In this document: piece after piece, positions 1 to 35,735 of the stretch
Numbering within the stretch: the first letter of the stretch is position 1
Layout: each line of letters starts with the position of its first letter
DNA from: a virus
Reading direction: 5' to 3' (one strand)
Length of the DNA: 35,735 nt
IMG/VR virus record: IMGVR_UViG_3300008217_000024
Coordinates: 1 to 35,735 of that record
Notes under the pieces: model-generated
What the model saw: only the letters and a program-made list of their open reading frames with translations
What the model was told of the DNA's origin: nothing
Database searches by the model: none
Program-made: the position numbers and the translations under genes

Positions 1-798
1 ATTGTAGCCACCTCTGGATTAGATTCTTGGAATGCAGTAAAGGATGATTCCACATTTCAAACATTGTCACAGGAACAGCAGGTTGAATATGCAAAGCAAT
101 TTGACCCTGTTACGACAGGATTACAGGAGATGTATACAAAAAAGAGAGAAAGAACTGATGCTAAGGGCAAAAAAACAATGAGTAGTATAACCTCAGACGA
201 ATTCTATAATGAAAACATAAAAAATTATCCTAAGTGGAATGCACGACAGCAACAAAGGTTTAATGTTTTGCATAATAATTTAACTGCACAAGAATTAAAA
301 GCTGCCAGTAAAAAACTTCAAACAGAAAAAAGGGCTGGTAAGTTCCAAAAACAAGAGGCAAAAGCTTTGGTATATATGAACAATGCTTTTACTCAGGTGG
401 CTCAATTTGCTCCAATATTAGAAGAAATTGCTGGTGACACATCTAAATCTAATCCTGTTATAGAAAAACTATATAACCTTGTAAACAACCCAAACCTGTA
501 TGACTCTCAAAGTTCCTACAGAAAGGAATACCAAGAGGTTTCAAAAACTGTATCTGAATTCGTAAATAGTGTTAATGTGAGTAATATCAGTGCTGATGCT
601 GGAATTGAATATGAATATATTAATCCATTAACTGGAGATGTTACCACAAAAACAATCAGTGGGAAAAGTCCTAAAGAAATAAGAAGAAAGATGTATTCTG
701 TTATTATGAGAGAATATGAACAGATGGCAGAAGAAGTAGGTAGGGCGAGAGCAACTACTCTTGGCGAAGACCCAGACCCATTAAATTTATTTGATTAA
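1..798 (+). CDS. Hypothetical virion-module protein, 5' end outside window
   Basis: The reading frame is open from base 1, so the gene starts upstream of the window; at least 265 residues are visible. A TTG at 64 could serve as a start, but it has no convincing ribosome binding site and the residues before it read as normal protein. The protein is hydrophilic and Lys/Gln/Glu-rich with no signal peptide or membrane segment; a helical stretch of about 60 residues follows the N-terminal third. I do not recognise the family. The stop (TAATG) overlaps the start of the giant polyvalent protein by one base, so the two are probably translationally coupled. This suggests another internal virion or structural protein. 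That role is an inference from position only. Confidence 0.75.
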   Translation: MVATSGLDSWNAVKDDSTFQTLSQEQQVEYAKQFDPVTTGLQEMYTKKRERTDAKGKKTMSSITSDEFYNENIKNYPKWNARQQQRFNVLHNNLTAQELKAASKKLQTEKRAGKFQKQEAKALVYMNNAFTQVAQFAPILEEIAGDTSKSNPVIEKLYNLVNNPNLYDSQSSYRKEYQEVSKTVSEFVNSVNVSNISADAGIEYEYINPLTGDVTTKTISGKSPKEIRRKMYSVIMREYEQMAEEVGRARATTLGEDPDPLNLFD

Positions 799-3700
799 TG
801 TCTGAAGCTCTGTACACTAAATCAGAGTTCTTAGATGCATGGAGAAATAAATACCCCCAATATGCTTCTGTAGACGATAGTCTATTATTTGAAAAAATAA
901 TGGAGAAACATCCTATCTATATGGATAAAATTATTCCAGATGAAGGATTACCAGAGGAATCACTGGAAGAAGTACAGACCCCTGAGCCAGAACCAGAAGA
1001 ACCTGCACTAACCCGGGAGCAGTTCCAACCACAGTTTGAGACAACCCAACAGGATGTTACACAACCATCAAAGTATATAGTTCCCAAGTTACAACAGGAA
1101 GATGAAGAGATAACTGAAAGGATTGTCACGGCTGCACCAGAACCTGAATTAGGAGAGGAGTTGGCTATAACGCCTCCAGAGGTTCCGAGTAAACTTAGTA
1201 TTTTTGCAAAAAATTTAAATAAAGATATAGGTGAATGGAATGAGGCTTTTCGAGAATCATTGGATAACCTTATTACAGGGAGAAAAGCTGCATCAGAGGC
1301 TTGGGAACCTATAACAGAGTTTTATAATCGTTATAGAGATGAAAAAGAAGAGGTTTCAAATAAAGAGGTAGTGGCAAATATTGTTGAAGGTTTAGTAAAG
1401 TTGCCTACATTTCCTGTTTCGATATTAAGAGAAATAGATGAACATACAAAAGGTCGTGTGCATGGGATTGGTGAGTTTTTAAGGTTTTTAGTCGTTGAAA
1501 ATCCCAAAATGGTTGCTGAATTGTGGGAAGCTTCTGGATTAAATCCAATTACTCAAGCAAGAATTGCTCTTGGCGATGAAAATGCTATTGAGCATAAACA
1601 GCAGATTGTTAATAAAGTTGCTCAATACCCAGTGGAATATTATTTCGCACCATTTATTCTTAAAGGTTCAATTAGACAGGTTACTGGTGCGACATTAAAG
1701 CCCAAGCTTGTGAAAACAAGAGCAGGTGAACCCGGATATAGAGTAAGGGTTAAAAAAGAGGGAATTCCAATAGTAAAAACAGCGAAGAATTTAAAAAAGT
1801 TTCTTAAAGAAACGCCCATAGTAAAGATTAAACTAAAACCAAAAGAAAAAGAAGCAATACGACTGGTGGCTGAAAGACTTGCTAAAGATGCCGAAATGAC
1901 TAAATTTTTATATGCAATTTCAGAGGGTCTACCTGCTTATTCAAAATTTACACTTGCAAAAATTCTGAGGGAGAAGCAGAGAATAAGACTACCTATCTGG
2001 GATGCTTTAAATAGAGCGATTGGAAAAGATTTACCTTGGGAAAAGATGGCTAAAGAGCCCGGCAAATATATATACGATGTAAAATCTAAAACAATAATTC
2101 CAATACAAGTAAAAACACCTAAAACAAAAGAGGAAACCAAATTAATAGAGGGAGAAGTTAAGCCAGTTAAGAAACCAGTCGAAAAACCAGTTGAGAAGCC
2201 AGTAAAGCCAGTTAAGGAAGTTAAAAAGCCAGTTGAAAAGCCACCTAAAGTAAAGGTTGAGAAGCAGCCTGAAGTAAAGGTTGAGGTACCTGTTGAAAAA
2301 AGCAAAATAGAAAAGACCAAGCCTACATTAGAAGAAAATAAAGTGCTTGAGATGAAAACTGACTATAAGAGAAATCAGCAATCACAACAGGCTGCTATGA
2401 TGGAATTGGCTGACCCTAATTTGGGAGGAGCCAGAAGACATCAACTTATGGAGAGTATTAAGCAGTCAGATAAAAATTTAACAAGGATTGAGAAGGAAGC
2501 AGACCAGTTTGGTGTAGAACTCCCAACCAAGGTTACATCAACTCAGGCTAAAGAAGAACTGGTTGAGGTTATGCGAGAGCTTGAGGTAGAAAAGGATGTT
2601 GCATATGAGCTGACTGATGAAGCTATGACAGTTCAAGACCAGATTGATGCTGGTAAGGTTGAAGCTGAAGTCGCTTTAGCAGCTTTAGAACTTAGTGGTA
2701 TTAGCAGAAAGGATGCTGATATAGCTGGTGTTAGGGGTTATAATCATAGTGAAACTATTGATGGTGTTAAAAAGGATGTCATGGTCACAACAGCTATGGG
2801 TGACCCCAGTACAGTTATGCATGAGAGGGGTGAGGTTTTTTATCAAAGGCAGGTCAAGTTAGATTCCAAGTTTGATGATTTTATAACAAAGACCAGAAAG
2901 AAGCATTATGAAGATACTGGTGAAATACCGGGAGCTGAGAGTAATCAAGAGTGGGTAGGTAATATGTCTCAGGCATACAGCCTTAGTGATGCTCCCATAA
3001 CTGGATTTAATGCCAGATTCAGGGCAATATTAAAGAAATTCAGGGACTATGGAAGAGCTTTAATGAATAGAGTGAGCCTGTTTAACAGACAGCTCAAGCG
3101 AGGACAAATCTCAAAAGAGCTTCAAGACATATTAAGAAGGGCAACCGAAGAACCACTTCCAAAGAGAGCCAAGGCAAAAAAGAAAGTTGGGAAAGGTAAA
3201 GAAAAAGATATTAAATTAAGTGAGAAGGATAAGTTAAAATATGAAAAACAGAGAACTCAAAAACAAAAAAACAGAAAAAATCTCCAAGAAATCTCAAGAG
3301 AAGCAAAGAATAGAGTCACCATTCAGAATATCGATGCGTTTGACAGCTCCGGAAATTTCAGAAGAGAAGCTGGACTTTCTCGCACAAATCAGCTAGGAAC
3401 TGAGCATACTCCACACATACCGAGCAAGAGTTATTCTGCTCAATTAACAGAAAATAATGCTTCATCCCCTGTATGGAATAAGTTAACAGGGAAAAATTCA
3501 AATAAGGTATTCTTAAAAGCTATAAATAGTGCTGTTAAAGAGATGGGGGAATATGGGGCAAGTGTTGATATTCCAAGCGAAATTTCTGAAGGTTCAAAAC
3601 TTTATTTAACTAAGGATGCTAAAGCTGGATTTATAATTAAACCGGGGGGTTATATTGTATCTGTGTTTAATTCTCCATCAAGTCCTCATGAATATATTAA

Positions 3701-6700
3701 CCATTCATTATTAACAATGGCTGTTCAAGCTGGGGGAAGAAAGCTTGATGCTTTTAATATTTATCTCACTGACATATATGCAAATGCTGGTTTTAAGCCA
3801 GTATCTAAAACTCCATTTGATGTTGAGTTAAAACCTGAAGGTTGGGATTTTGAAGCATTTAAAGAGTGGAATAATGGTAAGCCCGATATATATGCTTATG
3901 TTTACGACCCTAAATTTGATGGGAATTTTAATCCTAAAAATATAAAAGAGTTTAAAAAATATGATGATGTAATTAATTACAGAGATAATAAGTTAAGTGA
4001 AATAATAAGCCCAATTAAAGTTAAAGGATATGAGGTAAAGAAGCTTTCCGACAAAAACCCATCTGAACTCACCCCTACAGAAAAGAAAATGATTAAATTT
4101 TCAAATGAGATGGGTAGAGAGGTGAGAGTAAAAGGAAAGATATACAGTATAGAAAAAGGAAGGCTAAGTCCTGTAGTTCAATTAAATAGAACTGAAGCAA
4201 TGGTCAAGCTGATTGACCTGTTGCTCACAGAAAATCCATATGGTGAGTTAGTAGGCAAGGTTCCGGGCATTGGAAAGTTTTCTAAAAAATGGTGGGGTGA
4301 ACAGTTAGAATATTTAAACAAAGAATCTAAGTTTGAGATGCCTGAGCCAAGTAAAGAACAAAGAGTGTTACAGGACATTTCATTATCAATAACATCTCAG
4401 GGAATGAGTCTTGACCCTAATTGGGACTCGCATATGTATATAATTAACGAATATAACGCAACCGGAAAGTTCCCCTATTATAAACCGGATGGTGTGAATA
4501 TAGACAGACTTGGTGCTGTTGCAAGTTATCAGCTTCCCAAACTTGAAAAACTGATGGAATATTTTGATAATGACCTGTTAGCCATAAAGAATTTTCTATT
4601 AACACCAATGACATTGGGTGACCTTAGAGTGGCAGTTAAAAAAATGGGTCTTGATGTCATCAATCCGGTTGCAACAACTGATAAAAGAACATTTAAGATT
4701 GTGAATCCAAATACTCTTGAGGGTGTTTATGGTGGAAAAAGTGTAGATAGCGAAGCATTCGGGATGCATATCTTCGGGATTAAGGTGGGAGAGATGTATG
4801 GAGCTTTGAATGGTGTAAATGCCACATTTCCACTTGATTTATGGTACGCAAGATTAGAATCTATTGCCACTGGTCAAACTATACTTAAATTAAATGAGGG
4901 AAAATATAAGCTTGACGATACACCTAGAAACAGGACATCTGTTAAAAGAGCTGTAGAGATAACAGCAAAAGAATATGGGTTAAGCAATCTTGAACAACAT
5001 TCATTTACATGGGTTCAAATGAAAGCACTGTTTGATAACAGAGATGCCTATGATTATTTACAACGAGTATTACAAAGGAAGGAAAAATATGAGCATTTTA
5101 CCACATCCAAAGATTATAGAAGCCTTGGCAAAGATGACAAGAGAAGGGCGTTTGCCCAATATGAAGTCTTATCAAAAGAGTCTAAAAAGGAATTTAGATA
5201 CAATCCTGAAAAAGACCCCCCAAAGCCGAAAATCCGAATTAAAGGGTACGAAGTAAAAAAAATAAAGCCCGATAAAAAGAAGCTCAAAGAAGAACTAGAA
5301 AAGAAGAAGAAAAAAGAGGTAAAATTAATTGACGAGGAAAGACTCAAGCTCGTCAAAGAGGGTCTGCCTGAATTAGCCAGAAACCAAATATATGGAAGAG
5401 CATCTGCCAACCTTGAAATAAACCTTACAGCAGACCAGATTGTAAGGGAATCAAACAGAATAGCCAGAGAATGGAACACACTTACAGATGATGTTGTATC
5501 TGGCGACCAAATTAGGGAACTCCTTTCTTTTGTAAGGGAGAAAACAGAGATACCTGAAGGCATAGGTTTGGATAAACTAAGAGAACTTCAGTTAAACCCA
5601 CAAATGGTTGAAATTTTACAGCCATTATCTGATATTGTGAGTGGATATTTTTCAGATATGTGGAAAACAGTCTCAAAGATGAAGCCTGAACTTGCTGATT
5701 ACGAGGTTAGAAATTATATAACTCATATTTGGGACATCCCAAAAAATGTAAATGTTGACAAGGTTAGTAATTGGTTTAAAACGAAATCCAAGTTTCTAAA
5801 TAAAAGACATATTCATACATTAATAGAGGGTATGACAAAGTTTGGATTGAAGCCTAAAGTATTAAAAGCCGATGAGATAATGACAATCTATGGGTCTGAG
5901 ATAAGTCAGGCTTTATATAATGAGAAGCTGGTAAAAGACATAAAACAACTCCAGAAAGATATTGGAGTGAAGTTTATTGTAAAGCAAAGCCAGTTTAAGG
6001 ATGGTGTAATTCCATCCGGGTGGAGGAAGATAGACCACCCAGCATTAAATCTGCCAATATCAAAAACACAAAAGGTTCCAGTGTATGTACCTGAGCCTAT
6101 AGCAAGGGATTTAAGAACAATATTTGATATTAGACCAGAGCCAAGCCAGAGTAGGGTGATTAATGCTCTTAAAAACATTTCTGCTTGGACAAAATATTCT
6201 GTTTTACAAGCATCATTTTTCCACCATATAGCACTTACAGAAGCTGGATTGGCAGTGATTGGTTATAGAGTGGCTGTACCACCAAAAGGTATAAAGGGGA
6301 TTGGTGAAATATTTAATTCTCCTCTTGGGGGATACATTCCGATGGGACTACTGCAAGGGAAAAATTTTGCAGCTGAGAATCCAGAATTAGCAAGACACGC
6401 AGTTGCTATGGGAGTCCAGATAGGTAAATCCCACGATATTAATTTTAATTTAATTGAAAATACTTTTAGGAAACTATCTGTTAAAACTAAAAACATCCCC
6501 ATTGCTAAAGAAATAGCATCGTTTTTAGAGGGTTTTAATACCAGATGGCAAAACGCACTTTGGGACTGGCTACATGATGGATATAAAATATTAGCTTTTG
6601 AAAAATGGACAGGTGAGATTCCATCAGACCCAGCTCTTATGAAAAAGAGATATGGTTCAACTGATAGGGTTAAGGTTGAAAGGGAGATAGCTAATTTGGT

Positions 6701-7973
6701 AAATCAATCATTTGGAGGACACCACTTTCAGGCATTAATGATGTCTCCAAGAATGATAGATATTATGAAACAAATTTTATTAAGTCCAGATTGGCAGTTT
6801 TCTACTATAGGACAGGCTATGGCTCCATTTAGAAGACCATCTTCTAAAAAGAAGGGCATATTTGGGATGTACCCAGAAACAGCCGGGAAAACAAGAGGAC
6901 GATTAGGACGAAGATTTTGGGCATATGCTACACTTATAAATTTACTTGGTTTTAGTATGCTTAACTATGCGTACAGAAGGAAAGATGAAGAAGATAACCC
7001 AGAATTTTATCCAGATAGAGATAAGGCATACAGACACGATAAGAAGATGTGGGATGAGGTTATAGAAGCTTTTAATACTGGCGAAACATCAAAAGCTGCA
7101 AGAGTGGGTATTGAATTATTATATGATTATTCTATGCTGGGTAATCCACCGGGACATAAGACACATTTATTCATTGGCAGATATGAGGATGGTACTGAGA
7201 GATATTTAAGATGGGGTAAACAGTTTAGGGAATTCCCAGAACTATTTCTGAGCTGGAGAGGGTTTGATGTTCCACAAGCTGCTATTGATAAAATGACCGG
7301 AAAGTTACATCCAGCAGCACAAGCATTATTCAATGCCCTTTATGGTCATACAATAACTGGCTATGAAGATTGGGATATAAAAGATTCTAAGAATCTATTT
7401 AGTGTAATACCGAGATTAAAAGCCCTATCAAAAGCAGTTCTGCCTTTCAGTACTCAAAGTTTAATTGATATGGAGAAAGAATGGGAACTAACAAACATAT
7501 TCTTCCCGGTGTCCAAGGGTATGACACCATATGGGGTTGGTAAAAGATTTGAAATTGCTGTATCTGATTTAGCTTCTGACGATAAAAAGATTCTGGGTAA
7601 CGAGAATTACTTCTTGGAAGTGTGGATGGGGGCTATCAGAAATGGAATAGAACCATTACCTATATTAGAAAGGTCTATAAGAAATGTTGAGTCAAGAGCA
7701 AATAGGGAGCTAAAAAAAGGACTAAACACCCTGCCAAAAGTGGAACAAAAAATAGAAGATATAACAGAACAGATGAAAACTGCTGATAAAGAAGAAAAAA
7801 TAAAGCTAATATTTAATCTGGAAAGTTTACAAAAACTCAAGAATAAACAAATAGAAAAGAATGCTAAACTTGTTGAATCTATTCCAGCCATTGGAGAGGC
7901 AATGAATTTGATAATGGAATATCGTCTTGAACAGAATCTTCCTCCTGCTGGTATGAAGCTTAAAGAGGAATAA
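798..7973 (+). CDS. Giant polyvalent (probable internal virion) protein, 2391 aa
   Basis: Very long multi-domain phage protein of the large polyvalent protein type. The N-terminus (residues 8-40, AWRNKYPQYASVDDS) resembles the short motif that opens many phage internal virion proteins. A Pro/Glu-rich linker follows, then a Lys-Pro-Val-Glu repeat tract near residues 450-510. Around residue 675 there is an HERGE segment in a zincin-like context, but the second histidine of HExxH is missing, so protease activity is doubtful. Residues ~860-1060 form a compact domain (GGRKLDAFNIYL..YANAGFKPV) of a type seen in other polyvalent proteins. Lys-rich linkers separate further domains. The C-terminal third contains ISAWTKYSVLQASFFHH and WAYATLINLLGFSML segments typical of LPD regions. 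No signal peptide is seen. The likely role is ejection into the host with DNA and early host takeover. Family assignment is by resemblance; individual enzymatic activities are not established. Confidence 0.8.
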   Translation: MSEALYTKSEFLDAWRNKYPQYASVDDSLLFEKIMEKHPIYMDKIIPDEGLPEESLEEVQTPEPEPEEPALTREQFQPQFETTQQDVTQPSKYIVPKLQQEDEEITERIVTAAPEPELGEELAITPPEVPSKLSIFAKNLNKDIGEWNEAFRESLDNLITGRKAASEAWEPITEFYNRYRDEKEEVSNKEVVANIVEGLVKLPTFPVSILREIDEHTKGRVHGIGEFLRFLVVENPKMVAELWEASGLNPITQARIALGDENAIEHKQQIVNKVAQYPVEYYFAPFILKGSIRQVTGATLKPKLVKTRAGEPGYRVRVKKEGIPIVKTAKNLKKFLKETPIVKIKLKPKEKEAIRLVAERLAKDAEMTKFLYAISEGLPAYSKFTLAKILREKQRIRLPIWDALNRAIGKDLPWEKMAKEPGKYIYDVKSKTIIPIQVKTPKTKEETKLIEGEVKPVKKPVEKPVEKPVKPVKEVKKPVEKPPKVKVEKQPEVKVEVPVEKSKIEKTKPTLEENKVLEMKTDYKRNQQSQQAAMMELADPNLGGARRHQLMESIKQSDKNLTRIEKEADQFGVELPTKVTSTQAKEELVEVMRELEVEKDVAYELTDEAMTVQDQIDAGKVEAEVALAALELSGISRKDADIAGVRGYNHSETIDGVKKDVMVTTAMGDPSTVMHERGEVFYQRQVKLDSKFDDFITKTRKKHYEDTGEIPGAESNQEWVGNMSQAYSLSDAPITGFNARFRAILKKFRDYGRALMNRVSLFNRQLKRGQISKELQDILRRATEEPLPKRAKAKKKVGKGKEKDIKLSEKDKLKYEKQRTQKQKNRKNLQEISREAKNRVTIQNIDAFDSSGNFRREAGLSRTNQLGTEHTPHIPSKSYSAQLTENNASSPVWNKLTGKNSNKVFLKAINSAVKEMGEYGASVDIPSEISEGSKLYLTKDAKAGFIIKPGGYIVSVFNSPSSPHEYINHSLLTMAVQAGGRKLDAFNIYLTDIYANAGFKPVSKTPFDVELKPEGWDFEAFKEWNNGKPDIYAYVYDPKFDGNFNPKNIKEFKKYDDVINYRDNKLSEIISPIKVKGYEVKKLSDKNPSELTPTEKKMIKFSNEMGREVRVKGKIYSIEKGRLSPVVQLNRTEAMVKLIDLLLTENPYGELVGKVPGIGKFSKKWWGEQLEYLNKESKFEMPEPSKEQRVLQDISLSITSQGMSLDPNWDSHMYIINEYNATGKFPYYKPDGVNIDRLGAVASYQLPKLEKLMEYFDNDLLAIKNFLLTPMTLGDLRVAVKKMGLDVINPVATTDKRTFKIVNPNTLEGVYGGKSVDSEAFGMHIFGIKVGEMYGALNGVNATFPLDLWYARLESIATGQTILKLNEGKYKLDDTPRNRTSVKRAVEITAKEYGLSNLEQHSFTWVQMKALFDNRDAYDYLQRVLQRKEKYEHFTTSKDYRSLGKDDKRRAFAQYEVLSKESKKEFRYNPEKDPPKPKIRIKGYEVKKIKPDKKKLKEELEKKKKKEVKLIDEERLKLVKEGLPELARNQIYGRASANLEINLTADQIVRESNRIAREWNTLTDDVVSGDQIRELLSFVREKTEIPEGIGLDKLRELQLNPQMVEILQPLSDIVSGYFSDMWKTVSKMKPELADYEVRNYITHIWDIPKNVNVDKVSNWFKTKSKFLNKRHIHTLIEGMTKFGLKPKVLKADEIMTIYGSEISQALYNEKLVKDIKQLQKDIGVKFIVKQSQFKDGVIPSGWRKIDHPALNLPISKTQKVPVYVPEPIARDLRTIFDIRPEPSQSRVINALKNISAWTKYSVLQASFFHHIALTEAGLAVIGYRVAVPPKGIKGIGEIFNSPLGGYIPMGLLQGKNFAAENPELARHAVAMGVQIGKSHDINFNLIENTFRKLSVKTKNIPIAKEIASFLEGFNTRWQNALWDWLHDGYKILAFEKWTGEIPSDPALMKKRYGSTDRVKVEREIANLVNQSFGGHHFQALMMSPRMIDIMKQILLSPDWQFSTIGQAMAPFRRPSSKKKGIFGMYPETAGKTRGRLGRRFWAYATLINLLGFSMLNYAYRRKDEEDNPEFYPDRDKAYRHDKKMWDEVIEAFNTGETSKAARVGIELLYDYSMLGNPPGHKTHLFIGRYEDGTERYLRWGKQFREFPELFLSWRGFDVPQAAIDKMTGKLHPAAQALFNALYGHTITGYEDWDIKDSKNLFSVIPRLKALSKAVLPFSTQSLIDMEKEWELTNIFFPVSKGMTPYGVGKRFEIAVSDLASDDKKILGNENYFLEVWMGAIRNGIEPLPILERSIRNVESRANRELKKGLNTLPKVEQKIEDITEQMKTADKEEKIKLIFNLESLQKLKNKQIEKNAKLVESIPAIGEAMNLIMEYRLEQNLPPAGMKLKEE

Positions 7974-7979
7974 TAACTC

Positions 7980-8378
7980 ATGCCCTCGCCCCGAAATTCC
8001 ACCACAAGGGTTGGCAAAATTGGGGAATCACTTGTAATTGCTGACCTTTTAAAAAAAGGATATGATGTATACACTCCGGTTGATGATACTGGGATTGATT
8101 TTGTTGTCCACAATGGGAAGAAGTTTAAACCAGTTCAAGTGAAATATCATAACTGGACTCCGATACATACATCTATTATTGTATATTTAAAAAAAAGCAG
8201 ACAGAGATTGGCTGAGGTTATTGCAGTCCCGGTTGAGAAGAAACATTGTGTATGTTACTTCGATTTAAAAAAAATAAAGTGTCAGACATCTTTTCATATT
8301 GCTCTTGACCCTGCAACAACTAATCAAAAGAAGCTCAGGAGGTGGTATTATGACTATATGGAGTTTCCTTGGGTTTAG
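7980..8378 (+). CDS. PD-(D/E)XK nuclease-like protein, 132 aa
   Basis: Small protein with the layout of PD-(D/E)XK endonucleases related to archaeal Holliday junction resolvases and PDDEXK_5 proteins. The sequence shows GKIGE with Glu16 in the first helix, TGIDFVV with Asp40 on the first core strand, and PVQVKYHN with Gln53-x-Lys55 as the catalytic Q-x-K. The length matches the family. GAGG lies about 12 bases before the ATG, at the end of the preceding gene. The gene closes the plus-strand virion module and converges with the minus-strand DnaC-like gene, with a four-base overlap of the two stops. Possible roles are junction resolution, packaging-linked cleavage, or host DNA degradation; the sequence does not choose between them. 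Confidence 0.75.
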   Translation: MPSPRNSTTRVGKIGESLVIADLLKKGYDVYTPVDDTGIDFVVHNGKKFKPVQVKYHNWTPIHTSIIVYLKKSRQRLAEVIAVPVEKKHCVCYFDLKKIKCQTSFHIALDPATTNQKKLRRWYYDYMEFPWV

Positions 8379-8938
8379 CCTTTAACAACTTTTCTCTTTT
8401 CACTGCGAAAGCTGTGTTTTTTAAATACCATAACTGTGAACATTTCTTCTAATCTGTCTAGAACCCTTGAACCATATAAGTTATATAACCCCTTCTGGTC
8501 TAAGTTTGTGGTAATGATTGTATTACTAACCCGGTTCAGGTTTATCAAATCATACCTTCTTTCAAGATAGGTTCCTATATACTCACGAGCTGAAGTTGTA
8601 CTGGGCTTCTCATTCCCAAGGTCATCAAACACAAGCTTGGGAGCTTTAATTGCATTTTCATTCTTTTTAATAATCCAGTTGGAACCAAAATTACTATCCT
8701 TCAGGTTGTCTAAATAGTTCCAGTACAGCTCTCTTGCTTTTATAAAGCTATACTCATTGTGGTTCTTATGGTGGGTCGCAGATGATTTATATATTATTCT
8801 TGCTAACTCTGTTTTACCACATCCGGCTTTACCAAGGAAAAGATAATGAAAAGACTTATCATCCTTAAAATCTTCCCTGATTGTCTTAATTATATTGGGA
8901 TTGTTCTCTTTGTAGTAACTCGGTAGTATTAACTTCAT
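8375..8938 (-). CDS. DnaC/IstB-like AAA+ ATPase, helicase loader
   Basis: AAA+ ATPase of the DnaC/DnaI/IstB type, predicted to load a replicative helicase onto phage or host origins. Walker A is GKAGCGKT (residues 36-43) and Walker B is LVFDDLG (102-108). A GSRVLDRLEEM segment near residue 160 matches the sensor/arginine-rich stretch of DnaC (GxRxxDRL). At 187 residues it is shorter than E. coli DnaC and lacks a clear N-terminal helicase-binding domain, so its partner may differ. The ATG overlaps the end of the rusA-like gene by 53 bases, giving tight coupling with the recombination genes. It is the last gene of the minus-strand operon. Confidence 0.8.
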   Translation of the reverse strand: MKLILPSYYKENNPNIIKTIREDFKDDKSFHYLFLGKAGCGKTELARIIYKSSATHHKNHNEYSFIKARELYWNYLDNLKDSNFGSNWIIKKNENAIKAPKLVFDDLGNEKPSTTSAREYIGTYLERRYDLINLNRVSNTIITTNLDQKGLYNLYGSRVLDRLEEMFTVMVFKKHSFRSEKRKVVKG

Positions 8939-9338
8939 GTCTCTCTCTTATGGTTATTTCTGTTTTAGGCTCTAAGCTGTATTGCTTAATGCAAGTCAGC
9001 CATACAATCTGTCTATCATCATTGTATATAATATCATTCATGGAATCTAAGTAAATTTTAGCTATATTATCAATATCAGGCTTAGTGGTATGCCAGAGTG
9101 GTGCGTTATCCTTCAAAATCCCTGCGTATTTGCCTGTTCTAAGCCACTTTTTAGGATAAGGAAGGTGGAAGTATAGCTGAATAAAGATATCTCCTTTAAG
9201 TGGTAGCTTAGGGGCATATTTTTGAAGTCCTTCTTTTATCAGTTTTTTATCCTTGGAGCTGGGGTCGTAAACAAATCCCCTACCAAACTTGTGTCTCTTT
9301 TGATTTTTAGGTTTACCCGGCAGTGTAATATTAATCAA
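8886..9338 (-). CDS. rusA: RusA-family Holliday junction resolvase
   Basis: RusA-type crossover junction endodeoxyribonuclease, which cuts four-way DNA junctions made during phage recombination and replication. The family's acidic site is visible: KPDIDN (residues 86-91, Asp88 and Asp90), followed by NDDRQI (106-111) with the third catalytic Asp. Length (150 aa) is typical. The start is TTG at 9336-9338, and no AGGAG site precedes it. Instead a strong GC-rich stem sits directly upstream (9341-9398), so translation may be controlled. It lies downstream of recT and yqaJ-like genes and upstream of the DnaC-like gene, forming a recombination cluster. Confidence 0.88.
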   Translation of the reverse strand: MINITLPGKPKNQKRHKFGRGFVYDPSSKDKKLIKEGLQKYAPKLPLKGDIFIQLYFHLPYPKKWLRTGKYAGILKDNAPLWHTTKPDIDNIAKIYLDSMNDIIYNDDRQIVWLTCIKQYSLEPKTEITIRERHEVNTTELLQREQSQYN

Positions 9339-9340
9339 TG

Positions 9341-9398
9341 GTATCCGGGGGGCAAATGGGGGTGTTTGTGGGTTTTTGTGAAGAATGCCCCCCGGTAC
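9341..9398 (-). promoter_or_regulatory. Strong GC-rich stem-loop in the recT-rusA gap
   Basis: CCGGGGGGCA at 9345-9354 pairs with TGCCCCCCGG at 9386-9395. Three more pairs (GTA/TAC) form beyond a one-base bulge, giving about 13 bp around a 31-base loop. There is no T-run on either strand after it, so it is not an ordinary intrinsic terminator. On the minus transcript it occupies the whole leader of the rusA-like gene, which has a TTG start and no visible AGGAG. Possible roles are translational control of rusA or protection of the recT mRNA 3' end; both are inferences. Confidence 0.6.
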
Positions 9399-9418
9399 TT
9401 AACACAGGAGTAACCATG

Positions 9419-10372
9419 TTAATTATTTTTCTGTTCCGATAATAAACTATTTAATCTGTCAAGCACAATCTCATGCATATCAACCGGAATCTTAGTGGAA
9501 ATTTCGTTCATTCCACACACATTAAACAACTGTTCTTTTACAACAGCTTCCGGCATCCCTAATTTGACCAACTCAGCATAGATTCCATTTGCTGTATCAA
9601 CAAACTCATCATTGGTTTCAGCCTTAATCTCCATTGCCTTTACCAGCTCATCCCTCTTCTCTTCAGGATGGTCATCAAGATGCGAAGCTTTATATAATAA
9701 CCTTGCATCATTGTTTTGGGTATCCTTGGGTAGCTTCTTGTCACATAACTGCCGGATAACAGTCTTAAAAGCCATTGCATCAAAGTCTGTCTGCCAAGGT
9801 GATGATTTGTGTTTGTAAGACTTACTATACTTAGACCCATGATTGATTATCTCTTTAATGGTCATTATATGAATGACAAATCCACCATTGACCAACTGGG
9901 CTGTTGAGTAATATGCAATAGGCTCACCCCTGTCTATTAAATTGGGAGTGTGACTGAATTCAATATCCTTGCCAATCCTATATACATACTCATCCTCAGA
10001 ACAAATTTTGTCAAAATGAATTGATTTAACTAATCCAGAATTCCAGACCAGCTTCATCAGTCCCCGGTATTCAATTAAGAACTCAACCTTGTCTCCATAG
10101 GGAACCAGTGCAGCTTCTGAGAGTGAACCATTAGGTTCCAGACCATATGAAGCACATTCCATCAGTGCCTTTAATATGGATTCCGGTTTACACTGCATCA
10201 GTTTAGGGTTAGTGGAAATTGCCAATATTGCCTGACTTATAAAGGCATTTGAGTTGTATGTGGAAGGGAGTATGTTATCAATCTTTTCTTTCCGGTTTTC
10301 AATCATCGAAAAGATAGATTGTTGTTTGGTGGTCATAGTCTTTGAATCAGACTTAGCTTTTTTAATATCCAT
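9419..10372 (-). CDS. recT: RecT-family single-strand annealing recombinase
   Basis: RecT/Bet-type single-strand annealing protein, which pairs complementary single strands produced by the phage exonuclease. The family core is clear: LPSTYNSNAFISQAILAISTNP, then LKALMECASYGLEPNG and EAALVPYGDKVEFLIEYRGLMKL (roughly residues 36-125), and YSKSYKHKSSPWQTDFDAMAFKTVIRQL around 180-210. Length (317 aa) is normal for RecT. The ATG is preceded by GAGG with an ordinary spacer. It lies nine bases downstream of the YqaJ-like exonuclease gene, the classical exonuclease/annealase pair, and works with the RusA-like resolvase further along. Confidence 0.93.
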   Translation of the reverse strand: MDIKKAKSDSKTMTTKQQSIFSMIENRKEKIDNILPSTYNSNAFISQAILAISTNPKLMQCKPESILKALMECASYGLEPNGSLSEAALVPYGDKVEFLIEYRGLMKLVWNSGLVKSIHFDKICSEDEYVYRIGKDIEFSHTPNLIDRGEPIAYYSTAQLVNGGFVIHIMTIKEIINHGSKYSKSYKHKSSPWQTDFDAMAFKTVIRQLCDKKLPKDTQNNDARLLYKASHLDDHPEEKRDELVKAMEIKAETNDEFVDTANGIYAELVKLGMPEAVVKEQLFNVCGMNEISTKIPVDMHEIVLDRLNSLLSEQKNN

Positions 10373-10381
10373 TTGTATCCT

Positions 10382-11302
10382 CTATTTAATGATTAACATT
10401 CTGTTACCATCCTTCTGTGTAGCATATTCTTCGTAAAGCTCAGGATGGTCTTTCTTAAATTTGTTAAGGTCGAATTTAACTTTTCCTTTTGATTTTTTCC
10501 AAGTTGATAAAGTTGAACCCTTGTATGACATTATCTCATCTTCCTTCATAGTATCCATGATAGATACCCGGAGTTCATCAGCCTTTGATTTTATCTTTTT
10601 AATATCTTTATTGTAGTCCTTGATTTTTTCACAGATGGTTATCATGTCAAAGCTACCCTCAATAGTACTCTCCTCAATGGTGTCTTTATATAATAGCCTT
10701 GCATCTTTAACACTCACCGGGTCAGGTGCATCACCAGTAACCACATGATTCATCCAAAAGTTCACCATCTTGGCTCTCATATCTGCAATGAACCTCTCGT
10801 TCCTATCATATTTCTCGACAATGAACTGCTTACCAAAATTGGATAGCACCAATACAGCAAAGTAAATATAAGGGGAATTGGTGACCATCATCTGATGCTG
10901 TAGCTGACAGAAATAATTATCAGGAATCATGCCATCCCAGACCATGCCTGTTGTCTTCAGTTCAATAGGAACTTTATCCCCTACTATTCGTCCATCAAGA
11001 TTAGTGGATAAAAAAGGATACTCATCGTCATATCTAATATGGTTATCCTGTCTGACTTGTAAACCAGTTTCCTCAGTGAATAATTGCCTTAAAATAGGCT
11101 CCATATCCCTACCTAATCTCATGTTTAAATTGTCAGGTTGGTCTAATAATGATTCCGGGTTTGTCTTCTCCAGCCAAAGCTCCACATTTGATTTCCAAGG
11201 ATTTATTCCTAATACTGCTGATGAATCGGAAGCTCCTATGGATTTGGCTCTCTCTAATAACCAATCCTTGCGAGATTGTTTTAATGTATTAACTCTTTTC
11301 AC
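10382..11302 (-). CDS. YqaJ-like (lambda exonuclease family) viral recombinase
   Basis: Alkaline exonuclease of the YqaJ/lambda-Exo type that resects double-strand ends for RecT. Visible motifs are KSIGASDSSAVLGINPW near the N-terminus, LGRDMEPILRQLF (helix with the first catalytic Glu), STNLDGRI (catalytic Asp) and VPIELKTTGM (E-L-K), then YFCQLQHQMMVT. Together these give the PD-(D/E)XK active site. The C-terminal 100 residues are a helical extension. The start is GTG at 11300-11302 with AAGGAG upstream; it overlaps the preceding small gene by 14 bases. It is paired with recT immediately downstream. Confidence 0.9.
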   Translation of the reverse strand: MKRVNTLKQSRKDWLLERAKSIGASDSSAVLGINPWKSNVELWLEKTNPESLLDQPDNLNMRLGRDMEPILRQLFTEETGLQVRQDNHIRYDDEYPFLSTNLDGRIVGDKVPIELKTTGMVWDGMIPDNYFCQLQHQMMVTNSPYIYFAVLVLSNFGKQFIVEKYDRNERFIADMRAKMVNFWMNHVVTGDAPDPVSVKDARLLYKDTIEESTIEGSFDMITICEKIKDYNKDIKKIKSKADELRVSIMDTMKEDEIMSYKGSTLSTWKKSKGKVKFDLNKFKKDHPELYEEYATQKDGNRMLIIK

Positions 11303-11474
11303 TCTGATTACTCCTTATTGTTTTTAGATTATCTTCTAACTCTCTATGGTAGTGGGTCACATCAGAATTAGTGAATTCCATGCTGTGAGTAATACCTAAC
11401 TCTTCCATACACGAAATTAAATAATCCAATGCCTTTTTAGTCAATCCCACCGGGATAATATCTTTGTTTTTCAT
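11289..11474 (-). CDS. Small hypothetical protein, 61 aa
   Basis: Short, hydrophilic, mostly helical protein of unknown family, with Thr/His/Glu-rich composition and no membrane segment. It overlaps the start of the exonuclease gene by 14 bases and reads in the same direction, which supports it being translated. It is the first gene after a 510-base gap, so a promoter or processed transcript start is expected just upstream of it. No clear AGGAG precedes the ATG. Confidence 0.5.
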   Translation of the reverse strand: MKNKDIIPVGLTKKALDYLISCMEELGITHSMEFTNSDVTHYHRELEDNLKTIRSNQSEKS

Positions 11475-11596
11475 GTTTCAGTTCCCCATTTGAATCACAA
11501 AATTAACTATAAATTACATTACGAATCAAGGTTGATTAGTTAGTTTTGTTTTGATTAATGAAATATTTTTGGGTGTTGTTATTTTACAATTTATTT

Positions 11597-11800
11597 TGTG
11601 ATGTGGCTGAATAACCTCTTGGGAAGGAGGTAAGGCACTGGCGAAAAGGGGGTTGGTTAGCCCCTGAGACTTAACAATGTCCAAATGGATGAGTGTAGTC
11701 TAACCCGGTCAGATTGTGTGGCAAAAAAAGAACCATTCCTTTTTGACCCCACACTTGTAGGTTGAGTGACGACTCTTTTGGTTCAAGTCCTACCATCACA
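11597..11800 (+). ncRNA. Candidate 204-nt structured RNA with tRNA-like ends
   Basis: The two ends pair over 7 bp (TGTGATG at 11597-11603 with CATCACA at 11794-11800). Directly inside, GTAGG (11757-11761) pairs with CCTAC (11789-11793), so the two stems would stack like an acceptor and T-stem. The T-loop-like TTCAAGT lies at 11782-11788. A 20-nt hairpin insert (GAGT gacg ACTC) sits between GTAGG and that loop. Further hairpins are ACCTC/GAGGT (11614-11631), AGGGG/CCCCT (11647-11665), AGACT/AGTCT enclosing TGTCC/GGATG (11667-11701), and GTGTGG/CCACAC (11716-11754). A plus-strand terminator follows. It runs against the flanking minus-strand genes. It is too long for a tRNA and no CCA end or clear anticodon arm is seen. 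The function is unknown. Confidence 0.4.
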
Positions 11801-11836
11801 TAAGTTTTATTTTCTTTGTTAATACAGGAGTCCACT

Positions 11837-11851
11837 ATGAAACCACCATAG
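11837..11851 (+). CDS. Four-codon micro-ORF (M-K-P-P) before a terminator
   Basis: ATG AAA CCA CCA TAG is preceded by ACAGGAG (11824-11830) at good spacing and followed four bases later by an intrinsic terminator. Position and consecutive proline codons resemble a leader peptide of an attenuator. A similar M-P-P-P micro-ORF with ACAGGAGGT occurs on the minus strand at 13634-13648. Translation is not shown; chance is possible. Confidence 0.25.
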   Translation: MKPP

Positions 11852-11855
11852 TTAC

Positions 11856-11890
11856 AGCCCTCGGGAAACCGGGGGCTTTTATTTTATTCT
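11856..11890 (+). terminator. Intrinsic terminator reading plus strand
   Basis: AGCCCTCGG (11856-11864) pairs with CCGGGGGCT (11869-11877) over nine pairs (one T-G) around a GAAA tetraloop, followed by a T-rich tract starting TTTTATTTTATT. The T-tract is only on the plus-strand side, so it ends a plus-strand transcript. No plus-strand protein gene precedes it, which supports an RNA product from 11597 onward. Confidence 0.85.
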
Positions 11891-11925
11891 TTTCTTTAGT
11901 ATTCTTTTCTATTCTATTAGGGGGA

Positions 11926-11958
11926 ACTAGTGTCACACTAGTGTCACACCAGTGTCAC
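11926..11958. repeat. Three 11-bp tandem repeats containing a 17-bp palindrome
   Basis: ACTAGTGTCAC occurs at 11926 and 11937, and ACCAGTGTCAC at 11948, head to tail at an 11-bp (one helical turn) period. The first two units contain the perfect palindrome ACTAGTGTCACACTAGT (11926-11942). This looks like an operator or iteron for a dimeric DNA-binding protein bound on one face of the helix. It lies 27 bases beyond the end of the candidate small terminase gene, so a packaging (pac) role is also possible. Confidence 0.65.
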
Positions 11959-11984
11959 ACTCTTTTATTTTGGGCAAAAAAAAA

Positions 11985-12563
11985 TCACTCAGGAAGTACC
12001 ATTGCAACTCCCCCAGTGTGTTGATGTTCAACTTTTGAGGTAGGCTTTGAGTTATACATCAAAGCTTTGTTTGCAACGATATTCATAAGTGATATAAAGT
12101 TTTTTAAGTCTCCGGGCTTGTCAAATAATGTGGTGTATTCAATCTGTTTAAGAGCTTGAACCATCCTAAACATCTCCATCATTAGAGCTGAACCAACAAA
12201 TTTCATCCCCTCGTCCATGATAGACGAGTGTTGTTTTTGAATAATATCTCTCGACCTCCACCAAAGTTGAAGTGTTGATTTCTTTAATCCTAACATACGA
12301 GAAATATGTGTGTATTTTGGAACCATCCTTCCACCGACATCATCTTGGATGCCTTTCATAAACATCAGAGCTAAATGTTTTTCATCAATAGAATACTTAC
12401 CACCCTTACGAGCAAAGAGGGGGACTGAATCCCCCTCTCTGACCATTTCAGAAACAGCAACAGATTTGCCGAACAGTTCATCAGCCTTCTTAACAGATTC
12501 AAGAAGTTCCTTGTTTTTAGTCTCTTCTTTCCGAAGTTTTTTCAGATTCTCTCGATTTGGCAT
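11985..12563 (-). CDS. HTH protein, possible small terminase subunit
   Basis: 192-residue protein with a basic N-terminal helix, a central helix-turn-helix (YTHISRMLGLKKSTLQLWWRSRD, about residues 83-105), a helical middle, and a short C-terminal tail (HTGGVAMVLPE). This order (DNA-binding N-terminus, helical oligomerisation region, short tail) fits phage small terminases (TerS), and no other TerS candidate is seen near TerL. Against this, it lies 9 kb from TerL on the opposite strand inside the early-type operon, so a transcriptional regulator is equally possible. Its 5' end overlaps the small zinc-finger gene by 47 bases. The repeats at 11926-11958 lie just beyond its stop. Confidence 0.45.
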   Translation of the reverse strand: MPNRENLKKLRKEETKNKELLESVKKADELFGKSVAVSEMVREGDSVPLFARKGGKYSIDEKHLALMFMKGIQDDVGGRMVPKYTHISRMLGLKKSTLQLWWRSRDIIQKQHSSIMDEGMKFVGSALMMEMFRMVQALKQIEYTTLFDKPGDLKNFISLMNIVANKALMYNSKPTSKVEHQHTGGVAMVLPE

Positions 12564-12708
12564 GGGTAGAATTTACATCATCCATTCTTCCAGTTCCATC
12601 ACAATATTCGCACTTCTCGACAACCCAGCGTTCATGCATCATTCCATAAGCCACATAAGAATTATCATATTCCAAGAATCCATCACCATGACATTTGTGA
12701 CATATCAT
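12517..12708 (-). CDS. Small DnaJ-type zinc-finger protein, 63 aa
   Basis: Contains two CxxCxGxG-like motifs, CHKCHGDGF (residues 3-11) and CEYCDGTG (33-40), which together form one zinc site of the DnaJ cysteine-rich type. The rest is hydrophilic. The ATG has GGAG upstream and overlaps the recombinase stop as ATGA, a sign of coupled translation. Its end overlaps the next gene. Such tiny zinc-binding proteins are common in phage early regions; the partner is unknown. Confidence 0.65.
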   Translation of the reverse strand: MICHKCHGDGFLEYDNSYVAYGMMHERWVVEKCEYCDGTGRMDDVNSTHAKSRESEKTSERRD

Positions 12709-13268
12709 AATATAATCTCCTTCTGAGTTTTATCTTTTTGAGATTGTGTTATGCCAATGTATCTCATAGTGAATCTCGGTGACTGATGATTCAACAGTTC
12801 CATTACATGATGAATATCCTTTGTCTGTTGGTAAACATGGTATGCTCTGGTCTTTCTCATCGTATGAGTTCCAACGCTTTCCAGACCACACTTTTTACCA
12901 GCCTCTTTAAGAATCTTCCAAGCAACAGTCCTGTCAATGTGCCTTGTGGGATTGATGTATGAAAAGAATAACCAATCGTCATATCTCAAATTCCATTTAC
13001 TGATGTAATCCTTTAAGAGGGTCAACATCTCTTTATGAAGTTTGATTTTATTTAACTTTCCGGTCTTCTCTTCTCGGATGCAAAGGTGTTCTCTAGGCTT
13101 CATTGTGTGAGTATATATATTACTAACCTTCAATTTCAGTAGGTCAGATACTCTCAGTATTGTATTTATTCCCAGCTTAAACAACAATGCATTCCGGTCT
13201 GAATCACTCAACAGATACTCGTATAGCTGTTTCACTTTCTTTTTGTCTCGTATGGGTTCAACTGTCAT
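12705..13268 (-). CDS. Compact tyrosine recombinase (integrase catalytic domain only)
   Basis: Tyrosine recombinase catalytic domain with all key residues visible: Arg39 (ILRVSDLL), Lys68 (EEKTGK), His135-x-x-Arg138 (HTMRKT), His161 (LLNHQS) and the nucleophile Tyr170 (RYIGI). At 187 residues it lacks the N-terminal core-binding and arm-binding domains of normal phage integrases. It could resolve genome dimers, invert a segment, or integrate at a host dif/XerCD-like site. No att core is recognisable beside it. The ATG is preceded by AGGAGAGAG and overlaps the upstream gene by 11 bases. The excisionase-like protein at 18368-18664 could be its partner, though they are in opposite operons. Confidence 0.85.
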   Translation of the reverse strand: MTVEPIRDKKKVKQLYEYLLSDSDRNALLFKLGINTILRVSDLLKLKVSNIYTHTMKPREHLCIREEKTGKLNKIKLHKEMLTLLKDYISKWNLRYDDWLFFSYINPTRHIDRTVAWKILKEAGKKCGLESVGTHTMRKTRAYHVYQQTKDIHHVMELLNHQSPRFTMRYIGITQSQKDKTQKEIIL

Positions 13269-13554
13269 TTTCTCTCTCCTCTATTAGATGTTCAGCAATC
13301 TCGAAGAAATTAACCTCTCTGATTGCCATGTTACATACATCGTGGAAGAAACCCGGCTCTCTTTCGTCTGTTTGAATCTCCTTCCAATCATCTGCTACAT
13401 GGGATTCTAACCATCTTGAAAGTTCATAGGTCTTACACTCGTTATCAACATTTTTAAGGGTTGGCAACCAATTGGCATGGAGGTCATTATCCAACCACAA
13501 CTTGAAGTTCCAAGTTTCCCAATTCGTCCAGCCATTGTATTTAGTGTCTTTCAT
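13258..13554 (-). CDS. DUF7249-like phage protein (YNGWTNWETW motif), 98 aa
   Basis: The N-terminus YNGWTNWETWNFKLWLDND is the signature of a small phage/plasmid protein family (NGWTNYETWN..LW). The family's function is not known to me. The C-terminal half is acidic and helical. The gene has ACAGGAG before its ATG and is headed by tRNA-mimic element A. It overlaps the recombinase gene downstream. Confidence 0.7.
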   Translation of the reverse strand: MKDTKYNGWTNWETWNFKLWLDNDLHANWLPTLKNVDNECKTYELSRWLESHVADDWKEIQTDEREPGFFHDVCNMAIREVNFFEIAEHLIEERENDS

Positions 13555-13578
13555 TTTAGCTCCTGTGTTTATTCTTAA

Positions 13579-13628
13579 TAAGGCAATGTGCCTTAGTCCC
13601 CCAGCCGGGAATCGAACCCAGCTGAGGG
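13579..13628 (-). promoter_or_regulatory. tRNA-mimic element A (minihelix, ACTA, 17-nt hairpin)
   Basis: On the minus strand CCCTCAGCTGGG and CCCGGCTGGGGG pair over 12 bp (two G-T) around the T-loop TTCGATT (13598-13628). ACTA follows, then the 17-nt hairpin TAAGGCA cat TGCCTTA (13579-13595), which begins with the TA of ACTA. The module is 50 nt long and is followed by ACAGGAG and the DUF7249-like gene. Confidence 0.8.
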
Positions 13629-13633
13629 TGTTT

Positions 13634-13648
13634 TTATGGTGGTGGCAT
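13634..13648 (-). CDS. Four-codon micro-ORF (M-P-P-P) with strong RBS
   Basis: ATG CCA CCA CCA TAA is preceded by ACAGGAGGT four bases upstream, one of the best ribosome binding sites in the window. It lies just after the stop of the histone-fold-like gene and directly before tRNA-mimic element A. Three proline codons in a row tend to stall ribosomes that lack EF-P, so a regulatory stall peptide is conceivable. It may be chance or a relic of a gene. Confidence 0.3.
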   Translation of the reverse strand: MPPP

Positions 13649-13667
13649 TTTTACCTCCTGTGTTAGA

Positions 13668-13976
13668 CTATTCTTTTCTTAGTTTGTTTAATAGAATAGT
13701 CGCTTCTTCGTGACACCATTTCTGTGTTGACATTGCAAACCGAAGAAACTCCGGTTTTAGATTACAACACTTCTGACATTTATTCTCACCATTGGATTCG
13801 CCTTTCGCATTGGTGTGCTGGGTCATCATGGTCTTCATCCCATCCTCGGTGACATTGCCACATAGGGATATAATAAGACTCTCAACAGCCCGGTTAATAC
13901 CATCCAACGCATCAGGACTCATCCTCAATCCTTGAGAATTGATTAACTTCTTCACTTTACTTTTCTGAATCAGCAT
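13668..13976 (-). CDS. Histone-fold-like small protein, 102 aa
   Basis: Residues 1-52 (QKSKVKKLINSQGLRMSPDAL, then NRAVESLI and DGMKTMM) match the pattern of bacterial single-domain histone-fold proteins of the Bd0055/NF-Y type, SKVK-x-x-I-x5-x-DxxxAL-N-x2-V-x2-LI followed by NGRKT. The NGRKT equivalent is degenerate here (EDGMKT). A Cys-rich C-terminal extension (KCQKCC and a later Cys/His pair) may bind zinc. It would bind DNA or act as a transcription factor; this rests on pattern resemblance only. It overlaps the upstream zinc protein gene by seven bases. Confidence 0.5.
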   Translation of the reverse strand: MLIQKSKVKKLINSQGLRMSPDALDGINRAVESLIISLCGNVTEDGMKTMMTQHTNAKGESNGENKCQKCCNLKPEFLRFAMSTQKWCHEEATILLNKLRKE

Positions 13977-14287
13977 TCTGCACCTCGTATTTCTTCAAGA
14001 CAGTAGTCACAGTATTCGTCACCATCTTCTTCGGTTAAGAGGTCTTCCTCATTACAGCCATCACAGAGGTGTGCTATCCTTTCTGAGGAAACCAGTTCCT
14101 CTGTCCGAATGTATTCTTCAGCATAAGTTAAGAGACATTCTTTGTCACTACATACCAATACACCACTGTAAGCACTTGCAAAAATCCCGGTTTCAGTACC
14201 ATTCTTTTTACAATAGGTGCATTCTGGAACTTCACCATCATCGTAGAGGTAACCTCCACCTTTCCATATATAGATTGTCTTTTTCAT
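13970..14287 (-). CDS. Cys-rich putative zinc-binding protein, 105 aa
   Basis: Contains CTYCKKNG (about residues 23-30), CSDKEC (46-51), CDGC and CDYC pairs in the last third, which fit two zinc-ribbon-like sites, and an acidic tail. No enzyme signature is seen. CGCAGGAG precedes the ATG and tRNA-mimic element B heads the gene. It overlaps the next gene. It is probably a protein- or nucleic-acid-binding accessory factor. Confidence 0.65.
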   Translation of the reverse strand: MKKTIYIWKGGGYLYDDGEVPECTYCKKNGTETGIFASAYSGVLVCSDKECLLTYAEEYIRTEELVSSERIAHLCDGCNEEDLLTEEDGDEYCDYCLEEIRGAEC

Positions 14288-14313
14288 TTGTTCTCCTGCG
14301 TTATTTATGAAAT

Positions 14314-14363
14314 TACAGCATCGTGCTGTAGCCCTTGGAGATGGAATCGAACCATCCCCAAGG
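14314..14363 (-). promoter_or_regulatory. tRNA-mimic element B (minihelix, GCTA, 17-nt hairpin)
   Basis: Minus-strand CCTTGGGGATGG pairs with CCATCTCCAAGG over 12 bp (one G-T) around TTCGATT (14333-14363). GCTA follows, then the hairpin TACAGCA cga TGCTGTA (14314-14330). The module is 50 nt long. ATTTCATAA and GCAGGAG lead into the Cys-rich gene. Confidence 0.8.
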
Positions 14364-14376
14364 TGATGGATATATA

Positions 14377-14820
14377 TTATATAATATTATCCACCCTGCC
14401 TTCTTTCATCTTGGCAACATACTCATCAGCGACCCTTGCCATGTCGAATAACTGCTTCTTCACCTCATCCCGGGCTTTGCTTTTAGTAAAAGACTTCTTC
14501 GCATGGGATTCAATCACAATCATCATGTACTCTGAAGCAGTCTTCCAGCTAAAATCAAACTCAACTGTAAAGGACTTTTTGTTTAAACTATCCACCAACT
14601 GTTTCCACATTGCTAATGAATTGTCATCCATGTTAATGAAGAATGTTCCTCGCTCTGCTCTCCAATGCCACTCTTTTCTGTAACTCTTGTCAGTATTCGG
14701 AAAGGTCAGGTCAACCCAAGCATTAATATTCTGTTCATTAACCAAATCACTTTTGAACAACTCTTGGGTAAAAGTTGGATTGTTTTTATACCAATCATTA
14801 CTCGGTTGCATTTGTTTCAT
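14377..14820 (-). CDS. Hypothetical protein, 147 aa
   Basis: Unrecognised soluble protein, rich in Trp and Lys, with an aromatic N-terminal half (WVDLTFP, EWHWRAERGTFF, VEFDFSW) that looks like beta structure and a helical C-terminal third. CACAGGAG lies close to the ATG. It stands alone between tRNA-mimic elements C (upstream) and B (downstream), so its transcript would be bounded by two such structures. Confidence 0.65.
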   Translation of the reverse strand: MKQMQPSNDWYKNNPTFTQELFKSDLVNEQNINAWVDLTFPNTDKSYRKEWHWRAERGTFFINMDDNSLAMWKQLVDSLNKKSFTVEFDFSWKTASEYMMIVIESHAKKSFTKSKARDEVKKQLFDMARVADEYVAKMKEGRVDNII

Positions 14821-14850
14821 TGTTTCTCCTGTGTATTATTATTTATGAAT

Positions 14851-14900
14851 TACCTCGCCATGAGGTAGTCATCCCGGGAGGAATCGAACCTCCCGAAATG
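14851..14900 (-). promoter_or_regulatory. tRNA-mimic element C (minihelix, ACTA, 17-nt hairpin)
   Basis: Minus-strand CATTTCGGGAGG pairs with CCTCCCGGGATG over 12 bp (two T-G; a 13th pair is possible) around TTCGATT (14870-14900). ACTA follows, then hairpin TACCTC atggc GAGGTA (14851-14867). The module is 50 nt long. ATTCATAA and CACAGGAG precede the next ATG. Confidence 0.8.
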
Positions 14901-14919
14901 ATGAGTATATTAATATATA

Positions 14920-15078
14920 CTATTCCGGCTTTTCTACTACCCGGTAATCTGTGGTTGCTAACCAACGATTATGTAAATCTAAGCCATATTCATTGGCTTC
15001 TTCCCGGGTATCAAACACCAGTGCATTACCATACCACTTGTCATCACCAGCCACTTTAACTTCAACGATGTATTTCAT
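14920..15078 (-). CDS. Small phage protein, 52 aa (WxGNALxFDTxEEA type)
   Basis: Short protein with the segment KWYGNALVFDTREEANEYGLD followed by RWLATTDYRVVE, a pattern seen in a widespread family of tiny phage proteins of unknown role. The strand-helix-strand layout suggests a compact alpha/beta fold. The ATG overlaps the peptide deformylase stop as ATGA, so it is likely to be translated by coupling with the deformylase. It is followed by tRNA-mimic element C. Confidence 0.75.
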   Translation of the reverse strand: MKYIVEVKVAGDDKWYGNALVFDTREEANEYGLDLHNRWLATTDYRVVEKPE

Positions 15079-15521
15079 GCTGTCACCTTCTCACCAGCAT
15101 CACTGATTAAGATTCCATCCAAGTGGTCAATCTCATGTTGGCAAACCCGAGCATCAAAACCACTGAGTTTAACCGGGGATTGATTCTGAGATATTAATTT
15201 ACCTTTCTTGAACCGGGTAACCATGAACTTTCCATTGACCGAAAGACATTCCTCTTCCTCAGTGGAACTGCCACCAATAACACTTGGCTTAAATACCGGG
15301 TTTATGAAGACTTCAACCTTACCATCCAACTTCATTGCAAACGCTCTCTGTGGCTTAATTAGACTGCTATTAACCATGGTCTGAACATGAGCTAAACCAT
15401 GAGCCTTGTTACTGAGGGTCTTCATGGCTAATTTCAACACATTCGTTACCCAACCAAAATTGGCAACATTTACCAGTTCTGAAACACTGTGAAGTATGTT
15501 CGTATTCTTATTTATTAACAT
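15075..15521 (-). CDS. def: Peptide deformylase
   Basis: Metal-dependent deformylase that removes the formyl group from new polypeptides. All three motifs are present: HGLAHVQ (residues 41-47, for GxGxAAxQ), EECLS (90-94, for EGCLS) with the metal-binding Cys92, and QHEIDHLDG (128-136) with the two metal-binding histidines and catalytic Glu. At 148 residues it is slightly short, as in other phage deformylases, which tend to lack the C-terminal extension. AHGLAHVQ departs from the usual G-x-G-x-A-A. ACAGGAG precedes the ATG. Element D heads it. Phage deformylases are proposed to keep host protein maturation going during infection. Confidence 0.9.
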   Translation of the reverse strand: MLINKNTNILHSVSELVNVANFGWVTNVLKLAMKTLSNKAHGLAHVQTMVNSSLIKPQRAFAMKLDGKVEVFINPVFKPSVIGGSSTEEEECLSVNGKFMVTRFKKGKLISQNQSPVKLSGFDARVCQHEIDHLDGILISDAGEKVTA

Positions 15522-15550
15522 ATTATTTCTCCTGTATGTTGTTATGAAAT

Positions 15551-15600
15551 TATCTCGTCTTGAGATAGTGCCTTACCTCAGAATCGAACTGAGATAAGGC
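15551..15600 (-). promoter_or_regulatory. tRNA-mimic element D (minihelix, ACTA, 17-nt hairpin)
   Basis: Minus-strand GCCTTATCTCAG pairs with CTGAGGTAAGGC over 12 bp (one T-G) around TTCGATT (15570-15600). ACTA follows, then hairpin TATCTC aagac GAGATA (15551-15567). The module is 50 nt long. ATTTCATAACAAC and ACAGGAG lead to the deformylase gene. Confidence 0.8.
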
Positions 15601-15606
15601 TTATTG

Positions 15607-15897
15607 CTACTTGATTGCGAGATTAACTGCAACCTCTGTATGGATAGGTACATATTCATCAACAAAGAATTCAGTACCACTACCAAGTCGTTCAGTTAGA
15701 GAATCATATCTGTAACAACCACCATAATAATCAGCGTTAAGATAGGCTCTAGTGTTTCTGTTTTTGTAGAGGTAAATATCTGTACCAAAGTTATCTACAG
15801 TTCCCATGTACATCCATTCACCCAAGTCAATCTTATTTTGATAGATTCTCGCTAATATCTCTAAGGGTTTCCAATCAACTTTGTATGTTATTTTCAC
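15607..15897 (-). CDS. Hypothetical protein, 96 aa
   Basis: Unrecognised protein, Tyr-rich (about a dozen Tyr) and likely mostly beta, with a repeating pattern of short strands (WMYMGTVDNFGTDIYLYKN). No Cys pairs and no membrane segment. The start is GTG at 15895-15897 behind CACAGGAG. It lies between tRNA-mimic elements E (upstream) and D (downstream). Confidence 0.65.
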   Translation of the reverse strand: MKITYKVDWKPLEILARIYQNKIDLGEWMYMGTVDNFGTDIYLYKNRNTRAYLNADYYGGCYRYDSLTERLGSGTEFFVDEYVPIHTEVAVNLAIK

Positions 15898-15927
15898 TTT
15901 TTTTCTCCTGTGTTTGTTGTTATGAAA

Positions 15928-15962
15928 TAGTCAACAAGGCTGGAATCGAACCAGCCCTGTTG
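15928..15962 (-). promoter_or_regulatory. tRNA-mimic element E (minihelix and ACTA, no second hairpin)
   Basis: Minus-strand CAACAGGGCTGG pairs with CCAGCCTTGTTG over 12 bp (one G-T) around TTCGATT (15932-15962), followed by ACTA. The 17-nt second hairpin is absent; ACTA runs straight into TTTCATAACAAC and CACAGGAG. This shows that the minihelix-ACTA part is the constant core. Confidence 0.8.
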
Positions 15963-15985
15963 AGTCACGCATCCCCATGAAGAAA

Positions 15986-16924
15986 TTAATCTTCGTATGT
16001 TACACCCATGATATGGTCAACACCCTTCTGAGCCTTGCTACAGGCTTCCATGAACCAATCCGGGTTGTCCTTCAACTTCCGGCTCCAGCTATTGATATAA
16101 CTAGCTGAATTCTCGAGAGTCTCGCCTTCAATACCAGCTATTCCCGAAAGGATGGATGCTATTGTCTCAGCAACCAACTCTTCTTTAGAATATTCATGCG
16201 AACCATGAAAGTTCAATCCGGTAATACCATCACGCTCTAATCTGCTTTTGTGACCGGTACTGTGACCGGCTTCATGGAACAGTGTGCAATAGTAGTTTGC
16301 TGGACTATGGAAAGAGAGTTTAGGTGTGAGGTGAATCTCATCCTTTGCTGGAATGTAGAAATTACTTTCGAGCTGGTCATGTTTTAAGACAGGTCTGCCT
16401 TTATAACCATCCCAAATTTTCTCACACTCTTGAATGGGGTCAAATGTAGCTGGTTTCTTGGTCGGTTTCGGATAGAACTTAGCCTTGACTTCCGGCTTCA
16501 ATCCCTTAACCTCATCTGCATTAAATACCCAATACAGTTTACACCAAGGTTTTATCTTCCAAGAAATGTAACCAAAATTATTACATTGGTCACAACCTTT
16601 ACCAGCACATGATTTACACTTGGCTCTCTTCTTGAAGTTCCAGAATGTTACCGGAATTCCAACAGACTTAATATCCTCAACCCAACCACCTAATTTCTTG
16701 ACCTGATTAAGGGTCAGCCAAAAAGGTGAGGTATAACCTCTATCAGTGGCTATAAAGTCAGTAATAAGAGAATTGTAACCTCGGTATGCCTTACCTGTAA
16801 ATCCACAATGACGACCTCTTAGTGGGTTCCAAGGCATCTTCCAAGGGATAACACCCTTGTCCAATAGTTCAGTGATTTTATTGGTAATTGTCTTGCCAAT
16901 AAATTGAATTTGCTTTTTACTCAT
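15986..16924 (-). CDS. ArdC-like antirestriction protein with zincin domain
   Basis: ArdC-type protein: an N-terminal ssDNA-binding domain (IPWKMPWNPLRGRHCGFTGKAYRGYNSL, about residues 25-55 and on) and a C-terminal zinc metallopeptidase domain with HEAGHSTGH (about 217-225) followed by EELVAETIAS carrying the likely third ligand. A four-Cys insert, CKSCAGKGCDQC, lies near residues 103-114 and probably binds a second zinc. Such proteins protect incoming DNA from restriction. A longer reading frame begins at 16945, but AACAGGAG lies inside that extension and is well spaced from the ATG at 16924, so I chose the latter (312 aa). Element F heads the gene. Confidence 0.88.
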   Translation of the reverse strand: MSKKQIQFIGKTITNKITELLDKGVIPWKMPWNPLRGRHCGFTGKAYRGYNSLITDFIATDRGYTSPFWLTLNQVKKLGGWVEDIKSVGIPVTFWNFKKRAKCKSCAGKGCDQCNNFGYISWKIKPWCKLYWVFNADEVKGLKPEVKAKFYPKPTKKPATFDPIQECEKIWDGYKGRPVLKHDQLESNFYIPAKDEIHLTPKLSFHSPANYYCTLFHEAGHSTGHKSRLERDGITGLNFHGSHEYSKEELVAETIASILSGIAGIEGETLENSASYINSWSRKLKDNPDWFMEACSKAQKGVDHIMGVTYED

Positions 16925-16953
16925 GTGATTACTCCTGTTAGTCATTTATGAAA

Positions 16954-17003
16954 TACTGCATCATGCAGTAGTCAACAGCCCCGGAATCGAACCGGAACTG
17001 TTG
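16954..17003 (-). promoter_or_regulatory. tRNA-mimic element F (minihelix, ACTA, 17-nt hairpin)
   Basis: Minus-strand CAACAGTTCCGG pairs with CCGGGGCTGTTG over 12 bp (two T-G) around TTCGATT (16973-17003). ACTA follows, then hairpin TACTGCA tga TGCAGTA (16954-16970). The module is 50 nt long. TTTCATAA and AACAGGAG lead into the ArdC-like gene. Confidence 0.8.
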
Positions 17004-17018
17004 ATGTGGAATGAGGAT

Positions 17019-17255
17019 TTAATCATCATCTTCAAGAAGATAATTTTCTCCATATTCAAGGGTTATCCCATATGCATTTAGAATATCTTCCAAAGATGAC
17101 GAGTGGTAGTCTGACATAGTTATTTCGTCTAATTGAAAGTCCTCTTCAGTACCATATTTCCCAATGTACTTTTGGCTTACTGAAATGACTATTTTAGATG
17201 CCTTAACTTCTGTCGGTAGAACAATTCCATTGTAGTCTTTTGTTTTTTCTTTCAT
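17019..17255 (-). CDS. Hypothetical acidic protein, 78 aa
   Basis: First gene of the minus-strand operon. It is a small, acidic, soluble protein with predicted beta strands in the first half and a helix plus acidic tail (ending LLEDDD) in the second. The family is not recognised. TAGGAG lies upstream of the ATG, and the cloverleaf-like element G occupies the leader just before it. As the promoter-proximal gene it may be expressed very early; small acidic early proteins are often inhibitors of host enzymes, but nothing in the sequence shows a target. Confidence 0.65.
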   Translation of the reverse strand: MKEKTKDYNGIVLPTEVKASKIVISVSQKYIGKYGTEEDFQLDEITMSDYHSSSLEDILNAYGITLEYGENYLLEDDD

Positions 17256-17280
17256 GTTGTTATTACTCCTAGTTAATGAG

Positions 17281-17343
17281 AGGTCAGCAAGGGAATCGAA
17301 CCCTCAGAAACACCAGTTTCTTGGCAACTACCAGCCCTGACCT
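17281..17343 (-). ncRNA. Element G: shrunken cloverleaf tRNA-like structure
   Basis: Minus strand, about 61-63 nt. The acceptor-like ends AGGTCAG and CTGACCT pair. A small D-like arm has GGC/GCC closing a TGGTAGTT loop. An anticodon-like arm has AGAAAC/GTTTCT with a TGGT loop (too short for a real anticodon loop). There is no variable loop. The T-arm is GAGGG TTCGATT CCCTT. There is one G-G mismatch at the base of the acceptor. No CCA follows; the leader TTAACTAGGAG comes next. It is therefore not a working tRNA by these rules, but it looks like an intermediate between a tRNA and the minihelix elements downstream. Confidence 0.65.
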
Positions 17344-17345
17344 TT

Positions 17346-18132
17346 GTTATTCATAAACAACAGGTATCGTCCACTAACTACCATTCCCGGTCAATTTGAG
17401 TCAGCTCCAATCGTCATGTTTTGTCGTCATGGTGGTGAGTATACATTTGTGCATCTCACTGCGTAATTTAACCTACTGTAATCATCATTTGTATGAGTGC
17501 TGTAGCAACAGAGAGTGGTCTATCAAACCACTATACCATTGGTCAGTTAGTTTCTTATAATTCCGGGGCACTTACTCCGACATCTCTATCGGTATCTTCT
17601 TCCCGGTTTCTCTCGTGTCTGTCGCCTTTCGCCCTTGAGACAGATTATTTCAGGTCACGAGTGAATCCAAATTGTGAATGAACTGCTTTAATAAGCACCC
17701 CTAAGTTACATACATGACAGGTTGAATCCAACAATTATATTATTAGTATCATAAAGTTGCACTCTGAGGGAGAATGCTGTCGTCAGTAATATGAGGGTAG
17801 CTACCGAATTACCGAGGAGAAATGGGGAAAAGGGTGCTACGATTCAGGGTGGCTTCACACCGGGGGAGGTGGTGCTGGTGTGGATGTGGTACAATCCTCC
17901 TCGAAGTGAAACATTATACACATATTGTTGCACTCTCACTACTATGTATGTGTAGCAATACCAACAGATAGCACCATACACGATGATGGGCTGAGGCTGA
18001 TACATGGGTGCAGAACAAACATAGGTAGGGGGTGGCATCCCACCCACCCGAAGGGAGCCCCCCCATGCCTTGTATATATATACAGCTCTTACACAAAACA
18101 GGTGAAATATTCTGGTTGACATAAGTTACACA
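17346..18132. other. 787-base divergent control region
   Basis: Separates the leftward operon (first gene ends its start at 17255) from the rightward one (18133 on). No convincing protein gene. It contains a series of hairpins (17500-17661), an AT-rich stretch with TTGAAT and TAGTAT spaced 16 bases (17722-17749), the repeat TTGCACTCT at 17758 and 17929, G-rich sequence with a CACACC/GGTGTG hairpin (17856-17882), a wobble-rich stem at 17926-17960, a very GC-rich stretch (18027-18065), and a TTGACA box at 18116. It is expected to hold the divergent early promoters. A stretch TTATTCATAAACAAC on the plus strand at 17347 mirrors the leader sequence found behind the tRNA-mimic elements. Confidence 0.5.
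17500..17661 (+). ncRNA. Candidate structured RNA or structured DNA, serial hairpins
   Basis: Four consecutive stem-loops: CTGT agca ACAG (17500-17511); AGTGGT ctatcaa ACCACT (17514-17532); CCGGG/CCCGG enclosing CCGA/TCGG (17563-17606); and CTCGTGTCTGTC pairing with GACAGA plus CACGAG, interrupted by an 11-base bulge (17612-17661). The density of good stems in a gene-free stretch is notable. No T-tract follows, and the strand is undecided because stems form on both. It could be an RNA, a leader, or a DNA site. Confidence 0.35.
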
Positions 18133-18145
18133 ATGGTGTTAAGAT
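18116..18145 (+). promoter_or_regulatory. Possible sigma70-type promoter for rightward operon
   Basis: TTGACA at 18116-18121 and TAAGAT at 18140-18145, 18 bases apart. The -35 is a perfect consensus match; the -10 matches four of six. If it is used, transcription would start near 18152, after the ATG at 18133, so the first gene would have to begin at a later codon. Confidence 0.35.
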
Positions 18146-18399
18146 TGTATGTGTTTATCACGATAAAAAAGCACTTTAAAGAGTTAGCCAAGCAGCAAGA
18201 GCACTACGAGAAGCTTTTAAACGAGGTATCTTCATTTCATCAAATGAGGGAACATCAGATAAACAGTATTGTAGACAGTTTTTTCGACAGATTTTCCAAT
18301 AAAAGTGCCACAATGAGCATGAATGAGATAAAGAAAGTCATGTCAATATTTAACCAACCTAAAAAGAATGGAAATAAAGAAATTAATAAAGACGACTGA
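18133..18399 (+). CDS. Hypothetical coiled-coil protein, start uncertain
   Basis: First reading frame of the rightward operon. From about residue 14 it is a charged helical stretch (ELAKQQEHYEKLLNEV) that looks like a coiled coil, followed by a Met/Ser-rich segment. The ATG at 18133 lacks a ribosome binding site and sits inside the possible promoter, so a later start (GTG at 18151 or further in) may be the real one. The 3' end overlaps the HTH gene by 32 bases. No family is recognised. Confidence 0.5.
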   Translation: MVLRLYVFITIKKHFKELAKQQEHYEKLLNEVSSFHQMREHQINSIVDSFFDRFSNKSATMSMNEIKKVMSIFNQPKKNGNKEINKDD

Positions 18400-18664
18400 C
18401 CTCTGTAATTTACTAGAGGTTACTCGTCAGACAATATATAAGTGGAGACAGGCAGGTATGCCAGTAGCTATAGATAACACAGCCGATTTACAGGGAAAGA
18501 CGATTAGATACGATTGGGATGATGTCAGGAGGTGGTTAAACCGGAACAGGTGGAGTGATGACAGCATACATTACAGGGATGTTGGAGATGAGGATGATGG
18601 ATTTGATTCTGACATACACGACCATTCGTTGGGTGCAGGGTTTGCCCAGAAGGATTACAAATGA
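18368..18664 (+). CDS. Excisionase/AlpA-type winged-helix DNA-binding protein, 98 aa
   Basis: Residues 8-60 fit the MerR/excisionase-type winged helix: TTDLCNLLEVTRQTIYKWRQAGMP (helix-turn-helix), then GKTIRYDWDDVRRWL (wing and final helix). The C-terminal 35 residues are acidic and His-rich. It could be a directionality factor for the compact recombinase at 12705-13268, an early regulator of the divergent promoters, or a replication accessory factor. It overlaps both neighbours. Confidence 0.75.
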   Translation: MEIKKLIKTTDLCNLLEVTRQTIYKWRQAGMPVAIDNTADLQGKTIRYDWDDVRRWLNRNRWSDDSIHYRDVGDEDDGFDSDIHDHSLGAGFAQKDYK

Positions 18665-18822
18665 AGGAGTCTAAGTTTTACGCAAAGAAGAGGACTAAGT
18701 CTGGGGTATATATTACAATAGCAGAGGGAGACACTAGGGCTGAATTAATAGAGAGAATAAAGAGCGATTCAGAAACATACACTAAAAAAGAGAGAGTAAA
18801 ACATGGCAAAGAGATTTACTGA
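18661..18822 (+). CDS. Small hypothetical protein, 53 aa
   Basis: Lys-rich small protein (starts MKESKFYAKKRTKSGVYIT). Its ATG overlaps the HTH gene's stop as ATGA, and its end overlaps the next gene by 20 bases, with GAGAGAG inside it serving as that gene's ribosome binding site. This tight packing supports it being real. A short beta strand and a helix (TRAELIERIKSD) are predicted. No family is recognised. Confidence 0.6.
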   Translation: MKESKFYAKKRTKSGVYITIAEGDTRAELIERIKSDSETYTKKERVKHGKEIY

Positions 18823-19321
18823 CACAGGTTTGTATGAGAAGGCATGGTTTCAGGAGTTACCTAATCAATACAAGTTATTTTGGGAATATATCACAAAGAA
18901 GTGTGACAACGCAGGATTTTGGAGCATTAATTTTGGTATGGTTGGTTACATTTTCAATGGTTTGGAGTTTACAGAGGGTGAAATACTAAAGGTTTTCAAT
19001 GGAAGGATTGTCAAAATTGATGATGATAAATTTTTCATACCTAAATTTATTAAGTTTCAGCAAAAAAGTAATGAACTCAATTATTCCAATCTTGCACACC
19101 GGCAAATTATCAAATTATTAGACGATAACGGCTTGTTGACCCCTGAAGGGGCTTGGAAGGGGCTTACAAGGGGCTTCGAAGGGGCTTCTAAGGGGCTTAG
19201 GTATAGTATAGTATATATTAGTATTAATAAAGAACTAAAAGAAAAGAAAATAAATAAAAGAAAAGAAAGTTATGGAAAGAGTGTTTACAAAGAGGAGGGT
19301 CAATTAGATGGAGCATATTAA
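18803..19321 (+). CDS. Replication initiator/replisome organiser-like protein
   Basis: N-terminal domain (KRFTDTGLYEKAWFQELPNQYKLFWEYITKKCDNAGFW, residues 3-40) resembles the winged-helix N-terminus of phage replisome organisers and DnaD-like proteins (..WF.dLp..yKl.w.Yl...cD.aG.w). The middle (residues ~75-110) continues this domain. Residues 112-135 (GLLTPEGAWKGLTRGFEGASKGLRY) are low complexity because they are encoded by five 11-bp repeats. The C-terminus is Lys-rich. An origin inside the initiator gene, as in lambda O, is suggested. It would act with the DnaC-like loader. Length 172 aa. Confidence 0.65.
   Translation: MAKRFTDTGLYEKAWFQELPNQYKLFWEYITKKCDNAGFWSINFGMVGYIFNGLEFTEGEILKVFNGRIVKIDDDKFFIPKFIKFQQKSNELNYSNLAHRQIIKLLDDNGLLTPEGAWKGLTRGFEGASKGLRYSIVYISINKELKEKKINKRKESYGKSVYKEEGQLDGAY
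19146..19198. repeat. Five 11-bp iterons, candidate replication origin
   Basis: AAGGGGCTT occurs at 19146, 19157, 19168, 19179 and 19190, each followed by two variable bases: five units at exactly 11 bp. Each unit has AAG/CTT arms around a G-run. Immediately to the right (19199-19275) lies an AT-rich, mostly purine stretch (TATAGTATAGTATATATT and A-rich sequence) suited to DNA unwinding. Iterons plus an AT-rich tract inside the initiator gene match the arrangement of lambda ori in gene O. Function is inferred. Confidence 0.7.
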
Positions 19322-19910
19322 CACAATGAAGAAAATGTTTAACACTCCGGTTTATAATATGGAATTGTCTCCACGCAGTCTTCATTGTTTACATTCGGCA
19401 GATATATGGAATATCCATGAATTAGTGGCAAGAGAAGGGAGTGAGTTGTTGGAGATAAGGAATCTTGGCAGAAAGTCGCTGTCAGAGATAGAGTTTAAGT
19501 TATCTGACATGGGATTGAAGTTAGGGATGAAAAATAATAATAATTTTGTTACTCCAGCAAAATACTTAAAGAGTGTCGAATACAGCGATATGTGTCCGAA
19601 GTGTAACACAGGTAAGCTGACTTTCGATAAACACTCCCACAAATACAGCTGTACATATTGTACAAACAAACAAATAAGAGAAGTGAGGAAACAAATGAAA
19701 GAGAAAAAGATGAAGAGCATTTACAGTCTTTACAACACAGAGAAAGAGATGATGTCCACCACGACATACATGACATTAAACGCTGCTGAGGATGAGGCAG
19801 AGGCATTATTAAGCCATGCAGAGAACTCAGACAATGTTTTTCTGGTGTTCAAATCTGTTTTGGCAGTGAAGAGAAAGGTTCAGCCTATGGAGAAAGTTGA
19901 AATTGAATAG
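19308..19910 (+). CDS. RNA polymerase alpha-CTD / zinc-ribbon fusion protein, 200 aa
   Basis: Residues 11-74 clearly match the C-terminal domain of bacterial RNA polymerase alpha: TPVYNMELSPRSLHCLHSAD aligns with [20 protein letters not shown] of E. coli, and LLEIRNLGRKSLSEIEFKL with LLKTPNLGKKSLTEIKDVL. Arg23 corresponds to Arg265, the main DNA-contact residue. It is followed by a four-Cys zinc ribbon (CPKC 96-99, CTYC 115-118), a Lys-rich helix and a C-terminal alpha/beta segment. The protein has no alpha N-terminal domain, so it cannot assemble as a subunit in the usual way. It may bind UP elements or sigma/activators to redirect host polymerase. AGGAGGG precedes the ATG; the start overlaps the initiator gene. 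Confidence 0.85.
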   Translation: MEHINTMKKMFNTPVYNMELSPRSLHCLHSADIWNIHELVAREGSELLEIRNLGRKSLSEIEFKLSDMGLKLGMKNNNNFVTPAKYLKSVEYSDMCPKCNTGKLTFDKHSHKYSCTYCTNKQIREVRKQMKEKKMKSIYSLYNTEKEMMSTTTYMTLNAAEDEAEALLSHAENSDNVFLVFKSVLAVKRKVQPMEKVEIE

Positions 19911-20220
19911 GAGTAGCTGTTATTACTGTGATGGTACAGGCTGGGTTCCTTGGGTTGAAGACCCGAACATTAAGAACAGTGTTTACCACATTATGAACAT
20001 GGCTTGTAAGTGTTCTCGTGGTAAGGTTATGGCAAAGCCGACAAAGAGGTGGTATGGTGATAACAATCCAATCAGGACGAGGGAATATCCATTCAAGGAT
20101 AGTGGGTTACAGTTCATGGATGGTGAAGAGGGTTTGAGTTACCCACAGGTAGTAACAAACCGAAAGAACGAGATGAATGTTAAATTAAACGAGGAAAAAG
20201 AATTAGGGCAGCATGAATAA
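19897..20220 (+). CDS. Small CxxCxGTG zinc protein, 107 aa
   Basis: Begins with CYYCDGTGWVPW (residues 8-19) and has CKC at about 37-39, giving a probable zinc site similar to DnaJ-type CxxCxGxG motifs. The rest is polar, with an Arg/Lys/Pro-rich middle and acidic tail. The start appears to be TTG at 19897 with GGAG five bases upstream; it overlaps the alpha-CTD gene by 14 bases. Family and role are unknown; it probably binds protein or nucleic acid. Confidence 0.6.
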   Translation: MKLNRSSCYYCDGTGWVPWVEDPNIKNSVYHIMNMACKCSRGKVMAKPTKRWYGDNNPIRTREYPFKDSGLQFMDGEEGLSYPQVVTNRKNEMNVKLNEEKELGQHE

Positions 20221-20287
20221 CTTGAACGAGAAGGTGTTTTTCTGTAGGTTGTTTTTGGTTGGCGAGACTAAAAATGTTGCCCTATGA
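20213..20287 (+). CDS. Very small reading frame, 24 aa, coupled on both sides
   Basis: ATG at 20213 overlaps the previous stop by eight bases, and its TGA overlaps the next ATG (ATGA at 20284). The peptide is short with a hydrophobic centre (VFFCRLFLVG). Coupling at both ends supports translation, at least as a bridge that delivers ribosomes to the next gene. It may have no function of its own. Confidence 0.35.
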   Translation: MNNLNEKVFFCRLFLVGETKNVAL

Positions 20288-20556
20288 ATTTCAGGTTTAA
20301 ATTTTTACAACAGCAGATTGGAGTACATAGGAGAAGAGAAATGGCAAGTGCAAACTGGAAGGAGACTATTGATTGGGTATTCCCATACAAGACTTATATT
20401 TTTACAGACCCACAGTACATAGAAGACCGGGACAAGTTATTTTCAAAGAATGGAAATGGCTGGTGGTGGGGGAATGGTTGGTGGAATGGTAATGAAGAAA
20501 CCCCAATGCAAAGACAAAGAAGGTATAGAAAAATTGGTACAACAAGAAAACAATGA
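20284..20556 (+). CDS. Trp/Gly/Asn-rich small protein, start uncertain
   Basis: The frame opens at 20284 (90 aa), but a better start is the ATG at 20341, which has AGGAGAAG just upstream and gives a 71-residue protein beginning MASANWKETIDW. Near the C-terminal third there is a striking cluster of Trp, Gly and Asn (NGNGWWWGNGWWNGN), followed by a basic Gln/Arg-rich tail. No family is recognised. The composition suggests an RNA- or carbohydrate-contact surface or a flexible adhesive loop; that is inference. It overlaps the next gene as ATGA. Confidence 0.55.
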   Translation: MNFRFKFLQQQIGVHRRREMASANWKETIDWVFPYKTYIFTDPQYIEDRDKLFSKNGNGWWWGNGWWNGNEETPMQRQRRYRKIGTTRKQ

Positions 20557-20756
20557 AATCAAGTTGCTGGTTTTGTGGTTCGGAGTTAATTTGGGGTGGT
20601 GATTTTACATTTGAGGACTATGGTATGGAAGATGATGGTATAGTTGCAAATTTAAGTTGTTCGAGTAGCGAATGTGATACATACGCAGAATTTTATAACA
20701 CAATTAAAAGGAAAGAGGAAGAAAATGTCGACAAATCTAAATCAATGGGACAATGA
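20553..20756 (+). CDS. Small zinc-finger phage protein, 67 aa
   Basis: Contains CWFCGSELIWGGDFTFEDYG and later ANLSCSSSEC, a four-Cys zinc site in a context (CGSELIWGGD..YED..G.G.V.NLSC....C) repeatedly seen in small phage proteins. The role of that family is unknown to me. The ATG overlaps the previous stop (ATGA), and the end overlaps the SSB-like gene. Confidence 0.65.
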   Translation: MKSSCWFCGSELIWGGDFTFEDYGMEDDGIVANLSCSSSECDTYAEFYNTIKRKEEENVDKSKSMGQ

Positions 20757-21045
20757 GGGTCAGGGTAGACTATGGAACAATGACAAAAAGGAGTCAGACA
20801 AACAGCCGGATTTTACTGGTAGTTTAGTGCTGGATGGTGTTAAGTACTCAGTAGCCGGGTGGAACAATATATCTAAACAAGATAAGCCCTATATTGGACT
20901 CAGGATAAAACCTTGGGAAGACCGGGACGAAGAAAACCCGAGTGAGGTTAAGACAGACCAGACAACTGAGATGTCAAAAGAGGAAATCAAAAACTTAATA
21001 GGAGATGCAAAACAGGAAGCTGTTACTGATGACCTACCCTTCTGA
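20725..21045 (+). CDS. SSB-like / DUF736-like protein with DDLPF tail, 106 aa
   Basis: I chose the ATG at 20725 because GAGGAAG lies just before it; an in-frame ATG at 20674 has no such site. Residues ~28-60 (FTGSLVLDGVKYSVAGWNNISKQDKPYIGLRIKPW) read as an OB-like beta segment similar to DUF736 and small phage ssDNA-binding proteins. A charged linker follows, and the last residues are VTDDLPF, which closely resembles the acidic C-terminal tip of bacterial SSB (DDDIPF) that recruits replication and repair proteins. A phage ssDNA-binding protein or SSB-tip mimic is the best guess. Confidence 0.55.
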   Translation: MSTNLNQWDNEGQGRLWNNDKKESDKQPDFTGSLVLDGVKYSVAGWNNISKQDKPYIGLRIKPWEDRDEENPSEVKTDQTTEMSKEEIKNLIGDAKQEAVTDDLPF

Positions 21046-21466
21046 AGACGAAAGGAAACAACTCTCTAAATTCGATATAGATTTAGCATTTGGCGAAAAG
21101 GGAGAGGGTGATTTTGGTAAGATTTTAAAGTCACAGGGGGATAAGTGTGAGATTAAATCTGAAAGGGACACATGGATAAAAACTGGAAATCTTGCGATTG
21201 AGTTTTGGAACGATAGAACAGACAAGCCTTCAGGAATTTCTGTAACTGAGTCTGATTATTGGATTCATTGTTTGTATAAGGATGATAAGATGGTTGGATT
21301 CATTGGTTATGACACTGAAGAGTTAAAAAAGGATTTGAATTATCAGCGTAGTAAGAAGAATTTTTGGAGAAAAGATGTTAGGGTGGTTAAAGGTGGGGAT
21401 GACGATATGTCAAAAATGTTTCTTTTGCCGATAGTTCATATATTTAAGCGAATTCGTGAAGAATGA
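21029..21466 (+). CDS. PD-(D/E)XK-type phage endonuclease-like protein
   Basis: The start at 21029 is favoured because AGGAAG lies 9 bases upstream; an in-frame ATG at 21005 is too close to its own upstream AGGAG. From 21029 the protein has 145 residues. FDIDLAFGEKGEGDFGKIL, then KCEIKSERD (Glu41-Ile-Lys43), and TGNLAIEF with KPSGISVTESDYWIH match a phage PD-(D/E)XK nuclease family (E-x-K then TGN and SGI..T..DYW). Possible roles are recombination, DNA repair or packaging. It sits directly before TerL and overlaps it by 11 bases, so a terminase-linked role is possible. Confidence 0.65.
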   Translation: MTYPSEDERKQLSKFDIDLAFGEKGEGDFGKILKSQGDKCEIKSERDTWIKTGNLAIEFWNDRTDKPSGISVTESDYWIHCLYKDDKMVGFIGYDTEELKKDLNYQRSKKNFWRKDVRVVKGGDDDMSKMFLLPIVHIFKRIREE

Positions 21467-23015
21467 ATACACATTCCAGCCACATGATGGAAAGCAGATT
21501 GAATTTCTACAATCAACAGCCAATTGGGTGTTTTATGGTGGAGCTAGGGGTGGTGGTAAGAGTTTTACACTTGCATGGAAAGCTGCACTAACACCGAGAA
21601 AATGGCATTATCTTTACAAGGGTGACAAGATAAGTGAAAAAGAAGCGAAATCACTTCGAGGTGATAATCAGCTGGTTGAAGCCCGGGTGGAAAAACTCAG
21701 TATCGATTACCCAGACTACATTGCGTTACTTGTCAGAAGAACTTATCCCCAACTTGAGAGGAATCTCAAGCCCGAATGTAACAAGCTATACAAGCTCTAC
21801 AATGCCAGTTGGCAGGAGAGAAATAAATGTTACCTATTCCCAAGTGGAGCAAAGGTATATCTCGTACATTGTCAAGATAGACGAGCATTAGACAACTACA
21901 TTGGAGGAAATTATAACTTCATCGGCATAGATGAAGCTAACCAGTTCCCAGAAACTTGGGTAGACGAGCTATCCACCAGTGTAAGAACCAGCAACAAAGA
22001 GCTTCCACCACAGATGTGTCTTACATCCAATCCGGGGAATATTGGACATATTTGGCTTAAAAAGAGATTTGTGGAAAGATGCCCACCAGTTCCGGTGGGT
22101 GATAAAGTATATAATAAAGAATTTGATGTTCATTATCAGAGATTTGATACCGGAAAGGTGTTTAAGGATGATGAAAAGATTACCTACCAATTTATCCCGG
22201 CAACAGTGTTTGATAATCCGACACTGACTAATAACGACCCCGGTTATGTAAGAAAGTTAAAGAAGTTAAATCCAATATTAAGAGCAATGTGGCTTGAGGG
22301 GAGATGGGATGTTTTTGCCGGAACATTTTTTGATAATTTTAATATAGTTCACCATGTAATCCCAAAGGAGAAGTTCACATATGGGAAACATTTCACAAAA
22401 GACACACATTCGCTGTATAGATTTTATGATTATGGGACAAAGAATCCATTTGTTTGTCTTTTCGCTGCTGTTAACAGTGATGATGAGCTTATCATTTTTG
22501 ATGAGATTACTGAAAGAGGTCTTTCAGCGAGTAAACAAGCCCAAAAGGTAATTGAATATTCATGGAAAAAATATAAACTGAAGAATCCTGATTTTGATGA
22601 TGATATTGCAGACCCAGCATACTGGGCAAAACATTCAGAAAAAGAGGGTATGTTATATTCTCCACAGATGTTTTATAGGGATGAGGAGATACATTTAAGC
22701 AAAGGAAACAATGACAGAAAATCTGGGGCGAAAGTGGTCTATGAGTGCTTTGAAGTTCCTTTTAAAGGTAACGCAAAAATAAGGGTCACAGATAATTGTT
22801 TGAATTGTATTGAAACAATACCTAATTTACCAGCAGCTGAAAACGACCCTGAAGATATTGATACACATTCAGAAGACCATCATTATGATGCTCTTAGGTA
22901 TGGAGCAACGAAACTTCTTCAAGGAATAAGTGATGAAAATGAGAGTGAGAGAGGATGGCGTTCTAGAGTAAAGAATAGAGGAAACGATGGAATAGGAAAC
23001 TGGAAAACTTTATAA
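21456..23015 (+). CDS. terL: Terminase large subunit
   Basis: Packaging motor ATPase and nuclease, 519 aa. Walker A is GGARGGGKS (residues 28-36) and Walker B is FIGIDEANQF (155-164). An LVRRTYPQLERNL segment follows the ATPase strand 2, and SNPG (near 188) is the coupling motif. The C-terminal RNase H-like nuclease domain shows YDYGTKNPF (first Asp), DDDIADPAYW and HHYDALRYG (last Asp). The start is GTG at 21456, inside the end of the previous gene, with only a weak ribosome binding site. The length is slightly above average. It is followed without a gap by the portal gene. Confidence 0.95.
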   Translation: MKNEYTFQPHDGKQIEFLQSTANWVFYGGARGGGKSFTLAWKAALTPRKWHYLYKGDKISEKEAKSLRGDNQLVEARVEKLSIDYPDYIALLVRRTYPQLERNLKPECNKLYKLYNASWQERNKCYLFPSGAKVYLVHCQDRRALDNYIGGNYNFIGIDEANQFPETWVDELSTSVRTSNKELPPQMCLTSNPGNIGHIWLKKRFVERCPPVPVGDKVYNKEFDVHYQRFDTGKVFKDDEKITYQFIPATVFDNPTLTNNDPGYVRKLKKLNPILRAMWLEGRWDVFAGTFFDNFNIVHHVIPKEKFTYGKHFTKDTHSLYRFYDYGTKNPFVCLFAAVNSDDELIIFDEITERGLSASKQAQKVIEYSWKKYKLKNPDFDDDIADPAYWAKHSEKEGMLYSPQMFYRDEEIHLSKGNNDRKSGAKVVYECFEVPFKGNAKIRVTDNCLNCIETIPNLPAAENDPEDIDTHSEDHHYDALRYGATKLLQGISDENESERGWRSRVKNRGNDGIGNWKTL

Positions 23016-24977
23016 TTGGCAACATCATCCGATTGGTATAAAAGCCAAACATGGACTTTAGCTGACGAAGGTAACAAGTCGGGTGGAACATCCGGGGGAA
23101 CCGGAGGAGAAACCACCACATCAGATAAAGTTTTAAAGGCATACAGGTTTGCTGTGAGAGCCTTCACAGATGCCAGAACTGCCTCCGAAAAAGCTGTTAG
23201 ATATGTAAACAATAACTCATGGTCTAGCAGTGAAGTATCAGCTGCACAAAAGCTGAAAAAACCCACCTTAAAATACAATATTATCGTACCCATAATTTCA
23301 ACTCTTCAGGGTAACGAGCAGTTAAACAGAAGAAGTGCAAGTTTTAAACCTACCACAAGGGACAGCATAGATATTTGCGATATTATTCAGGGCAGATGGA
23401 ACGCTCTTGTTGATAAGCAGGATGTTGAGGATAAATTACAGATTGCTTTCGTAGATGCTTTAAGTACGAGGGTAGGTGGTTGGATACAGCGAAGTTTTGA
23501 AATGACCAATGAAGGATACTTGGATTTTCACTACGAAGTGTTGAATAACATGAGGGTGTTCCCAGACCCGGAAACAAAAGGTTCAGACTACAGGCTCGAA
23601 AAATGTCGTTGGATAATCAAGGAGGGCTGGGAACCCCTCTCGGTCATTAAAGAAAAGTATGGAATAAAGCCGGAAGAGTACAAAATTGTTGAAAAGGTAA
23701 ACTGGTGGAACCAGTTAAGTCAGGTATTCCAGAGGTTTGCTAACAAAGAGTTTAGCTCTAATAACTCAGAGGGTTATGATAAAGAGAATGACCGATACAA
23801 GATTTTAGAGATGCAAGAAAGGGTCACCCGGAAGATGTACCGGATATTTGATGGTGAGAATTATATGAATCTTCCAAGGGGTGATTTTAATAAGATATCA
23901 AGCCAAAATCCAAACATACAGAAGATATCAGAGTTTGATGAGGACAGAATTCATGTAACTGCAATTATACCTCACTTTAGCAACGCAGTTGTTCTTGATA
24001 CAGATATGCCAAACCCCACATCTAATTTTGATGTTTTCCCGGTTTTCTCTTATAATTACAATATGCAGGTTTCAGAGCAAACATCTCTTGTAGACCTTCT
24101 GATAGATGTTCAAGACGATGTGAACAAGGCAAAATCACAGGTCAGGGATTATGTTACACAGATATTGTCGGGTGGTATTTTTATTGATAAGCGAGAGAAA
24201 GAAACAGTTAAGAAATTAAAAACGCATGGCAATCAACCAAATCAAGTATACGAACTGAACAACCCACAACTCATGCCTCAGAAGATGCCACCCCAGACAG
24301 TTCCACCGGATATTTTAACAAACAGTGAGAATTCTTTTGCATATGCCCAGAGGGTCAGTTTAGTAAGTGAGGCAATGAAGGGTGAAACAGCGAGAAGTGG
24401 GGAATCGGGTGTATTGTTTGAGGCTAAGGTAGAGAGGGCAGCTGCTGCAATTAACCCATATTTTAAGAATCTTTCACGATTAAGAAAGGTAATTGCCGAG
24501 GATTTTCTGGACAATTTTGGATGGGTTTATTCTGAGGAAAATAGAATTGTAGAGACAAAGAACGAGGGTGTTTTTGCAGAAGCGATTGTAAATCTTTCAA
24601 TGGTAGGTCAGACCATAAACAGTGTAAAAAATCCTTCGATATATGTAGAGCTGGATGAGGGTGATGAGAATGTTACCAACAAGGAAGAGAATTTTAACAA
24701 GATGTTGGCTATGGTAAATGTTATTGGTCAGATAAATCCAGCATTGGTTGATATCCAGACACTTGTGGAATATGCCCCAATTAAGGGTTCTGACAAGATG
24801 TTAGAGTTTATAACAAATATGATTCAATCTCAATCTGAATCAGCACAAGAACAGGGAGATATAGAGAGAACAAAAGCTTTATTAGAAAATCAAAAGATTG
24901 AAAGAGGTATGATTACAGACGAAGAGAAACTTAGAATTGAGCATGACAAGGCGAACAAGCAAAAAGGAGCATCGTAA
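23016..24977 (+). CDS. Portal protein, P22-like
   Basis: 653-residue portal forming the dodecameric DNA channel at one head vertex. The segment KYNIIVPIISTLQGNEQLNRRSASFKP followed by DICDIIQGRWNALVDK and AFVDALSTRVGGWIQRSFE is the pattern of P22-type portals (N..I..I.G....NR..........D...A......L...........AF.DAL..G.GW). A long helical C-terminus rich in Glu/Lys follows. The start is TTG at 23016, the first codon after the terL stop. The N-terminal 30 residues are Gly/Thr-rich and disordered. It ends one base into the next gene. Confidence 0.88.
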   Translation: MATSSDWYKSQTWTLADEGNKSGGTSGGTGGETTTSDKVLKAYRFAVRAFTDARTASEKAVRYVNNNSWSSSEVSAAQKLKKPTLKYNIIVPIISTLQGNEQLNRRSASFKPTTRDSIDICDIIQGRWNALVDKQDVEDKLQIAFVDALSTRVGGWIQRSFEMTNEGYLDFHYEVLNNMRVFPDPETKGSDYRLEKCRWIIKEGWEPLSVIKEKYGIKPEEYKIVEKVNWWNQLSQVFQRFANKEFSSNNSEGYDKENDRYKILEMQERVTRKMYRIFDGENYMNLPRGDFNKISSQNPNIQKISEFDEDRIHVTAIIPHFSNAVVLDTDMPNPTSNFDVFPVFSYNYNMQVSEQTSLVDLLIDVQDDVNKAKSQVRDYVTQILSGGIFIDKREKETVKKLKTHGNQPNQVYELNNPQLMPQKMPPQTVPPDILTNSENSFAYAQRVSLVSEAMKGETARSGESGVLFEAKVERAAAAINPYFKNLSRLRKVIAEDFLDNFGWVYSEENRIVETKNEGVFAEAIVNLSMVGQTINSVKNPSIYVELDEGDENVTNKEENFNKMLAMVNVIGQINPALVDIQTLVEYAPIKGSDKMLEFITNMIQSQSESAQEQGDIERTKALLENQKIERGMITDEEKLRIEHDKANKQKGAS

Positions 24978-25774
24978 TGTTGTTAAAGAAATATAAAAAA
25001 GGTGGGAAAGTAAAGGGTAAAACACATAGAGAAATAGCTTTAGGTGTCTATAAAAAACAAATGGAAGGTAAACCATTAGTTGGTTATGAAAAAGAGTATT
25101 CTAAATCCGGTTCTTATAGAGCTTTTCAAAAAACTAAACCATATGATGAAGTAGGACATTTAAAGGTAACTGGTCAAACTGGAGATGCTCCAAAACCAAA
25201 AAGATTAGACACAGAATTTGGCAGAAGTGCTGGTGCTTCTCCACTTGCTAAAGCAAAGGCTCATATTAAGAAAAAACGAAAAGCAAAGGATAAGGATAAA
25301 GAAGAAATTCAAAGACCGATGTGGTTAGATGTTCCTACTCCTTATAAAAAAGGTGGAAAAGTATTACAAAAACAATCCGGCAGAAGAAAAAGGAAATGGG
25401 GAATTGAGCCCGGAACATCAAAGCTGCACACATTAGAGAAGGGTAGGGAATTTCGCAAAGGTTTAGAGGGAGCACCTGATTTAGAGGATGACTTGTGGGC
25501 AAAATACCAAAAAAAGGGATATCTTGTTTTGCCACAATTAGTAGAAGAACAGAGAGCTCGGGATGCAAAAGTAAAGGCTAAAAAGATGGAAAAAACTGGA
25601 CTTAAAATGCCTAAAGCTGCTGGTGGCAGTTTACCCCTTGGTGAAGGTGGGAAGAAAAAGAAGAAAACTACTAATATGCCACATGGGGCGATGATGAAGG
25701 AAAGGGGTGTAGTGTTTAAGGGGAAAAAACAGATAAAACCTAAGTATAAAAAAGCACAATTATTAAAAAAATAA
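24977..25774 (+). CDS. Lys/Gly-rich basic protein in head module, 265 aa
   Basis: Very basic, low-complexity protein with no recognised domain. KKGGKV occurs near the N-terminus (KYKKGGKVKG) and again near residue 120 (YKKGGKVLQ); GEGGKKKKK lies near the C-terminus. Related GGKV units occur in the next protein. It starts one base before the portal stop. Its position between portal and scaffold suggests a minor head, ejected or DNA-binding protein. Its codon use differs from the portal gene (more A-rich), which may simply reflect Lys content. Confidence 0.6.
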   Translation: MLLKKYKKGGKVKGKTHREIALGVYKKQMEGKPLVGYEKEYSKSGSYRAFQKTKPYDEVGHLKVTGQTGDAPKPKRLDTEFGRSAGASPLAKAKAHIKKKRKAKDKDKEEIQRPMWLDVPTPYKKGGKVLQKQSGRRKRKWGIEPGTSKLHTLEKGREFRKGLEGAPDLEDDLWAKYQKKGYLVLPQLVEEQRARDAKVKAKKMEKTGLKMPKAAGGSLPLGEGGKKKKKTTNMPHGAMMKERGVVFKGKKQIKPKYKKAQLLKK

Positions 25775-26131
25775 ATGGCTAAAAAGAATACAGATACAGT
25801 TCCGGCAATGCTCACACCGGGTGAGGTTGTTTTGAACGCTAAACAGCAGAAAAGGTTAGGGGAGCTTTTTGGTATGCCATCTTCTGATATTTTTAAAAAA
25901 ATTGGTGTTCCGGGTTTTGCAAAGGGAGGTAAGGTTTTAAAAAGTTCTAAAAATTATCAAGCTGGTGGAATAGCAAACACACCAATTGTTGGTAAACAAA
26001 AGATTAGAAGGTCACCATTTCTTGCTCAAATGAGAGAACTGGTAAAGATGTCAAAGGGTGGTAAGGTTGGAAGTTCTAAACGCTCAGACATATACAGAGG
26101 TATTTATTTAGCTAAAATGAGGAACAGATAA
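25775..26131 (+). CDS. Small protein with TVPAMLTPGE motif and GGKV repeats, 118 aa
   Basis: Residues 7-31 (DTVPAMLTPGEVVLNAKQQ) match the DTVPAxLTPGExVxN motif often found in tail tape-measure and other phage structural proteins, where it usually sits within a much longer chain; here it is a stand-alone small protein. GFAKGGKV and SKGGKV recur, with a basic C-terminus. It follows the Lys-rich protein without a gap and overlaps the scaffold gene by one base. A minor head or ejection protein is likely. Confidence 0.6.
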   Translation: MAKKNTDTVPAMLTPGEVVLNAKQQKRLGELFGMPSSDIFKKIGVPGFAKGGKVLKSSKNYQAGGIANTPIVGKQKIRRSPFLAQMRELVKMSKGGKVGSSKRSDIYRGIYLAKMRNR

Positions 26132-27099
26132 TGGAAGATAAAGCAGTAGAGTTAAATGTTGATAATATGGCTACAAAGGCTGACATGGCAGAAACTAAAG
26201 CCGAAAAGATTTTAGAGAGCAATACTGAACAGGTAGAGACACCTGAACAAAGTAGTATTGTTGAACAAGATGGAGAAATCTATCTTGTAGATGATTCAGC
26301 TGAATCGGAACCGGAAGCTACCCCAGATGATGGACAAGTAGCATCGGATAATCAGGAAGCAGAAGAAACATCCACTAAAGAGTATCCTGAAATGTATCAG
26401 GGTAAATCACTCGATGAAGTTGTCGAGATGCACCAGAACGCTCAACGCAAAATCTCTGAACAGGGTGACGAGCTGGGTCAGTTGCGAAGTACAATCGAAT
26501 CTAAACCAAAAGAGATGAATGAAAAAGAAGTGTTTAATCAGATATCATCTGATGAAATACGCAATGCTCTACATGGTGAAAGGGATAAACTCAGCAATCT
26601 TGACCAGTACGACCCGGACTATAATGACCAGAAGGTTGTTGTGGACAATATGGAGAGGGATTTAATGATTAAAACCAGCGAAGAAGCAGTTCAAACCAGA
26701 ATGAATGAATCGGATAATCGTGCATTTATGCAGGAACAGTCTGAGCAGTTCAAACAGGATGGTGTTGAAATAGATGACAACGATTTCGGGCAGCTCACTG
26801 AACAGGCAATGAATTATACAACTAATGGTCGATTAGATGGAAATTCATACGCTAAGGCACTAATTGATGTATATGGCATGGATATGGTGACTAAGCATTA
26901 TGCAGTTCAGGGGGAGCAAAAGGCGAGAAACGACATAGCCTCTGCATCAAATAAAGTCGTAGAGAGGGTAGATGTAACAGGTTCCGGCAAAAATGCCAAA
27001 CTTGTACGATTAAACGATATGTCTTCACCCGAGCGTAGAAAGTTGTTGCAGAACATATCTGACACAGATTTGGAAAGGCTTGTCAAAAATATGAGTTAA
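26131..27099 (+). CDS. Scaffold protein, probable
   Basis: 322-residue acidic protein. The N-terminal 110 residues are Glu/Asp/Ser/Thr-rich and disordered. The middle is helical and coiled-coil-like (YQGKSLDEVVEMHQNAQRKISEQGDELGQLRS). The C-terminus is basic (GKNAKLVRLNDMSSPERRKLL), as expected for a coat-binding tail. Composition, charge pattern and position directly before the capsid gene are those of phage scaffolding proteins that guide procapsid assembly. There is no sequence signature strong enough to name the family. Confidence 0.75.
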   Translation: MEDKAVELNVDNMATKADMAETKAEKILESNTEQVETPEQSSIVEQDGEIYLVDDSAESEPEATPDDGQVASDNQEAEETSTKEYPEMYQGKSLDEVVEMHQNAQRKISEQGDELGQLRSTIESKPKEMNEKEVFNQISSDEIRNALHGERDKLSNLDQYDPDYNDQKVVVDNMERDLMIKTSEEAVQTRMNESDNRAFMQEQSEQFKQDGVEIDDNDFGQLTEQAMNYTTNGRLDGNSYAKALIDVYGMDMVTKHYAVQGEQKARNDIASASNKVVERVDVTGSGKNAKLVRLNDMSSPERRKLLQNISDTDLERLVKNMS

Positions 27100-27119
27100 A
27101 CTAAAAGGAGAAAAATCTC

Positions 27120-28421
27120 ATGGAATCCTCACAATCCTTTATTGCGAATGTTGAAGTTCTAAACGAGAAGCTTCGAAGAGAATCTTGGTATAACACATTT
27201 TTCGCTAAATTTAGTGGCAATGTTGACATTAGTAAGGACGATAATGGTAACCCGATGTATCAACCATCTGGCAAACCAATTGAAATCCTGAACCAGTTTA
27301 TTTCACAAGGAAGAGATAATATGCTCATTCCTTTCCTGAAAAGACTTTCAGGAGCACCTGTTATGGGTGATACTGTTCTTAAAGGTACTGGTGAAGACCA
27401 GACGATGAATTGGTTGCGTTCTTATGTTAACCAGACACGAAAAGCAGTGATGAAGAAATCAGGTTCTATGTCGGAGCAACGACAGAAGGTTTTTAAACTC
27501 TATGAAGCAGCACAACCACAGCTGTCAGAATGGGTATCCCAATGGGAGAACCAATCTATTTTCCAAGCTTTTTATGAGGGTGTTTCACCCAACTTGAGCT
27601 ATGGAACAAACAGCGATGGTCTTGGAATTGCGAAACGCTATCATCCAAACTGGTATATGTGTACTGATACTACAGCTGGTACTCTTGCAGCAGTCGCTGC
27701 GACTGAAGGTACACTTGCGACAAATGGTGAACTTGATGCTGATATTATTACTGGTGTCACTTGTGATGGTGCAATGACATCGGCATTACTAAGAAAGCTG
27801 AGAGTAAAATGTATGCAACTCAGAATCCCACAAATAGTGACCAAATCTGGTTATAAATTTTGGGCTTTGGTTTGTCATCCACAAACTCTTGCAAAACTCT
27901 GGACTGACAGCACATTTCAAAATGCTCAGAGGGAAGCTTGGTCTACAAAGATGCTTGATTCACCGGAACTTAATGGTGCTGTTGCATCATATGCCGGGTT
28001 CTGCATTTATGAAGACATTGTTGGTATTCGCCAATGGCATAATACTAATATTGGTGTAGATGGTGTTACAGGTACTTTCTTTGGGACAACACACGCCCAA
28101 AGAATGGAACCAACAGCTTTGGCAACAACTTACCCATACAACTCAATTGTATTTGGTAATTCAGCTATCGGTAAGGGCGTTGCAGAAGCAGTGCATTTCA
28201 CCGATGAAGTTGATGACCACAAGAACACAATTGAAGTCGGTGCAGCCATGATAAATGGCTACAACCGGGCTGATTTTGTTGCTGAAAGTGTTTCTGGTGA
28301 TGGAACACTTGGCTCTACGACAGTATTCTCAAAAGCTAATACAATTTCTAAGGAATTTGATACAGCTGGTGTTGCTGCTACTAACCAAAGTTCGCTAATC
28401 ATAGCGACCATGGATAATTAG
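27120..28421 (+). CDS. Major capsid protein, N4-gp56/DUF4043-like
   Basis: 433-residue coat protein. The segment VSQ/ISQGRDNMLIPFLKRLSGAPVMGDTVLKG followed by MNWLRSYVNQTRKAVMKKSGSMSEQRQ has the pattern of the N4 gp56/DUF4043 capsid group (PL..L.G.G..Gd..L.G.E......i.ldq.R.a....g..s.qR). It is preceded by AAAAGGAG with a good spacer, the strongest ribosome binding site in the module, fitting high expression. It lies after the scaffold and before small structural proteins. The HK97-type fold is inferred from the family. Confidence 0.85.
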   Translation: MESSQSFIANVEVLNEKLRRESWYNTFFAKFSGNVDISKDDNGNPMYQPSGKPIEILNQFISQGRDNMLIPFLKRLSGAPVMGDTVLKGTGEDQTMNWLRSYVNQTRKAVMKKSGSMSEQRQKVFKLYEAAQPQLSEWVSQWENQSIFQAFYEGVSPNLSYGTNSDGLGIAKRYHPNWYMCTDTTAGTLAAVAATEGTLATNGELDADIITGVTCDGAMTSALLRKLRVKCMQLRIPQIVTKSGYKFWALVCHPQTLAKLWTDSTFQNAQREAWSTKMLDSPELNGAVASYAGFCIYEDIVGIRQWHNTNIGVDGVTGTFFGTTHAQRMEPTALATTYPYNSIVFGNSAIGKGVAEAVHFTDEVDDHKNTIEVGAAMINGYNRADFVAESVSGDGTLGSTTVFSKANTISKEFDTAGVAATNQSSLIIATMDN

Positions 28422-28432
28422 GAGATTGAATA

Positions 28433-28963
28433 ATGGCTAAAAGTGCACAAATGTACAAAGAAGCATATGGCGATGAAACTATCTACATAACATCTACAGG
28501 TAATTATGATTACTCTGGAGCTGGTTGGAGAGCTGGAGATAAAACCATTCTGGTTAATGTAGCGATGGCTGATGGTAATTTTATTAGATTACCTGAAGCA
28601 ACTACCGACCATCTTGGACTTCATGTCAAGGTGGTGCTTGGTATAGCTGTTTTAGATAGACTGTATGTTGGTTTTGTAGATTCAGTTATTCAAGGTGCTG
28701 CTGTAGCAGTAGGTGATACTGATGAAGGTCAAGGAAGTTCTTTGGACTATGCTACTTTCATAGCTGACAATGGCGATGGATATAATTCGATTAAATTCGA
28801 TTTAGATACTGTTGCGTTTGCTGGTGGTACAGGTGGTACAGTATTAGATTTCTGGTATACAGGAGCTGCTGATGTGGTTCTTTATAAAGGAAATTTAATT
28901 TCTGAAATTGATAACCCAACAATTGCAACTCACGCTACTACAACTGCTGTGAATGCTTATTAA
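28433..28963 (+). CDS. Small structural protein, 176 aa
   Basis: Mostly beta-type protein, Gly/Ala/Asp-rich with few charges, no Cys, no membrane segment. AGGAG precedes the ATG, and it follows the capsid gene by 11 bases. Position and composition suggest a head decoration or stabilising protein, but I do not recognise the family. tRNA-mimic element H lies directly after it. Confidence 0.65.
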   Translation: MAKSAQMYKEAYGDETIYITSTGNYDYSGAGWRAGDKTILVNVAMADGNFIRLPEATTDHLGLHVKVVLGIAVLDRLYVGFVDSVIQGAAVAVGDTDEGQGSSLDYATFIADNGDGYNSIKFDLDTVAFAGGTGGTVLDFWYTGAADVVLYKGNLISEIDNPTIATHATTTAVNAY

Positions 28964-29004
28964 AAATCTGAAATCTGAGAGGTAATAGCTCAGTATAAAG
29001 ACAA

Positions 29005-29039
29005 GGTTTGGGGAGGCTCGATACCTCCCCTGACCACTA
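29005..29039 (+). promoter_or_regulatory. tRNA-mimic element H between virion genes, plus strand
   Basis: GGTTTGGGGAGG (29005-29016) pairs with CCTCCCCTGACC (29024-29035) over 12 positions with one T-T mismatch around CTCGATA, a variant T-loop, followed by ACTA (29036-29039). Just upstream, TAGCTCAG (28986-28993) is the classic tRNA D-arm start, although no full cloverleaf closes. The layout equals the minus-strand elements and it is again in the sense orientation. AAAAGGAG and the next gene follow. Confidence 0.65.
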
Positions 29040-29064
29040 AATTGAAACATAAAAGGAGAAATTT

Positions 29065-29373
29065 ATGACTGTAATAGATGGCGATATTCAACAAATCTCC
29101 CTTGGGCAGGGTGGTTCAGTCTATGAGAGTGGAACAACAGCAATAACACCACCTTCAGGTAAAAACATGATATCAATAACTGCTGTAGGTGGTGATGCAG
29201 TATTTGGTAAACTGATACCAAGCATTAAAAATGGTACAATAATTGGTAATACAACTACATCCTCTGATTATAATGGAGATGCGTTTACCACATTGACTGA
29301 GGGTGTTACGATATATGGCAATTGGGAGGGGCTTACATTGTCTTCAGGTGCTGTAATCGCTTATTTCGGATAG
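29065..29373 (+). CDS. Small structural protein, 102 aa
   Basis: Thr/Gly/Ile-rich beta-type protein without Cys or membrane segments. AAAAGGAG precedes the ATG, and the gene is headed by tRNA-mimic element H. It resembles small head or tail-surface proteins by composition only. It lies between the capsid cluster and the two LamG tail-type proteins. Confidence 0.65.
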   Translation: MTVIDGDIQQISLGQGGSVYESGTTAITPPSGKNMISITAVGGDAVFGKLIPSIKNGTIIGNTTTSSDYNGDAFTTLTEGVTIYGNWEGLTLSSGAVIAYFG

Positions 29374-29375
29374 TC

Positions 29376-32303
29376 ATGCCATTAGGATTATCTAAATCAA
29401 TAGTCAGTACTTCTGGAGGAGATAAGTATACAAGAAGTTATATAAAGGATAACCTCAAACTTTATATGCCATATCGTGGCACAGATAATTCTGAAGTCCA
29501 ATTCGTAGGCACAGGTTCTACCAGCCTTGATGGTCTTAATGACTATATAGACTTTGGAAGTGATATTAATTTAGGTACTTTATCTACTATTTCACTTTGG
29601 GTAGGTGGATTATCAAGCACTTCAGACACAAGATACATCTTTGGTTCGGCAACAGCAAACCATTTTGAATTAAGACAGCAGGGTGCAGCAAAGCAATTAA
29701 CAGTTATAATGGGAGCATCAGGTGATAATGATATATATACATATGCTTTTGATAATTCTGACTGGACTCATCTTGCTTTTGTACGCATTTCTACGACACA
29801 ATGGACAGTATATATAAATGGAGTTCTTGTAGATACATTAACAGATTCTGATTGGAGTAATGACGATACTAAGATTAGATATATAGGAAGAAATAGTGCA
29901 GGATATTATCTTCAAGCTAAAATGAAAAATGTAGCCCTCTGGAATCGTGCTTTAACTGCTACAGAAGTACAGAATGTGATGTATAAGACATATGCAGAAG
30001 TAAGTGGCAGACTTGCATCTGGACTTGTGAGTTGGTGGGCTTTGGATGCTACAAGTTTGGGGAGCAATATTCTTGGGAGTTGGACTAATAGTGGTTCATC
30101 TCCTTGGACTACTTGGAATGCACCATCTGCTACCTCTGTATTAGAAGCTGATAGTGATGGTAGTGCCACTATGATTGCAACAAATCCATTTACAGCAGTA
30201 TCAGGGAAAATATATCAACCTTCATTTAATTTAACATTAAATACTGGTAGTCTCCCAGATTGGTCAATAAGAGAAACAACAACAGGTACTATTGGAGATG
30301 GTGTAAGTTTTGGCACATCTACATCTGGAGCTAATACAGGAAGCTGGGCAGCTCCTTCATCAAAAACTATGTATTTATTTTTTAGCGTAAGTAGTGTTAT
30401 ATCTAATTTTAGTTTATCAGATATTTCAATTAAAGAAGTCCAAACTGAAGACCTAAAAGGCTCTAATGATGGAACTGTATATGGTGCTACAATAGATACA
30501 GACCTATATGGCTCTGACACCCCTGTAAAGCCAAGAGCGGTGGATAACTCGCCAAAAGTACAAGCAGATGCGATTGGAAGTGGGAGTGCGAGTTTTACTG
30601 CGAGTAATGATGACTATATAGACTGTGGTGATGCAGTTTCAAGTATAAACTCTTATCCATTTTCAGTAACAGGATGGTTCAAAGCAGAGACTAAAGCTGG
30701 AGATGGTCATATATTTACTATTAATGATAAAAGTACAGATAATGTAAAATATGGAGTTATGGTTAGGCATACTTCTGGTGAAGGAGAATTAAGAATATTT
30801 GCTCAAAATACTACAAGTGAACCAGCCACTACTACTGGTGCTAACGAATTTAATGATGATAACTGGCATCATTTTGCATCTGTATATGAAAGTGCAACTA
30901 ATATGAAACTTTATGCAGATGGCGTACATCGTGTTACACAGACTGATAGTGTAACATTCAATAGTGCTACTGATTCATTTGTAATAGGAATAGATAATGA
31001 AAATAGTGGTTTAGGTAAAGAATTTCAAGGAGAGATATGTCAAGTAGGTATATGGCAAGGTGCATTAACCCAAGAGAAAATCCAATCTATAATGGAGAAG
31101 ACTTTTGAAGAATTGACTGCTACTGAGAAGAGTAGTTTGGGGAGTGAGTTGGTAACTAATGGCACTTTTGATTCAGGTTATACAGGATGGACTGCTTCCA
31201 GTAGTGCAGACTTGTCATCTGTTTCAGGTGGTAGAAGTGGTAATTGTTTTAAGATTCTTGAAGATGGTTCAGACAATCCTCGGGCTTATGATACTATAAC
31301 GACAGTAGCCAATAAAGTTTATAAATTTGTATTTTATCATAAGGATATAGATTCTGTTGGGACTACTCCTTATTACGCTATATGGGATGATTCTAATAGT
31401 GCATATATATATGGATTAACATTACTTCCAGAAACTATTTCTTCATCATCTTGGGTAAGGCAAGTAGTTTATTTTGCGACACCATCTGCTTGTACTTCTG
31501 TGTACATATATTTAATACATAACGCATCATCGGGTGCAGGTACAGCAACATATTTTGATGATGTATCTGTCAAAGAAGTCACCCACGACTTAGTCTCATA
31601 TTGGGCTTTGGATGAGGGTCTAAAGACTTTGAGTTTTGATTCTAATGATAGGGTTGAAACAGGAGCAGATGGTACTCTTGCAGATGCTACATACTCTTGG
31701 TGGATGAAAGCATCAGACACTACTTCTAACAGGCAGACGGCAATATTTGGGCACGGAAGTACATCTATAGGGGCTTTCCATATTCAATTTGATTCAAGCA
31801 GACCTCTTCTATATATGAATAGTTCTTGGTATAGATATTTTGCTGATACTTCTGCACAAGATGATGGGAAATGGCATCATTGGATGGTGTTTATAGACGC
31901 TGATGATATTACAGGATGTACACTTTATGTAGATGGAGTCGCTATTTCAGTAAGTACTACCTCTACTGGTAGTGGGTCTGCAAATGCTTATACTCAAAGT
32001 TTAACAATAGGAAGTCACAACACAAGTGCTAGTGGGGCTCAATTTTTAGGAGAAATGGCTCAATTTGCAGTATGGTCTGGAGATAAGACAAGTAATGCAC
32101 TTGCTATGACTAATGAAGCTATAGATGCAGATTGGACTGATAATTATTCTGATGATATGACTGGATATTGGAAAATGGATAATGCAAGTACAGTAACAGA
32201 TTTAAGTGGTCAAGGTAATAATGGGACTGTAGTAGATGCTACTCTTGTAGATGGAGCAGTTCTTGATAAGACTTCAAATAATAATGATGGAGCAATGAAT
32301 TAA
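29376..32303 (+). CDS. Multi-LamG / carbohydrate-binding tail or fibre protein 1
   Basis: I chose the ATG at 29376, two bases after the previous stop; the in-frame ATG at 29322 lies inside the previous gene. About 975 residues. Laminin-G/concanavalin-like domains: the first at ~30-190 (LDGLNDYIDFGS..WTHLAFVRI..VYINGV..IGR..KMKNVALWNRALTATEVQ), a second at ~400-565 (NDDYIDCG..NWHHFASVYE..LYADGV..GEICQVGIWQ), a third at ~750-905 (DRVETG..KWHHWMVFID..LYVDGV). Between them are jelly-roll carbohydrate-binding-like segments (ELVTNGTFDSGYTGWT..YFDDVSVKEV). Likely a receptor-binding fibre or virion adhesin. It shares design with the next gene and overlaps it by one base. Confidence 0.8.
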   Translation: MPLGLSKSIVSTSGGDKYTRSYIKDNLKLYMPYRGTDNSEVQFVGTGSTSLDGLNDYIDFGSDINLGTLSTISLWVGGLSSTSDTRYIFGSATANHFELRQQGAAKQLTVIMGASGDNDIYTYAFDNSDWTHLAFVRISTTQWTVYINGVLVDTLTDSDWSNDDTKIRYIGRNSAGYYLQAKMKNVALWNRALTATEVQNVMYKTYAEVSGRLASGLVSWWALDATSLGSNILGSWTNSGSSPWTTWNAPSATSVLEADSDGSATMIATNPFTAVSGKIYQPSFNLTLNTGSLPDWSIRETTTGTIGDGVSFGTSTSGANTGSWAAPSSKTMYLFFSVSSVISNFSLSDISIKEVQTEDLKGSNDGTVYGATIDTDLYGSDTPVKPRAVDNSPKVQADAIGSGSASFTASNDDYIDCGDAVSSINSYPFSVTGWFKAETKAGDGHIFTINDKSTDNVKYGVMVRHTSGEGELRIFAQNTTSEPATTTGANEFNDDNWHHFASVYESATNMKLYADGVHRVTQTDSVTFNSATDSFVIGIDNENSGLGKEFQGEICQVGIWQGALTQEKIQSIMEKTFEELTATEKSSLGSELVTNGTFDSGYTGWTASSSADLSSVSGGRSGNCFKILEDGSDNPRAYDTITTVANKVYKFVFYHKDIDSVGTTPYYAIWDDSNSAYIYGLTLLPETISSSSWVRQVVYFATPSACTSVYIYLIHNASSGAGTATYFDDVSVKEVTHDLVSYWALDEGLKTLSFDSNDRVETGADGTLADATYSWWMKASDTTSNRQTAIFGHGSTSIGAFHIQFDSSRPLLYMNSSWYRYFADTSAQDDGKWHHWMVFIDADDITGCTLYVDGVAISVSTTSTGSGSANAYTQSLTIGSHNTSASGAQFLGEMAQFAVWSGDKTSNALAMTNEAIDADWTDNYSDDMTGYWKMDNASTVTDLSGQGNNGTVVDATLVDGAVLDKTSNNNDGAMN

Positions 32304-35191
32304 TGGCTACCACAATATCATCAGGAACTAATCCTTACAAACTTGGCTCTCCTCCAGATTTTGGTACTCTCTATAGTGGCAGGGCTTTAGAGTTTGATGG
32401 TGTTAGTGATTATTTCGGATTTACGAAAATTGAAAATCTTACAGAAGCCACTGTTGCTTTTTGGTTAAAAACAACAAATGCTGGTGGTGGACTAATATAT
32501 AATACAGGTAATGCTGCTGCATTAACACACGTACGATACTCGTCAGGTAAGATTTCAGTAATAAATGATACTAATCCCACAGGCGATATAGCAATAAGCG
32601 ATGGTAATTGGCATAGAGTAATAATATTATTCAAACAAAACGGGTCAGGTGCAGATTATTCTCTTTATATTGATGGAGTCGAAGATACTGCTGGTACTTT
32701 TCCTGCAACAGGAGTTGGTAGCTATAGTGATGTAGATTTTGAAAGATTTGGGTTCTCTACTTTCTATTTTGATGGGTCTATGACTGATTGTCAAATATGG
32801 GATAAAAATTGGTCTTTATCAGATGTACAATATGACTATACACATCCAGAGAAACTAATCACAGACAATAGTGCAGTAACATCTGGTACTACCATATCCA
32901 ATCTAAAGGCGTGGTATCCTTGTACAGAAGGTAATCCTCGTTCACCCCAGACTACAGTATTTGATGGTTCTCCTAAAGAGTTGGGGAGTGAGTTAATTGG
33001 AGATGGAGGATTTGAAAGTGGTACAGATAGTTGGAACTATACGAATACAACTATAAGTCAGTCAACTGATTATGTTAAGAGTGGTACTTATTCATTAAAA
33101 GCAGTTCAGAGTGGTGGCTCTTCTGATAGAACCTATAAAGCTTTTACGGCTGTTGTAGGTAAGACATATAAGTTCTCATTTGATACATATAAACCGTCAA
33201 GTGGACAAGATGTTGCATATATTATGAGAGTTGCAACTGCATCTGACCACGATACTCCAGTTAGTGAAACTATATCAACATTAGATGCTTGGGTGAATAC
33301 AACTGGATATTTTACTGCTACTCAAACTGCATTTTTTATAGTTGCTATTCCTCATAATGATTCTGCTGGAAATGATACGGTTTATATAGATAATGTATCA
33401 GTCAAAGAAGTCAAAATGGGCAATCATGGTACTACTACTTTTATTGGGGATGAGTTAAATGCACAAGCAAATGCTATTACTCCTTCAGGCTCTTCTGCAA
33501 GTGAAGCAAACGATGCAGCTGGATGGACTAATGCTGGAATGAGTACTCTTGCATCAGATACTAGTTACGAAACAACTGGTACATATTCTTTAAAAATAGT
33601 AGCTTCGAGTAATGGTCAATATGCTCATACTAATTTTACAACAGTTGCAGGAAGGAGTTATAGATTCTCTTGGGATAGAACAATTACTAACCATGATGCC
33701 CAGTCTAAATTTGATTTTAAAGTAGGAACAAGTGCAAATAATAATTCTCTTGGAGAAATAGATTCTTATGCTTCCAACACAGGAACTGGCACGATAACAG
33801 GTGAATATGTAGACATTGTAGCAACCACAACATCTACCTTTTTTACAGTTGCAGAAGATGGGTCTGATAATGATGGGATTTTGTATTTAGACAATTTATC
33901 TGTCAAAGAAATAGGTGTCGCCACAGGCTGGACAACTGCCGATGCAGAGCCTTTAATTCCACAGACAGCTTTGATGGGGATGAGTAAGCCTATGGTGTTT
34001 GATGGTTCTAAAAATTATGTAATACTAGATTCGTCCATTGCTATCACTAATGCACAATGGACTCTTTCTGGTTGGTATTATTTTAAATCATTTTCAGACC
34101 CACAGGGTTATCCTCATTTATTTAGTTTAAATGTTGCTTCTGTTAGTTATATTAGAATTAAAGATGATGGTAGTGAGCTGTATTTAGAGACAGATTCTAA
34201 TGGAGATGACGCAACTCTTGTTTTTACTACTGAATTATCTATCAACACTTGGTATCATATAGTTGTAACAAGGAATGGTGATGTATGGGGGTCATACTTA
34301 AATGGTACTTATAAAGCTTTTGCTGATGAAACAAGTGGGGGTAATTCTCTTACTATAGATAGATTTGGTGGTGAAGGTAATGATAGTAGAACATTAAATG
34401 GTATGATAAACGAAGTTTCTATATGGGATGATGTTTTAACTCTTGCAGAAGTACAAGAATTATTCAATGATGGAGTACCTTTGGATGCTACTACACATTC
34501 TGCCTCTGGTGATGACTTAGTTGGATACTGGAGAAATGATGGGGCATCAAGTTGGGAAGATAGGAAAGGTTCAAATGATGGCACTCCTACTGGCTCTCCA
34601 GACACAATCCTCCTCCCAGAAGGCACTACCACAGGCAAAGACATATTAGGCTTTCCACTCACACATACGAATAATGGGTGGCTGAATCTTGATGGGCAAT
34701 CTATTACTGGTCATTTAGATTATAAACAATATGTAGATTTTACTGAGATAGATTTAGGAGAATTATGCACACTGTCTTGCTGGGCAAAGAGAGATAATAC
34801 TACTAATAATGAAATGGTATTTGGTAATGATGCAAGTTATGTTTTTTATTTTAATGGAGCAAATGATGTTACTATCAGAGTAGATGATACTAATGTTCTT
34901 ACATTTGATGTTGCTGATGTACAAACTGCTTTAGCGAGAACTAATTGGGTATACTGGACATTTGTAAGAGATACTACAACAACAGGTAAGTTGTATGTGG
35001 ACGGAGTTTTAGAGGATTCTGATACTAATGGTAGCATAAGTGGGACAACTGCTATCTCAAAGATAGGTTCTGATGATGATGGTCAATATTGCTTTGCTGG
35101 TAGTATAGATGAATCTCGTGCATACAACAGAGCATTATCAGCAACAGAAATTTTAAAGAATTATAAACATGGGTTAAGCAAACATTCATAG
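32303..35191 (+). CDS. Multi-LamG / carbohydrate-binding tail or fibre protein 2
   Basis: 962 residues with the same building blocks as the protein before it: LamG at ~25-185 (ALEFDGVSDYFGF..NWHRVIILFK..LYIDGV..MTDCQIWDKNWSLSDVQ), two CBM-like segments (~225-370, ELIGDGGFESGTDSW..YIDNVSVKEV, and ~385-540, ending LYLDNLSVKEI), LamG ~560-735 (MVFDGSKNYVILDS..TWYHIVVTR..INEVSIWDDVLTLAEVQ), LamG ~805-962 (YVDFTEIDLG..WVYWTFVRD..LYVDGV..IDESRAYNRALSATEI). The domain order differs from its neighbour, so the pair probably arose by duplication and shuffling. A cell-surface glycan-binding fibre is likely. No trimeric spike or chaperone domain is evident. Confidence 0.8.
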   Translation: MATTISSGTNPYKLGSPPDFGTLYSGRALEFDGVSDYFGFTKIENLTEATVAFWLKTTNAGGGLIYNTGNAAALTHVRYSSGKISVINDTNPTGDIAISDGNWHRVIILFKQNGSGADYSLYIDGVEDTAGTFPATGVGSYSDVDFERFGFSTFYFDGSMTDCQIWDKNWSLSDVQYDYTHPEKLITDNSAVTSGTTISNLKAWYPCTEGNPRSPQTTVFDGSPKELGSELIGDGGFESGTDSWNYTNTTISQSTDYVKSGTYSLKAVQSGGSSDRTYKAFTAVVGKTYKFSFDTYKPSSGQDVAYIMRVATASDHDTPVSETISTLDAWVNTTGYFTATQTAFFIVAIPHNDSAGNDTVYIDNVSVKEVKMGNHGTTTFIGDELNAQANAITPSGSSASEANDAAGWTNAGMSTLASDTSYETTGTYSLKIVASSNGQYAHTNFTTVAGRSYRFSWDRTITNHDAQSKFDFKVGTSANNNSLGEIDSYASNTGTGTITGEYVDIVATTTSTFFTVAEDGSDNDGILYLDNLSVKEIGVATGWTTADAEPLIPQTALMGMSKPMVFDGSKNYVILDSSIAITNAQWTLSGWYYFKSFSDPQGYPHLFSLNVASVSYIRIKDDGSELYLETDSNGDDATLVFTTELSINTWYHIVVTRNGDVWGSYLNGTYKAFADETSGGNSLTIDRFGGEGNDSRTLNGMINEVSIWDDVLTLAEVQELFNDGVPLDATTHSASGDDLVGYWRNDGASSWEDRKGSNDGTPTGSPDTILLPEGTTTGKDILGFPLTHTNNGWLNLDGQSITGHLDYKQYVDFTEIDLGELCTLSCWAKRDNTTNNEMVFGNDASYVFYFNGANDVTIRVDDTNVLTFDVADVQTALARTNWVYWTFVRDTTTTGKLYVDGVLEDSDTNGSISGTTAISKIGSDDDGQYCFAGSIDESRAYNRALSATEILKNYKHGLSKHS

Positions 35192-35200
35192 GAAAATATT

Positions 35201-35659
35201 ATGGCACATTACGAATTATACATTTGTTTAAAGAAAACTACATACGAGTCAGCAGTACCGAGTGTACTACAACCAAAACTGGGATGGAAGGTACTGGCAG
35301 ATGACAGACCTACTGATTCTAATACAGTAGCAGAGATTAAGGCTTGGATGGATTCAAAGAGCCTTAGTTATGCATCAGATGACCTGAAAGCAGATTTGCT
35401 TGATAAGGTCGATTCTACTCCTACTGAGGCATATACACCAACTTGGAAAGAAAGTGCCTTCAAGGGCAAATTAGGGGCTCCTAGAGTGAGTCTGGATGGT
35501 AACTTGATTATAGTAAAGGGTGAGTTCAGCGTAAAAGAGGGTGAACTAACTGCTATAGTAGCTTTAGGTTCTGGTATGGATTATCCTAATAACTCTGTAT
35601 TAACTAAGACAGAAGCACAGACTCTGGCAAATGGCAGTCTGTTTACAGTGAGTGAATGA
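35201..35659 (+). CDS. Hypothetical virion-associated protein, 152 aa
   Basis: Soluble alpha/beta protein with no recognised domain. AGGAAAA precedes the ATG, nine bases after the previous stop. The N-terminal third has a helix (TVAEIKAWMDSK); the C-terminal half is beta-rich (RVSLDGNLIIVKGEFSVKEGELTAIVALGSG). Its place right after the fibre genes suggests a small fibre-associated or tail-assembly protein. The next gene starts within its stop. Confidence 0.6.
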   Translation: MAHYELYICLKKTTYESAVPSVLQPKLGWKVLADDRPTDSNTVAEIKAWMDSKSLSYASDDLKADLLDKVDSTPTEAYTPTWKESAFKGKLGAPRVSLDGNLIIVKGEFSVKEGELTAIVALGSGMDYPNNSVLTKTEAQTLANGSLFTVSE

Positions 35660-35735
35660 TGATAGAGATATTTGCTGAATATGGTGTAATTGGAGTAATG
35701 GTAATGTTATTTGCAGGTCAGATGGTATTCTTACA
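35656..35735 (+). CDS. Small membrane protein (possible holin-type), 3' end outside window
   Basis: ATG ATG at 35656-35661 overlaps the previous stop (ATGA). The visible 26 residues contain a short acidic N-terminus followed by a hydrophobic stretch (GVIGVMVMLFAGQMVFL) that looks like a membrane helix. The start, location and hydrophobicity suit a holin or another small phage membrane protein. The family cannot be decided from the fragment. Confidence 0.5.
   Translation, partial: MMIEIFAEYGVIGVMVMLFAGQMVFL

Follow-up and report, generated by a model that had tools for sequence, protein, structure and literature searches.

In mitochondrial tRNA punctuation, intergenic tRNAs or tRNA-like folds (t-elements) mark the sites at which RNase P and RNase Z cut polycistronic RNA. 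The elements described here are likewise tRNA-like folds between genes, but they occur in phage operons as tandem arrays lacking an anticodon arm, are accompanied by a second hairpin and interchange with hammerhead ribozymes, and their cutting is something that we only infer. Precedent for the cutting of phage RNA or operon mRNA by tRNA-maturation enzymes at tRNA-like folds comes from known RNase P substrates, namely the C4 antisense RNA of P1/P7, the phage M3 RNA, the T4 gene 32 mRNA and polycistronic mRNAs of E. coli (PMC11143913); these are single cases, whereas here one structured family recurs at the gaps of many phages. Theta ribozymes, which lie beside gut-phage tRNAs and process real tRNAs (PMC10879173), are also phage RNA elements linked to tRNA 3' processing, but the present mimics stand between protein genes.

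Perreault et al. (2011, PMC3088659) reported a triple array of hammerheads flanking the A. tumefaciens anti-restriction gene ardA, with cleavage both in vitro and in E. coli. The mimics occupy the same slots, on the same strand and beside the same type of gene, but share neither core nor fold with hammerheads. In cluster K mycobacteriophages, repeated inverted repeats termed SAS/ESAS lie upstream of some non-structural genes (Pope et al. 2011, PMC3203893). The mimics resemble ESAS as inverted repeats near translation starts but differ from them, since ESAS arms are conserved in sequence and paired with a fixed 13-bp SAS: none is a 17-bp inverted repeat of conserved sequence beside the SAS GGGATAGGAGCCC. 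Identity with ESAS was tried on TM4 and rejected, our covariance model R2 giving no match in that genome, and the SAS is absent from phage Cuke. The PeSL combines an early promoter with a terminator-like loop. The term denotes mobile regulatory cassettes of T4-type phages (PMC4503421), which are, like our elements, stem-loop units between genes tied to module shuffling, but the mimics have a tRNA fold and lack a U-tract. We found no published description of a family of mini-tRNA elements.

Seven elements in a leftward operon

The window analysed is the whole 35,735-nucleotide IMG/VR virus record IMGVR_UViG_3300008217_000024. Its leftward operon, between 13.6 and 17.3 kb, holds one copy of TTCGATT on the - strand in each non-overlapping gap, seven in total and all in the sense strand, as the first-pass annotation had reported. 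Over the whole window the motif occurs 11 times against 3.9 expected, and the flanks of the remaining four sites do not pair.

Element A, 13579..13628, - strand: 12-bp stem with TTCGATT (13598-13628), then A-C and hairpin 2 (TAAGGCACATTGCCTTA, 13579-13595); upstream of the DUF7249 gene, 13258-13554
Element B, 14314..14363, - strand: 12-bp stem with TTCGATT (14333-14363), then G-C and hairpin 2 (14314-14330); upstream of the gene at 13970-14287
Element C, 14851..14901, - strand: 12-13-bp stem with TTCGATT (14869-14901) and hairpin 2 (14851-14867); upstream of the gene at 14377-14820
Element D, 15551..15600, - strand: 12-bp stem with TTCGATT (15570-15600) and hairpin 2 (15551-15567); upstream of the peptide deformylase gene, 15075-15521
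Element E, 15931..15963, - strand: 13-bp stem with TTCGATT, without hairpin 2; upstream of the gene at 15607-15897
Element F, 16954..17004, - strand: 13-bp stem with TTCGATT (16972-17004) and hairpin 2 (16954-16970); upstream of the ArdC-like gene, 15986-16945
Element G, 17281..17343, - strand: head of the operon; larger tRNA-like fold with acceptor AGGTCAG/CTGACCT

The six regular elements (A-F) were picked by the loop TTCGATT only and their pairing was counted afterwards. All 72 flanking positions of their 12-bp stems are paired (63 Watson-Crick and 9 G-U, with 0 A-C and 0 mismatches), which confirms the pairing noted earlier for all copies. The accompanying claim that the stems differ completely does not hold throughout, since the copies at 15950 (E) and 16991 (F) nearly share the outer stem TCAACAG. 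Likewise, ACAGGAG-like ribosome sites, said to follow every element, accompany most window copies but not all. Directly after the stem, five of the seven copies carry a covarying hairpin of 6-7 bp (hairpin 2), and the TA of the ACTA that had been taken for a CCA-like end forms its first pair. ACTA is thus a discriminator base, a C and the start of hairpin 2, and an encoded CCA follows the acceptor in only 3 of the 143 copies that we collected, unlike in a tRNA.

That none of the elements is a working tRNA was stated at the outset and still holds. ARAGORN called no window copy a tRNA, no Rfam family matched the window or its relatives at the gathering threshold, and neither ARAGORN nor the Rfam tRNA model detected a cloverleaf with anticodon arm. 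In all 143 measured copies the linker, of 0-18 nt, is too short to accommodate D and anticodon arms. Element G has a D-like arm, an anticodon-like arm and a T-arm, and matches tRNA-Sec weakly, its 25.5 bits lying well short of the threshold of 47. Intrinsic terminators were considered and rejected, as the trailers read R-C-N, often continue into hairpin 2 and in nearly all copies contain no U-tract.

Anatomy and covariation of a mini-tRNA family

Neither a DNA-level comparison of the array with sequenced phages nor the integrase as query yielded relatives, and a first DNA pattern gave 75 matches with one true relative, L002. Related phages do carry the element, a presence that the first-pass annotation had set as a test of its proposal: our collection comprises 143 distinct copies, and among cultured phages Cuke, Endor1, Joe, Conan and Sitrop have arrays of it, an annotated tRNA-Arg sitting at one element of Sitrop. 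The family is therefore widespread and not, as it had first appeared, the peculiarity of one phage.

In the relatives the element consists of an acceptor stem, a short linker and a T-arm, without anticodon arm. The linker holds an almost invariant GG (136 of 138), which we read as a D-loop contact; the helix is 11-13 bp long in 142 of 143 copies and the T-loop reads TTCRANY. The discriminator is followed by a conserved C74, C75 is avoided, and all conserved bases outside the stems (GG, TTCRANY, R73-C74) are those expected of a tRNA. A stacked acceptor/T helix, a GG linker, a TTCRANY loop and an R-C trailer thus characterise the members of this mini-tRNA-like family, as captured by models R1 and R2. 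R1, built from other phages only, matches all but one of the six regular copies in the window at full length and the remaining one (15950) through its T-arm, although all six lack the GG linker; because of this lack, elbow mimicry in these copies rests on the T-loop. Hairpin 2 occurs in 32 of 34 marine mimics (1.8 expected), in most of them just before the ribosome site.

The covariation among homologues on which the first-pass annotation had made its proposal depend is pronounced. Among 14 relatives, 94.3% of positions are paired, 17 of 18 pairs show compensatory changes on both sides, and the covariation score is 0.755 in register against at most 0.263 when slid, while 45 diverse copies contain 189 double-change cells against 61 after shuffling. 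In 67 IMG/VR copies chosen by pattern alone, all four unspecified T-stem pairs are formed in 61, where about 2% would be expected, and these pattern-selected copies contain 7 G-U and 2 A-C. A count over fitted registers (40 G-U against 25 A-C) is biased by the choice of register and was set aside, and the argument from G-U and A-C uses only the window copies picked by their loop and the copies picked by pattern. The strand is constant in all 30 multi-copy loci. Taken together, covariation, G-U without A-C in the window, constant sense orientation and occurrence in related phages strongly support selection at the RNA level, in line with the earlier view that RNA structure is selected. The sequence of the acceptor pairs varies freely, which argues against mimicry for aminoacylation; this and the missing CCA led us to reject the aminoacylation or EF-Tu type of mimicry that had been offered as binding to a translation factor.

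Hammerhead ribozymes in the same gaps

Complete hammerheads, with three stems around a core of CUGANGA, GAA and NUH, occupy further gaps of these operons in sister phages. They are 100% paired, with 12 of 15 pairs doubly changed, and the descriptor that recognises them found 0 in reversed controls. The hammerhead model R3 gave 24 matches in 742 kb against one weak match in 708 kb of control phage DNA; Rfam RAGATH-1-hammerhead remained below threshold on the sister gaps (28.9 against 56.3 bits). Neither R3 nor the descriptor detected a hammerhead core in the window, and hairpin 2 was not seen after hammerhead cut sites in the sister phages.

The two kinds of element replace each other at orthologous genes. 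A hammerhead accompanies ArdC in L121 and L139, an orthologous protein of 72-80% identity in L132 and DUF7249 in L145. Its place is taken by a mimic in the window, L150 and L239 for ArdC, in L110 and L120 for the 72-80% identical protein, and in L123 and the window for DUF7249. Mixed slots also occur in other phages (L204, L250, L251). Hammerheads too overlap or adjoin the upstream stop codon, with the predicted cut on the 3' side. The interchange tells us that the two kinds use one slot but not that they undergo one reaction; since related phages have predicted self-cutting RNA in those slots, the mimics probably mark cut sites in the message.

Possible processing of the early message

Judging from the sequences, we consider it fairly probable that the mimics punctuate the polycistronic early mRNA and are processed by host tRNA-maturation nucleases, which the interchange with hammerheads supports indirectly. 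The acceptor stem and T-arm would stack into one helix of 11-13 bp, and in most phages the short GG linker would replace the D-loop, allowing a tRNA elbow to form in a molecule that lacks the anticodon arm. Such a fold would be a target for the host's tRNA-maturation nucleases, which would sever the message in every gene gap. A cut 3' of the mimic, of RNase Z type, agrees best with the anatomy: in 48 of 129 copies the element is overlapped by the stop codon of the gene upstream, and there is no CCA. The upstream message would then retain its stop codon and terminate in a stable hairpin of 12-13 bp; in the downstream message, hairpin 2 or a short leader would come first and the ribosome site directly after it. 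RNase P might cut 5' of the mimic in copies clear of the stop codon, and the conserved C74, which may not suit every RNase Z, could hint at an RNase P contact. What we infer here is that cleavage happens, which enzyme performs it and that both hairpins act as stabilisers. We regard as evenly balanced the wider proposal that a widespread, undescribed family of mini-tRNAs without anticodon arm makes early operons into arrays of separately processed, exchangeable gene cassettes by way of host tRNA-maturation nucleases, hammerheads doing the same job protein-free in the same phages.

Alternatively, the mimics might stay uncut and serve as hairpins that bind protein or stabilise the message, shielding mRNA ends or insulating the translation of adjacent genes, with the elbow bound by a tRNA-binding protein. 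The placing of hairpin 2 before the ribosome site in most marine copies agrees with this, and adjacency to stop codons makes effects on translation or decay plausible; we nevertheless hold it rather unlikely, as it leaves the interchange with self-cleaving hammerheads at orthologous genes unexplained and gives no reason why, with the acceptor sequence free to vary, the phages should retain an elbow that maturation enzymes recognise. Neighbourhood logic revealed the twister-sister, pistol and hatchet ribozymes, and the slots, strand and stop-codon overlap common to mimics and hammerheads could by that logic point to element plus hairpin 2 as a new self-cleaving class. This seems very improbable, given that the conserved bases outside the stems are all accounted for by a tRNA and that the linker is missing from the regular copies of the window, as is hairpin 2 from one of these, which leaves no additional conserved core. 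The likeness of element G to a shortened tRNA and the tRNA-Arg of Sitrop might suggest that the elements are remnants of tRNA genes once captured, or decoys for defences that attack tRNA, yet both ideas are scarcely credible: relics would not covary in all stems, form tandem gap arrays and keep to the sense orientation, and a decoy with no anticodon arm cannot bait anticodon nucleases.

A role in DNA as boundaries of gene exchange, either as attC-like sites for a tyrosine recombinase or as short homologies for phage recombinases (RecE/RecT), has to be weighed against the exchanges observed, for as judged by genome comparison the elements are where exchanges of genes among related phages have their breakpoints. 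In L002, one gene is replaced and another, that of element E (15607-15897), is absent, both exactly at elements, and the E stem joins directly to the hairpin 2 of D. Two genes have traded places between Endor1 and Conan, the block ends lying 0-26 nt from elements, and between Cuke and Fowlmouth a gene is replaced between element edges. Moreover, a 187-aa tyrosine integrase closes the window array and RecE/RecT are encoded in the same genome. However, 9 G-U against 0 A-C in the window stems indicates selection on the sense RNA and not on folded bottom-strand DNA, the serine integrase in the Endor1 region means that a tyrosine recombinase is not needed, and repeated sequence alone can yield such boundary use. 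We thus consider the DNA role quite unlikely; on the same two grounds, G-U without A-C and the serine integrase of Endor1, an identity with integron attC was rejected and an integron-like cassette idea, raised by L002, was demoted.

If message punctuation by the mimics is true, tRNA punctuation, known mainly from organelles, would be a means by which phages in general cut the mRNA of their operons. It would also supply the reason for self-cleaving ribozymes between phage genes, a question open since 2011, and would help to explain the cassette shuffling of small early genes. Because cultured laboratory phages carry the elements, the proposal can be tested at once. The mimics constitute a new RNA family, which present annotation misses or mislabels as tRNA; hairpin 2, the mini-tRNA form in relatives, the breadth of the family and the hammerheads of the sister gaps had all escaped the first-pass annotation. 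As to the host, one relative of the terminase lies in a Marinimicrobia MAG, a weak hint.

Elements of the window and their homologues

The 35.7-kb window, an entire IMG/VR contig, has genes for terminase, portal, RecE, RecT and a DnaC-like loader. From 13.55 to 17.35 kb, as claimed in the first-pass annotation, each non-overlapping gap of its leftward operon carries one tRNA-like element, always on the sense strand. Six elements (A-F) combine a perfect 12-13-bp stem with a TTCGATT loop, and the seventh, G, heads the operon and folds into a larger tRNA-like structure. The six stems, selected by loop only, contain 63 Watson-Crick and 9 G-U pairs, no A-C pair and no mismatch; around the window's other TTCGATT sites no stem pairing was found. 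The presence of G-U without A-C means that selection acts on the sense RNA, not on DNA or the opposite strand, and, with the compensatory changes in relatives, it upholds the earlier view that RNA structure is selected. The ACTA following the stem had been taken for a discriminator base plus a CCA-like end; this must be abandoned, as its TA opens hairpin 2 (TAnnnn, a short loop, nnnnTA), a second stem-loop directly 3' of the acceptor stem, in 5/7 copies.

Homologous elements occur in 14 of the 50 records of terminase relatives searched. They consist of an acceptor, a linker with ATGGT and a T-arm, with no anticodon arm, followed by hairpin 2, and are clearly reduced tRNAs. Across the element and hairpin 2, an unfitted alignment of 14 copies shows compensatory change in 17 of 18 pairs, and a model built from those copies alone finds the window copies, so that both covariance modelling and presence in related phages, suggested earlier as a check, speak for the elements. 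The close relative L002 retains the framework; between its elements G and F there is no detectable match to the window gene, and the gene that separates E from D is missing, the stem of E there being joined to hairpin 2 of D.

Other features of the window operon
13634-13648 (-), mini-ORF ATG CCA CCA CCA TAA, encoding Met-Pro-Pro-Pro, preceded by a strong AGGAGG site and immediately ahead of element A
15075-15521 (-), peptide deformylase gene, within the element-separated array
17270-17690 (-), conserved non-coding stretch of about 400 nt that takes in element G and the sequence upstream of it, with 78% identity to L002

The mini-ORF resembles a stalling leader peptide or the remnant of a gene. 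The non-coding region, whose two-sequence fold has 11 compensatory pairs, could serve as a large leader RNA or a promoter region.

Breadth and signature of the family

A short pattern from the relatives retrieved at least 80 IMG/VR loci, and the 80 listed hold 152 model matches (E-values come from a short calibration, and contigs are fragmentary). Cultured phages account for two of these loci, one being Mycobacterium phage Cuke and the other Streptomyces phage Endor1; element arrays also occur in phages Fowlmouth, Joe, Conan and Sitrop. The broader covariance model, R2, gave 189 double-change cells versus 61 in shuffles. Only two matches exceeded 25 bits in 78 control loci, most picked for a tRNA-like T-arm, and ordinary tRNA genes therefore do not explain the matches.

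Among 143 distinct copies, the stacked helix measures 11-13 bp in 142, GG is found in 136/138 linkers, the T-loop is TTCRANY, and most trailers read R-C-N, C75 being avoided and CCA following in three. A true tRNA gene of an element-carrying phage (L267) also lacks CCA, with trailer A-C-G. Each of the 30 loci with more than one element keeps them all on a single strand. Of the copies that can be classified, most have genes of the same direction on both sides, at a median of 5.5 nt past the upstream stop; the next start codon is about 85 nt away from the element start. A simple ORF caller blurs these counts. In Sitrop (MT701598), an annotated tRNA-Arg at 41493-41575 (L317:2896-2978) coincides with an R2 match (2896-2938) and overlaps a gene; it is likely a false tRNA call.

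Rfam has no fitting family, and ESAS, considered as an identity, differs and was rejected. No description was found in the open-access papers searched, and we thus treat the family as undescribed.

Hammerheads in the same gaps and a proposed mode of action

Other gaps of sister operons contain sequences with a complete hammerhead core and three stems, absent from reversed controls. They show covariation, with 100% of alignment cells paired and 12/15 pairs doubly changed. The hammerhead model matched 24 times in 742 kb, including copies outside the model-building set, and once, weakly, in 708 kb of control DNA. Rfam RAGATH-1-hammerhead detects them below threshold.

Complete predicted hammerheads between early-operon genes, below Rfam thresholds
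L108, L110, L118, L121, L127/L128, L132
L139, L143, L145, L147, L204, L250, L251

At orthologous genes, one phage may have a hammerhead and another a mini-tRNA mimic, as seen for ArdC, DUF7249 and a protein that L132 shares with L110/L120 at 72-80% identity; L204, L250 and L251, other phages, also mix both. The predicted hammerheads reach into the upstream stop codon or lie next to it, and their cut site would lie on the 3' side. Perreault et al. (PMC3088659) reported hammerheads of unexplained purpose flanking ardA in A. tumefaciens, with activity in E. coli as well as in vitro, and different ribozyme classes share gene neighbourhoods (PMC10085705).

The common slot suggests a common result, mimics marking an intergenic cut as hammerheads would. 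We propose a variant of tRNA punctuation. In 48/129 copies the mimic overlaps the stop codon of the upstream gene, so that RNase P cutting at the 5' side would shorten that reading frame, while RNase Z-like cutting at the 3' side would leave it whole. RNase Z processes tRNAs that lack CCA, which fits the mimic trailers. A phosphate-bearing 5' end left by a nuclease would be open to RNase E-type decay, whereas hammerhead cleavage leaves a 5'-OH. Hairpin 2 follows 32/34 marine mimics and was seen after none of the sister-gap hammerheads; we infer that it could shield the 5'-phosphate end of the downstream message. RNase P action on phage RNA and operon mRNA provides precedents (PMC11143913).

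A third conserved structure in these operons, upstream of genes, has GGACTCCGCA inside a branched fold, and is possibly another ribozyme or a regulatory RNA.

Copies of the GGACTCCGCA structure
L192:2582-2692 (-)
L194:8797-8911 (+)
L195:8810-8907 (+)
L111:3756 (-)

Gene exchange at the elements

Two genes are swapped in position between Endor1 and Conan, with block ends 0-26 nt from elements, which make up 7.5% of the compared region. Between Cuke and Fowlmouth one gene is replaced between element edges, and with the window and L002 this gives three independent pairs with element-bounded differences. Elements may promote gene exchange or may simply tolerate it. A short tyrosine integrase (187 aa; window 12705-13268, - strand) ends the array, and L191, L192 and L193 each have a similar-looking ORF in this operon.
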